A DNA stretch of 64,000 bases, from contig SMSO01000031.1 in the NCBI GenBank assembly GCA_004764695.1, forward strand, positions 3,891,048 through 3,955,047, given 5' to 3'. Every line of letters starts with the position of its first letter. The stretch's first letter is position 1. The stretch comes from Schizochytrium sp. TIO01. Its lineage: Eukaryota > Sar > Bigyra > Thraustochytrida > Thraustochytriidae. The notes beneath the pieces were generated by a model. The model made no database searches and had not been told where the DNA came from. It saw only the letters and a program-made list of their open reading frames with translations. Position numbers and translations under genes: made by a program. Below are positions 1-64,000 of this stretch, piece after piece.

Positions 1-101
1 AGCCCTACTTTCATAAGAAACCCAACGAAGAAATTGTATAGATACTAGAGCAGCAACTGCAAAAGCATTCCAGAATCTCATACTCCAAAAGGCTGTCTCA
101 G

Positions 102-2654
102 ATGAACAACCTGTTTAATATGAATCAAAGGACTGGTGTCAGCGACGATGATCTCGAGGAATTTGAGCGCAAGGCACAGGAAACGGCTGACCTCATCAAA
201 GCACTTAAAGAAGGTAAAATAGCACCGAGCGAAGTTCGGATACCAGGAGAAAAGACAGAAGAGGAGCTTCGTGAAGAAGAGGATGCACGCTCTCGTCGGG
301 AAGAGGAGCGTCGTCGCGAGGCTCTGCAACGCAAGCAAGCGGAGCGCGTCGATTGGTGGAACCGCGCTCAAGCTCTCCGACAAAAGTCAAGAGAAGACTT
401 CCTGAAGGCGAGGCACATTGAACTGACGGCTATTGTGAAAGGTAACAAAACCTTAATAGATAAGAAAAGGGGTGCAAGCAAGTCACTTCTATCAAAAAAT
501 CCTGAAAACGAGGTTACGATCACGGATGACGATGGCACTGTGTTATTTCCACGTCCCAAACAACAGGGTGATAGTCTTGACTACTCCAAATGGGACCGCT
601 GGATTCCAGATGATCCTGTTAGCTTGGAGGAGATGCAACGAGCGAAGGACCAGATTGAAGAGGAGCGCAATCGCCAATTTGAAGCCGCAAACCCCGAATT
701 TTGTAATCAATTCAAGCGAGACCAGGCAAAGCGTATCGCATCACGCGATGAAAAAAGTAGGAGCGCAGAGAAGTATCGTCAACAAGGCAATATGCACTTT
801 CTTAAGAAAAATTTTGACGCTGCTCTTAGGTCGTATGGCTGTGCACTCCAGTCGGTGCCGTGGTCTCTTTCTGTCCTGTGCAACATTGCACAAGTTTATT
901 TGGTGCAAGGCGCTTTAGATGATGCTTTGGAATATTGCGAACGAGCACTTTTCATTGATGATACCAATGTTAAAGCACTTTGGCGACACTCACGCGTTTG
1001 TATTTTGAATTGTAAACTCGAGCAAGCTGTTCAAGATCTAACAATGGCCGAATTGCTTCAACCAAACGACAGAGAAATAGCACGTGCTCTTATTGATTGC
1101 CGTGAACAGCTCATGGAATCCTATACTGAAGATAGGGTTAGCAGATTCGAAGCAGAAGCCGAGGCTTTGTCTCAGAAGCTGGCACCTGGGGATTTTCTAT
1201 CAGACTTAGAAGAAATCCTTTCACAAAAAGAGCCCGACATGCGCATTGTTAAGGAAATGTGCAAAGCGATACACACAATCGATCCAAAACTGATGAACCT
1301 CAGAGATCACCAAAAACTGGCATTAAATGGTATGCTTGAGTGCACACTAGACTCTGCATCGAGAACTCTTCAGGCAGAGAGTCATGTTTTACTGCGCACG
1401 ACAGGTACACTAAATCATCTGTTTGAAGTCGCAACATCAAGTATTGTCGCCGATCCTCGTCCGTACCATCTTCTTGCACGCACTGTGCTTAGGAACAAAA
1501 CAAATCGCGACACCATGCACGGGCAACATATCATTGAGATACTCTATGAAAAAATTGCGTGCGAGTCAGAAAAGGAAAAAGAGCCATACTCTATTTATCT
1601 TTTGCATGCACTCTCTGAAGATGAGGAGCTGGCCGCTTCAGTTCTGCCGATACCGGGATTATATAAGGTTTTGGAAAGATGTTTGCAGAACGTAAATTCA
1701 CGGATCTTTTCCTCTGCAGCATTGCTAGTAGCAAATATTGCTGCCTTACCGCCTTTGCGACAAGAGCTGGTGCAAAGTCCATTTGCAGAAAAGCTCGCTG
1801 ATACTCTATACAAGTCTCTTTTCGTAGACCGTGCGGCTGCTCAAGATGCCAGCGTAGCCCTTGCTAATTTAGCACAAGACCAAACCTTTCGAAAGATGTT
1901 AGATTCTGATGGAATTGCTCGGTTGACTTTCCAAGGAGGAACAATGCATTTTCCAGAAGATATTACTGGTTCTTTGCTCGCCTTACTTTTGAACCTTACT
2001 GCTAACACAGGTATTGCCTCGCAGGTCTTAACCGATGACAAAGTCTGTCAAACTCTCACGAAATGGTTTTTGGATTCTGAAAAGCAGAGTATCATCCGTC
2101 TTCGAAGTATGGCTTTGCTTTCTCGAGTGTTATCTCATGACACAGTTTCCACACCTCGGGCAAGGGTTCTGCTTCAGAATAATTCAAAGCTTTTGATTCA
2201 GATTGGGAAACTGGCTGAATCCCCAGCTTTTAGTGATCATTCGATTCGGCTTCTAGCAGTTCTGTTGAAACCAGATCTTTTGTTAGGAATGCATGAGTGT
2301 TCAAAATACGAGGAGCAAATGGAAGTAGTAAGCATACTCACCTCAATTTTGCAACAGGAGGTTCACAAAATAAGCCAGGGACAGCCGGGCCAAATCCGAC
2401 GAACAATAAACCTTGCACAATGCTTCGTACAGCTCTCGAATCAGACTTCCTTTTGCCAAGAAGCTCTTGTTCGAGAAACGACCATCCCAAATCTCATACT
2501 TCTTCTGCAGTTTTGTGATGATCGGCTAGTACGTAAAAATGTGGCAATCAGCTTGGCAAAGCTAGCAAAGGCGTCTCAAGATAATCTGGACAAAATCCGC
2601 TCGCTCAATGGAATGCGTATGCTCGTAGAGCTTGGCGGAGATCTCACAGCATAG
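102..2654 (+). CDS. TTC12-like TPR/armadillo protein, probable dynein-arm assembly factor
   Basis: An 850-residue uninterrupted frame from ATG to TAG. Residues 1-80 are acidic and helical, opening with a D-L-E-E-F-x(7)-A-D-L-I pattern like the N-terminus of animal TTC12. Residues ~80-220 are charged and coiled-coil-like. Residues ~222-335 form about three TPRs (A-E-K-Y-R-Q-Q-G-N start). The rest, ~400-850, is leucine-rich paired helices of armadillo type ending in an NGMRML segment. TPR followed by ARM is the TTC12 layout; TTC12 is a cytoplasmic factor needed to pre-assemble axonemal dynein arms. UNC45-type chaperones share a TPR-ARM plan but normally start with the TPR and lack this N-terminal extension. 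Assignment is from domain order and remembered motifs. Convergent with the coiled-coil gene downstream. Confidence 0.65.
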   Translation: MNNLFNMNQRTGVSDDDLEEFERKAQETADLIKALKEGKIAPSEVRIPGEKTEEELREEEDARSRREEERRREALQRKQAERVDWWNRAQALRQKSREDFLKARHIELTAIVKGNKTLIDKKRGASKSLLSKNPENEVTITDDDGTVLFPRPKQQGDSLDYSKWDRWIPDDPVSLEEMQRAKDQIEEERNRQFEAANPEFCNQFKRDQAKRIASRDEKSRSAEKYRQQGNMHFLKKNFDAALRSYGCALQSVPWSLSVLCNIAQVYLVQGALDDALEYCERALFIDDTNVKALWRHSRVCILNCKLEQAVQDLTMAELLQPNDREIARALIDCREQLMESYTEDRVSRFEAEAEALSQKLAPGDFLSDLEEILSQKEPDMRIVKEMCKAIHTIDPKLMNLRDHQKLALNGMLECTLDSASRTLQAESHVLLRTTGTLNHLFEVATSSIVADPRPYHLLARTVLRNKTNRDTMHGQHIIEILYEKIACESEKEKEPYSIYLLHALSEDEELAASVLPIPGLYKVLERCLQNVNSRIFSSAALLVANIAALPPLRQELVQSPFAEKLADTLYKSLFVDRAAAQDASVALANLAQDQTFRKMLDSDGIARLTFQGGTMHFPEDITGSLLALLLNLTANTGIASQVLTDDKVCQTLTKWFLDSEKQSIIRLRSMALLSRVLSHDTVSTPRARVLLQNNSKLLIQIGKLAESPAFSDHSIRLLAVLLKPDLLLGMHECSKYEEQMEVVSILTSILQQEVHKISQGQPGQIRRTINLAQCFVQLSNQTSFCQEALVRETTIPNLILLLQFCDDRLVRKNVAISLAKLAKASQDNLDKIRSLNGMRMLVELGGDLTA

Positions 2655-2946
2655 AGTGACATCATGCAATATATTATATTAATGTTGGGTAGATTAACAT
2701 GTCTCTACAGTTCAGTTCTGCGTTAAATACCATATCGCAAGGGCTTATTCTTCTTCTGTTGCTTCTATTGTTTCTATTCATTCATACTCTCTAAGTAAGA
2801 ACTTTTTCTGTGTGTGTGGGGGGGGGGGGGGGTAATATATTTACAAAGGTACCTCACATATTATATATATAATATAATATATAATACATGACCGCCCGCA
2901 GAGTGGAGATTTGATAAATGGCAGCACGTAGCACAGCCAGAGTGCA
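2655..2946. repeat. Short convergent spacer with a G15 run
   Basis: Space between two convergent genes. It holds a run of 15 guanines at 2818-2832 preceded by (TG)n, then an AT-rich palindromic stretch of TATA/ATAT steps near 2862-2886. No gene is seen. It presumably carries both 3' ends and poly(A) sites. Confidence 0.6.
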
Positions 2947-3723
2947 TCATGTCACAGTCGACTTAACAACATTGTAGCTATGAGTTTGCGTTTGTATACG
3001 TTGAATAAGCCCTATAAGAGTTTGAATTTTAGTATTTTGGCGGCGTTGCTCCTCTTGTAACTCTCGCACAAGGGCTTCCGTAGCGTGCATTCTACGCGTT
3101 AGATCATAATTATGAGCTCGAACATCAGCATAAGCACCACTTTTGAACGTGACTTCAGATTCTAAAGATTCAAGACGATCTTGAAACCCCAAAGATATCG
3201 ATGTAGCTTGTGTACATTGCTCCTTGATATCCATAACTTGCCCCCGGAAAGAGTCTTGCAAGGATTTGAGTACTTCATTGACTTTCTCACGAAATGCAGT
3301 TAAGGAAGCACTTGTGTCAGCACGAAGAGCGGATAGTGCTGCCTCAGTCATTTCACAACGTTGGTCTACAGACCCTGAAACCCGTGCTTCTAATTCACTC
3401 AAAGAGGCTTCGAGAGTGTCAAGCCTGCGAACAACATTTTGTGCGCGTAATTTGTTTTCTAAAGCGTCCACTTGTTCAGTTTCCTCCAGCTGGTGCTGTA
3501 AATGCTTGATTCGAGCTTCGATCTTCTCCAGGCGAGCAGCATCTTCCGCTGCTTTAATGGCCCCGCTTTGTTGATCTTCTGAGTAATATCTTGATCTTGC
3601 AGTCTTGCTAGAGGATGGCCTTTGTTGCGAAGTAGGGTGCGGCTGACGAATCTTGCGACTTGGTGTTGCACGCTGTGTAGAACGGTATCTCTCTTGCATC
3701 ACTTCTGTTCGAGACAAACACAT
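2947..3723 (-). CDS. Coiled-coil protein of unknown function
   Basis: Frame of 258 residues counted from the first ATG at 3723; the longer frame begins with a TTG two codons earlier. A second ATG eight codons in (MQERYRS) is an alternative start. Residues ~1-60 are basic and Ser/Pro/Gln-rich, likely disordered. From ~65 to ~245 the sequence is almost continuous heptad-like coiled coil with many E, L, R and Q and no Pro. Length and layout resemble small ciliary/centrosomal coiled-coil proteins, and the neighbour is TTC12-like, but no family signature is recognised. The function is unknown; real gene status rests on length, composition and the ATG. Confidence 0.6.
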   Translation of the reverse strand: MCLSRTEVMQERYRSTQRATPSRKIRQPHPTSQQRPSSSKTARSRYYSEDQQSGAIKAAEDAARLEKIEARIKHLQHQLEETEQVDALENKLRAQNVVRRLDTLEASLSELEARVSGSVDQRCEMTEAALSALRADTSASLTAFREKVNEVLKSLQDSFRGQVMDIKEQCTQATSISLGFQDRLESLESEVTFKSGAYADVRAHNYDLTRRMHATEALVRELQEEQRRQNTKIQTLIGLIQRIQTQTHSYNVVKSTVT

Positions 3724-4795
3724 GTGCAATGTTGAAGAATTAACCTTTTTCGAGAAGCGCTCGACTCGACCGGGCTTCCTCTACCCAGAAGCTGAAAAAC
3801 TCGACATTAATCGATTTGTGGCTTCGTTTTGATAACTTTGTGGATCTTCCTCAGTCTCCACTCTCAGAGAAGGGGATTAACTTTATTCTTCTAGCTGTTC
3901 TTTATTTCTGTCATTGAACGTTCAACTTTATGAAAGCCTACTCAGTCATTCTCGAGTGGGTAAGCATAATGAAAATAAACTACCCGTAGGTAGCACTATA
4001 TACTTTGTATGTGAATAGGTAGGTAGGTATAAGTAGGATGGCTTTCAATTCCCTTAAAAACTGCACTCTCACTAGTCAAAACGATTGCTCAGTAAGATGA
4101 AGGTAGTGTAAGCACCTGATCATAGTTGTATATATATTTACTACCACGATATATGTACTATATTATCTGAATAATGTGAAGAATAGTGGTGTCTGGTATT
4201 ATGTGTGAAGAGGAGACAGTAACGAGGATTAGTGATTGTCAGCTAGTACCTATTGTGACATAGTAGCAGGTGTCTCTATGATCTATGAAAGGATTGGTAA
4301 ATAGGAGCTTTGAGCTTTGATGTAGGCCTAATATGCCCTAATACGGGTATTGGTGGGAGAAGCAATCCTACTGTTTATGTTATATGGGTGTATTGTCTAG
4401 TCCAAGGCAGGGAGAAGAGGGTTTAAAGAAAGGATAAAGAGAAAAGAAAAGAAAGCAAGGGCAGAGCAGCAGAGCAGAGCAGAGCAGGGCAGAGCAGGGC
4501 AGAGCAGGGCAGAGCAAGGGAAAACAAGGAACCCTAGCCAACCCAGCATATAGACAGCCAGGGCAGGGGCACAAGCAGATACATAGGCAGGCACATAGGC
4601 AGACAGGCAGGCACGTCAGCTGCCAGCCTCTCCCAAAGGCAAGCGCACAAGCTTCTCTTTGCTTTCGCAAGCGAAGACATACTAGTTGAAGTGAGAAAAG
4701 AAGACCAAACAAAAGTAATATTTAAAATTAAAGTTAAGAGAGCATAAGCCAAAGCAAAGACAGAAAGCAAAGCATTCTACGCTAGTCACAAGACC
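3724..4795. repeat. Divergent spacer with GCAG/GGCA minisatellites
   Basis: About 1.07 kb between divergent genes. At 4461-4520 lies an imperfect minisatellite containing three exact copies of AGAGCAGGGC (4481-4510). At ~4584-4615 there is a second array of CAGGCA/AGGCA units. The plus strand is strongly purine-biased from ~4405 to ~4560. TAGGTAGGTAGGTA occurs at ~4017-4030. A stretch at 4066-4091 (CTCTCACTAGTCAAAACG...) belongs to the dispersed repeat described in the findings. No gene seen. Confidence 0.6.
4461..4520. repeat. AGAGCAGGGC minisatellite
   Basis: Three exact 10-bp units at 4481-4510 with diverged units on each side. Confidence 0.9.
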
Positions 4796-5503
4796 ATGCG
4801 GGCGGCTCTTCTTTGTGCGCGGGCAACCGCAAGGACACAGCGCGGTGCCCCTGTGACCTCTCAACTCCGTGGAAATGTGCTCGCCTCCTCCTCGCCCTCT
4901 CTCTCTTCTCCCCTCGCGCCTCTGTCCATGAGCAACAGCACTCAGTGGCTCTCCCTCTCCTCGGACCTCCAGAGCCGTCTCAGCTCGAGTGTGAGCAGCT
5001 CCTCTTCAGGCGAGAGCTCTGAGCTCCCTCCTGTACGTGCGTGGAGGGCACGTCTGAACAAGCAGGCTATGGAGAAGGCCGCTTTGCGCAAGGCCGAGTC
5101 CGCAGCCCAAACTACACAGACAACTGTAGTGGAGCACCCTTCAAAGCTGCCCTTCAGGGACCCCAATGCGCCCAGCAAGTTTGCTGTCGTCGCTCTCTCT
5201 GGCACACAGTACAAGGTTGTCGAGGATGACCTCATCGTCTGTAGCCTCCTCGACAATGCGGAGGTTGGTGAGAAATATGTAATTGATGACGTCCTGCTCG
5301 TTGGAGGCCTCGACAAGACCGTCATCGGTAGACCACGCATTGCTGGAGCCACCGTCACAGCTATGGTGGAGGAGATCACCAAAGATCAGAAGGTGATTAT
5401 TATGAAACGCCGCACCAAGAACCACAAGAGCCGTCGCACCAAGGGCTTTCGTCGCGACGTCACTTTTCTGCGTATCGCAAGTATAGACTATGAGTTAAAG
5501 TAA
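4796..5503 (+). CDS. MRPL21: Mitochondrial ribosomal protein bL21m
   Basis: A 235-residue frame. The C-terminal ~108 residues (from FAVVALSGTQYKVVEDD) carry the bL21 fold signature: the G-x-Q-Y-K-V segment, the G-x-P-x-I/V-x-G-A-x-V segment and a basic tail motif K-R-R-T-K-N-H-K-S-R-R-T-K-G-F-R. Bacterial L21 is ~103 residues. The extra ~125 N-terminal residues start M-R-A-A-L-L-C-A-R-A-T-A-R-T-Q-R, Arg/Ala/Ser-rich without acidic residues, a typical mitochondrial presequence, then a Ser-rich linker. The product should join the mitochondrial large ribosomal subunit. A plastid version is less likely because no bipartite leader is seen. The stop codon at 5501-5503 lies 16 nt inside the end of the convergent lpxC coding sequence. 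Confidence 0.9.
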   Translation: MRAALLCARATARTQRGAPVTSQLRGNVLASSSPSLSSPLAPLSMSNSTQWLSLSSDLQSRLSSSVSSSSSGESSELPPVRAWRARLNKQAMEKAALRKAESAAQTTQTTVVEHPSKLPFRDPNAPSKFAVVALSGTQYKVVEDDLIVCSLLDNAEVGEKYVIDDVLLVGGLDKTVIGRPRIAGATVTAMVEEITKDQKVIIMKRRTKNHKSRRTKGFRRDVTFLRIASIDYELK

Positions 5504-6570
5504 TTTTGATTGGTGAGCAATCTTGTAAACTTGTGGCTTGCCGCGTGCCCTGGAGCGCGAGCTGTAAGCTTGCCATTTAGGGGTCCATATCTGGCAATGA
5601 AGACATACATGTCTCCTAAACAATCCAAAACTTTATGACGTACCCATTCGTTCTCTAAGCGAAGCCCTTCATTATTCAGAGTGGTGATGTCTCCATCGCC
5701 TTTGAAAACAACAGAGTTAGCCAACGAACCTCCCTTAGCTAGGCCCATTGCTTGCATAGGAGCGACATCTTGCTCAAAACAAAACGTGCGTGCTGGGGCA
5801 ATCATATTTCGGAATTCATTTGAGACACCTTTCTGCGCAGCATCGTAGTAATGTGTGTACGAGACAACCTTTGGCCCAGGGAGTCTACCTTGAAAATCAT
5901 CCACTTCAACCTCTAATTCAAGACGAGGTCTGAATCTATCTTTGCATTGACTTGAATGACTTCTATTTAGTGCTTCTTGAGCGGCTCCCCTTGCAGAGGA
6001 AGAGGATGAGTGCGGTTTGAGTTCGTACTTTCGGTTTTCTGAGGACAACAGATCAAGAACTAAAACTGAATTCACAGAGTTAATTTTCAAGGGTGGAGAG
6101 TTAGTACGCCCATCTTCATTTGAAGAAAATAATGCAATCTGGTCCTGTAGACCATCTAGAAATTGCAGTGCAGATCCATCCAAAATTGGAATTTCAGGAC
6201 CTTGTACCGTCACTGTTGCATCAGTTATACCACAACCCAGAAAAGTTGCCAACAAATGCTCTACCGTCCGAATTTTTCCATCACCTCCACAGTCTAGCTC
6301 TGTGCAAAGCGCGCTCTCTCGTACTAAAGTCGGCGCAAGTATGTGTCTTGTGCACGACTTGCTGTCTTTCACTATGAAGCCAACGCCTGATCCTGGGGGT
6401 GCTGGTTCTACGCTAAGTGAGCAGTATACACCTGAATGAAGCGCTGTTCCTCCGAACGTGACAGCTTGTTTCACTGTCGCGCGAGCAATTGAAGCAAGCA
6501 TAATAGGCAATAAACCTGCCCAAAGGTTTCTGCTTCTTCGAAAGTGGCGTAGGGGAATATATCTACCCAT
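5488..6570 (-). CDS. lpxC: UDP-3-O-acyl-N-acetylglucosamine deacetylase (LpxC), probably mitochondrial
   Basis: A 360-residue frame from the first ATG at 6570; the longer frame begins with TTG at 6576. LpxC removes the acetyl group in the committed step of lipid A synthesis, using a catalytic zinc. All key residues are visible: T-V-E-H (E104, H105), P-E-I-P-I-L-D-G-S-A just after, R-H-K-V-L-D (H312 and D316 as zinc ligands) and G-H-A-A-S-H-K (H342, catalytic). The first ~30 residues are Arg-rich with no acidic residue (MGRYIPLRHFRRSRNLWAGL), suggesting a mitochondrial presequence, as known for plant LpxC. A Ser-rich insert separates the two halves. Enzyme activity is likely intact. The last five codons and stop overlap the end of MRPL21. 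Confidence 0.93.
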   Translation of the reverse strand: MGRYIPLRHFRRSRNLWAGLLPIMLASIARATVKQAVTFGGTALHSGVYCSLSVEPAPPGSGVGFIVKDSKSCTRHILAPTLVRESALCTELDCGGDGKIRTVEHLLATFLGCGITDATVTVQGPEIPILDGSALQFLDGLQDQIALFSSNEDGRTNSPPLKINSVNSVLVLDLLSSENRKYELKPHSSSSSARGAAQEALNRSHSSQCKDRFRPRLELEVEVDDFQGRLPGPKVVSYTHYYDAAQKGVSNEFRNMIAPARTFCFEQDVAPMQAMGLAKGGSLANSVVFKGDGDITTLNNEGLRLENEWVRHKVLDCLGDMYVFIARYGPLNGKLTARAPGHAASHKFTRLLTNQNYFNS

Positions 6571-7072
6571 TTTCAATTTTTTTATTTTTTATTTTTCCAA
6601 ATTATTTTTTCGCTAAACTTTTTTATAGTTAAAAATAAGTATTAGAATATGTAATAGATACCATATGGGGAAAATAGTTATAGATATTGTGTACAAGTAG
6701 GCTTCAGAGAATCCAAAACAAATGATTAAGGGGAATACCCTGACCTCAGGTGACTGGTGAGATTGGTGTCGCTTTTTCACGCTCTCACTGGTCAGAGTTT
6801 ACTCAGATTAGTCCTTTGATTTGGGTGGAAATTAAAGTCAAGAACAACTTCATGACGTTTGTGAACTGAAAGGATAGCTTGTAGCATTAACCATCCACAA
6901 AAAGTTTTGGTAGGATAGTGGCAACAGTCCTGCACGGAAAGTTACAAAATGTGCAACTACGCTGATGAGGCGCGCATAACGTTTACAACCTCTATCACAC
7001 AGAGACAAGGAACGCGGGATATGCTTCAAATATAGCTTACGCCCGAAAACAACTTTATAAAACTCGTGAAAT
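6571..7072. other. Spacer between lpxC and VPS35L
   Basis: About 500 bp of AT-rich sequence between two minus-strand genes, so it contains the lpxC 5' region and the VPS35L 3' region. An imperfect inverted repeat spans 6759-6798 (GACTGGTGAGA versus TCTCACTGGTC). AGTCCTTTGATTTGGGTGGAA at 6810-6830 recurs with 2 mismatches at 29742-29762. No gene seen. Confidence 0.5.
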
Positions 7073-10045
7073 TTAGCTTTTATGACGGCTGGGAATTGCC
7101 AATTTCTTCAGTATTTGTTGGCAGCGTTGTAAAGAGCTTGGCGAATGATTTTTCAACGCCAAGCTTTCAGCAGTCTCCACTAGATTGTAAATAAAGCGAT
7201 CAGCAGCCTCTTGCTGTGTTGATTCATAGCAGTAGTATGTGAGAAGAATTTCCGCAAAATGAAGACACACAGCCGAACATGTCTGCTGAGCATAAAATCT
7301 GAATTCACCTTCATCTGAATCCTCGTCTGTCTGCCTTGAATTTGTCTTCAAAATTGCTACATCTTCATCCCATAGACTTTTCACAATCTCCATTGCAAAC
7401 TCAGTGATGCTTGTTTCAGAAGCTTGATAAAATGAAAAGAGTGGCGCATCTAAACGCGGCATAGGGCATCCTTCAACTAAGCGAGCCCAAGGAGTACTTC
7501 CAAGACACTGCAAAAGCGCTAAGCGTCCATATGCACGTAGTCCGAGACTTGGATCCCATTTATCCACGTTTTGTAAACGGCTATAAACTTCACGCAAGTA
7601 ATGAAGAGAGTTTACTGGAGGTCCTAGAACAGTAGTGACACAACCAAGGAAGTACTTCACATACTCGAGACGATCAGCTTCTACACTAATATTATCAAAG
7701 GCATTAAGAGCTTCTTTCAAGTGTCTATCCATTTGCGGAAGCAACCCATTTGAGAAAGCTACTTGCGCACAATAGCACGAGAGTGTAAACCGACGTTTTA
7801 CCCCTTGAATTGATGGCGTACTTATATGGCAGAATGCAAGGCAAGATCTCGCAAAGTTCTTACTTTGCTTATTGTGAGTGCAACCAGGCATTGACTCGAG
7901 TTTCTGCATCGCTAACGAAGCAGAACTCACTATAATATGTTGTTGGACTGTTTCAAGACTTGGGAACGAGGCACGACAGTCTCCCAAGAATTGGAATTTT
8001 TGTTCAAGATTGCCTTCGAGATCTGCAGCTGCAATAAACTGACATATCAAAGCGCCAATCTCACAACATTCTTCCTCTGGCGTTTTAGCATCAATAGTAT
8101 CATGTAGATCACGCGCCAATGCTAGGTTGAGTTGAGGGGTTGTCACACCCAGGAAGCCTGAACAATTCTTTAAGAGCAGTTTTCCAAGTGTACGTTTCCT
8201 TGGATTGTTTGAAATGTATTCGTAAACTTGCAAAGCAAAATTGAATGCTGAGGTACCATCTTTTGTCCAAGATCCAAAGTTAGGTGTATTAAACCGGGAG
8301 GTTGCTGCAACTTGGCAAATTCGTTGCAAATCAAGCTCTAAGTAACCCAATACTTCAGGATTTCCCCGCATAGATGTCAGCTGCTCAAGAAGTACTTGTT
8401 GAATAGTATTTAAAAGCTCAGAGCTGGCTTGAGTTAAGGTGAGAAGGTGAATCAAAGCAGCAGTGCAGTGCACAAAGTCTGTTTTGCAAGACAGTGTTTT
8501 AATCGATGACCAGAGCGCAGATACATATTGCACATATGAGTTTTTTTTTGAACGGGGAAATTCTGCAATCAATGCTTCAGTGATTCGATAAAGTGCTACC
8601 ATCTGTGTTTCTTCGTCCCAAAGCTCTTTGTTTAGAAGATTGAGCAGTCTGCTGGCATTTTTGGCAACTAAATGAGAAGGGAACCCCGACAGAAGCGCCT
8701 TAAAGCCCTCATCTAAGTTCATGCAGTGGGTAAGTGCGTCCTCAAAACACTCTTCGTACACACAGTCTCCAAGTGCTTGAACTATCCACTCTACTGCAGA
8801 CATATTAACTTTCCGTTGGGTACTCCAGCCTTGGTTTTGCGCGGTCCGTACCTCGATAGCACAGCGATTGCGTTTGTCATTGATGCACATAGCATAATCA
8901 TGCAAACTACTTAGCGAAATACGGCACCATCTAATCTTTAGTTCACGGTTGGCCCCATGTTTATTGAAGTATGAGTATAATACAGATCTTCCGGTATGCG
9001 CAAACCAAGCACGGCAGTAAAGGTTTACCAAAGGGTTCCCAAGTCCTCGAATTGCTGTGCAGATGTGATTCAACAACGTCATATCATTTTTCGCCTCGCT
9101 CATGGTTCTCATAGAAACAAAGGACGAACATTGGCAAAGAGCTAATTGTATGTACAACCGCGGCAAGAGCTCACGAATACTCGCAACCCTTGCAACCCAT
9201 TCATTGTAAGTTGCAGAGGAATCCTTTTCAGAGTTCATTTGCAAACTTTTCACCAGAGACAGTATGAAATCACTAAGCACCTCCATTACATGAGCCCAAA
9301 GAAATGGGTATTGCAGTGGCGAAGATGTATCGATGAGGAGCTTCACCGCATGAATCACAATATGAAGTGCCTGCGTAAACTCGTTCTGCTTCCATGCTTT
9401 CCGCAACAGCGTACGTAACCTTCGAATAGAATCAATACACTCTTTCTGCGTCAAATGCACAATTCCATCCTCAACTCGGTGCAACATTCTTGATCTTGTA
9501 TGGAGGTGATCAAGGCGCAATCGCGCTCTTGATAATGCGACTGGTTTAAAGAACAAATTTTTGCTTGTATCAACATCATTGGATACTAAATTAGAAGACA
9601 CAAGTAGATCACTCTGCACTCGAACCTGGTTAGAGAAGATCTTTTCTTTGCAACGATATAAAAATGAAAGCCATGAGGAATCGTATTGTAGTGACTGTAA
9701 AGAACGATTTGACTTCACTTTCTGTTCATCATGAAGTTCACAAAGCGAGAAGTCTCTTTCAAGAGACTCGCTAACTATGTCGTGCAATCCTGAAGGAGCT
9801 ATGATAGTATTTAAAGGCAATGGCAAGGAGAGAGGATCCTCGCTAGTCCGTGTGAGCTGCCCAGTCGCTTGTTGATTGGGCTGCTGCTGGTCACTGTCCA
9901 CGACAATTCCAGTTTTGCCATAGGTCGCATCTTCCTCGCCTGAAGTAAGCGTATAAAGTAAAGGGTCCGCATGAGCAAACGCCCGAGCAAGCTCGATAGT
10001 TGGCTTTATCTGCCTCTTCTTTGGTGTCCAGGTGACCTCCATCAT
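7073..10045 (-). CDS. VPS35L: VPS35L, retriever complex subunit
   Basis: A 990-residue alpha-helical protein starting with tandem ATG codons. It matches VPS35L (C16orf62) through V-A-S-I-R-E-L-L-P-R-L-Y at residues 287-298, I-R-G-L-G-N-P-L-V-N-L-Y-C-R-A at 332-346, an N-terminal segment L-T-Q-K-E-C-I-D-S-I-R-R-L with R-K-A-W, and a later block (R-S-C-L-A-F-C-H-I-S-T-P-S-I) that parallels the human sequence. VPS35L is the solenoid scaffold of retriever, which with the CCC complex forms Commander and recycles membrane cargo from endosomes. The length is close to human VPS35L. The N-terminal ~180 residues are weakly conserved and partly disordered. True VPS35 is excluded because its PRLYL motif context is absent. 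Confidence 0.85.
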   Translation of the reverse strand: MMEVTWTPKKRQIKPTIELARAFAHADPLLYTLTSGEEDATYGKTGIVVDSDQQQPNQQATGQLTRTSEDPLSLPLPLNTIIAPSGLHDIVSESLERDFSLCELHDEQKVKSNRSLQSLQYDSSWLSFLYRCKEKIFSNQVRVQSDLLVSSNLVSNDVDTSKNLFFKPVALSRARLRLDHLHTRSRMLHRVEDGIVHLTQKECIDSIRRLRTLLRKAWKQNEFTQALHIVIHAVKLLIDTSSPLQYPFLWAHVMEVLSDFILSLVKSLQMNSEKDSSATYNEWVARVASIRELLPRLYIQLALCQCSSFVSMRTMSEAKNDMTLLNHICTAIRGLGNPLVNLYCRAWFAHTGRSVLYSYFNKHGANRELKIRWCRISLSSLHDYAMCINDKRNRCAIEVRTAQNQGWSTQRKVNMSAVEWIVQALGDCVYEECFEDALTHCMNLDEGFKALLSGFPSHLVAKNASRLLNLLNKELWDEETQMVALYRITEALIAEFPRSKKNSYVQYVSALWSSIKTLSCKTDFVHCTAALIHLLTLTQASSELLNTIQQVLLEQLTSMRGNPEVLGYLELDLQRICQVAATSRFNTPNFGSWTKDGTSAFNFALQVYEYISNNPRKRTLGKLLLKNCSGFLGVTTPQLNLALARDLHDTIDAKTPEEECCEIGALICQFIAAADLEGNLEQKFQFLGDCRASFPSLETVQQHIIVSSASLAMQKLESMPGCTHNKQSKNFARSCLAFCHISTPSIQGVKRRFTLSCYCAQVAFSNGLLPQMDRHLKEALNAFDNISVEADRLEYVKYFLGCVTTVLGPPVNSLHYLREVYSRLQNVDKWDPSLGLRAYGRLALLQCLGSTPWARLVEGCPMPRLDAPLFSFYQASETSITEFAMEIVKSLWDEDVAILKTNSRQTDEDSDEGEFRFYAQQTCSAVCLHFAEILLTYYCYESTQQEAADRFIYNLVETAESLALKNHSPSSLQRCQQILKKLAIPSRHKS

Positions 10046-11614
10046 GATAAATGAAGCCGTATCTGTGGATCATTTAGTGTTACAACCGCGATAACTATCG
10101 AGGCCCTCTCACTAGTAAAAATCAAGCCAAGACAATCTCTCTAAAGAAAATCAGTATTAGGTTAGTACCTACTGGATTTCAGAATAAATGTGTTAGGTAT
10201 TATGAATAGGCACGGTGCTATAATAGGAGCTCTTATCATCAACTCTTGAAGTACTCTAGAGATTATAGTTCTACCATATTTAAATCATGCTTTGCCATCT
10301 ATGTTTTTCTAAATCTTGGGCATGGTCGCTCAAAATGACAACAAGAAGCAAATACAAGCTCTACATCAATAAGTCAGAATATGTTCCATTGCCTTTGTTT
10401 TATCAAATGACTTTTTATGATGATACGGCCTCATCGGATACGCTGCCTTGAACTCGGGTCTGGAAAAGGAAAAACTTACCTCAAACTAAGATGCTAATTC
10501 TTTTCAGGTTCTTTGCCACCTGGAATGGTTGCTTTTCTATTATTATTATTATTATTATTTTATTTATATATTTCTTTGAATAATAATAATAATAGTAATA
10601 ATAATATACTATAACAGGGAAAGTAATAACTATTATCTCCACCTAGCTAGCTTCCTTGAGGATGCTGTGTATACTATACCAAGTCCTTGGAGATTAATTC
10701 GAGTTGAGTTTTTACACAGTTTGAAGTCGAAGGATTTTGGTCGGAGTAGCCTTGACTTGCAGGAGTGCCTACGCCGTACCACCTGCATACCTGATAGTGC
10801 CAAATGAGTGATTGTTTTGACTTGAGTTTTTACGCAAGCTAAAAGATTTATAAACTCATTACCTCTGACTTATTAGAGTGTATTAGCGCCAAAACTATTG
10901 CCATATGAATAAAAAAACACTCTCGGAGGCAGCTCATTAAAAAGTAACCTTGGGTTAAACTCACTGCAAGCCACAACAATCACTCAGATCGAACTAAATC
11001 ATTGGCCTTTCCAGAGTCTAAAGTGGAGAGTGGTATAAATGTTTGTTCTAGTACGAGCACATGCCACTCTCACTCATCCATATAAACCTTCTGGTAGTAG
11101 TAAATGTTTTAGGTACAAAGTAGAACTAAACGCGAGAACTAGATAAAAAGCTGAGAAGTAGTACTACTGCCTATGTCTAACTACCTACTGCTAGTTATTT
11201 TGAATTTTTAAAAAATTAAAAAAGGATTTTCGGATTAGCCTCTAACTAGGTACCTACTGAGTAGAATACCAAGGTGAGCTGAAGCGGAGCCTTCAACCGA
11301 AGCGAAGCACAATCAATACCTTTACTGGAGGTCGAAGATATCAGAGCAGATACAGAAAGCCCAGGCGAGTCTACGAACTTTGCAAAGTCCGCAGACCTCT
11401 TTTACATAAATATATATGAAATAGAAAGGTATTCTGCCAGAGACAAGCTTGCTTGGAAAGTGGTTTCCAAGAGGAAAAGATCTGACCCCATCGGCTTAAC
11501 ATAAATAGCAACCACTCGTGATCTCAGTCCAAGACTGCCCTAAGCTCTGAAGGTATCTCAGTAACGACTGGCAAGGACTATCGAACATTTCTTTACCAAG
11601 TGATTGAAAGTAAA
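10046..11614. repeat. 1.6 kb divergent spacer with microsatellites and a MITE-like inverted repeat
   Basis: No coding sequence seen. (TAT)n at ~10538-10560 is followed by AATAAT units at ~10580-10606, so the two arms are complementary and could form a hairpin. A 182-bp segment bounded by inverted 12-mers is listed separately. TAGGTA/TACCTA tetranucleotides recur (10160s, 11200s, 11250s). The last ~250 bp before the downstream ATG is richer in GC and probably holds its promoter and 5' UTR. Confidence 0.55.
10805..10986. mobile_element. Candidate MITE (non-autonomous inverted-repeat element)
   Basis: TGAGTGATTGTT at 10805-10816 is exactly complementary to AACAATCACTCA at 10975-10986. Similarity continues inward imperfectly (left GACTTGAGTTTTTACGCAAGC, right copy containing GCTTG..GTGAGTTTAACCCAAG on the opposite strand), giving arms of ~38 bp. 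No target-site duplication is evident, so this could be a decayed element. Pieces of the left arm recur at about 4066, 29772-29832 and 59251. Confidence 0.4.
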
Positions 11615-13219
11615 ATGTCTTCAACGGGCGTAGCATGGAAAGATGTCGAGCCTTTTCTGGGCCTCATCCTTGCGTCTGCGTTTTGCTTCGTATGCCAAGG
11701 ATTAGGTAGCTCAAACAATGAAAACACTGTCAGAAAGGGGTGGACAAAAGCTGCAATGCAACGAAAGCGCATGGTTTTGCTTGCCTCAACAAGCGGTCTA
11801 GTTCTTGGCTTTGCCTTGTTTTGTGGTATACTTGTGTTTACCCAATTTCCAGCAATGCTACAAACGACCCATCCTGCAATTGCCCAGTTGAAGACAGATG
11901 CCCGTGAACAATGTCATAAGCACATGGAAAATATGAACATCCTTGAAGCCGAAAAGTTAATTCGAGATAATACGAAAAGTAGAGAATTGGCGACAGAGTT
12001 TGCTAGCCAACAGCGTAAAACGCTGGATCGTGCCCTCCGTCCTTATCTCAACCAATTATTTTTCCGGATGGGCGCAATGTGCTCTGTTTTGCCTTTCTTT
12101 ATCATTCTTGGGATTCAGATAATCTGCACTTTAGCCAAGTGGACACTTCCAAAGCAGCTCCCAACGCCGGCTGATATTACATTTGTTCTTCTGCCAATCG
12201 TTCAAATGGCCACTGCTTACACATGGGCTGTTACAATTTGTTTCCATTTCTGGCTTCGAGAAAGACAAGTTACAAACTGCATGCTTCTTTCTGGGCACTG
12301 GTACACAGCTCTTCACACAATTTGTGTATCTATCGCCACTGCAGGTTGGATGAGGATGGAATGCACGGGTGCAGACCAGAGTGAGACACCAGGAAAACGG
12401 GTTTGGACAAGCTCATCATCATTGCTTCCACTTTATTACTTGGCATGGGTTATAGCGTATATTGCTCTGACCTCAAGAGTTCTTTCTACTTCACAGCATT
12501 TCCATCATGATTGGCAGGAATCAGTAGAGGGTATCAAGTGTATGGTCATGACATTACCTTTCGCTGCTCTTGCTGGAGCCTTTGTTCTGTATATCTCAAC
12601 CGAGCGAGCACAACTCGAGATTGCAGACACAGAATCATCAGGCTTTCAAAAGGGCCAAACAGCAGATGTACTTGAAAATTTCCAAGCGGAAAGTAATGTG
12701 GAGCTTGATGTCAAACTAGGGGATCTTGTCCTTGTTATCGATGCGTCTAATACTGGGTGGGTTTATGTTCAGCGCCAAGATGGTACAAAGGGTTATGTGC
12801 CTGATAGTTTTCTTGTTGTTTCTCAGCAACAGTTTGGCTTACTATCTAGACAATCACCAAACCTGGAAGATATTAAGGGTGATCCTTTGAATGCATCATC
12901 TCCTTCCTATGTAGACAATATCGCCTCGAAGAATGATGTATCTAGTTCGGAAAGAACACCTTCTGCCTCAAATGAAACAGTTAACTCAGCGGCTCCAAAG
13001 CCGGAGGCTCCAACACGAGCTGTACCATTTCTGAATGACATCCGAAATGGAAATGTTAACCTTAAAAAGGTTTCTCCTTCATCTTCTTCTGATAGCAATG
13101 GTGGTAGTAGTAAATCTCAAGGAAGCATGATGGGGGCGTTACAACAAGCACTTCACCAACGCAGAGCTACATTGAACCCACCTGAGGATTCAAACGAGGA
13201 AAGCAGTGAATGGAACTAA
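11615..13219 (+). CDS. Multi-pass membrane protein with SH3 domain and C-terminal VCA (WH2-central-acidic) module
   Basis: Start moved to the ATG at 11615 (MSSTGVAWKDV); the longer frame begins with GTG. The product has 534 residues. About seven hydrophobic segments lie near residues 13-31, 53-77, 153-174, 187-213, 231-246, 269-288 and 308-328. An SH3 domain follows at ~348-402 (A-D-V-L-E-N-F, L-G-D-L-V-L-V-I, T-G-W-V-Y-V, G-T-K-G-Y-V-P-D-S-F). A Ser/Pro linker leads to a WH2-like motif at ~471-487 (PFLNDIRNGNVNLKKV, one residue longer than usual before L-K-K-V). A WASP-type central motif G-A-L-Q-Q-A-L-H-Q-R-R follows at ~503-519, then an acidic tail with a penultimate Trp (EDSNEESSEWN). WH2 binds actin monomer and CA binds Arp2/3, so an Arp2/3 activator fixed in a membrane is inferred. 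The membrane part is not assigned to a family. Confidence 0.75.
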   Translation: MSSTGVAWKDVEPFLGLILASAFCFVCQGLGSSNNENTVRKGWTKAAMQRKRMVLLASTSGLVLGFALFCGILVFTQFPAMLQTTHPAIAQLKTDAREQCHKHMENMNILEAEKLIRDNTKSRELATEFASQQRKTLDRALRPYLNQLFFRMGAMCSVLPFFIILGIQIICTLAKWTLPKQLPTPADITFVLLPIVQMATAYTWAVTICFHFWLRERQVTNCMLLSGHWYTALHTICVSIATAGWMRMECTGADQSETPGKRVWTSSSSLLPLYYLAWVIAYIALTSRVLSTSQHFHHDWQESVEGIKCMVMTLPFAALAGAFVLYISTERAQLEIADTESSGFQKGQTADVLENFQAESNVELDVKLGDLVLVIDASNTGWVYVQRQDGTKGYVPDSFLVVSQQQFGLLSRQSPNLEDIKGDPLNASSPSYVDNIASKNDVSSSERTPSASNETVNSAAPKPEAPTRAVPFLNDIRNGNVNLKKVSPSSSSDSNGGSSKSQGSMMGALQQALHQRRATLNPPEDSNEESSEWN

Positions 13220-13520
13220 CAGTCAAAGCCTCCTTTTTCTCTTAGTTTCATTTTTAAAATAAATAATAAGTAATTTCTTTTTCTTTTTCTATTCTTAATT
13301 TTAAAACAAAACAAAAAAACTTTATTTTAAAATATAAAGTAAAAATATTGACAATTTTTTTACTAGTCATCATGCTATCTATGTACGTGGGAAACAGAAT
13401 AGGTGTATCGCTCTTGAGATCATCATTGCAGATACCCGCAAGAATAGAAACGATACCAATAAGGGAAAATGCCAATGTAGATACCAGTCATGAGACTTAG
13501 GATTCTAAGCGAGTCGACTA
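13220..13520. other. Convergent spacer
   Basis: About 300 bp between convergent stops. It starts with AT-rich AAATAAATAATAAG sequence suited to polyadenylation. No gene or structured element is recognised. Confidence 0.4.
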
Positions 13521-16500
13521 TCAATTTAGTAAATGCGGCGGTGGTGGGGCCAAAATTGTGTTCAGGCTGGAACACGAAAGAAGATCAATCATTTCTAAAT
13601 TTTGTATTCGCAAATCAGACAACCGAGCTCGATCATCTACCTGAATCGGTGCGACGATGTGAGCAACATCAGAGTCGATTGAGTTGCTGGCCAGAAAATG
13701 CTTTTTGAACGCAGGTACTACGGGCTCCTCGAGAAAAGTACAAGCTAAAGTCTCCTGCTGTAGTATCGTTTGACTGTCAGATGAGAGTGCAATTACATGC
13801 CCTCTTCCAAAGACTACAATACTTCGAGTCTCCTCAAGAGTCCGTATTTTGACCTCAAATGAGTAGTTTGACGGAACCATGCCGGGATGTACGCCAATTC
13901 GAATTTGCTTCACTGTGCCAGGTTTGAGCTCCGTTGTGTCATCAACCAAAACCTTAATTCTAGCTTGGCTTAAACACGTTTTAATAATGTCGAAAGATAA
14001 AAAAACAGTGACGGATCCACTGTTGATTAGACGTATCTCCTGAAAGCAATAACTTCCGCATGGAGTTGCTCCAAAGTTGACTTCGCCAGAAAGTGGGGAT
14101 ATATCGACTCTGTATGTACCTCCAATTCCTAAAACATTTAAAATTTTATAACGTCCACGTGATTCCACAATGAAGTCTCCAGGAAAACGACCAACATCAC
14201 TAGCTTTGAAGAAAACATTTACATCTTGACTTTGCCGAGGCTCGAGGTTTCCTGAGTCAGGAGTCACTTCAAAGCCAGGTGCAACGGCGGGAATAGACCA
14301 GTCTAAGTCAATTTTCCCAGTGTTACAAATTTTGAAGGACCGCTGGTATTTTGTGCCTGGAGAGCAAACTCCAAAATTAATGGTGTCTCCCAAAACACGA
14401 AATTGTGGATAGACCCCAAGCCCACTCACTTGTATATCGAAAGTCCCAACATTCGATCGAAGCTTAATACTTCCCCGGAGTTCGTAACTCCCCATAGGTT
14501 TCCAGCTTATAGCAAATGTACCTTCCCCGTAGCCTGGGATCGTTATTGTTTTAGGTGTAAGCTTCAAAGGAAAGCTAGGGGCCAGGTTAAGCTCGGCTGG
14601 GTATCCTCCATAATTCCTTATCGTTACACATTTGGTAATTAGATCACCCACGGCGCATGGACCCATACGAACCTGGGCGAATTCTGAAGGGCGAAGAGTG
14701 GAAGCATCACACTTCCCCTCCATCTGAATGATAGAAGTACTTCCAACGAGATCGGTTTCCACAAACAAGTCTTCACAAAACTCTCCTAGAAAGTTCTCCA
14801 AAAGTTGCTCTTGGACTTCGCTCTGAACCGGTCCAGAAAAAGTTGCAATAATCTCAATAGATTCCTTAGGTGGAAGTCGAGCTTCCCATCTCGATAATTT
14901 AAAAGGAAAGGCCTTTTGGGGATCTACACGTCGAAGACGAAACGAGAAGGTCATGGTCCCAGTGTTTTCAAAGGTCACAGTAGCTTTGGCTGGCTTTGTG
15001 GCCTGAAAATGTCCAAAGTTGAACGATGGTGGGTAAACGTTTAAATAGGCTGTTCCTGCAATCAATCTTAGTGGAAGATCAAAATTGGAGTATATTGAAG
15101 ACAATGCAATTCGGACATTGTCGGTTGTTTCTTCCATTGCCTTACTTGGAACATAAGTCACAGTGATGACTCTTTTCTCGAATGGGGAAATGGATAGACT
15201 TTGTGGTTCAACTTTTAAATCATTCAAAACGGTCCACTTGTGGGCTTTGGGCTCATTTCCTTCAGAGCAAATAAGCGAAACTTCTAGCGGGTACGTTAGA
15301 TCCCCAGCATTCGAAACTTCGAATGAAGTTTTGTAGGCATTCCCAACTATACAATCAACGAAATCCACGCGTTGGACAGACAAACTAAGAACTGCCTCGC
15401 GACCACTGCCGGTGAGATCTAGCGTGTATGATCCTGTTGATGTATGAATTGTAAAAGTGTCCACAAAGTGACTTTCGGAGTGAGGATGGAATACGAGGGG
15501 AACATAAAAATTATCAGAAGGGGCAATTCTCAGCGGCTCCCCGGAGTCTAACGAATGCGGCCATGACTCCCCCTTGCGAAAAACAGAGTGGCTGTGTCTA
15601 CTGTTCTTAAACGTAAGAGCCTTAATAGTAAGCACAGCATTTCCTGAGTTTCCAACTCGTAGACGCTTTGGTATGGTCTTGCCAACCATGCAGCGGCCAA
15701 AGTCAAATATTTCATAGTGATCTAAATCCAGCTGAGGGTATCCACCGCCTGCATATACATCAAAAACGATAGGCGCAGTGCAATTGGTCTCAAATAAAAT
15801 TGGATGTACACATAATCCCTCGCTCGATGGTGAGTAGACAAACTCAATCAGAACTAGATCACCTGGATTTAAAACGCCCTCGTTGGGCTCCACAACTAAA
15901 TCATCATTGCCGTTTCGAATCCTAAATTCTGCTGCCATGGTACCTCGGTTCTCAAAGGTTCGAGCTATTACTTTTGTTTCACCTAAAGCCTGGCGTCCAA
16001 AATTAATCGTAGTCAAGTCATCAACTATGATTCTCACCTCTTGAGCCTCCGCCCGGACCGGGATTTCATATGGTTCTACACCTGGGAGCATAGATCCTAC
16101 TACTAAGATAGCGTCCAGATAACCTTCAATAGAGGTGTTCAAGGAGACATTGACTTCCATGCTCATGCGCTCAGAAAGAGTACCCTGTTTTGGGCAAACC
16201 TGTAAGTGTGCAAGAGAGAATTTACTCTCTTCTAGCTCACGTTCCAGAAGCTGTTGAGGATCTTCAAATTCTGCATTATTCGATTGCTTTGTATCACCCG
16301 GAGTGGACGAGTTAATAAACTCTTGGAGGACTTTTGCATCCCTATCAGCATCATCCAACTTTGAACGGAACGCCTCAGAAAGATCTTGTGCTTCGTTCTT
16401 TTGCTTAGAAAGCTGCACCTCCTGATACTTATGAAATCGCTCCAATATGTGCTCCATTCGTGATCCCACTGCATCTCCTCGACTACAAAGATCCTGAAGA

Positions 16501-19500
16501 GCATCGCTTAGACCTGTTGAAGCAGAATTCGTTAGCCGAAGTTTCCGTTTTGCAAAGGATCCTGCCGAAACTAGCGATGATCTAGTTCTACCAATATCTG
16601 GGAGATCTGGAAACATCTCATGATGCTGATCCAGGTCCCAGATTACGTTTCTCTGTGCGCTTGTTAAAGGACGAAAATTGTTCATTTTGCGAGCGTCTCG
16701 GACTAATAATAGAACATTTTCAATAGCCCAATGCCACAATCTAAGTTGACCGAGCCTAGTTGTTGTACCTTTGAGCAAAATTGTAGCAGTCAAAACCCCC
16801 AGCCTCGCAAGTTCATAGGCATCTCTCGAGCCGGCTTTCATTTTCCAATAGAGCTGGACGCTGGTTGGAATCGATCCAGAGTTTGTAAGGGCAATCGATT
16901 TCGTGTAAGTGTGATCACAAGCAATGTTTCCGAAATTAAGATCTCCTACGTGGCCCAGCTTAACGCCCCCTCCTCTTGCTCGAAGTGGAACTGTCAACGA
17001 GTCAAATTCACTTCGAATTTTGAGAAGCCCCGAATAGGATATCTCACGTTCTGCGCATAGACGTACACGTAAGACCACAAAGTGTCCAGGATACAGAGCA
17101 CACTCCACGACCGTGTCTCCATTCTTTTCGTTGCCGGCCGAAGAATACATGTCAATTGCAATTTTGCTTTGTTGCCGTGTTAATCCTGCATTTGAATTCT
17201 GCTTTGGAGGTCGGCGGATTACACTTGCACGAAAAGGCGCTAGCTGCTTTTGCTCTAGATTAGCTGATTTTTTATGACTTTGGTTTGAGGGATTACGCTG
17301 CTTTCGTGCTACCACCATAGGTGCTGACCCCTGGTCCTCGACTCGTTCTGCCTCTCCGCTTGACAGAGCAAACTTAGCGCTATATCCTGGGGTTGCACTT
17401 TGTATGTCATTTATACGAATGTGACCAATCGTATAATAGGGTGACGTGGATTCGCAAACAAGCTTTAATGGTACCTGGCCTGAGTTATGGAACAATACTC
17501 TTTTCTCCATAAGAACATGCGTACTTACTAGCTGAAAGTCTAAGCCTTGCATATTTCTATCTCTTTGTGAGAGAAACTCAGGCTCCAGAACTCCCTGCCC
17601 CCCTAAACCAGCGACGTTAATCGTAAGTCTTTTCACACTGTTATAAACAACGGTGAAAACACCCTCAATATGATCACTGTGAGAAGGTTCGAATGCTATC
17701 TGTAGAGGGAGATACTCCCCAGGCTCGACTTTCCCATCTCGTGGGACAATACAGTACTCGCGAGGAACCTTTGATTGAACGTAAAATAACGCTGGGATTT
17801 TCCCTGCATTATATAAAAGGATAGTGCGGCGATGTGATTGCCGCACTGCACGTACACCAAAATCAACAGCACTTTCAAGGTATGGTGTTTGGTCATTGTC
17901 GTATAACTCAAGGCTTGCAAAACCTTCCTTGGCACGCAAGGTGAGCTGTTCATAACCGGTGGCATGTCTTAAAAAGACTTTAGCTGATAGTACCCTTTGA
18001 TTTCCTACACCTGCTTCAGGAGAATTCTCAGGTGACTTAAATTTGAAACTAATCGGAGTCCTTCCATAAGCCTCGCAGGTACCTCGAGTTTCAATAGAGA
18101 ATCCAAGACGACCTAAAGCTCGTGTAAAGTGCTCTGGAAGCATGGAAGTAGTCGATGATGAGCTCCTTCGACGGTTTATCCGAGATTTACCAGCTCCAGA
18201 TGTGATGCTTCCTCGCCTCCGATTTTCATTTTCTGTATTGTGCGCATACTGAAGCATAATTGACCTGACCGTGAGATCAGAGGGGTCAGGTTCCACACTA
18301 AAATCATAAGGAACATTTCCTGGGTTCATTGCGTGAATTACCTGCACATATTCTTGGTTGGCTTCGCACAAACCAAAATCAATTGTTCGAAGTGGAGTGT
18401 CAAGCTCAAGCAATGGATCTCCTCCAACGCCTCGAATTTCCGCTGGAATAGATTCAAAGCGATTTTGGATTACAAACAGAGCTCTAGTTTCGCGTTCACG
18501 TTCGAGTGGCTCGAATGATACAGTGAAGTGAATCATAACCCCCGTTGCAAAATTTCCATCCATAGGTTCGACCGTAAGATACTCAGGTGTGAACTCCTCA
18601 AAGTCTTTTGGAAATGAGAAAACATCAAGCCATGTTTGTTTTGCTTGGTTGAACGATTTCCGAGCTCCGGGTTTAGCGGATGATCGATGTTGTCCCATTG
18701 CGTATGAGTCTCGTACTTGCTTTGCCTCTTCTCTGCTAGTAGCTTCCTTCGTCGGCCTCATAAATACGCAATGAAACTCAAGACTTACGTCGCCAATGTT
18801 CGTAACTGTAAAGCTCCGATTATGTGTTTGCTTTACTAATGCAACATCAAAATCCAAATCATTCAAGGCCTGCTCAGGGGTAACACTAAGTTCGGGAATG
18901 CCAACATAGCCACATACATCAACTTCATAGCGTACACTTGGGTCCTGGGCCATCTTTACAACAATTGTGTCATCGAGACGATCAAGGGAGCTAGGACGGA
19001 AAATAATAGGTACCCAAATATTACCGCGTGATGGGACACGAATTCCATCGGGCCCATGCTCAACAGTCAGGCTCGAACATGGCATATCAAAGGTCACAAA
19101 ACACTCTGCAGCGCCATAGTTGAAGATTTGTAGTAGGCTTGTGTTGGACACATTCAAGATGGCTTGGTCAAAGTCAACGCATGACTGTCGAACGTGTAAT
19201 TGTGGCACACCAGCACTACCTCTGCATGCAACAGGTATGGTATGCAATACGGTATCTATGTTATCCCTCATGCTATCATTTAGAGTACTCCATAGAATCT
19301 TCAATTCGCTATAAGATGCACCTTGTTCAGCAGCAACGTATGCAATGCTTATGTTCTGAGTTTTATTAGGTAGAATTGACCCCATCAGCGGGACAAAATT
19401 GAAGCTTGACGAAAACTGGGATCCTCTGCTTTCTTCCTGGCTCGAATTGCGATCTATGACAAATTCTGCCGCTAAATTGCCTTTATTATGGAGTTGAAGC

Positions 19501-22500
19501 TCCACTAATTTGCGGTTCCCGATTGGAATACATCCAAAATCGAGCAGAAAGGAACCATCATCTTTCTCTGTTACACTTTCCATGTTGCCTGCATTTCCAC
19601 AAGAAATAGAGATAAAGGCAGCGCCCGTTGCTCCGTATAATGTGACCTGTTGACTATGCCACTCGAACTTTGACTCTCGCGCTCCATCGATACAGCTTTC
19701 AAAGCCTACGCTCGCAGTAAGCGCTCGCTCCAGAACAGTCTCGTTGGGCTGAAAAATAACTTTGATACGCTGACTGCGTCCTGGTTCAATCGTACATTCT
19801 GAGGGTGTTAGTGAAAAGAACTTGTTGTCGACTATATCACCGTACTCGGTTGTTTGTTCCAATTTTTGCGAAAATCCATTTGAAATTCGGGATTCTTCCG
19901 CATTATTTTCAACTTGTGGTGGAGCCGTTTGTTCTATCAATTTTGTTTCAAAACTACGGGCTCGAGTGAAACTCACATGGGAGCGCCATTGAACATTAGC
20001 AACACCAATATTATGTATCGTTATGTACTTTGCCGAAGTGGATCCAGACGCAACTACCCCAAATTGGATGTCGGAAATGTCAATTGACAGTGCAGGCTGA
20101 AACTTTGCAGCTACTCGGAAAGTATGAATCGTTGGTGCAGCAGCCCCTGGCTCTTCACTATGAATTTCGAGATTCTCTTCTAGATGACCTGAGCTTCCTT
20201 GCTCATAGTCAATACTTAATATTATGCGAACTTCTTTTCCTGGTTCAAGATAGAACGGCAGTTTATCTGGCTGCAGCAAATCTGATGTGTACTTTCTGAT
20301 TTTTGCGTAAAGCTCTTCCTTACTCGCAGGCTCTGCACGTTCATGTATGGAAGTAGGGGTTTCTGCATCTCTCATCTTGGTCTTGTTTTCTGCTGAGCTA
20401 TTTGAGCGCAACCCCTCTAGTAATTTGAATGCTTCGGATCGTTTTTCTCGCCGAATTGTGTGCTCTACAGTACTTATCTGGTAGTCAATCTCATCCCAAT
20501 CAATAACATTTCGACTCTGACAGGTGAGTGAAAGTTGTAAGTCAGAAAATCGAGATGGTCTGTATGTTCCCTCTGAAATTTCGTGGTCCTTGTCCGTCAA
20601 AGCTTGGATCACTGCATCCTCAACCATTTGGTCAAGCTGCAGGGGGCAAAGACCAGGGGCTGACGGGTACTGCAACGCGTGAGCAGGTTTGGTTTGAATA
20701 CTGATTTTCAACCATGGGGCTTTAGTGGTGAAGTCTATCAGTTCAACTGACCGCGAACCAGAATTTACCAGAACAAATTCTAATTGAGCAGTTTTTTTTT
20801 CTGCTGTGCTGATCGTACCAAAGTCAACACATGTTCCAGACTCAGCACTCCGTTCGGGTTGTGTTTTAGACTCGGAGTACAAATACACTTGGGTAGGATC
20901 TCCAAAATTGCTTGATAAATTGCAATAACCTGCACGGGCACGAATCACAAGATACTCTGGCACCGCATTACCGGTTGCAGGCATAATTTGGCAGAAGCGT
21001 ACACAACGACATGGTGCTTGTGGGTTTACACGGAAATCAAGAGGTATACGCTGCTCTGAGTTGGCAGTTGTACTGGGTTGATTAGTTAACGGTGCAGGCA
21101 AGAGCACTGTAGTCTTGAAGTTACCTTGAACAATTTCAAATGGCCCCATATCCTCTAATGATAGTGACAACTGAACCCCATAGCGAAATGAGTTCTTTAA
21201 AAGTATGCTCTGTTCGAGAATAGAACCGACAGAAATATCACCAAAATCCAGTACCTTAGGACTGATATGCACTGATGAAAAACTATAAACACTTGCATCT
21301 AGCATCCCAGTAAAGACTTTGAGTGGTGTAACATCTGCATTTGCTGTATCGTCTTCATGCGAGGTAAATGGGTATTCGATTGTACACCGGACAGGGGCGG
21401 CAAATACTCCTTCAATGTGGCTTTGGAATTGTATGCAAAGGTCGAGCTGAGCCCATGGATGGACATGCAAGCTTAATTCATCCGTTGGTATTCGCTCCGG
21501 GTCAATTATAAGGAATGGTGAGGTTTCTGCATTTTGTATAATTCTTGTACTTAAATTTATCAGATGCGGTGTTTGGTTGCTGATTCGCAAAAGTCGTGAG
21601 TCAGCTTCTCCTCGATATAAACTTTGGAAAACAAGACCATCTTCAGGACACCGTACGGAAACTGGCGCAGTTGCTGCCCCTTGTAATAAGCACGAGCAAT
21701 ATTGATGAATGACCCCATGTTGTTCGTAAACAACCGAAAGAAACCCCCAAGTTGGAACGCTAGCTGTATCTTCTAGCTGAGGATCTATTTCTATTATGAG
21801 TTCTAATGAGTCATGCGGGTCCACATAACCTTCAAGCAGACGCACTTGACGTAATACAAATGGACTCGAGACAAGAACTTTGTATGGCTGTGATATACTG
21901 GATGTATTACGCAGAGTAACACTTCCGTAACTTCGCTCATGAGACGAAGAATTTCCAAAAATATAGGAAACACTCTTGCTGAGCTGAAGGCAGTAAGCTT
22001 CAGCTCCATCAGTTCCGGTATTCGCAGACCCTGTTTGTCCATGTCCAAATCCAGTTTCCTCATTTTCATCCTCTGAGTCCTCAGAGTTTTCGTCGTATTC
22101 ATGGCTCCCAGGCTGTTCGTGAGAAATTGATACTGCCAAAAGACTCCTAAGACGGTTGTATGTAAGTCTCTTGGAACCCAGCTGTCTGGTGTCACCACTA
22201 ATATCTTTCCCAATACAAGGTATTGTAACAAACCAAGGTCCATAAGTGATTCGATGAGGGTGAACTAGCTCAATTCGGATTGGAAGTCGATACAGGCCTG
22301 GTTTCGACGATAAAAATTTAATTTCTACTGTGGCATCCTCCTGTGAATGCAAAACTATCGTTGCGCCTCCTCGAAGATCCGTTGCTTCTTGAGTAGGTGA
22401 CTGATACCAAGCTGAGCAGGGTGAGTCTTCAAATCCAGTTATGAAGAGTTCTACAGAGCTTTCACTATAGTTCTTCAAAGGAAGTTCAAACTGGGATTCT

Positions 22501-24932
22501 AAACCGGTTGATTGTATTGGAAAGTTCACGCTCTGAGACAACGGAATGGACACAAGCTGTCCCACAAAAGCTGATAGTGATACATACTGTGCAGAGTATC
22601 CCGGGGCAGTAACATTCAACTTTGCATTAAATTCACCTGTAAAGTAAGGTCTGATGCTGATTTCAACTTCACGTCTTTCCCCTGGTTGTAAGATAACTGG
22701 TGAGCATGAAACCTCTTCAGGTCGATTTGATATGAAACGTACCTGAAGTGAGTTTTCTGGGTCTAAATTTTCAATATGTAAGGTTTTGGAGGCAGAAGCG
22801 AGCGCTGATCGTCCACAGATCCCTGGAATGAATGAAGCGTTTGCTTTAGAAGATTCAGCATGCAAAAGACCAAATGCAAGATCATCCTCGAATAGTCGTA
22901 ACGGTGAGCCGCCATGGCCAGTAACCTTCACTTGGTGAACCTCACTTCCGGTCCCGGTTACGACAAGCACGTCTTGGTACCCCTTTGCTTCGCGAGGGCT
23001 GAAGAACACATCAACCCAAAACTCTGTTCCAGGAAGTATCAATACTTGCGTCTGTCGTATGGTAAAAACAGGATCCTCCTGCAAAAGAGAAATTGAGCAA
23101 TTGCAGGGGACTGGTGAACAATTACGAATGATTACAGGGAGTGATAAAGCCTGGTTTGATCTACGTTGAACAGGCACATAGCCGAAATTCAAGCGAGAGT
23201 CTTGAACCTGAAGATATGGTCCATGAATTGCAGATAAGCTTAGTCGCTCGCCAGGAAGACCTGCATTTGTGCGGACACGTAGAAATCCTGCAATACGAAT
23301 GCTTGCCAGAGACGAATTAGAAAGATCTTGCACAAACCTCAGGAGTATCTTGCAGGAGGCTTTAGCTTCTACAACACCATAGGCAGGGGTGGCCAGAAAA
23401 TGTTGACTGGGAAACGTTTGCAGAGAAAAAAACTCTTGTGTGGTACCTGGGTTTGTCAGATAGAGGACTACTTCCTCTTTAGAGCCCAAGAACGAGATTT
23501 CATTTTGTTGAATCTGGAACGTGAGGCCACTTGTAAACTCAGAAGGAAGAGTCATATCTACCTCCTCCTCATCATCATCTTGTAGATTTGCGTCTATCTG
23601 GGTGTCTTCTTGCAGACCAATAGCTGCAGACGTGGCGAAATTAGTTGCTGTGTACAAACTGAGTTTTGAATCTGAAGAGCTGGAGGACTCAATTTCAAAT
23701 TGCGCATGTAGTGTATAGTCGTTACTTCGGTTATTGTTGTCAGAAAAAGACGTTGACCTCTTACTATATCCATGCAAATAGTGATATCGGCGGGGAATAT
23801 ATCCGCCTTGAGAACTCGAAGTTACTTTACCCCTATTATCTGATCCTTTTGAGATATTTGACCACGTTCTATTGTTATAGACTGAATGAGGACGTTCAGA
23901 TAGCGCACGAGTAGAAGTTATTTGATGTTCTAAGTTCGAATCCTGTGTAATTTGGTGTCTTCTATTTCTTGCATGTTCTAATAAACTCTTAACTTCTTCT
24001 TCGAGTTTAGATAGCGTGCCAGAATATTTCACAACATGAGCTTGACGTGCGAGGGTCCGAACAATAGAACAGTCAATGCTAGCAATGAAATTATCACTTG
24101 GGATGTGAAACCAGCGACAGATGAACCAGCTTGCTTCAGTGCATAAGAAATCTGGCATTTTGCGGTTGACCCATTTATTTTTCCTCTTCACCACAAAAAT
24201 TTGGTAAACTAGCGAACGAAGAGGCTCTACTATATTTTGCCTAGTTTCGTATGTATCGTCTAGAGATTGTCTTAGAGTTTTCAGAAGTGCAGCCACAAGC
24301 AAAGGGTGGTGCATGGTCCATTTCGACTCTACTAGAATGTCATCGTTGAGACTAGCAACAGTGACAAGTACTTTGCGAGCCTCGTTGAAAAATGCTTGGA
24401 TCAAAGGAGATCCGATACCATTTTGATGAGCCACTAAAGTAAGAAACGGCCCAGCAGCTGTTGTAGCGGCAATGGCATGGGGAACATTCTTCTTAGAGTA
24501 GGACGAAATAAATAGCTCTGTGACAGTTGCAATCGAATCAGCTACAATGTATTCACGAAAAGAACCTGGATTTAACTCTGGTACAGTGAGTCCTAGCACG
24601 AGCCCAGCAATGAATCTGTTTTCCTGTCGTTCATCAGCACTTAATATACTCCTCAGTAGCTCGAAAATCCTACTTTGTAGACTTGGGTCACGAAGTGGGA
24701 CGCGAAGTTTCGTTGCAGAAAGAGATAAAGCTCTGAGAACAAGTTCACGGAATGTTGGCTCTGGGTGCTCAAGAAGTGAAATCAAGCGTGAAAGCATCGA
24801 AGAATTTATTGCATAACCAGAACCCTGGCACGCGCCTAGAGTGTTGGCTGTATCTCCTGTGAGTAAAACTCGTAACGCATGTTCTGCATCGCCAAGGTTG
24901 TCTTTAGTAGAGTTCTCTGTCTGACTATTCAT
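13521..24932 (-). CDS. Giant ASH-repeat protein, Hydin-like
   Basis: An intron-free frame of 3803 residues. Residues ~1-330 are helical (ARM/HEAT-like). A Ser-rich low-complexity stretch and an acidic patch precede the first beta-sandwich at ~467. From there to ~3700 the chain is a series of ASH/MSP-type immunoglobulin-like domains. The landmark '(V/I/L)-(D/N)-F-G-x-(5)-(G/R)' occurs at least 20 times (for example L-D-F-G-D-I-S-V-G-S, V-D-F-G-T-I-S-T-A-E, I-N-F-G-V-C-S-P-G-T), each followed by N-x-G or N-S-G and P-G turns. Hydin is the central-pair protein of motile cilia (~5100 residues in human). CFAP47, CFAP65 and CFAP74 are related alternatives that need a search to exclude. A charged helical insert lies near residues 2740-2900. 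Location: axoneme, by family. Confidence 0.75.
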   Translation of the reverse strand: MNSQTENSTKDNLGDAEHALRVLLTGDTANTLGACQGSGYAINSSMLSRLISLLEHPEPTFRELVLRALSLSATKLRVPLRDPSLQSRIFELLRSILSADERQENRFIAGLVLGLTVPELNPGSFREYIVADSIATVTELFISSYSKKNVPHAIAATTAAGPFLTLVAHQNGIGSPLIQAFFNEARKVLVTVASLNDDILVESKWTMHHPLLVAALLKTLRQSLDDTYETRQNIVEPLRSLVYQIFVVKRKNKWVNRKMPDFLCTEASWFICRWFHIPSDNFIASIDCSIVRTLARQAHVVKYSGTLSKLEEEVKSLLEHARNRRHQITQDSNLEHQITSTRALSERPHSVYNNRTWSNISKGSDNRGKVTSSSQGGYIPRRYHYLHGYSKRSTSFSDNNNRSNDYTLHAQFEIESSSSSDSKLSLYTATNFATSAAIGLQEDTQIDANLQDDDEEEVDMTLPSEFTSGLTFQIQQNEISFLGSKEEVVLYLTNPGTTQEFFSLQTFPSQHFLATPAYGVVEAKASCKILLRFVQDLSNSSLASIRIAGFLRVRTNAGLPGERLSLSAIHGPYLQVQDSRLNFGYVPVQRRSNQALSLPVIIRNCSPVPCNCSISLLQEDPVFTIRQTQVLILPGTEFWVDVFFSPREAKGYQDVLVVTGTGSEVHQVKVTGHGGSPLRLFEDDLAFGLLHAESSKANASFIPGICGRSALASASKTLHIENLDPENSLQVRFISNRPEEVSCSPVILQPGERREVEISIRPYFTGEFNAKLNVTAPGYSAQYVSLSAFVGQLVSIPLSQSVNFPIQSTGLESQFELPLKNYSESSVELFITGFEDSPCSAWYQSPTQEATDLRGGATIVLHSQEDATVEIKFLSSKPGLYRLPIRIELVHPHRITYGPWFVTIPCIGKDISGDTRQLGSKRLTYNRLRSLLAVSISHEQPGSHEYDENSEDSEDENEETGFGHGQTGSANTGTDGAEAYCLQLSKSVSYIFGNSSSHERSYGSVTLRNTSSISQPYKVLVSSPFVLRQVRLLEGYVDPHDSLELIIEIDPQLEDTASVPTWGFLSVVYEQHGVIHQYCSCLLQGAATAPVSVRCPEDGLVFQSLYRGEADSRLLRISNQTPHLINLSTRIIQNAETSPFLIIDPERIPTDELSLHVHPWAQLDLCIQFQSHIEGVFAAPVRCTIEYPFTSHEDDTANADVTPLKVFTGMLDASVYSFSSVHISPKVLDFGDISVGSILEQSILLKNSFRYGVQLSLSLEDMGPFEIVQGNFKTTVLLPAPLTNQPSTTANSEQRIPLDFRVNPQAPCRCVRFCQIMPATGNAVPEYLVIRARAGYCNLSSNFGDPTQVYLYSESKTQPERSAESGTCVDFGTISTAEKKTAQLEFVLVNSGSRSVELIDFTTKAPWLKISIQTKPAHALQYPSAPGLCPLQLDQMVEDAVIQALTDKDHEISEGTYRPSRFSDLQLSLTCQSRNVIDWDEIDYQISTVEHTIRREKRSEAFKLLEGLRSNSSAENKTKMRDAETPTSIHERAEPASKEELYAKIRKYTSDLLQPDKLPFYLEPGKEVRIILSIDYEQGSSGHLEENLEIHSEEPGAAAPTIHTFRVAAKFQPALSIDISDIQFGVVASGSTSAKYITIHNIGVANVQWRSHVSFTRARSFETKLIEQTAPPQVENNAEESRISNGFSQKLEQTTEYGDIVDNKFFSLTPSECTIEPGRSQRIKVIFQPNETVLERALTASVGFESCIDGARESKFEWHSQQVTLYGATGAAFISISCGNAGNMESVTEKDDGSFLLDFGCIPIGNRKLVELQLHNKGNLAAEFVIDRNSSQEESRGSQFSSSFNFVPLMGSILPNKTQNISIAYVAAEQGASYSELKILWSTLNDSMRDNIDTVLHTIPVACRGSAGVPQLHVRQSCVDFDQAILNVSNTSLLQIFNYGAAECFVTFDMPCSSLTVEHGPDGIRVPSRGNIWVPIIFRPSSLDRLDDTIVVKMAQDPSVRYEVDVCGYVGIPELSVTPEQALNDLDFDVALVKQTHNRSFTVTNIGDVSLEFHCVFMRPTKEATSREEAKQVRDSYAMGQHRSSAKPGARKSFNQAKQTWLDVFSFPKDFEEFTPEYLTVEPMDGNFATGVMIHFTVSFEPLERERETRALFVIQNRFESIPAEIRGVGGDPLLELDTPLRTIDFGLCEANQEYVQVIHAMNPGNVPYDFSVEPDPSDLTVRSIMLQYAHNTENENRRRGSITSGAGKSRINRRRSSSSTTSMLPEHFTRALGRLGFSIETRGTCEAYGRTPISFKFKSPENSPEAGVGNQRVLSAKVFLRHATGYEQLTLRAKEGFASLELYDNDQTPYLESAVDFGVRAVRQSHRRTILLYNAGKIPALFYVQSKVPREYCIVPRDGKVEPGEYLPLQIAFEPSHSDHIEGVFTVVYNSVKRLTINVAGLGGQGVLEPEFLSQRDRNMQGLDFQLVSTHVLMEKRVLFHNSGQVPLKLVCESTSPYYTIGHIRINDIQSATPGYSAKFALSSGEAERVEDQGSAPMVVARKQRNPSNQSHKKSANLEQKQLAPFRASVIRRPPKQNSNAGLTRQQSKIAIDMYSSAGNEKNGDTVVECALYPGHFVVLRVRLCAEREISYSGLLKIRSEFDSLTVPLRARGGGVKLGHVGDLNFGNIACDHTYTKSIALTNSGSIPTSVQLYWKMKAGSRDAYELARLGVLTATILLKGTTTRLGQLRLWHWAIENVLLLVRDARKMNNFRPLTSAQRNVIWDLDQHHEMFPDLPDIGRTRSSLVSAGSFAKRKLRLTNSASTGLSDALQDLCSRGDAVGSRMEHILERFHKYQEVQLSKQKNEAQDLSEAFRSKLDDADRDAKVLQEFINSSTPGDTKQSNNAEFEDPQQLLERELEESKFSLAHLQVCPKQGTLSERMSMEVNVSLNTSIEGYLDAILVVGSMLPGVEPYEIPVRAEAQEVRIIVDDLTTINFGRQALGETKVIARTFENRGTMAAEFRIRNGNDDLVVEPNEGVLNPGDLVLIEFVYSPSSEGLCVHPILFETNCTAPIVFDVYAGGGYPQLDLDHYEIFDFGRCMVGKTIPKRLRVGNSGNAVLTIKALTFKNSRHSHSVFRKGESWPHSLDSGEPLRIAPSDNFYVPLVFHPHSESHFVDTFTIHTSTGSYTLDLTGSGREAVLSLSVQRVDFVDCIVGNAYKTSFEVSNAGDLTYPLEVSLICSEGNEPKAHKWTVLNDLKVEPQSLSISPFEKRVITVTYVPSKAMEETTDNVRIALSSIYSNFDLPLRLIAGTAYLNVYPPSFNFGHFQATKPAKATVTFENTGTMTFSFRLRRVDPQKAFPFKLSRWEARLPPKESIEIIATFSGPVQSEVQEQLLENFLGEFCEDLFVETDLVGSTSIIQMEGKCDASTLRPSEFAQVRMGPCAVGDLITKCVTIRNYGGYPAELNLAPSFPLKLTPKTITIPGYGEGTFAISWKPMGSYELRGSIKLRSNVGTFDIQVSGLGVYPQFRVLGDTINFGVCSPGTKYQRSFKICNTGKIDLDWSIPAVAPGFEVTPDSGNLEPRQSQDVNVFFKASDVGRFPGDFIVESRGRYKILNVLGIGGTYRVDISPLSGEVNFGATPCGSYCFQEIRLINSGSVTVFLSFDIIKTCLSQARIKVLVDDTTELKPGTVKQIRIGVHPGMVPSNYSFEVKIRTLEETRSIVVFGRGHVIALSSDSQTILQQETLACTFLEEPVVPAFKKHFLASNSIDSDVAHIVAPIQVDDRARLSDLRIQNLEMIDLLSCSSLNTILAPPPPHLLN

Positions 24933-25858
24933 TGTAGCTGTCGCAAATCCAATCCACCTGCAACATTCGAATTAGTTGCCCTTGTGTAGAGGACCTGCAC
25001 ATTCGGGTTTGAACAACTTTTGGTGGCAAGAAGGTTATGACAGAAGAATCGCGCGACCCGTTGAACCTATTGGTTAGTATAGAGGGTCTGTAGTATATTT
25101 GTACTTACTGGCATATACTACTTTACTACTACCTAGCTAGGCACGATAGTATTTGTTTCGAAATATGGTTGTCCCCTTAATGCTGAACAATAGTCACATC
25201 ATTAGCATTTGCTTAATATCCAGCTTTCAACTACTGTAGCATAACTACCGGCAGCCACTTTCATTTTGTCCTTCTTTCACTATAATTGTTATGGTAGGTA
25301 ACTAGTGCTTTATCAATAGCCAGAGGGAATAAGTTTAAAATACCTTTTAGGTTAGGTAAAAATTTAGATTAATATATTCTTCTTTCAATACCTACCTAGG
25401 TGTCCAAAAAGGAAAAGGTCTATATTTTTTTGAAATTCGATTTCTCAGGTTTAGAATAATAAGAATAATAGCATTCTTTTTTTATCCTTTCAAGTTAGAG
25501 CTTTCAAGCATCATATTCTCATAGACAAGCTTTATCTTTGTAAATATAGGTCCAACAAATAGTTGCTTCAAATATTTATTTCTATAATTCCTCGGCTTTA
25601 GGCTGATTGACGCATATTCCGGAGATAGATGGCTATAGGTTAGTAGCAGGTATTTAGCAGCGTCTGAAGTGTAGTAAGTGCTTTGCTTAGAGTTTTTTTT
25701 TTTTTTTTTTTTTCGCTAAACAGGTAATAGCAGTACCTGGGGTGGTGTTTAGTGTGAGTGTTGAAGCGAAGTGGCCTTGGTTGGCCTTTTAGAACCATTT
25801 TGGTGCCTTCAAGCGAGGAAATCTCGGCCTAGACACTACGGCGGACACGTTGAATGAA
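24933..25858. other. Divergent spacer (Hydin-like / LENG8-like)
   Basis: A 0.93-kb AT-rich region serving as the 5' region of both neighbours. It contains T21 at 25693-25713 and several TAGCTAGG/TACCTACC tetranucleotide runs (25128, 25297, 25391). Sequence from ~25735 is GC-richer and is probably the 5' UTR of the downstream gene. No other gene seen. Confidence 0.5.
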
Positions 25859-26851
25859 ATGCGAGCAAGCGCTAAAGAGCGTGCGGCTCGCGCAGCTCGG
25901 TTTGCTGCGCCAGCACCCTGCTCTGCTAACGAGAGTCATGACGCGCCTAGAGCTTCGCCCAAGGCTGTTCAAGCAGCTCATAGTGCTAAGAAACGTTTAA
26001 GAGAGAGCAACGATGGGCGTACTGGATTCAGTGACCTGCTGGAGAAACCTTATTTACGGTTAACAGGGGCTGTTGATTGGAGCAAGGTTCGCCCACCTCG
26101 AGTTTTGCAAGAGTCTCTCCAGCTTGTGCAAGAAAAGTGGAAAATAGATAAAGATTACAATTATGCTAGCTCTCAGCTCAAAAGTATTCGCCAGGATCTC
26201 ACTGTGCAACATTGCAGTGCTGGTCGCCGATGGTTACTTTTATGTATTCGCACATATGAAACTCATGCACGCATCGCCCTTGAATCTGCTGATCTAAGTG
26301 AGATGTATCAGTGCCTGAGTGCACTAGATGAACTTCACCGTTTAGGACAGGAACACCCCCAAAGGTCGTCTGAGTGTACAAAACATCGAGATGAGTTTGC
26401 GGCATATCGTCTTCTATATGCTATCCATACAGAAAATCTCTTTTTTTTCAATACTTCCTCAGAATATTTCAAACGTCGCACTGACTCTTTAGCTCTCGCT
26501 CATGCATTTGCAGTTCTTTCGGCAGTGCGAAGCAATGACTTTGTAAACTTTTTTCGTCTTCATGAGCGTGCACCGTTTATGAGTGCCTTTCTCATGGATC
26601 ATTTACTTGATCGGGTTCGACGGCAAGGCTTTCAGCTTTTACTCAAATCAAGTTTTCCAGAACTTGAACTTCGAACTATTCAAGACCAATTACGGTTTCA
26701 TGACAGCAGGAAGCGTCGAAAGGGTGATATGATGCAATTCCTTGGTAGCTATAAGCTAACGCTAATTTATGATTCAACTGTGAATGGCAAAAAAACTCCA
26801 CGTGCTATTGACATTAAGGCTCTAAAGAAGGGCTCATCTTCGCAACGTTGA
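25859..26851 (+). CDS. SAC3/GANP-domain protein, LENG8/THP3 type
   Basis: Start placed at the ATG at 25859; the longer frame begins with TTG at 25850. The product has 330 residues. It contains the SAC3 family core: Y-L-R-L-T-G-x(5)-S-K-V-R-P-P-R-V-L, then Q-L-K-S-I-R-Q-D-L-T-V-Q-H, Y-E-T-H-A-R-I-A-L-E-S-A-D-L and a C-terminal winged-helix region. This combination is typical of LENG8/THP3/SAC3A, nuclear PCI-domain proteins linked to mRNA processing and export and binding a Sem1/DSS1-like partner. It is shorter than animal LENG8, which has long disordered N-terminal sequence; here only ~50 Ala/Arg-rich residues precede the core. An ATG in another frame at 25854, five bases upstream, may reduce initiation. 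Convergent with the NAD synthetase gene. Confidence 0.85.
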   Translation: MRASAKERAARAARFAAPAPCSANESHDAPRASPKAVQAAHSAKKRLRESNDGRTGFSDLLEKPYLRLTGAVDWSKVRPPRVLQESLQLVQEKWKIDKDYNYASSQLKSIRQDLTVQHCSAGRRWLLLCIRTYETHARIALESADLSEMYQCLSALDELHRLGQEHPQRSSECTKHRDEFAAYRLLYAIHTENLFFFNTSSEYFKRRTDSLALAHAFAVLSAVRSNDFVNFFRLHERAPFMSAFLMDHLLDRVRRQGFQLLLKSSFPELELRTIQDQLRFHDSRKRRKGDMMQFLGSYKLTLIYDSTVNGKKTPRAIDIKALKKGSSSQR

Positions 26852-27264
26852 GCGTGTCGATTCATTTCTCGTGGTGTGGTCAATTCACGTGTGGCAGTCA
26901 TTCGTGATTTATCTCAAATCGAACGATTGTGGGTATTAGAGTTGGGTATTTAACAATAATAGAAAGTATCGAAATCTGAATTAAAGGTATCATAGCATAA
27001 TCTTTTCAAAATATCCAATTATGATCTCCGAAATTATTGAAACAACAAAAAAAAAAAGAGCAATTTTGGCGAGGCGCCTCAGCACTGTAATACAATTCTT
27101 TTCTTCTAAAGAAAAAATATTTATTACTGTATTTACCTATTCTCTCGGCGAGGGTTCTAGAGAAAAAAATTCGAAGCCTACATAACATGCAAATTCATGC
27201 ACCACAAACACTATTTTTTGAAAAGAGAAAACATGATAAACAAATGTATAAACTGCGTCATTTT
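26852..27264. other. Convergent spacer
   Basis: About 410 bp of AT-rich sequence between two stop codons, with an A12-type run near 27045. It presumably holds both 3' UTRs. No gene is seen. Confidence 0.4.
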
Positions 27265-29373
27265 TTAGAGTTTCGGGGCTGATTGGTTGGCACAAATGCG
27301 GTCGATCATGCGAAACTGGAACGGGAAGCGCGCATCCAGAAAGATGGGTCGAAGATCAAACCGGTTATCGTCGCATCCATAGCTCTCACAATGGACTGAG
27401 GGTGTCAATGTGCACATCTTATGGCGGTTACGCGCATACGAAGTAAAGAAGTGCTTAACTTTTGAAGCGACCTCAGCTGGTTCTAGATGATCCCATTGAA
27501 CTAAAAGACGTTTAAACATGGATACTGGACCACATCGAGAGATCTTTCGAAGGCGCCCAAACGTGCTGAGTTCTTCGTATGTCATACCCATATCGGCTTC
27601 ATCAGTTTGGGTATGAGTATCAGTAATGGGCTCAAGTTCAGCCGTGGGAGGAGCATCAGCGATAGCACGAAGAATAGAGTAGCCTAGGCCTCCTTGCTCG
27701 GAAGGAGTCGACGCCCACCAAAGAAACTGTTTCAAATCTACCTTTGAGATTCCACCGATGGGGTTCAAATCCGCTGATGAGCAATCGTACTTTGTCAAGT
27801 AGCCACGGAGGCCCTCGTCAACGTTGCCGCTTCCAAGCACAAGCAGAAATCCATTGTTTCCGCGAACCCAAGGAAGCAGTTGCGCAAACAAATAGCTAAC
27901 CAGCATGCGCGCCCGGGCTTGAATATTTTGTAAAGCTTGATTTTCTGCAAAACTTCCACCATGAACCTTAAAACGAGGTTCGCGACCTCCGCAAACAGTA
28001 CGAAAGATTGTGAGGATAGCTGAGATGAGACCATCAATTTTGAAGCTCAAATGGTAGTTACCAACAGAATTGGCCAGGCCTTTCGCAAAGTCTTCGGTGG
28101 CTTGTGAACTATTTGTAGTCCCAAGGTATGCAGTGTGCAGAATTCTGTTCGCGAACTCGCGAGAGTCCTGGGGAACATAATTCGCATCTCCTCCAACAGC
28201 CTTGCGCGCATCTTCAATGACACGCTGATCACCAGCTTGGGCAGCCTTGACGACCATTTGACACATGGCACCTACAATTGCAGCTGTGGAGGAGGAGTCC
28301 GCTCCGCCTGAAAGAGGCAAGAAAAATCCACTTGCGCCAGTGCGGCGTAGGTAATCCCAAAGCCAGACAGCAGGACCGTAGGCAATCTGCTCCTGTGCAG
28401 AATGGTACCGAACAGGGATCGGGCGAGATACCGCAAGAAAGCTGTTCGCATCAGAGAGTGCAAAATTGACGTGCACAACAGGAATGGGCCGGGCTTTAGC
28501 TGCCTGAACTCCACGGCTTGCTTTTGCAATGCGATATGCGCGAATTTCTTCGAGATCAATGACCGCAGTTACAACTTCAACATCACTAAGACTAAACTGA
28601 GAGCCTTGTGCAACAACTTTTCCATTCACAGCAATAAGTGCACAGCCATCGTATAAAAGCCTTCCACCATCACAACCCAATTGGTTAGAGTACAAATATA
28701 CACCACCAGACTTCTCCGTAGCACTCCGAATGAGGTCAATACGAGTGTCAAGCTTTCGCAGTTCAAAGTGAGACCCGGATCCATTACCAAGAATTTCCAC
28801 ACCACCTAACCCTAAATTGATATGAGGGCTGTTCGGAGTGAAGAGCTCCTCGCAGGTCTCAGACGCTACACGAGTATCGAGAGTCTGAATACAACAATCG
28901 CCGAAAGGAACAGATTGTTGACCAGTAGCAGTAGCGAGAGATGGGCTGAGGTAATGGTCGTCAGCCTCACCGAGACGCTCCCAGCGAGTGAACCAGCGTG
29001 GTTCACGATAATTGCCATCGTCCGCCAAGAACAGCTTAGGACGAACACATATGATCTTACCATTGAGACACATAGCTCTACAGTTGTAAGGTACAGAGTT
29101 ATGCAGCATTGGAAGACCAATATCACAGAGGATGTTGTCGGTGACACCACTTCTGAGGAGATCTGCTAGAATTTGGGCAGAGTGTTGGAAAGTATCAATT
29201 TCATGGAAGTGGTCTTCACAGCCATAGCCTGAAAGCTCCAGCTCAGGTCCTACGCGATATGTTGCGCCTGCCGCCTTTGCCTCCTCGATTGATCTTTTCG
29301 TCCTTTCATAGTTTCCGTCAAAGTCCAAGGCCCATTGGTCCAAGGAGCACGTTGCTACTGTAACGTTCTGCAT
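27265..29373 (-). CDS. NADSYN1: Glutamine-dependent NAD(+) synthetase
   Basis: A 702-residue frame, close to the 706 residues of the human enzyme, starting V-T-V-A-T-C-S-L-D-Q-W-A-L-D-F. It makes NAD from nicotinic acid adenine dinucleotide, ATP and glutamine in the cytosol. The N-terminal nitrilase-type glutaminase has the full triad: E44 (GPELELSGYG), K113 (RPKLFLADDGNYRE) and C174 (ASETCEELFTPNSPH). The C-terminal synthetase domain has the ATP P-loop S-G-G-A-D-S-S-S and the G-L-R-G-Y-L-T-K-Y-D-C-S-S-A-D-L-N-P-I-G-G-I-S-K loop. No organelle presequence is present. The enzyme appears fully functional. Confidence 0.97.
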   Translation of the reverse strand: MQNVTVATCSLDQWALDFDGNYERTKRSIEEAKAAGATYRVGPELELSGYGCEDHFHEIDTFQHSAQILADLLRSGVTDNILCDIGLPMLHNSVPYNCRAMCLNGKIICVRPKLFLADDGNYREPRWFTRWERLGEADDHYLSPSLATATGQQSVPFGDCCIQTLDTRVASETCEELFTPNSPHINLGLGGVEILGNGSGSHFELRKLDTRIDLIRSATEKSGGVYLYSNQLGCDGGRLLYDGCALIAVNGKVVAQGSQFSLSDVEVVTAVIDLEEIRAYRIAKASRGVQAAKARPIPVVHVNFALSDANSFLAVSRPIPVRYHSAQEQIAYGPAVWLWDYLRRTGASGFFLPLSGGADSSSTAAIVGAMCQMVVKAAQAGDQRVIEDARKAVGGDANYVPQDSREFANRILHTAYLGTTNSSQATEDFAKGLANSVGNYHLSFKIDGLISAILTIFRTVCGGREPRFKVHGGSFAENQALQNIQARARMLVSYLFAQLLPWVRGNNGFLLVLGSGNVDEGLRGYLTKYDCSSADLNPIGGISKVDLKQFLWWASTPSEQGGLGYSILRAIADAPPTAELEPITDTHTQTDEADMGMTYEELSTFGRLRKISRCGPVSMFKRLLVQWDHLEPAEVASKVKHFFTSYARNRHKMCTLTPSVHCESYGCDDNRFDLRPIFLDARFPFQFRMIDRICANQSAPKL

Positions 29374-30146
29374 GTCTGGGTCTCCTTGCTTAACGCCCAG
29401 AGAAATCTGGGTTTCGTATCCCAGCTCTTCTTCTGCTCTCCCTTTCTCCGCGTCTTCCTCACTGCAAGAAAGATCGCAATTTGTTCTTGGTCTGCTGCAA
29501 GAACAGACGTCTTATGTTTCCTCACATGCAACGTCATAGATTTCCCATTACTAGTATTTGCTATGTAGTTCTGTATTAAAAAAGAAGGAAGCCTGCCTGG
29601 GTTTATATTCTAAATAGGAATGGCAGCCTTCGCCTATAATAACATGAAAGAAAAAAAGCCCTTAGAGGTACTACTTACATGCCTCACCTACTATATATCT
29701 ACTACCTAGCAAGGCAAGTCATCATTGAGGCAACTCCTATCAGTCCCTTGATTTGGGTAGAATTCCATGCCTCATGTAAAACAATCATTCATTGAGCAAT
29801 AGTGCTATAGGATTTTAACTTGAGTTTTTACCGGCTTAATAAGACGATACCAGTAACATGGCATTGGTAAGAATGGCCCAGTACTGGATACCATTAGTTT
29901 TGACTAGAATGTATCCTCAAGTTAGACGATGGAGTGATCATCTACCTGCCACTGATTAGAATGCCATTCTCCTTTTGAGATTTTTCTACTATAGTATTCC
30001 AATAACTGTTCTAGTATCGAAGTATTTACGACCTGCTACACTTTACTTGGATCATCACTCGAGTAAAACATATGTCTCTCTGTAACGACATTATGACTGA
30101 CGAAAGGCATGAGACTAGCTTTTGCAGCTCCCGAGACTGGCGGTGC

Positions 30147-30151
<5 letters not shown>

Positions 30152-30217
<66 letters not shown>
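30152..30217. repeat. (ATT)n microsatellite, ~22 units
   Basis: Uninterrupted TTA/ATT trinucleotide array within the 29.4-33 kb spacer. Confidence 0.97.
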
Positions 30218-30218
<1 letters not shown>

Positions 30219-31345
30219 AAATAATTGGTGCGCATTAACTCTTTTTGGTTTACATTCTCCTTTTTCAGATTTCGAGACACCATTTCCTTTTTACATAGAA
30301 TAAAGATCTTATACCCGTTCATAAATGAGGTTCATGAATTAATTAAAAAACCTCTTATTTATCTATTTGAGGAATAGTCCTTTGAGAATATGTACTTCAG
30401 GGTGTCATACTGCTCGTGATGCTCTAACTTTTACATTCAAGAGAAGTTTGAATGTCTCAGAATAGCTTTGCGAGCTAATTAGCGGAAAAAGTTAATTGAC
30501 GCTACATTTTAAACTTAGATATCATAAGCTATCATCTATTTCTATGCTAGGTAGTTATTGCAGCCAAAAACCAAGGTTGTTCAACCCGTGCAGATAAGAG
30601 CAAGTATTGCATATCAGTAGAGCAACTTATCGTACTTGGTGGCGAGGGATGTCTGCAGCAATCATATTTTACCATAGGCCTAGGCCAATTTAAATGGCAT
30701 TCAGATATTCTAAATCTGGGTCTAAAAGCAATGAGTGAAGACAAGGGCCACCTAGATCAAAGCCGCGCAACCTCACATTTTCATTTTCATTCCAGTGGAA
30801 TTATAAGAAATCCTTAGGTCTATTCTGACCTCTTTATAATTAGAGTTTACCATTTCTTCGTTTCTTGGAATGGGTGCTTATTAAAAAAAGAAAAAAAGTC
30901 AATGTGTTGAGAACACCTACGACTCATGAAAAATTTACCCGTTCTTATTACAACGAAATCGTTAATTATTTGGTCTTCATGCTAGTTGGCGAATCGCCCA
31001 CAAGTTGACTTCACTATTCTTTTTCTGGTTTGCTCATTTATATTTCGATCGAAGAACACATTTTTGAAAGAAAAGTAACCACTGTTTTGGAAATCCATAG
31101 GACTGGGAAACCATGGCAAAACATTTTACCATTATTCCTAGAATAGATCCTCAAGGTGACTTGGGAGGAGCTTGAGCAAAGTATATTACCTACCTACCTA
31201 TTTACTACTGTGCAGCTGCGTAATAGGTAGAGAAGGTACATTGCTCTCACCCTTATAAATCCTTTCACTAATTGTAAAAGTAGTCAAACCTACTAGTAGC
31301 TAGCTATGGTATCATCATCCTATTGTGTCTACCATTTCCCTTTCT

Positions 31346-31347
<2 letters not shown>

Positions 31348-31395
<48 letters not shown>
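31348..31395. repeat. (ATT)n microsatellite, 16 units
   Basis: Uninterrupted ATT array followed by an A/G-rich stretch. Confidence 0.97.
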
Positions 31396-31464
31396 GCTTT
31401 TAATTTAAAAAAAGAAAAAAAAAGAAAAAAAAAAGAATAAGAATAGTATTGAAAGAGTGTATTA

Positions 31465-31630
31465 TCGTCCGGGGCCCTGGACCAGGTCAGGGACGCTCCG
31501 AATCGGCAGCGGAGCTTTATGAGCAAGTTGTAGTAGATGAAGTTGTTGAAGTGGATAATGAGCTCAAAGCACTGCAAGTGGTGGGCCTTGTGGATGAGTC
31601 TAGTGGGAGGTAGAGGAAGACTCGACTGCT
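31465..31630 (+). other. GC-rich island: candidate structured RNA or protein-tail relic
   Basis: This ~165-bp island differs from its AT-rich surroundings. Seen directly: inverted repeats CCCTG..CAGGG (around ACCAGG) and GCTCCG..CGGAGC near its start, GAGTC..GACTC near its end, then TTTTTTT after GACTGC, which is a possible RNA polymerase III terminator. The same strand also reads as ~48 codons of protein-like sequence ending E-S-S-G-R-stop, with no ATG. I cannot decide between an RNA gene and a fragment of a coding sequence. Confidence 0.3.
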
Positions 31631-33046
31631 TTTTTTCCTAATCCCACCAGCGTTCAACGTGGGTTCAACTTGAGTTTGAGTTTATCTTCAAGTTCAATCT
31701 TTATCATTTCAACTACGACCTAGCGTATTTACTAGCACGAATAGCTCATTAACAGTATGGTAGTATGGTGGGGCCTAGAAGTTTTGGTAGGTATAATAGC
31801 ATTGTAACTGGCTCGCTGCCTATGTGCCCTGCTTATATACCTATCTGAGATATAACGTTATACCAGGGTAGTAAGCTACTTCAGAAAATAAAACATTGCA
31901 TCGCTAGAGCCAGAAACCTCGTCTACTCTAATAGCTAGAGGCGATTCATTATAGTACGTACATCAATTCTATTCGCTAAAAACCTACGATGAAAGATTTT
32001 AACTTATTATCTCTGGCTACTAGTGGGTGTGAAAAGCCTACAGGTGCGTACCTACTCTCCTACTTCAAGCAACGCTTTGGGCTAAGTAGGTCTCCAAGTT
32101 TCTAATACTTTGCACTTCGAAACAAAAGTTTAGAAAGTTATTCACCACAGGTACTATGTAGAGGGTTGAGAACTAATAAATTAATTTATGAATACCTACC
32201 AGCTCAGAAGCTTTCCATTACGCTTAAAAAGCTGGCTGCTTGGAGCCAAGAACCCAACTCCGAGTGAGAAGGGTGAGTGAGAGCTTAGAAGAAGCATACG
32301 AGCAACGCAATCTTGCTGCTGTCATGTTCTTCTTCAAAGTGTTGTTCTTGCTGTTTTTGTTCTTCTTGTTTTCTTCTTGATTTCTTTTTCCTATTATTCT
32401 CTTTCCTGCTTCTTCCGGGTTTGTTTCTTAGTACCTATTATTCAATTCTATTATTATTGTTATTTTAATGAGCACTTTTTGAAAATGATTAATAAAAAAA
32501 TAACAAAATAAAAATTAGAAATACCATAATACCTAGTTAGGTTCTTACCTACCTACCTGCACTACTTTGTAGGTAGTTGTAATCCTAATAGGCCTATTAA
32601 GCAGTAAGTAATTGTCGCTCTCCAAGTACTGATACTGTTGCTAAGCGATCCTATTTATACTCATAGTGAAAAGGGTAAGCTTGGAAAAATGAATCCCGCA
32701 ATAACAAATCATTGTTAAACAAAATGTTAGCAGGTTTATAGTACAAAGGCTAGTAATATCAGAACAACATCTGTGTTAGGAACAGGTAAAAGCAGAAAAC
32801 AGCAACAGCAACACCAGGGCAAGCGCCCCCTCGACAGAAACATACTCGGTAGAGGCAGGCCGAACAAATAAAACCAAACGGGCTACCCCTTTTCTGCGCA
32901 GACGAGAACCTCAGACGCAGTGGTAATCAGACTTGCATCGCTAGCCTTGCCTTGTGTGGGGGTTCTAAGCGTGTAAGTAGTCTGTTCAAGACCAGGAGCT
33001 AAATTTCGAGGGACGAAACTTCGGCCGGGTCAAGAAAGCTTTGGCT

Positions 33047-34750
33047 ATGTCGTCAGGTGACGTCCCAGGGCCTTACGAGCCTCTTGTGCAGCCTCTCCCG
33101 TTGCTTTCAAATAACAACGACGCGGATCCTTTCAAGGAGAAGCCGGGGTTCATTAGCCGGGAGAGTTCGTTCAACCTTAACAGCGCCAACAACAATAACA
33201 ACATCAACAATGGCGACCTCAGCAACCTCATCGACAATGAAAACATCCCAAACCTGTACCAACGTAATAGCAGCGAAAGCGTTGACAGCGGGAGTATGAG
33301 TGAAATTGACCCCAAAGAAGTAGATCTCAAAGTTCCGTTTCCTTCTGATGCAGAATTTGATGATTTTGCCGAAAACGCAGCGGAGCTTGTAAGCAGCTGG
33401 ACGAACTCGCCATCCCCGTCGTCAGGCCAAGAGAAGAAACGTGTGACACGTCGTACATATTCTGAGTTTGAAAAGGAACTAATAGTTCGAGCCGATGCCG
33501 AGGGAGGAAGACCCGCGCGTTTACAAATTGCGCAGCTGATGGGTATGCCAGCGCGCACTGCAGATCGTGTGGTTGCTCTCTTCAAAGAACACGGCAGGGA
33601 GGCATTCCGGGATCATCGCCACGATCGCTACCGGCACACGGGAAAGAACTCAAAGCATTCATCAGAGCTACTAAAGTTTCTAGCTGAATGGGTGCATTTA
33701 GACGCAATGCTCACGCATGCACAATTGCGCGAGTTGATTAACCTTGAAGTTTTTCGAGGTGTTTGTCGCGACTTTGGTCTCAAACTAGAAAACGAGGAGG
33801 ACAAAATGAACAGACCTATCAGTAAAACGACAATCGAAAAGTACTTTGCGCTTCCTCAAGTACGTGAGACATATGAATGGCGTCATATCGAATCTGACGA
33901 GACTATTCGGCACTGGCTGGATGGTTTGGTACTGTCTAGAAAGTATGTCTTAGACAGTGTTGAGGCAGTGAATGACAAGGAAAACTGTGCCAACCGGCTT
34001 CAGTTTGCGAGAGACCTATTGCAGGCCCTTGAAGATCCCAATTCAATGCTTGTGTTCCTTGACGAGGTACCCTTTCAACTGAAGATGAAGAAACCTCCTG
34101 GTGGAAACGAACCTATTGAACAAGACGTTCAGGTTTCTGTAGCGTTTAACGCAACTTTGGGCGTACTGAGCTGGAGATTTCACAACCCTCATCAGAGTTC
34201 GGGACAGCATGACTGGAAACTTGGCGTTGTGCAAAATGAGACAGATTTTAAGAGCTTCGTTAACGAGGTTCTCAAGGTTCTCATTTCAAGAATAGATGAG
34301 ATTCGGGGCAAAAATGTATATCTTATCGCAGACTGCCCCTTTGAATATATTCGCAATGTGCATGAGCACCGTAGCATTAAAGCCGTCCCGGCTTTTGAAG
34401 AGCTGAATGCACTCCTCGACGCGAGTAAGTCGAGCGTACAGCTTATTCAGATGGCACCAAATTCACCAACTTTGAACTTGTGCGAGTTTTTCAATCGTGT
34501 ATTGAGGGATCGTGCGAACGCAAAGCTCGATGAAATTGCTGCTGATGAGGCAGCCTGCTCTCAGTACTTGGCAACGTCGAACTTACCGCTTCTTGAAAGC
34601 CTTTTGGTATTTTCCATTCGTGAGCTTCATGCTACTGTCTTGCCAAGAGCCCCAGCTTATCTTGTGCGAATGACTGATGTTATTAAAGACATTATTGCAC
34701 TCGGTGGCTGTCTTGATATGGCTAAGACCTATGATGCTTTAGTTGCTTAG
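33047..34750 (+). CDS. Tc1/mariner (IS630)-like transposase-derived protein
   Basis: Start set at the ATG at 33047 (MSSGDVPGPYE); the longer frame begins with TTG. Product of 567 residues. Residues ~1-130 are Asn/Ser-rich and disordered. Residues ~136-185 form a helix-turn-helix of the type that opens Tc1/IS630 transposases. A DDE-like catalytic core follows: D339 in M-L-V-F-L-D-E, D429 in V-Y-L-I-A-D-C-P and E480 in P-N-S-P-T-L-N-L-C-E-F-F, the last resembling the usual Y-S-P-x-L-N-P-I-E block. Spacing between the second D and the E is 50 residues, longer than DD34E Tc1 elements. The frame is intact, no terminal inverted repeats are apparent within a few hundred bases, and the long N-terminal extension is unusual, so domestication is inferred. 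Confidence 0.65.
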   Translation: MSSGDVPGPYEPLVQPLPLLSNNNDADPFKEKPGFISRESSFNLNSANNNNNINNGDLSNLIDNENIPNLYQRNSSESVDSGSMSEIDPKEVDLKVPFPSDAEFDDFAENAAELVSSWTNSPSPSSGQEKKRVTRRTYSEFEKELIVRADAEGGRPARLQIAQLMGMPARTADRVVALFKEHGREAFRDHRHDRYRHTGKNSKHSSELLKFLAEWVHLDAMLTHAQLRELINLEVFRGVCRDFGLKLENEEDKMNRPISKTTIEKYFALPQVRETYEWRHIESDETIRHWLDGLVLSRKYVLDSVEAVNDKENCANRLQFARDLLQALEDPNSMLVFLDEVPFQLKMKKPPGGNEPIEQDVQVSVAFNATLGVLSWRFHNPHQSSGQHDWKLGVVQNETDFKSFVNEVLKVLISRIDEIRGKNVYLIADCPFEYIRNVHEHRSIKAVPAFEELNALLDASKSSVQLIQMAPNSPTLNLCEFFNRVLRDRANAKLDEIAADEAACSQYLATSNLPLLESLLVFSIRELHATVLPRAPAYLVRMTDVIKDIIALGGCLDMAKTYDALVA

Positions 34751-35793
34751 GCGATGAGTCCAATGTTTACCCTGCTCCTACAAGAATCAATTAGCACTCA
34801 TCTCAGTCCTTTCTTACTTTTCTACTTTGACCTTCCCTGCTCCTGCAATCCCAGTTCACTCAATTTATGCCGTCTTTTCATTCTTCTTTTTTTTTTTTTA
34901 AAATAAATATATAGACTAGACAGAAGGTCAAAGAGGGGGTGCTCTGTGCTTGAGATCTTACCACATTTGTAAAACAAAAATAATGTTTACCTCCATGGCT
35001 TTCGTTGGGCGCTCTGGCTAAGAGTAGAAGAAAACAAAAATGGTGTTAGATATTCAGCCTGAACGGTTTTATTGCTCACTCCGAGGCTTTTTAAAAACTG
35101 AACCCTACAAAAATCCCTAGCAGTTGGTGTTGGCTGTTTTGCGCCTCACCAAAACGATTCGCTGCAAACGTGGAAGTCAGCGTGAAGCTCATACATAACC
35201 CACGAGTTTCCTGGTTACTCAGCGCACCCTAGGTACCTCTGAGTTTTAAAAAATGGCCAGCTTCACGGCAAATTGAAGAAGGTGAAGGACGCGAGAGTTT
35301 ATTAAGCTAGTTCATTGGGAACAGCATGATTGTCAAGTTGTCTCAACGACAAAGCGCGACCTTCCTACCTACCCTAGAGCTGGAACAGCTTTTTTCCAAA
35401 TTGGTTTCCTTCTTCTCCTTTTCCTCTAGTATCTCATCCTGGCTATTAATCAAATAAGTAGAACTCAAGTAGTAGGAATATTAGAAGAAGTAGGTAAGTA
35501 AAGTCATAGGTAGGTACTAATAGTCCTTTTGCAGAAAGACTCAAGCCTGTGCTTTGAGTAAATCGCAAACGCATAATTTCTCGATCTAGAACTTGCTTTG
35601 TGATCAAGGTAGATCAGAAAGACCGTAATGAGACAGCTTTGCTGCAACTTTACTCAAGGAGAATCAATTGAAACTCTTGCAAACTAAGGAACTGTTTCAA
35701 AGGAAACGTCTGGTGCGCAATCCCAGCTTTGCTTGCTGGTCCTTCAAAGAACAAGAATCAACCTTACCATATTTTCCATAGGCTCAGTCGGTC
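34751..35793. other. 1 kb spacer upstream of the LPCAT gene
   Basis: AT-rich, with TAGGTAGG/TACCTACC tetranucleotides near 35370, 35490 and 35510. No matching inverted repeat to the upstream side of the transposase-derived gene was found by eye. The last ~250 bp probably hold the LPCAT promoter and 5' UTR. Confidence 0.4.
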
Positions 35794-37668
35794 ATGCGAC
35801 AGCGCAATATCGCAGCCCGGGGTCTTTCACCCTCAAATAAGAGAGATGGTCACTCCACGGAGGGTTTCCGAGGCTCCCAAGAGAAAGTATATTCTAGATC
35901 ACCTACTGACGAAACTGGTTATAGAAATAGCGTCTCTAATCCATTCGAATACAATGCACCTGTGACTGTGTACGAATTTGCCAAAATTGCAATTCATATA
36001 TTCTCCGGCTTTCTTTTTATTCGCGCTATTCTATTTGCATTGCTTTTCCTGAGCGCATACGGATGTGCTTTTGTCGCGACGATTGGCCTTGACCGAGAAG
36101 CTGGAGTGTATGAAGCACCTTTACCTAGGTGGCGACGTCTAATATTAAAACCAATCTCGTCTATAGCGCGTGCGATGCTCTTTGTCATTGGATTTTATCG
36201 TATTGAGGTTGCTGGGGAAATATCCAAGGAAGCATGCTTTTTTACGCCTAATCACGTTGGATTAACCGACTTGCTTTTGATGTATTGGCTGCTGCTCCCT
36301 AGCGCTCTATCCAAAGCGGAGGCCTTCAAAGTTCCGTTCGTTGGTACTCTCTTTCGTGGCTTGCAAGTCATTCCAGTGCAGCGAGACTCTGCTGCAGACA
36401 AGAAGCGTGCGATGGAAACTATCAAGCTATTTGCTGCCTCTCGAACCAACGAGGGCGATCCTAACAAACGTTTTCCACCAATCCTAGTTTTCCCTCAAGG
36501 GACCACTGCTAACCAGGAAACTTTGACGATGTTCCAGCGCGGGGCATTTACCCCCGGTTGTCCAGTACAACCTGTGAGCTTATATTACCCCTGGAAGCAT
36601 TTCAATCCTGCTTTCATTGTTAATCGGAAGACAGATTATTTTTGGGTACGGCATTTCTCACAGTTCGTAATGCATGCTCGTGTTCACTTCCTTCCTGTGC
36701 ACAGCCCAAGCGAAGCAGAGAAGAAGAACGCTACACTATTTGCAAACAATGTTCGGAGGGAAATTGCTGAAGATATCGGGGCGAACATCACAGAGCACTG
36801 TTATGAAGATGCAATGTTGTATCGTTCTGCACTTAACGTTGAAGAAACCCGCCACCAGCCTCGTCTTTTTAAGGGAGTCAATCCTCATGAGAAAATCTCA
36901 CTGGAGGGATTAGAGCTAAGGCGTATCAAAGATTTATTTGAGCATGCTCGACGAGACCGTGGGCTTACACTGAAAGATGCGAAGCTTATTTTGAAACAAT
37001 TTGCTGATGCAGATAAGGATGGGGATGGTTTGGTAGATTTGTCTGAATTCGCACGCGCAATAGGATTTGATAAAGATAGCAACCAAGTGAAACGCCTTTT
37101 CAATTTCTTTGACCGAGATTTGTCGGGAAAGATTGATTTTCGCGAGCTTCTTACAGGGATGGCAAATGTACACCCCTTTTCGAGCTCAAAAGACAAAATC
37201 AAATTTGCATTTGAACTTTTTGATCAAGATGGGGATGGTTATGTTTCAGAGACAGAGCTGTGGAATTTGTGGAATGTTGCAACAGAAAATACCGATTCCC
37301 AACGTTTTGCAGAAGAATCCCGTATTGAGCTTCGAAATCTTATTGAAACAGTTCACAATCGTAGACTATTAGCTGATGGGAACACCAGATCATCCTCATC
37401 AAATGAGATTCGCATAAGTTTGGAGGAGTTTCAAGATCTTGTTGAGAGGGATTCTGAGATTGTTGCTACAGCGCTTACTTCAATTGAGGCAGAGACACAC
37501 TCTTCAGAAAGTAAGAAACGGTTTTTTCCCTTTCTGTTGCGAAGAACTTCTTCTTCAAAGTTTGCTCAATTAGACGGGGGTCCTCTTGACAGTGAACCTG
37601 CTTGTGATGTGATGAATGGCACAACCACAGACTCAAGTTCTAACTCTACTGCGTCATGCAGCGAGTAA
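35794..37668 (+). CDS. Lysophospholipid acyltransferase with three EF-hands (LPCAT1/2-like)
   Basis: A 624-residue protein. A membrane segment lies near residues 63-98. The PlsC-type acyltransferase domain has the HX4D box (N-H-V-G-L-T-D, H154 and D159) and the third block F-P-Q-G-T-T-A-N at 233-240. In this block the usual Glu is Gln (Q235, codon CAA). Three complete EF-hand loops follow: 407-418 (D-K-D-G-D-G..E), 440-451 (D-R-D-L-S-G..E) and 477-488 (D-Q-D-G-D-G..E). PlsC followed by EF-hands is the layout of animal LPCAT1/2 and plant LPEAT2, ER enzymes that re-acylate lysophospholipids in the Lands cycle. The C-terminus is Ser-rich, with no clear ER-retrieval signal. Calcium control is inferred from the intact loops. 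Confidence 0.88.
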   Translation: MRQRNIAARGLSPSNKRDGHSTEGFRGSQEKVYSRSPTDETGYRNSVSNPFEYNAPVTVYEFAKIAIHIFSGFLFIRAILFALLFLSAYGCAFVATIGLDREAGVYEAPLPRWRRLILKPISSIARAMLFVIGFYRIEVAGEISKEACFFTPNHVGLTDLLLMYWLLLPSALSKAEAFKVPFVGTLFRGLQVIPVQRDSAADKKRAMETIKLFAASRTNEGDPNKRFPPILVFPQGTTANQETLTMFQRGAFTPGCPVQPVSLYYPWKHFNPAFIVNRKTDYFWVRHFSQFVMHARVHFLPVHSPSEAEKKNATLFANNVRREIAEDIGANITEHCYEDAMLYRSALNVEETRHQPRLFKGVNPHEKISLEGLELRRIKDLFEHARRDRGLTLKDAKLILKQFADADKDGDGLVDLSEFARAIGFDKDSNQVKRLFNFFDRDLSGKIDFRELLTGMANVHPFSSSKDKIKFAFELFDQDGDGYVSETELWNLWNVATENTDSQRFAEESRIELRNLIETVHNRRLLADGNTRSSSSNEIRISLEEFQDLVERDSEIVATALTSIEAETHSSESKKRFFPFLLRRTSSSKFAQLDGGPLDSEPACDVMNGTTTDSSSNSTASCSE

Positions 37669-38646
37669 GATTGGGCCTTAATGTCGCGCATTCTCTTCCT
37701 TTAAAATTAATCATATCTAATAGAATGTATTTAGAAGCTGGATGGCCTTGTTGCATATTTTTTTGTTCTCTCTCTTAATTGTGTTTTAAGAATTTCAAGT
37801 GCTTAAATGCAGCAGTGATAAAGAACTATATATTATACAAACGTTACGCTTTCAGAGCAAATCAATCTATCCAAAGTGCTTCATGTGTTCCCTTGGTTTT
37901 TGTTCTCGCTACTTGATTTGCAACCACACCGTCGTACTCTTTAGTAAACCTTATCGTAACAAATAGACAAAATTAGCTCCACTCTGAGACCAACGTGATT
38001 TGAAACAGTGTCTTATTCCTATTTTTTTTTTTAAATAGACAAATCGTCGCAGTGAAAACACCATATAAATTAAATAACCCAACTTCAAGTTGAAATAAAT
38101 AAAGTAGAATACAATAAAACATAGGTTAAATTTCAAGCTACACTTTTCCTCAAGGTTCAACTCTACAAGCGATTAAAGATCATTAGTTGCCCTTCACGAG
38201 GTTTCCAGATTCCACAGCACGATGACTTGTAAAGTAGATGTTGCAGTGTCAAAACGAAGGGGATGTCATTAATTCTATAGGTCGCCTTATTCGATCAGAG
38301 ACGAAACACACGCGGAGTGTGAATAATTTTAAATGATTTCGTACCGGTACCAAACCTAAATAAAATTATCTGATTTTGATTGATCAATGAGAGTGAAGCT
38401 TTAAAAAAGAAAGACTTCGTGTTGCTTGGGCCGAATGATATAGACTTGTTTATCATTCCACTAGTCCTACCTGAAATGGTAGTACTTTGGGTATAGGCAG
38501 GTAGGTAAATTCTCGCACCAAGTAGCACTACTATTTGGAATGGGTCAACACGAAGCAAGAAAAGCACTCAGTTTCCTCTTCAGAAAGCAGTCGTGGTTGA
38601 CACCTTTGAGAAGCACAGTAGCCAGCCGTTATTCCATGCAATAGAC
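37669..38646. other. 1 kb spacer before PIG-A
   Basis: AT-rich with short A and T runs; TAGGCAGGTAGGTA at ~38496. No gene or structured RNA recognised. The purely open 3' part (38593-38646) has no ATG and is treated as 5' UTR. Confidence 0.4.
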
Positions 38647-40062
38647 ATGCGATCGCCGCCAGTAGCAGTAGCAGCAGCAACAACAATAGTAACAACCGAG
38701 GAGTCGTTGTCATCATCTACAACAGCAAACACAGCGATAGCAAAAACTGCTGCGATGTCCACTTCAAAACACACGGTGCTTATGGTATGTGACTTTTTTT
38801 GGCCTAACCTTGGCGGCGTGGAGATGCACATGTGGAGTCTTGCTCAATGCTTAATTCGAGCAGGTCACAAAGTGGTGGTACTCACACATGGATGGGGAGA
38901 TCGAAAAGGTGTTCGGTATATGACAAACGGTCTCAAAGTGTACTATGTACCTTGGATTCCCATGTTCCAGAATTGTACACTACCTACTTTTTTCCCATTG
39001 TTGCCTCTATTCCGTGACGTTGTTGTTCGTGAGGGAATAGAAATTGTTCACGGACATCAAGATTCATCTGCATTGATGCACGAAGCGCTTTTCCATGCTC
39101 AAACCCTCGGACTTAAAACTTGTTTTACTTCCCACTCACTCTTTAACATCTTCGATACAGCCAGCCTCCACTTGAATAAGACCATTACTTTTACCTTAAG
39201 CAGCATCGACCATTGTATTGGAGTGTCCCATACTTGTCGAGAGAATATGGTTGTACGAGCCAAGATTGACACTTCCCAGGTCTCCACAATTCCGAACGCA
39301 GTTGATGCCTCAAGCTTTCAACCCGATCCGTCGCTGCGTGATCCATCACCCCGCATCAATATCATTGTGATAAATCGTCTTGCATATCGCAAGGGTACAG
39401 ACCTAGTTGCCCAAGTTATACCTCTCGTATGCGCTCAATTCCCTCATGTTCATTTTATTATTGGAGGAGATGGAGAGAAGAGACTACTTCTGGATGAGAT
39501 GAGAGAACGCTATCAACTACATGATCGTGTGGAACTTCTTGGCAGTATTCCACATGCAAAAGTTCGATCTGTCCTTTGCCGAGGTTCAATATTTTTAAAT
39601 TGTTCACTGACAGAATCATTTTGTATGGCAATTCTCGAGGCCGCATGTTGCGGCCTCTTTGTCATCAGCACACGTGTTGGAGGTATTCCGGAGGTTTTGC
39701 CTCCGGAGATGATAACCTTTGCTGAACATCCTTCAGCCAAAGCGCTCTCGGCCTCAATCGCAGATGCTATCATAACAGGTAAAATGAACAAAATGGATCC
39801 CTTTTCGATGCATGAGCGAGTCAAGACAATGTATAGTTGGCCTGATGTTGCAGAAAGGGTTGCCATCGTCTATGATAAAATTAAGCAGAGACCGACTATT
39901 ACTCTCGAGATGCGTCTTGCAAACTGTCGCAAGGTTGGTCCTTTTGCAGGACTTGTGGCCATGTTTCTTGTTCTAGTAGACTATGCACTTTTATTACTTG
40001 TCAGGGCCATGAGGCCCAATGAAAGTATCGAAGAGGCGCCATATCTACGGCTTGCCAAGTAA
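38647..40062 (+). CDS. PIGA: PIG-A, catalytic subunit of GPI-N-acetylglucosaminyltransferase
   Basis: The longest frame begins with GTG at 38593; the first ATG is at 38647 (471 residues). A second ATG at 38755 (MSTSKHTVLMVCDFF) sits just before the conserved core and may be the real start, because the intervening 36 residues are Ala/Thr/Ser low complexity. The GT4 glycosyltransferase carries D-F-F-W-P-N-L-G-G-V-E at the N-terminus, R-K-G-T-D for donor contact and the E-x7-E motif (E323 and E331 in E-S-F-C-M-A-I-L-E). A C-terminal membrane helix (A-M-F-L-V-L-V-D-Y-A-L-L-L-L-V) anchors it in the ER. PIG-A transfers GlcNAc to phosphatidylinositol, the first step of GPI-anchor synthesis. Length agrees with human PIG-A (484). 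Confidence 0.95.
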   Translation: MRSPPVAVAAATTIVTTEESLSSSTTANTAIAKTAAMSTSKHTVLMVCDFFWPNLGGVEMHMWSLAQCLIRAGHKVVVLTHGWGDRKGVRYMTNGLKVYYVPWIPMFQNCTLPTFFPLLPLFRDVVVREGIEIVHGHQDSSALMHEALFHAQTLGLKTCFTSHSLFNIFDTASLHLNKTITFTLSSIDHCIGVSHTCRENMVVRAKIDTSQVSTIPNAVDASSFQPDPSLRDPSPRINIIVINRLAYRKGTDLVAQVIPLVCAQFPHVHFIIGGDGEKRLLLDEMRERYQLHDRVELLGSIPHAKVRSVLCRGSIFLNCSLTESFCMAILEAACCGLFVISTRVGGIPEVLPPEMITFAEHPSAKALSASIADAIITGKMNKMDPFSMHERVKTMYSWPDVAERVAIVYDKIKQRPTITLEMRLANCRKVGPFAGLVAMFLVLVDYALLLLVRAMRPNESIEEAPYLRLAK

Positions 40063-40574
40063 AGGAGGCGAATGGTCTTGTAAGTGAGGCGAGTTGACTA
40101 ATGAAACAACTAATACTACTTATTGCTGCGATCATGTATTATTTCTTCTTCAAGATATTGCACTATTTATTGCTTTTACAGTTCAGTAAATGACATACAA
40201 CATCGGTTCATATATTCGGGTCAGTTTAGGAGTGATTGTTTTTATCAACTTATTCTTTGGGTGTTTTAACCCATGCTTTTCTCAATTAAGATGCAAGAAG
40301 GATTAAAAAAAAATAAAAATTAAATAGGTTTATTGGCGAGTGAAATGCGCTCTCATGCTGGTTATTTGTAATTGCTTTCAATACAAGCTTCCTTTTGGAT
40401 CTCGAGCACGAAAGCAGATCACTTTTTGATAGGTAGGACACATGGTAAACATTAAACATAAAATTTTAATTTGGCTATGCATTTTTGAATCACGAATATT
40501 TCGACTTTGATTACACTCAACAACGGTGTACATCCTGCTATAATTAAAAATGAAAACCTTAAGATGCAAGGGCA
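40063..40574. other. Convergent spacer
   Basis: About 510 bp between PIGA and MCU stops. AT-rich with an A8 run near 40305; holds both 3' ends. No gene is seen. Confidence 0.4.
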
Positions 40575-41420
40575 TTAGCGCCCCTGCTGCCAGCAGGTAC
40601 GCCTGAGCACGGAACCATAAGAGAGGCTCGATGAGGTCTTGATATACCATAGGAGAGCCAGGAGATTTGTTGTAGAGCCAACAAAGTATGTAATAGGTTC
40701 TACAATATCCCAAGACAGATAGAAGAATGTCATATAAAATAGAACCCCTTGAACAGTTGTAACACCTGCTAGCATCGCCCAACGGACCGCTACGTCTCTC
40801 CATGGACGCGCCGGGCGACGTTCAAGTTCATGGAAAGGGTCAGCTCGTGGCAGGGGGCCTGTAAATCTAGCACGAATAAAGTCTGGGTGAAGAACAACAC
40901 GATCAGGGGAGACCTTGCTCGTATAAATGAGGCCATTAGCCTCGAGTCGGTTTACAGCTTCCATTCCTCCAACCCGCTCCTGAAAAGCAGCCCGCGGGAG
41001 CACCCACGCGGGGATTGACGCAGGACCTAATGCGAGTTGTTGAGCTTCTGCACAATTCTCACTTTCTTCAAGCCATACATCACGGCCTCCTACATTGATT
41101 ACAAAACCTCTTCGTAGAGCATCTTCAACCCGCGTTTCTGGTGTACTCCCTTCGACAAGAAGAGCTTGGCACTGAGAGTTTATGGCTATCTCCTCAATTA
41201 GATCTGATACTGTTGACCCTGCACGGACAGGAACAGCAAGCTTGCCACCCGACCCGAGATCTGCGCGCACCCATACGTTTGCGCTTAGGGTGCGTGTCCA
41301 CTGCCCAAAGGGAAAAGGTGTCGGTAAAGGTCTGCACTGAGCACCAGTTTGTTGCAGTGACCGCAATTGGGCTGTTTTCCAAGCTCCGTCACGAACTCTA
41401 GCAAGTCCAGTTCTCAACAT
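40575..41420 (-). CDS. MCU: Mitochondrial calcium uniporter pore subunit (MCU)
   Basis: Start placed at the ATG at 41420 (281 residues); the longer frame begins with TTG and its extra 24 residues look non-coding. The first ~30 residues (MLRTGLARVRDGAWKTAQLR) are an Arg-rich amphipathic presequence. The pore signature is W-D-I-V-E-P-I-T-Y-F at 237-246, between two membrane segments (~213-236 and ~243-260). E241 corresponds to the Glu ring of the DIME selectivity filter; the usual Met is Val here. The product should form the tetrameric Ca2+ channel of the inner mitochondrial membrane. No EMRE or MICU gene is in the window. It is shorter than human MCU (351), with a reduced N-terminal domain and C-terminal coiled coil. 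Divergent from the next gene. Confidence 0.92.
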   Translation of the reverse strand: MLRTGLARVRDGAWKTAQLRSLQQTGAQCRPLPTPFPFGQWTRTLSANVWVRADLGSGGKLAVPVRAGSTVSDLIEEIAINSQCQALLVEGSTPETRVEDALRRGFVINVGGRDVWLEESENCAEAQQLALGPASIPAWVLPRAAFQERVGGMEAVNRLEANGLIYTSKVSPDRVVLHPDFIRARFTGPLPRADPFHELERRPARPWRDVAVRWAMLAGVTTVQGVLFYMTFFYLSWDIVEPITYFVGSTTNLLALLWYIKTSSSLSYGSVLRRTCWQQGR

Positions 41421-42090
41421 ATTATCTTCTATATTTGTTTTGGACCCTCCCTGTGTGCGTTTTCGCGCACATGCCTTGCACGAAACACACAAAGAGGATC
41501 TTGCAAAAAGAGGGTCCCACGAAGCGAAGCTTTGTAGTAATAGTTTTGCTCTGTGTATGTTTGTTGTGCTTCTTCGGATCTTATGGAAGGCTACCCTAGT
41601 CTCTCCTTTTCTAGGTTATGTGCCTAGCTAGGTAACACTCTACTAGAAAGAAACCATATTCAGTATAACCATTTCTTTACGAATTCCAGAGGTCCTTTAC
41701 TTTCGATTCAAAAATGCTGGCTCATGAATAATTGCAAGCATTCGCAATAGTGATATGAAGTCCTTTCGGAGTTGCACTGGAAAAAATATGGCAATTCCAA
41801 AGTTTTTCGCTCAAAGACAAACTAGTTTCTGATAGTAAAAGTATGTCATGATCATACTGCGCTATATTAGCTTTGAAAAAATTAAAAAAATTAAATTTAT
41901 AATTTAAAAAATTAAAGAAAAACAGATATACAATAATGCAAGAGTCTGTCGAAGCGACGATTCTTTATCCAACTCCGCCAAACAAATCCACTTACCCATC
42001 AAGAAGAATTCGTCAAAAGGTGAAGGGTGGACGCCTCCAAAGTCTTCCCGTGTTGCCTTCAGGCGAGGTGACAACTTGTCAAAAGATAAC
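41421..42090. other. Divergent spacer upstream of MCU and the 42.1-kb gene
   Basis: About 670 bp. AT-rich from 41700 to 41935 with an AATTAAAAAA-type palindromic stretch at ~41877-41920. The part 41908-42090 is open in the downstream gene's frame but has no ATG. It may be 5' UTR, or the gene may have an unseen upstream exon. A separate ATG at 41936 opens a 52-codon frame that ends at 42094. Confidence 0.4.
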
Positions 42091-43353
42091 ATGAGAAGAG
42101 GCTCTGTGCAAAGCAAGTCACTCAATGACTTGCAAGAGCTTGATGTTGAGGAAACCAGGTCTCTGCTCAGCAACACAGTAGCAGATAAGCTAACTCGCCG
42201 TTGGTCCTTCACAAATCTCCTTTCTGTTTCAGACAATGATGCAGAAAACCCCATGTCGTCAAGCGAAAGAAACATGCCAACACGGGTTCTAAAGCCTACG
42301 ACAGCCAACGCACAGCATCAACCAGAGACGATGCTACAACAATTTCAGATGCGTCTAGCAAAACAAGTCTATCGGGCTCTCACCGAGAGCATCAATGACC
42401 CACGTGCTCTTGAGGAGCTTTTCTACAATATTAGTAGCACGGTGCCTTCAAAATTTGCTGAAAAGCTTAATCTTGATATGGAACGTAGATGGTTTTACTA
42501 TGAACTTCTGGCCACTTACTATTACATGCTCGAGCGAAAGTATGAGCCTGGCAAAGTGGAGAAAGAATTACTTCCACTCTGTGCTAAGCTATGGTCTCTG
42601 GAGCATTTTCCTTCTGTTTTTTCATTACTGCTTCATCGCTGGGTCGTTGAGACTGATGCAGGGTTGACAACCAAAGGTTGGGTGATGCGCTTCAATGTGC
42701 TTTTGAAGGGGACCTATCAGCTTTTCTGGTTCGATATTGAACATGACACGCGTAAGCTTTGGCCTTTATATGTTCGCCTGAGGGAGAAAATGTTCGAGCC
42801 CGCATCGCCTTTCTTCCTTGACACACTTCAGCCGGACGACCACAATGCAAAGAGCAAAGAACTGGCATCGTTTTACGTATCCGCCCATGCTGCTAAAGAT
42901 TCTATTCGCAAAGACTTTGCCTATGTTCTCGCTCGATTCTACTTTTACTATTCTTCGCGTCCTGAACGAGTTCAAGCTTTTTGCATTAATCAGCTTCAAC
43001 TCGACGAGGGTCTCGATTCATTCGTGCCGCAGCTGGTCCAGCAACTACGCACTGTGGGCCCCCGGAATGAAAAGGTTCTGTTGCACTACTTGCGCTGCAC
43101 AAGCCTTCTTCCTATTGCCGAGCTTAACTTGTCTTCTAGAAATAAGCTTTATGCAACCTTAAATGAGCTTCAAATGCTCGGCCCTCCACTCCATGTTTCA
43201 CGGACTGTGGCAGCGGAAGCAAAGCGGACGATGGACCAACTCTTTCCCCAAGGAAGATATGTTCGCGTCTTCATCAACCTTCTCTTTGCATTGCTTCGAC
43301 CTTTTCATATTTTTGCATTCCTCTTTGCGTCAGAGAAGAATTCCACAGCATAA
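42091..43353 (+). CDS. Conserved-looking helical protein of unknown function
   Basis: Start at the first ATG, 42091 (420 residues); a TTG start five codons upstream is rejected. Residues 1-85 are polar and Ser-rich, probably disordered. From ~90 the protein is alpha-helical and rich in aromatic residues (R-W-F-Y-Y-E-L-L-A-T-Y-Y-Y-M-L-E and F-A-Y-V-L-A-R-F-Y-F-Y-Y). It ends in a hydrophobic helix (V-F-I-N-L-L-F-A-L-L-R-P-F-H-I-F-A-F-L-F) that could associate with a membrane. Codon content and length support a real gene. I do not recognise the family. Confidence 0.7.
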   Translation: MRRGSVQSKSLNDLQELDVEETRSLLSNTVADKLTRRWSFTNLLSVSDNDAENPMSSSERNMPTRVLKPTTANAQHQPETMLQQFQMRLAKQVYRALTESINDPRALEELFYNISSTVPSKFAEKLNLDMERRWFYYELLATYYYMLERKYEPGKVEKELLPLCAKLWSLEHFPSVFSLLLHRWVVETDAGLTTKGWVMRFNVLLKGTYQLFWFDIEHDTRKLWPLYVRLREKMFEPASPFFLDTLQPDDHNAKSKELASFYVSAHAAKDSIRKDFAYVLARFYFYYSSRPERVQAFCINQLQLDEGLDSFVPQLVQQLRTVGPRNEKVLLHYLRCTSLLPIAELNLSSRNKLYATLNELQMLGPPLHVSRTVAAEAKRTMDQLFPQGRYVRVFINLLFALLRPFHIFAFLFASEKNSTA

Positions 43354-44880
43354 TTTTTCTTCCAAACAACTTGAGAAAATCTTCTGCTTCTACTAGAAGA
43401 GAAAGAGCGTTCCAAACCTCAGGTCAATATTGCCAACTCTGAGGGAGTTTATCGTCCTCTAAATTCACTGCCTATTACGAATTCTACGCTAAATACTATG
43501 CAATGTATATACTGTTGTTTCGGATTACTTTATCTCGTGCTAGAATCATCTCTATCAGTTTTGGAGTTAGTTGGCAGAGCAAGCAGCTATGGTTATGAAC
43601 TATTGTATGCCTTAGAAGAATCAACAATCTTGTATGGGGAGAAGCACTTCCGACTGACGGTGCTTTGGGAGTACAGGAGAATGCTCCTAACATTTCTGGC
43701 AGTAAAGAACTTAAGATATAATTCCTAAGTAAATCTATACCAACATTTACAGTTGAGAGTCAATCGCGTATATGTACTCTTCTAATATAATTCTCCTCTG
43801 ACCGTTAACGGCTTGAAAACGTCGGTGAGAGGGATGACTTCGCAAAGCTTTCTTTTGCATAAAGTCACAGGAGGTTTTCTGGTAGAACCGAGTGTTTGCG
43901 TTCGTTTAAAGTAAAGCTAGACATGGGATGAAATATAAGTGGGATGACTGGTGACCAAGTCACACGGACTGTGCATAGTAGGTTTATCGACATGAAGAAT
44001 TGTAAAATATATCCGAGGTAGGGATTGACATGAGCTTTGCTGGGGAGATAGGTGCCGAGAACATCCATTGATAGAATATTGCTATTAATAGCAGCCCCAT
44101 AACTTGATTTGGCCATGCACAACCAGTTGATTGTTGCAGATCACAGGTATCCCAGAGTTATTTTAATCCTATGGCTTGGTCACTATTCTGTGTATGCTCT
44201 GATTCTCGTGCGGGGTCAAATTGAGGGCCATGATTCTTAGAAGAGGTTTTCATGAAGATGCCCCAAGATTTTGTGTTATTTGCCTTATTTTATCATTGTC
44301 ATTTAAAAAAAAAAATAGAAAAAAAAAAAAATCTCCATGTGAGCAAGGAGAAAATTTTATAAATTTATTCAAACAAAGCGTGATGCGGATATTCAACTTC
44401 TTAAGTGGCGTTATGAGGAACAACTTGAGGACCTCGTTTTGAAGGGCCCAGTTTCCATAGCTAAACCTTCAGATATAGTAGATTCATATGATTATGGATG
44501 ATAAGAATTGTTTATTATGAGGGTCACTTAGTTCGTTTCAATGATAACTTTGCGAATATTGATGAACCACATTGGTCTGATGTCCCAAACTATGTCCAGG
44601 AAGACCAGAATATAATTAACTGCCACCCAACCGTAACTGTTTAATTAGATTACTTGACCTCTTGGTTCTTTATCATTCTAATACTATTTGTTGGTCTTGA
44701 GATAGTCTGTCAGTCTCGGATCTCACAGATCCCCAACACTAAGCAAAATGCATTGATTCAATATATATTTTCCAGCCTTCGTACCCTAAACAAGTATTGT
44801 CTCCTGCATACTCTACAAAATATTCTTGAGCTGGCGTCAAGATTATTTAGATTTTTAAGGTAGGCGCTTTTTTAAATTCT
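43354..44880. other. Gene-poor AT-rich region, part 1
   Basis: About 1.5 kb without a supportable gene. Short frames occur on both strands (for example 43498-43728 plus, 43865-44122 minus) but lack recognisable motifs. A-rich runs lie at 44305-44335. A protein-like plus-strand reading around 44495-44640 is broken by stops and may be part of the relic that follows. Confidence 0.35.
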
Positions 44881-44888
44881 TGGTGCTA

Positions 44889-46515
44889 TCAAATTAGTTT
44901 AGACCACGTTCTTCTTAGAGATTTCAAACCTTCAACCATAAGCTCTTTAATACTCTCTAAAGTTACGCAATCCACCTTTACTAATGATGTTTTTTCCTCA
45001 TGATCATTCACAGGTGGCAATACAGGAAACCTTTGAGTCAACTTGGTTATCACAGCTCTTGTAGGGTTGCTGGTGTTTTGATTGGCTTGCTTGACAGACA
45101 CGTAATGTAGATTTCCTGAGACTGTGCGACTAACAACCAAGGTAATGCGCTATGAGAAATGTTGTGTTTGCTGCTCATATACGACGCTATGAAGGGTCCT
45201 GTCAGAGGTGTCCAATTTGGACGTCTGAAAGATCAAAATATTCCTTTCAAGAATGATGTTTTCATTTTGCCGCCACTCAAGCAAGTTTCATTAATAACAA
45301 CGACACTCTTTGGTTCTGGATTACTGAGACGTGGTTATGATTACTTAGAGGTAATTGAGGAAATATCTAAGATTGCAGTAGTTAGTTAGTACTGAGACTA
45401 GTTGCCGCTTGTCTTATTGAATGTGCTGGAGTTGGTTCAAGTGCTTTAGGTCGCTTGGGATATTTCGGGTCTGCTGTTAAATTTGCTTTGCAAATTCCTC
45501 TCGACCCTTGTTTTGTTCCCTTCGCTCCTTGGTATGGGTGCATCTCATGTGGTGTTCCATTCAATCTTCAGATTCAGAAAATATCCAAGCAAGTTCATGA
45601 TCTAAGAGGAGATATTTGAAGCGATCAAACCACCAGTCAAGATTCATTGTGTTGAACCATCATAATTTCCGACCTTCAGTGTCACGACAAAGTATCTCGT
45701 TGCGATAATGTCTGAATTTTTGCATATAGCTGCTGTGGATCGTGAACGGTACCATCCCACTAAGCATGGTGTATGGTTGAATCATCGTCTCCCTTAGGCA
45801 GGAGGCACGTTTCCTATGGAATGTAAGAAATCCTACCGTGAGATTGGAAACCCAAGGTGGCTGAGATGCAAAACAGTGTGCAAAGGCTCTCCTCAGCACA
45901 TTTGTCCAAAGCGATATAGGCGACGTAACGTTCTGGATATGTCACAAGCACCAGAATGCCACCGCAGAAATGTTGAATCGTGAATCTGCATGTCTAGATG
46001 TTTTAATTTTTAACTTTCAAGCATCAACAGCATGCTTAAAATGATGTACATTCTTGCAATCTAGAGCAGCGATTTTCTTGTTGAGGTCTGCAATCATGGT
46101 AGTTTTCTACAGTGTGCGCTGCTTAAGGGATCTAGCTACAATTTTGATACTGCCTTATGCTAGGCCAGACTGAGCCATCTACTGAGACTGAGTTCGTAAC
46201 TTGGCCTTCAGCTCCTGCATCCCATGTCACCTTAACTTTTCATTGCTGGCCTTTCGAGTCTCGTACTTCATATCACGCCTTCAGCAAGATCTCCAAAGCT
46301 GGACACAGACCAATTCTTGCCGGCCACGCATTTTCCTCCATGTCTACGACCTCTTCACAGATTTGTAAAGGGATATTCGACTCACAAAGCTGTATTTGCC
46401 CAATGACCTGCAAATCTAATTACCACCAGGTAACGAACAACTCAAGGATTTGAAAAGAAACGTCATCCTCCTTAAAGTAAATTTCATTACCTAACAGCTG
46501 AACCGCGTCTTGCAG
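44889..46515 (-). pseudogene. Decayed coding relic, unidentified (possibly transposon)
   Basis: On the minus strand, long open segments follow each other with scattered stops and frame changes. Examples: L-L-G-N-E-I-Y-F-K-E-D-D near 46480, C-E-E-V-V-D-M-E-E-N-A-W-P-A-R near 46350, M-I-A-D-L-N-K-K-I-A-A-L-D near 46095, an 79-codon open stretch at 45660-45899 and an 83-codon one at 44889-45140. The composition looks coding, but no ATG-to-stop frame covers it. I recognise no transposase or reverse-transcriptase motif, so the identity is open. The plus strand also has an open stretch (45159-45389) and the direction is not certain. Confidence 0.4.
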
Positions 46516-47915
46516 TCATGCCTGCTCCAAAACCTATATCAGCTTCGCACAAGACGAAGCCTCGCACATTTTGCAACTTGATAATTTACTTAGGTTTTAT
46601 ATGAGATTGACATTTTATTCTTTACTATTATAAGTAAATGAACAAAACTGCAAACTAAATTCACGGGGTTGTACTTTATACATCGACAATCCTGATGAAT
46701 TTGGTCCAATTGCGTTGAAGAATTTTGTGGTGCACTTGGGTTTTCACAAACCTGCAAACCTCCCAACTTTGCTCACATTTTCTACTATAAGCATCTTAAA
46801 TTGCTGAAAGCTGGCTATACGATATCTCTCTGCAGGTTCTATTGGCTGCCGAACAGCCTTGCGAACAACTTACAGCGAGTTTTTCCTCTGAGGTCTTGGT
46901 AATCTGCCCCATGCCCACGGCCGAAACAAATGTTCTTTGCCCTCATCTCTCAATTCCCTCCAATGAATAATAAGCAAGGCCAATTCAAGGACAACTTCCA
47001 TTTGGTTTCCGTATTTATTGTATCTACACCTCAGACTGCTTCGTACTTATATTCATCGTCATGATACCAAAGTGCCCACGAAAGTGCCCTCGAAACGTTG
47101 CGAGCAGCACGCCTCCACAAGATGTTGTGCAAAGAAAACAGCACCCCAGTGTGCAACAAATTTATATATAGAAGTAATTACTAGTCGCTAGTTATCTCAT
47201 CTATGCATGAAATACCTAGTATTTACATGAAAACCCAGGTAGCTAATATAATGCATACGTACATGTCAAACAATCAAAGAAAGAAGAATTCGATCATGGT
47301 CATTTGCCTGCTCAAACTAATATTTAAAAAAAATTAAAAAAAAAACTGAAACGAAAAAGTCTTAGAATAACATAGTAATTTTAGTAGTGTTCAGGTCAGA
47401 AACGTCTCCGAAGAAGCCGGTGACACTCAATGATGATTTACCAATGCTCGTACAGAAAAAAGAGAGATGGAAAACCAATGTGAATATATGATTGCAGACC
47501 CCAATATCGTATATAACATCATAGCGCGAATCTGAATTAGAACTACCCCCATAGTAAGAGGAAACGATGTATGATTAGCCTGTAAAACAAAGGTAGAAAG
47601 TCTCCAACATTAAAATGTCCATTACACTATTAAATAAGGGCAGTTACGGCCGATGCTATTCAAATTCATACTGTCAATAATTCTGCCATGGCTCTTTTAT
47701 TTCTATGGAACTAAAATTTAGTTGATAAGAACGAGGGAGAGCCACGCAACGCGCAAAGTCGCACTCGCCTTGGGTAATGTAACCTTCGGACATCCTAGCG
47801 ACATGATAGTAATACACATAATATATATGCTACTACTAGTACTGTTACATGAGGCGTTTTTCTTTTTAGCACTAACGCTATTCATTTTATTAGATATTAT
47901 ATAGACATAACTAAA
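46516..47915. other. Gene-poor AT-rich region, part 2
   Basis: About 1.4 kb without a recognisable gene. A-rich runs occur at 47327-47345. A plus-strand stretch around 46675-46790 reads as protein-like sequence in two frames but is broken. Nothing else is supported. Confidence 0.35.
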
Positions 47916-47917
47916 AA

Positions 47918-48300
47918 AGACTTACTTTCTCATTGGCCCTCTTGAACCTCCGGATGTACCGGGGTTAGCAAACGTTGAATGGCAGAGACGCGAGAGTGTT
48001 TCTTGGTTAGGCGCGCGCGACAGGGGGTCCTATTGGTAGCGCGACCTCGCTTCTTGCACTTGTGTCTGGCTTACCTTGCTACCACACTGCTGCGGCGTGC
48101 CGCAGAAAGGAATATCGGCTACTTTCTGTAGCAAAGGAGCAGGCTAAGTAGTTTTCTTCTACAAGCTTAGTTCGGCCATTGACAGTTGTGGGAGAGCTGA
48201 CTGGAGCACGACTTGGAGCACGTGCAAAGTTCTTCAGCGGCGGAGATATTTTTTCAAAGTCTAGTCGCCAATCTAGGTTCGCAAATCGGACCTTCTCCAT
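47918..48300 (-). other. GC-richer coding-like island: small gene with tiny introns, or frameshifted relic
   Basis: An ATG at 48300 opens 73 codons (MEKVRFANLDWRLDF...) ending at 48079. Around its end a different frame reads K-V-A-D-I-P-F-C-G-T-P-Q-Q-C-G-S-K. Further on the same strand reads S-T-F-A-N-P-G-T-S-G-G-S-R-G-P-M-R-K then TAA at ~47920. Removing GT..AG segments of 37 and 45 nt would join the three in frame. The candidate splice sites are GTAGAA..CTACAG and GTAAGC..AATAG. Such introns would be very short, so frame-shifted decay is an equal possibility. No family is recognised. Confidence 0.35.
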
Positions 48301-48865
48301 TGGCTCGAATATCCTCTACATATAAATAAATTTACCTACAGGCTAGGTCCTGCTTCTGGCCGACAAGTGCTTTGCCCATACGTACATTGTCAAATTTGAA
48401 AGGGAGGATACCAACACACGTACATTGCTACTAAACTGATTAATCAAGGGTTATTTGACCGGAAACAGACTTCTCAAAGTTGTCGCATAGAGACGCTTGA
48501 TCTAGCAGCTTTTGTTCAAAAGTTCGCCCAAAGCGCATCTGGTTCCGATCAGAGCGATAGTTAAATAGAGGCCTTGCTCAGCTTGTCTATCAAATAGACG
48601 TCTTAGTTCACACTTGACCAAGTCTCAGCGACTCAGTGCAAGAAAGGCTCACGCTTCTCTCTTCCAACTACCCAAGGGCATCCGGTGATAGTCACTCGTA
48701 CACGGCTAATATCAGCAGTGCTTCCACTGACCATTTCATCTCAATCTCCAGCCTTGAGAAGAAAATAAAAAGCAGGAAGAAGTCAAATCTGAGGATATAA
48801 GAGGCTAGAATCTCCCAAAAGTCTTCCCCCATTTTCTTCCATTCCTTTGAGAACTTCCAAATTGC
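48301..48865. other. Spacer and probable 5' region of the 1593-residue gene
   Basis: About 565 bp, not especially AT-rich in its second half, between a minus-strand ATG and a plus-strand ATG. Presumably a divergent promoter region. No gene, RNA or repeat is recognised. Confidence 0.35.
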
Positions 48866-51800
48866 ATGTCACTGCAGTCTTTGTTACTGTACACTGATCC
48901 AATCCTACCAAACAAACAACCCATTAATGCCAAAATGCAAAATTTACACGGCACCGCATGCTGTAAAACCATCTTTGAGCCAGCTGCTTCATACAGACAA
49001 CTACATTCCTATCTCACAGTGAGCCACCAGGAAAGTTATATGGAACTTAAAACGTCAGCTATCTCTGCAGAGATGAATCCCAAATATCTTACTTTCAGTG
49101 AGGCAAATAAAGCAGAGCCGCGGTGTACTGAACAATCTACTGATTCCTGCAACATCACAAGCGGTCTGTCTACCTTCCTGGAATTAGCAAACACCACCGA
49201 TTTAGCTTTGAAAAGCATAGAAGACTGTATAACTTCATTCGATCCATTGACTACTGAGCTTTCAGTACAAACTTCGAAAGGTGTTCCTCCTATGGAATCC
49301 ATACTGAGTCCGATACGAACCTCAAAGATGTCGATTCTCGAGGCACTCTGGAGGGAATGTGCTACCGCTCCCAAGCTTTTAAGTGCAACTCCGAAACAAA
49401 AGCCAAAGGGAAAATCGAGCTTACCTTGGCGTGGAAAAGACCATAGATTGGAACCTTTCAAAGATATGGTCCACAAATCCGCAAACAAAAAAGAACTATT
49501 TGCATCACTACACAGTCTTAGGATTTGCACTGATCTCTGTTTGGATAGTGTAGGTAGTATGGATGGTCCAAACTCAAGCAATTCGATTTCTAGTTTAGAG
49601 TTATGGTCTGGAGTTCAACCTTTTAACTGTAGATTACCTTCGGCTGCAGATACAGCTCAGCTTTCTGGGGACCAAGTGACTGACAATGCTGGCACGGACC
49701 CAAGCGATGTCGAAACGTGGGTTTCGGACGATTTAGCGATAGCTCGATTCGAAAAAGATCGAAAATCGCGCTTGGAGAAACAGTCAGCTTTGCAACTGCT
49801 AGCTTTAAATGAGAATAAGTGTATGCGATCTGGCACCTTGGCTAAAAGAGAAGACAAGAATGATAAAGTAAAACTACCCTCAGTTTTATGCTGTCCCAAT
49901 GTAGCAGTGCGAAATTACGAGTCTAGTAAGATAAACAGTGCCTCTAGGGGCATGGCGAAAGAACCGCCTTCCTGCTCTTCGTCCTCATTCAGTGTAGACT
50001 GTTTGAGGTCCGATCAAAGTGATCTGAATATTAATGACTCTTCTTTAGTTAGGCATTCTGAATATCTAAATTTCGATAATTTAGAGCATTCGTCCAAAGA
50101 TTCATGGGGCTTCCTAGACAGTGAGGCGGAAAACTTAAGTTTAGCCGGGAATAGCGATTATGACGACTCATCAGCAGGTAGTCCATTAGAAGAGGACATG
50201 GAGTGGGTGTTTGGGGCAGATGCTATCGAAATGTTTGACAATGATGCCCGATTCATGTTTCCGGGTAAGGATTGTTCCGATAACCTCAGCCCTGAGAGTG
50301 AGCACCTGTCTGAAATTCATGATAGCGGTTCCATATGTATGTCTGATCAGGAAAGTAGAGAGTCCAGGCTCTTTACTGAAAGGTCCCATATCATGACTGG
50401 GGAAAGTCTCAAGCTTGAGCTGGGTAACTTTTTCGGAAACCAGGAGCTTGTGGAGAGCCCTCGCTTAGGTTGCAATCGGTGGTCAGCTGACTTAAAATAT
50501 GTAAAAGCGGAGATTGAGGCAGCGACATTGCCTAAGACTACAGAAAATATGCTTGAAGCGTTACCAGAATATCTGACACCCCGCGGTATAGTCAATGATA
50601 ATCATGTTGGCAAGGGAGTCAAAAATTCACTGCATGTTGCTCTCAGTCATGATTTTATACCAACAAGCTCTACCTTTATGCTTTGCAATGGACATGGTAA
50701 CTTTTACCTATTCAACAAAGGTAATTCAACGCTACATCTATGCATCAATGTAGAGGGCTCCAACGTGAGTCTGCCAGAACTATTTTCAGATAGTGACGGT
50801 ACTTATGGAAGCGATAGGCAACATTACATCGTAGCAGAGTGTTTCCAGCTTGTGCTACCTGAGACGATGGCTCTTTTACCTTCATTTGCATCTATTGTAT
50901 TAGAACCTGGTTCCCGTATTCAAATTCAGGTTCGGGCAGGTCCACAATGGGGCCAAGAGCAAGAGCAAGCTAACGCTGCTCGCAACAGTATTCTTTCAGG
51001 GGTAATCACTATCCGAGAAGCCTGTATGAATGAAAGATCTGAGATGAGTCTCCTTGAATCTGTCCCTGTCTCTATTTTTCAAACACAACGCACCGATATT
51101 CTGTTGAATGGGATTTCGCCTCCATTGCGAGATCTTTCCAAAGAATGTATTCTAAGTCCCGGGAATGGGTCACTGCCATTGTGTTTTGAGAATCATGGAA
51201 AACACAAGGCTGTTGTCTTTGTGAGTATTGATTCTGAGGCAAGCCCACGTCAGTTTGTTCTCCAACATGGAGAACGGCAGGCAGTGTCGCTAAACATTTC
51301 AAAACAGAAGCAGTTCGTCCAAATTATCTATATGGAGTTAGACTGCTGGAAGGTACAAATGGCAACTCTCAATTACTTTGCAGAACTTTTTAACACGTTG
51401 AAGTGCGATCAGAATGGTAGTCATAAAGAGCGGTTGGCACGTCTCTTTGTCAGTTGCCATCGGGCGATGACAAAGGTAAAAACCTATTACTTTGCAGGTA
51501 TTTTAAGTTCCGGGGAAGGTGGTCATCCAGGGACGTTGAAGTTTCTCAATGATAAGCTACTTACTCCAAATCTCTCTGGCGTTGAACATGCCTATGAACC
51601 TGATAAACTCAACTATCTTCCGAAAACTCCTCAGTCACAAAATAGTAAGTACAGTGGTTTAGAGAGCAACCACACTTCAGATTTCATACACTGGCTATTG
51701 AAAGTTTTGGTCAGTTGTTCGGGATTGCAAGAGGAGACCGAGAGGCTTTGTCAAAAGGTACACCTAAGCTCTACAGAAAGTGACACGTATTTCATGTCGT

Positions 51801-53647
51801 CCTCAAAGTTTCATGTAAGGAGTCTTCAGCTCACAAATGAGATTGGGAACATTCTTGTGGAGAATTTTTTAAAGTTTGTTGCATCTGATCGAAAAGAAAT
51901 GGCCAAGCGTGCCCCTGCCATGGATTGGTTCTTCCAAACAAAGTTTCGTTGTTCGACTCCAGCAAAGCCATTACACATAACTACAGATACAGCACCCTCG
52001 AATGACATCTATAGTTCTGAGCATGAGGACCCCAATCCTTCGTCGAGATCAAGACGCTCGTTAGCGATAAGTCGACTCTCTTTAGACTCAAAAGCATTTA
52101 GTGAAGCTCAGAGTAGCAATGAGGTAGACGTGGACTTTCTTGTTTTAGATGATTCTTGGAAGGGTGTTGGCACTCGGGGAAGTGTCAATAGACAACAGGA
52201 TCCCATTATACAAGAGCCATGCTGGGTGCTAAACAATGCTTCAGCAGGAATAAAAGAGCAACGCAAAATTGTTTATGAACATCTTCAAGCAAATGCGTCT
52301 AATATTAAACGTCTTAATGCTCAAGAAAACATTGAGTCATCAAAGACACCTAGAAAAAGAATAGTTGACAAGCTTATCTTTGACAGGTATGAGAATCGCG
52401 CCCGCCTAATCAGCAATGATAATGAAGACAACGAATCTGACTGTAACTTAACCTGGGCGCCGAGAACACCACAATCTATGGAGCACGAGCAAGGTGATCC
52501 CAGCTTCGAAGAAACGGTGGTCGATGAGCTTGTCTTTGACAGCTATGAGAATCACGCCCGTCTCATCAGCAATGATAATGAAGACAACGAATCTGACTTT
52601 AATTCGACCTGGACACCAAGAACACCACAATCTATGGAGCACGAGCAAGGTAATCCCGGCTTCGAAGAAACGTTGGTCGATGAGCTTGTCTTTGACAGCT
52701 ATGAGAATCACGCCCGTCTCACCAGCAATGATAATGAAGACAACGAATCTGACTTTAATTCGACCTGGACACCAAGAACACCACAATCTATGGAGCACGA
52801 GCAAGGTAATCCCGGCTTCGAAGAAACGTTGGTCGATGAGCTTGTCTTTGACAGCTATGAGAATCACGCCCGTCTCACCAGCAATGATAATGAAGACAAC
52901 GAATCTGACTTTAATTCACCCTGGGCGCCGAGAACACCACAATCTATGGAGCACGAGCAAGGTAATCCCAGCTTCGAAGAAACAGGGGATGTTTTACCTT
53001 CAAGTGATACTACGCCTAAATTCTATGAAGAGGACCAAAACTATATAGAAGAACTTGCAAATACGTCAGCTCAGTATGGTGGAAAAGCAGTTAGCAACTT
53101 CGGTCTCCTAAAGAGTCCGCAAGTAAACATGTACAAACCTTATCATAGACGTGTCTGTCCTAAATCAAGCTTAGAGCAACACAGCGAACAAGCAAGGCCT
53201 GCTGCTCCCGTTGTTCTGTCGAAGATTTCTTTGCAGACCTCAACCAAGTTATCAAAGGGTATGGTGCTTTTCCAGCGTTCGATTGACCATATTGTTGTCT
53301 CTTCCACCCTTGCTGATGGTCTAGAGAAGTCCAACGAGCTTCAATCAAGGGCGAGTTTTGGTAGACCAAAGAAGGAAAGCTTTGCTTGTGCGAAAACGCC
53401 AGGACATGCAGAGAACGTGGACCCGGGGCAACGAACAGAGTTGTTTGGAAGTCATCTACAACGGCAGTCCTCAGGAGAATTCTCACAAAGTGTAGATAAT
53501 GTGAAAATGGTGTCCTCCTATAGGGACCTTTACATTGCCATTAAAAATGCTGGAAAGTTTCTTTATGATGAGGGGCTATCTGTACATCATTTGGCTCGAG
53601 CGAGGAACTATAGCATGAAGGCAAATAACATTGCCTCGAGCGCATAG
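48866..53647 (+). CDS. Large low-complexity protein with ASH-like region and four 52-residue repeats
   Basis: An uninterrupted 1593-residue frame. Residues ~1-590 are polar, Ser-rich and acidic, probably disordered. Residues ~590-840 contain beta-strand patterns of ASH type: F-Y-L-F-N-K-G-N-S-T-L-H-L, then F-A-S-I-V-L-E-P-G-S-R-I-Q-I-Q-V, and a second run with L-C-F-E-N-H-G-K-H-K-A-V-V. Residues 1168-1375 are four tandem 52-residue repeats. The C-terminal ~60 residues are helical (Y-R-D-L-Y-I-A-I-K-N-A-G-K-F). A disordered N-terminus before ASH domains recalls SPD-2/CEP192 centrosome proteins, but this is a weak analogy without a search. Coding status is supported by length and by amino-acid conservation between repeats. 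Confidence 0.7.
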   Translation: MSLQSLLLYTDPILPNKQPINAKMQNLHGTACCKTIFEPAASYRQLHSYLTVSHQESYMELKTSAISAEMNPKYLTFSEANKAEPRCTEQSTDSCNITSGLSTFLELANTTDLALKSIEDCITSFDPLTTELSVQTSKGVPPMESILSPIRTSKMSILEALWRECATAPKLLSATPKQKPKGKSSLPWRGKDHRLEPFKDMVHKSANKKELFASLHSLRICTDLCLDSVGSMDGPNSSNSISSLELWSGVQPFNCRLPSAADTAQLSGDQVTDNAGTDPSDVETWVSDDLAIARFEKDRKSRLEKQSALQLLALNENKCMRSGTLAKREDKNDKVKLPSVLCCPNVAVRNYESSKINSASRGMAKEPPSCSSSSFSVDCLRSDQSDLNINDSSLVRHSEYLNFDNLEHSSKDSWGFLDSEAENLSLAGNSDYDDSSAGSPLEEDMEWVFGADAIEMFDNDARFMFPGKDCSDNLSPESEHLSEIHDSGSICMSDQESRESRLFTERSHIMTGESLKLELGNFFGNQELVESPRLGCNRWSADLKYVKAEIEAATLPKTTENMLEALPEYLTPRGIVNDNHVGKGVKNSLHVALSHDFIPTSSTFMLCNGHGNFYLFNKGNSTLHLCINVEGSNVSLPELFSDSDGTYGSDRQHYIVAECFQLVLPETMALLPSFASIVLEPGSRIQIQVRAGPQWGQEQEQANAARNSILSGVITIREACMNERSEMSLLESVPVSIFQTQRTDILLNGISPPLRDLSKECILSPGNGSLPLCFENHGKHKAVVFVSIDSEASPRQFVLQHGERQAVSLNISKQKQFVQIIYMELDCWKVQMATLNYFAELFNTLKCDQNGSHKERLARLFVSCHRAMTKVKTYYFAGILSSGEGGHPGTLKFLNDKLLTPNLSGVEHAYEPDKLNYLPKTPQSQNSKYSGLESNHTSDFIHWLLKVLVSCSGLQEETERLCQKVHLSSTESDTYFMSSSKFHVRSLQLTNEIGNILVENFLKFVASDRKEMAKRAPAMDWFFQTKFRCSTPAKPLHITTDTAPSNDIYSSEHEDPNPSSRSRRSLAISRLSLDSKAFSEAQSSNEVDVDFLVLDDSWKGVGTRGSVNRQQDPIIQEPCWVLNNASAGIKEQRKIVYEHLQANASNIKRLNAQENIESSKTPRKRIVDKLIFDRYENRARLISNDNEDNESDCNLTWAPRTPQSMEHEQGDPSFEETVVDELVFDSYENHARLISNDNEDNESDFNSTWTPRTPQSMEHEQGNPGFEETLVDELVFDSYENHARLTSNDNEDNESDFNSTWTPRTPQSMEHEQGNPGFEETLVDELVFDSYENHARLTSNDNEDNESDFNSPWAPRTPQSMEHEQGNPSFEETGDVLPSSDTTPKFYEEDQNYIEELANTSAQYGGKAVSNFGLLKSPQVNMYKPYHRRVCPKSSLEQHSEQARPAAPVVLSKISLQTSTKLSKGMVLFQRSIDHIVVSSTLADGLEKSNELQSRASFGRPKKESFACAKTPGHAENVDPGQRTELFGSHLQRQSSGEFSQSVDNVKMVSSYRDLYIAIKNAGKFLYDEGLSVHHLARARNYSMKANNIASSA
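52367..52990 (+). repeat. Four tandem 156-bp coding repeats
   Basis: Copies start at 52367, 52523, 52679 and 52835, each 156 bp (52 codons) with no spacer. Units read D-x-L-x-F-D-x-Y-E-N at the start and E-H-E-Q-G-x-P near the end. Copies 2 and 3 differ at one base only (Ile versus Thr codon). Copies 1 and 4 are more diverged. This indicates recent unit duplication or gene conversion. Confidence 0.95.
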
Positions 53648-55953
53648 GAGGCTGTCCATGAAAAGATGATACATCGAAGGGTCAGTCTCAGACCTACAAA
53701 TTACTTCTTCATTTTTTCACAATATCTTCTTATTAAATTACTACCTGCCTAGAAAGTATGCAAAATAAAATATAAGGTATAAAAAAAACACACAAACAGG
53801 TATATCTTATTTCCTCATAAGCTTGAAAAACTTGCAAGTTTCATGATGTCCCATTTCACGCATGATTTAATTGTGATACTTGTAGCCTTGTAGTTTGATT
53901 GATCAAATTAGAGAGCATTTTCAAGTATCATATTGACATAAATACTTCTCTAAATTTGTTAGTATCCAAATTAGAATGAGGTTTTTCGCTGGTCTAGCAA
54001 AAAAGAAAGCTTCAAGAAGTAAACAATGACCAAGGCGTGTTTTAAAATTTTATTATTCAGTGCTTTTTACCTTATGCCAAATCATTACGAGGGTCAAGAA
54101 TGTATAAGTCTAACCAATGGTCTATGAGTCACACTGTATCCAGATAAACGGAAAATATTTGAGTCTTTGTGGCGTGAGTAATCTTAATAGGTTTTAGTCA
54201 GAGCTGGCACCAAGACAAAGAAATGAGAGGCCTGAGAGGGGCATTTATTCACATTTTCTATTAAATAGCTTAGCTGTTTTCGATTGGAACTACAATAATG
54301 GTATAGGTTTTGCTGTCAGAGACGTCAAAACTTTTGAAGGTAAATTCCTCGCCTTGTCCGCTTGTCAACATTTGTTGGTTGCATTTTGTCAACTAAATAC
54401 AAAAACAAGAGTTTTAAGCATCCTATTCAAAATTACTCCTATTACTTGAGTATTTTAAATAGTTAGAGGCCCACTCTCAGTACAGGCTAATCTTCTTAAT
54501 CTTAAACCTACATTCAGTTACATAGGTACCTGTTTTTAGTATCTAATATATACCAATTATAATAGGCCCATTGCGCAAACCATTAGACCATTTGCCCATG
54601 TAGACGTCATCATTGTTCAGTAAGGAAAAATAAATATTAACATTAGCTTATACACTGTTTATACTGCTGTTAATATTACTAGTATATATATATTTTTTCT
54701 TAATTTTTAAATCCCTCCCCCAAAGAATAAATAAACAAATTAATGTGACCTTATTTTTATAGACTTATTCATGTCAATGTTTCCGAAACAGGGTAGATAT
54801 GAACTACATCTATAGAAAAGTACCTGACCTGTTCCATCATGGTTTGCCTTCTTCTTCTCTACCATGGTCTATTCATGATGTCTTTTCAGAAATGGCATCA
54901 GAATGGCATTCTGTATTCATCATATTATGATGAACGAATATAGGAATAGACAATATAAATAATTCCTTTTTGACGCGAGCAACAAAAAAGGTCTGTATAC
55001 ACGAAAGACCAACATACTCTGCTTTCCATTAACCTATACAAAAATATTGGCCCTCTAGCTCAGTCAATGAAACAATCTAGCTGTCAGCTATATAGTTATA
55101 GCTGTTGGCAGACATGCATGCTCTAGAAACCACATTTTGAGCGCAGCTGAAAGATGTGACGCGTACTATAAGTATTTTTGTTCTCACTTTCTGCTGAGTC
55201 GAGATTTTTATTTATTTTTTTAAATCTTAAAATAAAACAAAATAAATATATAAATTAATTAAAACATTAAAACATGAGTTTTTTTCTCGCAAGATGTATG
55301 TAATTCAAAACAGAGTTTGTTTGTTGATTGACATCGCCGGAAGGAGCTAAGTAAGACAGGTTAAAGGTATACTTACGTTTTTATAATGGTGCATATCATG
55401 GTGCAGTTGTTCTCTATTTTATTGTCCTGTTAAACAAGCCTGCCGTTCTTTGCCAAAATCAGAGTTGAGCAATAGGTCTAGAAAGAAAAAGGTCGTACCA
55501 ATAGAAGTACACAGACCTACCTAAATAGGACCTATATACTTATTACTTTAGTATAGAGTTATTGGTATTCTTATATTAAAGACAAAACCAAATAACAACA
55601 ATTAAAAGGTTACTGCTATGCTAATTAGTTAGGAGTTAGAGTTGAGAGTAGTAGAAAATGAAAAAATGAAACAAAAAACAAAAAACAAAAAATACTGATA
55701 TGATTGTGTAACAATCATAGAAGGACATCACTGCCCAGGTGGCAGGCAGTCACCGATTGTGTGAGCCTAGTAGGGCGTTGGCGAGGCGCTGGCCTGCATT
55801 GACATCGGAGTCGTCACAACGACTCTCATACGCATTTTGGTCTCTTTTTGCTTCTAAAAGATCTCGAAGAGTGAAGGCTCGTGAGTCGCAACTTCTTTCT
55901 GCTTTGTGTTTGCCCCTCACTGATTGTTTGCGCTCTTGTGCGCACAACAGAAC
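53648..55953. other. 2.3 kb AT-rich spacer
   Basis: No gene recognised. Features are short AT palindromes (around 54680-54700), A/T-rich runs at 55205-55262 and 55655-55690, and few TAGG/CCTA motifs (55515). From ~55735 the composition becomes GC-richer and is probably the 5' UTR of the reductase gene; an open frame there starts with GTG, not ATG. Confidence 0.45.
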
Positions 55954-58002
55954 ATGTCAATGTTGGACTTTGGTGTACCCCTGCTTGCTCTTGTGGTCTT
56001 TGGCGTTCTTGCATTGAGTGCTGTGAAAACACTTCGATCAGCCTCCCCTACGAAGAGCATTGCAGGAGACGGGAACCCTGCTGAGAACGGTAAACAGCTT
56101 GCCAAGGAAGAGAAGGATGACCGCGTTCCTGTGCACGTTTACTTCGGTAGCCAGACCGGCACAGCTGAAGGATTTGCTAAAGAGGTTGCCAAAGAAGTGA
56201 ACGCAACGGGTCGGTTTAAGGCTCGTGTCGTGGATCTTGAAGATGCTGAGCGTAGTACAGACAAGATGGCCTGCCCTAAGCTTGCCCTGTTCTTCATGGC
56301 GACCTATGGTGAAGGTGATCCATGTGATAACTCTATTGACTTTATGCAATTCATCTCGAAGGACGCAGAGAACGGAGGTCCGCAAGATGGCTGGGCCTCT
56401 GGCATTGGTTTCGCTGTGTTTGGTCTAGGCAACACTCAGTACGAGAAGTACAATGAAATGGGTAAGCGCGTGCACGCTCGCATGACTGCTCTTGGCGGTG
56501 TTGAGGTACACCCTCTTGGACTGGGCGACGATGACGATGATCTCGAGTCAGACCTTGAGAAGTGGCGCGAGGGCTTGATTGCCTCTATGGCCAAATTTGC
56601 TTTTGGTGGTGATGATGCTGCAGCTATTGCGAACGGTAATGCAAATGGCCAAGGAAACCAAAACGGAGGCTTGCCTGTCGCCTCTTGGCACGCCACGTAT
56701 GTCCCCAGCCCTGAGGATGCAACCCTTGCAGCTCGCCAGGGTCTGCTTGATAAGCCTGCTCCTGGAAACCAAAGCAGCCATGTAGACATTTCTTCCCGCC
56801 CCTACTATCAGTGCACCCGTGCCACTGTGGTTGAGAACCACGAGCTTCGACAGGATACCTCCTCAGGAAATACAATCCACATCGAGTTTGATCTTAAAGA
56901 TACTGGGGTTTCTTACAATACTGCTGACAACCTGACTGTTTGCGCAGCCAACGCCGATGCGCTCGTGACAAACACTGCTAAGCTCCTAAATCTTGATCTG
57001 GACCAGTGGTTCACCATGCAGCCTGTTATCATCGATGATGATAGCGGAGCTCCCAAGCCCCTCTTTCCTTCTCCGTGTACTGTTCGTACTGCATTGACTT
57101 ACTTCACTGACCTCAATGGTGCACCTGCGCGTTCTCTCCTGCAGCGTCTCTCTGGTTTCGTACGCCTTCCGGAGCATCGCGAACGTCTTCTTCACCTTGC
57201 TTCCCGTGACGGAAGCGCTGACTTCCACAAGACTGTTGTGGAGCGCAAATTGAGCATTGCCGAGATCTTTGAGACTTTTCCGAGCTTTGAAGTTAATGAA
57301 GATAACCTCGGAGTATTCTTTGAGGTTATGCCTCGCCTCAAGGGCCGTGAGTTCACTATTGCATCTTCCTCATCGAGCCATCCTAACTGTGTCGCTCTTA
57401 CGGTGGGCATTGTCCGCGAGATGCGTAGTGAAAACCGTCCTTTCGATGGTGTGGCATCGACGTACTTGCACGGTCTCGAAGTTGGGTCGAGCGCTCTTAT
57501 TTTGATCAAGGAATCAACATTCAAGATGCCAAAGGATCCGAAAACGCCCATCATTCTGATTGGACCTGGTACCGGTATTGCTCCAATGCGTGCATTTGTG
57601 CAGGAGCGTATCCACCAACGCTCTGTATTGGGTCTCGAGACTGGCGAGACTGTATTGTTTTTTGGCTGCAGGCGCGATGACGAGGATTTTCTGTACAAGG
57701 AAGAGCTCAAGCGGGCAATCGAGGCTGGTGCGCTTACCCGTCTTCACACTGCCTTCTCTCGTCAGCAGGCTGAGAAGGTTTATGTGCAGCACGTAATGGA
57801 ACGCGAGCATGAAGAGATCTGGCGCTTGCTTGAGGCTGGTGCGCATGTTTATGTTTGCGGTGCTACATCGATGGGCAAGGATGTGAACAGTGCCCTTGTT
57901 AAGGTTGCAAGTCAGCACCTCGGCGATGGTGCTGCAGGTGTTAAATTTGTTGCTGACATGCAGACTGAGCACAAGTACATCCAAGAACTTTGGTCGTCAT
58001 AG
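55954..58002 (+). CDS. POR: NADPH-cytochrome P450 reductase
   Basis: Start at the ATG at 55954 (682 residues); the longer frame begins with TTG. An N-terminal membrane anchor (G-V-P-L-L-A-L-V-V-F-G-V-L-A-L) is followed by an FMN-binding flavodoxin domain (Y-F-G-S-Q-T-G-T-A-E-G-F, T-Y-G-E-G-D-P, F-G-L-G-N-T-Q-Y-E, L-G-L-G-D-D-D). FAD and NADPH modules follow: R-E-F-T-I-A-S-S-S and G-V-A-S-T-Y-L for FAD, G-P-G-T-G-I-A-P-M-R-A-F, F-F-G-C-R-R and V-Y-V-C-G-A for NADPH. The terminal Trp that stacks on FAD is present (E-L-W-S-S). It passes electrons from NADPH to ER cytochromes P450. 'GVCS' is GVAS here, a mild change. Codon use is more GC-rich than its neighbours, suggesting high expression. Confidence 0.95.
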   Translation: MSMLDFGVPLLALVVFGVLALSAVKTLRSASPTKSIAGDGNPAENGKQLAKEEKDDRVPVHVYFGSQTGTAEGFAKEVAKEVNATGRFKARVVDLEDAERSTDKMACPKLALFFMATYGEGDPCDNSIDFMQFISKDAENGGPQDGWASGIGFAVFGLGNTQYEKYNEMGKRVHARMTALGGVEVHPLGLGDDDDDLESDLEKWREGLIASMAKFAFGGDDAAAIANGNANGQGNQNGGLPVASWHATYVPSPEDATLAARQGLLDKPAPGNQSSHVDISSRPYYQCTRATVVENHELRQDTSSGNTIHIEFDLKDTGVSYNTADNLTVCAANADALVTNTAKLLNLDLDQWFTMQPVIIDDDSGAPKPLFPSPCTVRTALTYFTDLNGAPARSLLQRLSGFVRLPEHRERLLHLASRDGSADFHKTVVERKLSIAEIFETFPSFEVNEDNLGVFFEVMPRLKGREFTIASSSSSHPNCVALTVGIVREMRSENRPFDGVASTYLHGLEVGSSALILIKESTFKMPKDPKTPIILIGPGTGIAPMRAFVQERIHQRSVLGLETGETVLFFGCRRDDEDFLYKEELKRAIEAGALTRLHTAFSRQQAEKVYVQHVMEREHEEIWRLLEAGAHVYVCGATSMGKDVNSALVKVASQHLGDGAAGVKFVADMQTEHKYIQELWSS

Positions 58003-58340
58003 ACTCTTTTTGTTTGGGACCAATTTTATTGTGTTATTCAATGGTTTCTTGTATGGTTGATTTGAATTCTTGATCCTTTTCTTTTTGGAACCAGAGCTGC
58101 CTTCTTTACTTCTATTTTAGATATGATATGTGCAATCGCCGTCAAGGCACTATATGAATACAACATCACATCTCACTTCACTCTATGAAGGATTCAGGTT
58201 TCTTTAAAGGAAAATAAAGAGCGCCGTAGTTTTCACTTAGAGAAAAATATATTCGATGATGTAAGGTATCATCCTCGACAGTAGGTAGCATGCCAGCTTT
58301 AATGCGAAGTCAATATTTCTCTAAAATATAATGATAAATC
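58003..58340. other. Convergent spacer
   Basis: About 340 bp between the P450 reductase stop and the stop of the small minus-strand gene. T-rich after the reductase stop. No further gene is seen. Confidence 0.4.
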
Positions 58341-58709
58341 CTATCTCTCCTCAAAGATCCTCCGCTTAACGCGCCAAAGATCCAATCTTAGATTATCTTC
58401 CTCGAGCACAGGTTCTTTCTGCTCAACAATAGCGTTGAGGCATTGCATTTGTACGTTAGGTTGTTTCAATACTAGACTTTTTGTTTTACCTGGGAGTACA
58501 GGGGAGACGAAAGAGGTCTGGAGAATATGTTTCGTATCATGTTGGTAGATTTTGCCCAATTCTAACCAATGCACGTATCCTGTGAAATAGAAAACCATCA
58601 GACCATTTTCTTAATATGAACAAGTTCATCTCATTATAGAGAACAAGAAAACTACTAGTAGTTTCAATATGAAAGCGAACATACCACTGAAGTTGCGAAA
58701 AGGTGACAT
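58341..58709 (-). CDS. Small spliced gene, 87 residues, unknown function
   Basis: Exon 2 (58341-58579) is open and protein-like. Directly upstream is a strong 3' splice site, TTTTCTATTTCACAG. A GTATGT donor lies 105 bp upstream. Exon 1 (58685-58709) is ATG TCA CCT TTT CGC AAC TTC AGT G, which joins in phase as S-G-Y, giving M-S-P-F-R-N-F-S-G-Y-V-H-W. The intron is 58580-58684 (105 bp) and the product has 87 residues ending R-R-I-F-E-E-R. An unspliced alternative uses the ATG at 58598 inside the intron. The basic, compact protein has no recognised family. This would be the one clear intron-bearing gene in the window. Confidence 0.5.
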
Positions 58710-59419
58710 GTTTCCTAGGTTTGTTGATCCCTTGGCGATTGATTATTGCAGAAAAACTAATAGAGGGAATTCCAAGGAATCAAATTTTATATTGGATCAA
58801 TTCGAATTAGTAGTCGTATGCGTGTCTCGCCTAGTGTTGCGCATAGCGGAACTACTCTCCCTTTTAAATTATTTAGAAGAAATTAATTACATAGGTTTTA
58901 GGTTTTGGCTTTTGTAGGCAATAACAGGGTTATTGCGAGCAAGTGAGGCAAGGTTTAGTAATTGCAGTTTTCTCTTGTTTATCATGCCTTCAGAAATCTC
59001 ACCATTTACGAAAAAAGTACAGCAGTATGAATATTGTGACCTATGTTGGGAAGAAGCTTGGGCGAAATCAAATATTCCAATATCTATAATACTGACATCT
59101 TTCTAAATTAGAAGCGGATAAGTTTCATAGGAGGGATACCTGACCACGACATGGAGTGATAGGTTTTCAGAAATAGTAGTTATTAACTATTTTCGGGCCT
59201 GGGCCTAGGCCTAGTTGTGGATGATCCCTTTGAATGAATAGGGTAATTTGACCTGAGTTTTTGCCCAAGTTAAATGTAGCAATGATCTTACCCAGTAGGT
59301 GGTTGGTAGTCCCTACTAGTGCTATATATCCAAGTAGTGGGCTGGTAGAAATAGGTAGAGTAGGTAGTACCTAGTCTTCTATCTGTTATCATCTTTAGGC
59401 TGGAGAAAAACAGAAAAAC
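58710..59419. other. Spacer upstream of CARM1
   Basis: About 710 bp with no supportable gene; an 82-codon ATG frame at 58669-58917 overlaps exon 1 of the small gene on the other strand. GGCCTAGGCC palindrome at 59202-59211, a dispersed-repeat copy ACCTGAGTTTTTGCCCAAGTTAAA at 59251-59274, and TAGGTAG runs at 59290-59375. Confidence 0.4.
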
Positions 59420-60694
59420 ATGTGCAAGCAGACCAAAGACACAAAATCAAAGCAGCGTGCAGTATCAGTAAGCACCAGCATGATGTTCTCCGGACTGATG
59501 GGTAGTGGTGACGATTCATCAAAGGAGTGCAAGAAACATGTTTCTGCAGTAGTAGATGAAGACATAACAACCGAGGCTTCTGCATTGCCACCAGTCGTGG
59601 AGACGAAGCCGAAGATGGCCAAAACGGCCGCAGGCGAGAAGTCTGATGAGGAGCACCCTTTTTTCCACTACTATGGGCAACTGGCACATCAACAAAACAT
59701 GTTGCAAGACCATACGCGCACAGGAACTTATCAGCGCGCTATTTACGAAAACCCCAGCGACTTTGAAGATAAGGTTGTCTTAGACGTGGGAACAGGTTCT
59801 GGTATTCTTGCAATCTTCGCAGCACGTGCTGGAGCTCGCAAAGTCTATGCAGTTGAAGCAAGCGATATGGCAGAGTCTGCCAAGCGTTTGGTGCAGGCCA
59901 ATAACTTAGAAGGTGTAGTAGAGGTCATCAAGGGAAAGCTGGAGGATGTTGACCTGCCAGAAAAGGTAGATGTGATTATCTCGGAGCCCATGGGGTTTTT
60001 ACTTGTCCACGAGCGCATGCTGGAGAGTTACGTACTTGGGCGCACACGCTTCCTTCGCGATGGCGTCGAGCCTAAAATGTTCCCGTCAAGAGGCACAATG
60101 TACTTTCTGCCTTTTTCTGATTACGGACTCTACGCCGAGCAATATGCCAAGGCTCAGTTTTGGGCCACAACAGACTTTTATGGCGTCGATTTATCATCCC
60201 TGGTTGATGAGGCTGTAAAACAGCATTTTTTGCAGCCGGTAGTTGGTGTCTTTGATCCCTCCATTTTAATTTCGGATCAAGAGCGTCCCGCAACTTCGAC
60301 AATTGATTTTGAGACTTCAGAGGTGGAGGAGATGCTTGATATCACAATTCCATTTGAGTTCCTTATTCACACAACGACTCTTTTGCATGGTATTGCAGGC
60401 TGGTTTGATGTTGACTTTATTGGGAGTCACAAGACTATTACCTTAAGTACAGGGCCCTTCACACCTTTTACGCATTGGCACCAATGCCGTATGCTCCTTC
60501 CCGAGCCCATTGCTGTAAACAAGGGGCAAACCGTTGAGGGGACAATTCGTATGGTTGCCAACGAGAAGTTTTCTTACACTATCCACCTCGATGTACGCCT
60601 TCAGGGAACCAGTGTGCAATCTTCCAACACAATTCTCTTACAAGAGCAGTATTACCACTACCTTCAAGGATCACCTACATACAATGGAGAGTAG
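59420..60694 (+). CDS. CARM1: Type I protein arginine methyltransferase, CARM1/PRMT4-like
   Basis: A 424-residue frame. Residues 1-78 are variable. The core opens H-Y-Y-G-Q-L-A-H-Q-Q-N-M-L-Q-D-H-T-R-T-G-T-Y (82-103), which is characteristic of PRMT4. Motif I is V-L-D-V-G-T-G-S-G-I-L (120-130), acidic post-I is Y-A-V-E-A-S, and the double-E loop is S-E-P-M-G-F-L-L-V-H-E-R-M-L-E (E189 and E198). The THW loop reads F-T-H-W-H-Q. The enzyme makes asymmetric dimethylarginine on histone H3 and RNA-binding proteins, using S-adenosylmethionine. The N-terminal PH-like domain of animal CARM1 and the long C-terminal activation region are missing, as in plant PRMT4 homologs in part. The enzyme appears active. 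Confidence 0.93.
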   Translation: MCKQTKDTKSKQRAVSVSTSMMFSGLMGSGDDSSKECKKHVSAVVDEDITTEASALPPVVETKPKMAKTAAGEKSDEEHPFFHYYGQLAHQQNMLQDHTRTGTYQRAIYENPSDFEDKVVLDVGTGSGILAIFAARAGARKVYAVEASDMAESAKRLVQANNLEGVVEVIKGKLEDVDLPEKVDVIISEPMGFLLVHERMLESYVLGRTRFLRDGVEPKMFPSRGTMYFLPFSDYGLYAEQYAKAQFWATTDFYGVDLSSLVDEAVKQHFLQPVVGVFDPSILISDQERPATSTIDFETSEVEEMLDITIPFEFLIHTTTLLHGIAGWFDVDFIGSHKTITLSTGPFTPFTHWHQCRMLLPEPIAVNKGQTVEGTIRMVANEKFSYTIHLDVRLQGTSVQSSNTILLQEQYYHYLQGSPTYNGE

Positions 60695-61350
60695 ATATCA
60701 CGCGAAGAAATTGAGCCTTGCATGGCTAAGAGCAGATCTGTTTTACACGACGCAAAGGGTAGCTCGATTTCTTCAGTAGGTACCTTCAATTAGGTCCACC
60801 TAAAATTAAAAATAGATTATCAACAGAAATGCAGTAAGTCCTTCACATGAAGTTTGTAGCCTAGTGCAGCAGGAAAGAATTTACGCATAACTTCGACCTA
60901 TAGGTTGCATCGACTGTCTATGTATAGATCATTGTACCTCACGGTACTGTACAAGACATTATTTTGGAATTCGGTTTCCCTCATTCTTTTCTACTACCGC
61001 CTTTCGAAGCAAAGAGGTTTACATTAAAATAGAGGGTCTTCAGCATAAGTTTCTATAGTATACGCTAATGTTCGTACAGAAACAAAGATTTTCATCTATT
61101 TTTTCTTTAAGTTACCATGGTGCCTTGGTAGTAAAGCAAAGAAAAGATATTGTGAGACCTTCAGATTTATCTTGGATTTATAAATTTATGAAATTGTTAA
61201 CTTTCTCTGTTCGACGCAATCAATGCAAAAGATCTTTGCATAGGAGCTATGGTAGCAATTTGTCTCGAGCAACGAAGTCGAGTTTAGTTCCTTGGAGGTT
61301 CTTCAAATGTTCCTTATAACTATTCTTTATATAGTAATCATTCTTTCAAT
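60695..61350. other. Spacer between CARM1 and the U6 gene
   Basis: About 650 bp. An 83-codon ATG frame at 61068-61319 ends 31 bp before the U6 start and would cover part of the U6 promoter, so it is not called. TTATATAG at 61326-61333 lies about 25 bp upstream of the U6 start and is a likely TATA element. Confidence 0.4.
61325..61334 (+). promoter_or_regulatory. TATA-like element of the U6 gene
   Basis: TTTATATAG ends about 17 bp before the predicted U6 5' end at ~61351. U6 genes are transcribed by RNA polymerase III, often from an external TATA box near -25 to -30. Position and sequence fit. Confidence 0.5.
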
Positions 61351-61460
61351 TGTTCTGCCTCTGGATTTCCGGAGGCACCAATGATTGGTATAAACACAGA
61401 GAACATCAGCATGGCCCCTGAGGAAGGACGACCATTCTAGACCTGAAAGTTACCTGCTTT
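61351..61460 (+). ncRNA. U6: U6 spliceosomal RNA
   Basis: About 110 nt. A 5' stem-loop is formed by TGCCTC(TGG ATTT CCG)GAGGCA at 61355-61376. The ACAGAGA box, which pairs with the 5' splice site, is at 61396-61402. The catalytic AGC triad is at 61408-61410, followed by ATGGCCCCTG-AGGAAGGACGAC, which closely matches the internal stem-loop region of known U6. A run of eight T (61458-61465) ends it, as expected for polymerase III. Between ACAGAGA and AGC it reads ACATC where the common sequence is AGATT. It shows that a spliceosome operates although nearly all genes here lack introns. Confidence 0.92.
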
Positions 61461-61465
61461 TTTTT
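61458..61465 (+). terminator. Polymerase III terminator of U6
   Basis: Eight consecutive T immediately after the U6 3' end. Confidence 0.8.
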
Positions 61466-61930
61466 CCTGGTCTAACCTCAAATAGGCCATTTTAATACTT
61501 CACTCACTAAATAGACTTCTCTTCATTCTTTAAATAATAACAGTAGTTTGGGATGCTTAGTAAGGAGAAAAGGATGTACAGGACAAGGTGTTTATTCGCC
61601 CTAACTAGTCGATCTTATTACGCCAAATCTAAAATAATGAGTGACTTTCTGATGGCAAAAGTGATAAGTTCATCTTACAGCGTGAGCCTTAATTGCAAAA
61701 TTGAGATAGGCTTCATGAGAAAGTGTTTGACCAGAAATCACTAGGTTAGCCTGCCTCTATCAGATGGCACTTTACTAACATTTTTTTCTGTTTCTCGTGT
61801 TTTATTTTTGTTTATTCATTGGCAGGTTAATTTTATTATTTAATTTATATATGATGTATATATGATGGGTCATATATATCTTAAATACTACTAGTAGAAT
61901 ATAGGCATATGCACTTAATTTTTTTAAAGT

Positions 61931-61963
<33 letters not shown>

Positions 61964-63107
61964 GACGTAAACCCTACCACCTTAAAACTACTCTTCGGAG
62001 TTCGCTGTTATATTGCTTTTGTTTACAAATTCAAGTATTCAGGATATCTCTGCTGACTGCTGACGTGAGCCAGAAACTTGGATGTAAATCTTAACGCAAC
62101 TCGGATTTATTTTTACAGAGTTTCTCTAGAATTGTTGATTGGATTGAGTGATGCCCTCCATGGAGAAAATTGGTTTAGGAAGATGATGTGTTGTTGTATT
62201 TCTGGGGATAATTGTTGTGTTTGAGTTACTCGTTCAAATAGAATGAACGGCCGGAGTAATGTGGACAGCGTCGAAATCCAGAGACATGGTAAGAAATTCC
62301 TAGGGCAAGTTCGTTCGAAAGTCTAATATAGTTACTCGTGCGTTGGAATACGGTCTTCCACAGCTTTGCACGGACCCCCGTGAATAAAGGGGCCTTTGTG
62401 CCTAATCTATGTCATAATTGGATCAAGAAAACTCAGGTAGTCCGTATCTACAGGTATCTTCCCCCCTAATTCATCAAATACCAAAAATTGCATCTCACTT
62501 AAGTACAATGAATACCTTGATTCGAATCTTGATGGCAATTTCATTCATGTACCTATATTGTACAACGTTTCGTAAGCCTAAAGCTATTTATTTACTTATT
62601 TATTTATTTATTTTTCTCCAAAAGATAGTAAGATAATAAACTGCATCTATTGAGAAGTATTGTCTCTTGATACCTTTGATGACTTCGTAGCTTTTTTGTG
62701 TGTCATTTTGAAACAATTATACAAAAAAAAAAAAAAAGATTAAGAAGGTAAAGAAGAAGGACATGTGAGACATGAAGGATTGAAGTTCGTTTTCTTGATT
62801 ATGACAGTGTTTTAGCTAAAACAAAAAATATGAACCAGAGATCTGGCCCCAGCTAAGTTAACTCTTTTTGCGTAGGAAACCAGGTTTTCAGCGTTCCGAA
62901 ACGCATTGTTTGAGAAAATATCCGAGAGCCTTTTAGTTTTTACTTATATCTTTTTGCGAACGCACACACATGTTATCCAGGCAGCGATCAATGATTCTAT
63001 TCCCCTTTCATTCGTAGAGATGTGCCAAAGCAACGACAATGAGTTGTTGGCATGTGTTTAAAAAATGTGAAACCGAAATTTGACAGCGAGCTTCTTAGGA
63101 GACGATC
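61466..63107. other. 1.6 kb AT-rich spacer
   Basis: No gene recognised. An A27 run lies at 61935-61961. TTTA tetranucleotides repeat at ~62582-62612. An A14 run lies at ~62723. A GC-containing hairpin-like stretch (GCACGGACCCCC..GGGGCCTTTGTGC) is at ~62367-62402. No tRNA or further snRNA signature was found. Confidence 0.45.
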
Positions 63108-64000
63108 TTACAGGGTCATTGCCACAAGCTCTCGTAGCATCTGTTCATCCTCTTTGCGCACAAACCTCCCCTTGACACGCAAGCGAGAGTCTGCAAAGTT
63201 CTTGCGTACATCATATTTGACCTTTTTCATCCATACACGGTTTTGACGCTTCTGCAAAAACTTTTCAATTCGGCGGCGGCGAGAATCTGGGGAGTATCCA
63301 CCAATATGACCAGTCTGGTTGATGTTTGCAGGGTCTGGCTTGTACACAAAGGCAGGTGGTTGCTCAATTGGAACAGGGGCTGATGTTTTGTGGTCATTGG
63401 TTGTAGAACGAGGGTGCAGGGGAGGTTGTCCTCCCCTGACACTGTGATGCTGATGTGCTTGATGGGCTTGTTGCTGTTGTTGTTGTGCTTGTGGTTGTTG
63501 AATTGGTGGTTGCTGTCTTGAATGCACCTGGGCTTGCGGCGCAGCATGCTGATATTGTTGATATGTTTGCTGTTGCTGAGGAGTTTGTTGATGCTGCACA
63601 GGTTTGACGGTAGGTTTAGGTTTACTAGGCTTAGCCTGCTGTGGTTTAGACACCTTGGGCTTAGAGTTGCGAGACTTGGACTGTGCACTACCAGGCGAAG
63701 CATCCTCGCTCGAGTCTTGGTGCCGAAGGGGCACCCGGGTTCCGCGGTTCCGCGTGTCGTATTGGCTTTGGTGCGGCTGGTTCGGGAGCGTGGCTATGCC
63801 TCCAGAACGTGTTCGAGCGGACCTTCCGTTGTTTCGCATGGCCCCAAAGGAAGACAGCGAGGAAAGTGAGGAAAGGCGTGGCTCGTTGCCGTCTCCCATC
63901 ATATCGGCGCCATCTAGAGCGTCGAATCCAGGGAAGCCTGCGCTGCCGTAAGAGTTAGGTGCTCTACCAGACCCTGTGTTGGCCAAGATGTCTTCGACAC
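63108..64000 (-). CDS. CCT-domain protein (5' part beyond window edge)
   Basis: The frame stays open to the window end, so the N-terminus is missing; no ATG in the visible part is a likely start (the frame's first codon shown as a start is TTG). At least 297 residues are visible. A long Gln/His/Pro/Ser-rich stretch occupies the middle (nt ~63440-63620). The C-terminal 43-residue CCT motif (nt ~63153-63281) reads R-R-R-R-I-E-K-F-L-Q-K-R, then W-x-K-K-V-K-Y-D-V-R-K, then A-D-S-R-L-R-V-K-G-R-F-V-R-K. CCT (CONSTANS, CO-like, TOC1) motifs bind DNA together with NF-Y-type partners. They are common in plants and stramenopiles. A transcription regulator in the nucleus is inferred; a GATA or B-box finger would lie upstream if present. 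Confidence 0.88.
   Translation of the reverse strand, partial: VEDILANTGSGRAPNSYGSAGFPGFDALDGADMMGDGNEPRLSSLSSLSSFGAMRNNGRSARTRSGGIATLPNQPHQSQYDTRNRGTRVPLRHQDSSEDASPGSAQSKSRNSKPKVSKPQQAKPSKPKPTVKPVQHQQTPQQQQTYQQYQHAAPQAQVHSRQQPPIQQPQAQQQQQQAHQAHQHHSVRGGQPPLHPRSTTNDHKTSAPVPIEQPPAFVYKPDPANINQTGHIGGYSPDSRRRRIEKFLQKRQNRVWMKKVKYDVRKNFADSRLRVKGRFVRKEDEQMLRELVAMTL

Follow-up and report, generated by a model that had tools for sequence, protein, structure and literature searches.

A predicted polytopic membrane protein of a thraustochytrid, with an SH3 domain and a WASP-like tail, as a candidate activator of the Arp2/3 complex

The stretch of Schizochytrium sp. TIO01 DNA analysed here ("the window", 64,000 nucleotides of a 64.06 Mb genome in 37 contigs) carries an open reading frame (ORF) whose 534-amino acid product we judge fairly likely to be an integral-membrane class I nucleation-promoting factor with a cytosolic SH3 domain and tail, an activity and a topology that we infer from its sequence. 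Such a protein would be anchored in the membrane, whichever membrane that might be, by its polytopic N-terminal region, with the SH3 domain and the tail on the cytosolic side; the WH2 motif of the tail would deliver an actin monomer, the central (C) helix together with the acidic/Trp end would bind the Arp2/3 complex and switch it on, and branched actin would grow directly against the anchoring membrane. The first-pass annotation of this DNA had read, on one chain at positions 11615-13219, about seven membrane segments, an SH3 domain and a tail in the order WH2 - central - acidic with a penultimate Trp. ORF inspection found the frame exactly there and intact, with an ATG at 11615, a stop ending at 13219, no interruption in its 534 codons and all parts in frame, and the SH3 and tail profiles support the same architecture. 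The features of the gene are these:

11615..13219, + strand: whole ORF (membrane region, SH3 domain, linker, WH2/C/acidic tail); apart from itself, it has no full-length match in the genome
11654..11710, + strand: hydrophobic segment 1, residues 14-32, mean Kyte-Doolittle value (KD) 1.82
11771..11836, + strand: hydrophobic segment 2, residues 53-74 (19-mer 56-74, mean KD 2.11); the preceding loop has 6 K/R
11837..12076, + strand: 80-residue loop from segment 2 to segment 3; a low-confidence model has helices prolonging segments 2 and 3
12077..12139, + strand: hydrophobic segment 3, residues 155-175 (19-mer 155-173, mean KD 2.29)
12182..12250, + strand: hydrophobic segment 4, residues 190-212 (19-mer 190-208, mean KD 1.57); weak on an approximate insertion-energy scale
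12299..12358, + strand: hydrophobic segment 5, residues 229-248 (best 19-mer 222-240, mean KD 1.12); the weakest on both scales
12419..12481, + strand: hydrophobic segment 6, residues 269-289 (19-mer 269-287, mean KD 1.52)
12539..12601, + strand: hydrophobic segment 7, residues 309-329 (19-mer 309-327, mean KD 2.07)
12668..12817, + strand: SH3 domain, residues 352-401
13001..13018, + strand: PEAPTR, residues 463-468, of the form PxxPx[RK], which we take to be an SH3-ligand motif class; it lies immediately before the WH2 motif
13022..13078, + strand: WH2 (V) motif VPFLNDIRNGNVNLKKVSP, residues 470-488
13127..13174, + strand: central (C) helix MMGALQQALHQRRATL, residues 505-520
13175..13216, + strand: short acidic end with penultimate Trp, NPPEDSNEESSEWN

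The tail was compared with the activators that the same genome encodes. A WH1 search found two WASPs, each with WH1 and PBD, a proline-rich region and a VCA:

L046:372-2516, - strand: WASP-A, genome contig C31
L047:1413-3668, - strand: WASP-B, genome contig C32

A WAHD search found one WASH (contig C3); CYFIP of the WAVE complex is present as well, as are ARPC2 and ARPC4, both of the Arp2/3 subunits searched for. A WH2 search gave, among others, an 856-codon frame on contig C33 (L028:1249-3816, + strand) with PDZ and CCDC53-like segments, WH2 motifs and a CA-type end, an activator-like layout; CCDC53 is a WASH-complex subunit family. In the WH2 row the target reads FLNDIRNGNVNLKKVSP, WASP-A FLQDIALGQVKLRKSKP and FLSEIEAGIVRLRHNSE, and N-WASP LLDQIREGAQLKKVEQ; the spacing of the target's motif is one residue longer, identical to that of both WASP-A WH2s. 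In the C-helix row the target's MMGALQQALHQRRATL stands beside LMAKLIETMNERRAAM of WASP-B, LLDMLKSCVLERRKQI of WASP-A, PMSAIAQALDARRDQI of L028 and IVGALMEVMQKRSKAI of N-WASP.

We built hidden Markov models (HMMs) of V and C from the genome's own activators and human N-WASP, with the target excluded; V also contained other WH2s of the genome, and C the WASH row. The comparison set consisted of 268 C-termini of closed ORFs of at least 100 amino acids in six frames (many of them not genes), taken from the window and from loci mostly chosen for SH3, WH2 or related family matches and hence not a random sample, together with 2,000 shuffled versions of the final 100 residues of the target. In that set the target ranks sixth with the V profile (16.3 bits; best shuffle 3.8), behind five profile members only, and fourth with the C profile (6.9 bits; best shuffle 5.3), behind three profile members only. 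On pieces chosen around the motifs, V scores 19.1 bits over 35 amino acids (none of 20,000 shuffles as high) and C 10.0 bits over 30 amino acids (1 of 20,000), the register of the C helix having been set by eye on its hydrophobic/Arg pattern. Because a one-residue insertion in V had been permitted after the target was seen, the V test was rerun without the WASP-A rows, and at 10.7 bits still none of 20,000 shuffles reached it; over the whole protein V gives 13.3 bits at residues 472-488. When each C row was left out in turn, the numbers of shuffles per 1,000 that matched or beat it were 2 for N-WASP, 5 for L028, 4 for WASP-A and 2 for WASP-B; for WASH the number was 235, too many for the row to count as recovered, and this makes the C profile a weak one. 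C-like helices also occur in two other WH2 proteins that have no acidic/Trp end (L021, 5.6 bits; L027, 4.2 bits), so such a helix alone is not diagnostic. We therefore regard the evidence for a V motif as firm and that for a C helix as moderate, weaker than for V; a helix at residues 505-520 is present in a low-confidence AlphaFold2 model. These HMMs supersede a first home-made matrix test (29 of 20,000 shuffles for C, 2 of 5,000 for V), which also contained WASP and WAVE rows from outside the genome.

Stock searches behaved differently, and the profile check that the first-pass annotation had proposed succeeds with profiles from the same genome and fails with the stock Pfam WH2 model. At E<=10 Pfam gives no match in residues 470-534, the WH2 model (PF02205) finds 12 places in the genome without the tail among them, and phmmer with the tail finds no sequence match in the PDB. 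Yet the two WASPs, whose WH2 motifs are plain to the eye, escape the same model (absent from the 12 places; WH1 and PBD but no WH2 at E<=0.01 by hmmscan), so its miss on the tail says little. BLASTP of the tail with that of L028 gives an E value of 1e-4 for this single comparison and, with no preset register, aligns the C helices and the final EW; the V part is aligned only with gaps, to another segment. The single comparison with the VCA of N-WASP, at E 0.30, lacks significance. When the L028 CA and the tail were each searched genome-wide at the protein level, each found only itself, so that at this length a genome-wide search is blind to distant CA regions.

The acidic end is short: the last 13 residues of the protein contain 5 acidic ones, fewer than in N-WASP, and residues 466-534 together have 7 D/E and 7 K/R. 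The C-terminal ends read EESSEWN in the target, ASDDDWH in WASP-A, SEDEWSD in WASP-B, AGGSFWD in WASH and ...DEWAL in L028. Among 68 C-termini of closed ORFs of at least 200 amino acids, five have a W in the last three residues, and three of these five (the 534-amino acid protein, L028 and WASH) also have at least 4 D/E in the last 14. Of the features by which class I nucleation-promoting factors are known, we thus find a V motif, a C helix and an acidic/Trp end, and do not find a proline-rich region; inspection by eye showed no poly-proline or long proline-rich region before the tail, only the one short stretch PKPEAPTRAVP.

These results bear on an alternative that we consider unlikely, namely that the protein is a scaffold of membrane part and SH3 domain in which the tail uses its WH2 to bind actin monomers and does not activate the Arp2/3 complex, its C-like helix and weak acidic end not being a working CA. 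WH2 is indeed better supported than CA, only 5 of the last 13 residues are acidic, and in the genome the WH2 proteins L021 and L027 pair a C-like helix with a C-terminus that is not acidic; but L021 and L027 lack the acidic/Trp end, and the target has the V-C-A order and near-terminal Trp found in WASP-A, WASP-B, WASH and L028.

The SH3 domain is the strongest domain call in the protein. In Pfam, SH3_9 matches it at 38.5 bits (E 1.1e-9; cut-off 30 bits), SH3_1 (2.7e-7, 30.5 bits) and SH3_2 (5.7e-6) are also over their cut-offs, and a whole-genome scan with SH3_1 gives it 35 bits; in the PDB, phmmer matches it best, at E 1.3e-5, to SH3 domains from neutrophil cytosol factor 1. Since what we take to be the ligand-face Trp, Pro and final aromatic residue are retained and the ALYDY motif has Glu in place of its first Tyr, peptide binding seems plausible, with its detail altered. 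If the protein is a nucleation-promoting factor, its SH3 domain might recruit proline-rich partners, for instance the same cell's WASPs, or might instead clamp PEAPTR beside WH2 and so keep the tail quiet; because 7.1% of shuffles of residues 402-534 yield a motif of the PxxPx[RK] type by chance, PEAPTR is only suggestive, a mere hint of such a clamp.

Yeast Sho1 is likewise a polytopic membrane protein with a cytosolic C-terminal SH3 domain; it has four segments and no VCA. That the target is a Sho1-like sensor or adaptor which recruits a proline-rich partner, the VCA likeness of its tail being fortuitous, strikes us as distinctly improbable: the strength of the SH3 call and the Ser-rich linker of about 60 residues that follows it would suit such a protein, but V and C both score well above shuffles and stand in the right order, the segment count is unlike that of Sho1, and no Pfam membrane family is above its cut-off. 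Homology to Sho1 itself, and a place among Sho1-like osmosensors, were rejected, as about seven segments face its four and 133 residues follow the SH3 domain here, whereas that of Sho1 is at the C-terminus.

Seven 19-mers of the protein exceed a mean KD of 1.0, the fifth being the lowest (1.12), and we conclude that it probably crosses the membrane about seven times. Segments 4 and 5 fare worst on the insertion-energy scale, the values of which are approximate. An AlphaFold2 model made without an alignment (mean pLDDT 47.7), of which the secondary structure alone was used, and that weakly, has helices over all seven segments; a Foldseek search of the PDB with this model found nothing at E<=0.001, which is no surprise at such low confidence. 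Pfam gives no family above its cut-off in the membrane part (SirB is sub-threshold). NCBIfam gave nothing above a cut-off.

To predict topology, K/R near the membrane were counted for six enumerated sets of segments. Loop charge favors a C-terminus inside in four of the six, with in/out ratios of 10:6 for all seven segments, 10:4 for five (4 and 5 dropped), 10:5 for six (1 dropped) and 10:3 for four (1, 4 and 5 dropped); dropping segment 5 alone gives a tie (8:8), and dropping segment 4 alone favors a C-terminus outside (10:6). Thus the cytosolic placement of SH3 and tail, on which the first-pass annotation had made its reading depend, is favored by four sets and not by the other two: loop charges mildly favor it and do not settle it. 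The opposite arrangement, with SH3 and tail outside the cytosol and a role unrelated to actin, would be in keeping with the two sets in which segment 4 or segment 5 alone does not span, and with the location of both N-x-S/T sequons (426 and 453) in the tail, none being in loops. We nevertheless hold it to be very improbable, given the majority of topologies, the absence of Cys after residue 309 and the fact that SH3 and WH2 act on cytosolic ligands.

The stop-to-stop frame of the gene extends over 565 codons and is stop-free through all parts. G+C at third codon positions amounts to 0.42 for the membrane part, 0.30 for the SH3 domain, 0.32 for the linker and 0.30 for the tail, and to 0.36 and 0.39 for the neighboring ORFs of 3803 and 990 amino acids; we see no clear sign that the tail does not belong to the gene. 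Both neighbors are on the minus strand, the 990-amino acid ORF upstream and the 3803-amino acid ORF downstream, tail to tail with the gene; the latter (window 13521-24932) looks by eye like a hydin-like cilium protein. The ARPC4 match in this genome is split into two separate pieces, which suggests introns; in general we noted long ORFs and few signs of introns. That membrane part and tail lie on different transcripts, or that an unseen intron alters the tail, is a reading to which the split ARPC4 lends some color but which we find barely credible, since the stop-free frame runs across all parts, the G+C of linker and tail is near that of the SH3 domain and not far from that of the neighbors, and a VCA-like tail is not what an artefact would be expected to produce. 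A search of the genome with the whole protein gave nine matches at E<=10, one of them the gene itself; the other eight all start no earlier than residue 346 of the query and do not reach the membrane part, so that the search gave no paralogue of the whole protein. Whole-protein orthologue searches of prokaryote genome contigs (nine pattern matches) and viral contigs (one) had no confirmed match, which says little because neither collection is expected to contain this lineage.

Several known systems share parts of this layout. Arp2/3 activators are brought to membranes by lipids, GTPases and adaptors. Plant class I formins are, as the candidate would be, integral-membrane actin nucleators, but they are single-pass, use an FH2 domain and make unbranched filaments. 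Receptors with WIRS motifs are membrane proteins that direct Arp2/3 activation by binding the WAVE complex; they recruit a separate activator and, unlike the candidate, carry no VCA. The closest layout is that of the fungal long-tailed myosin-I (yeast Myo3/Myo5, motor-TH1-TH2-SH3-CA), which, according to the available text of PMC11185954, unites a membrane-binding TH1 with SH3 and CA on a single chain, and so combines membrane binding, SH3 and an Arp2/3-activating CA. It differs in binding lipid peripherally through TH1, in having a motor and in a CA with no WH2 of its own in the layout given, where the target has membrane-spanning segments and its own WH2. Membership in myosin-I was rejected, as there is no motor or TH1 and Pfam at E<=10 gives SH3 families and the sub-threshold SirB only.

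WASP-family activators, as the accessible portion of the 2012 survey of that family (PMC3298513) describes them, share with the target a C-terminal WH2 - central - acidic order, in most members with a terminal or near-terminal Trp; the survey names a proline-rich region followed by VCA as the common trait. The target differs by its membrane region and SH3 domain and by having no match to WH1, PBD or WAHD and no long proline-rich region; because the last of these is missing before the VCA, we do not claim canonical membership in the family. The named subfamilies WASP and WASH were rejected, Pfam at E<=10 showing neither WH1 with PBD nor WAHD, and the WASPs and WASH of this genome being other genes. 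The same survey reports that WASPs were lost in stramenopiles, and the part of PMC5461030 available lists none for the stramenopile that it covers; the two WASPs predicted in this thraustochytrid genome suggest that the loss needs revising.

The first-pass annotation had further held that the activators described so far are soluble proteins which partners bring to membranes, and had known of no described family with this combination. The former must be qualified, since fungal myosin-I carries its own membrane-binding TH1 (PMC11185954, as above); the latter agrees with our literature search, in which titles and the beginnings of abstracts, subscription papers being largely outside the coverage, contained no description of a membrane-spanning Arp2/3 activator and nothing on labyrinthulomycete WASP or Arp2. 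The WASP-family survey does not use the word "transmembrane" anywhere in its main text. We raise, as a tentative proposal, the possibility that the protein is the first integral-membrane class I Arp2/3 activator, polytopic and possibly with a receptor- or channel-like domain, gated by its SH3 domain through a PEAPTR clamp, and that, as a candidate, it drives the ectoplasmic net, which contains actin. An activator that itself spans the membrane would need no recruitment step, and branching would be tied to whatever the membrane domain senses; it would also be a candidate for how the thraustochytrid ectoplasmic net forms. According to the available text of PMC12221091, the net is made up of branching extensions of the plasma membrane that have an actin cytoskeleton, and the proteins listed for it are still candidates only; in the main text of that paper "Arp2", "WASP" and "SH3" each occur 0 times.

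Some further frames in the genome deserve mention. A 714-codon frame on contig C30 (L023/L026, - strand) has an SH3 domain, two CCDC53-like segments (read by eye, from L028), WH2-like motifs, long proline runs and the end HTQWS. The 985-codon frame L019/L027 (contig C33, - strand) has many WH2-like repeats (DLLASIR, NLLDSIRAAANQRA, DLMAAIRAAK) and is possibly a multi-WH2 actin nucleator, and the SH3-bearing 799-codon frame L029 (contig C34, - strand) ends at its extreme C-terminus in NDLLQAIQQSSRSGMM, which at 8.7 bits looks like the N-terminal half of a WH2. A PfaA-type PUFA synthase lies at C4:608161-617209, its first frame scoring 925.7 bits (below the cut-off of 1010.1) and the next 1157.4 (above it); the profile also has matches in 11 of 14 control genomes, none over the cut-off. 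This synthase, the long ORFs with few signs of introns and the size of the genome are what one would expect of a thraustochytrid. In the window, positions 5488-6576 (- strand) encode LpxC, a deacetylase of the lipid A pathway (208.8 bits with Pfam PF03331), here in a eukaryotic genome. Finally, positions 35794-37668 (+ strand) of the window join an acyltransferase domain and EF-hands on a single chain (Pfam), a combination found in some lysophospholipid acyltransferases.
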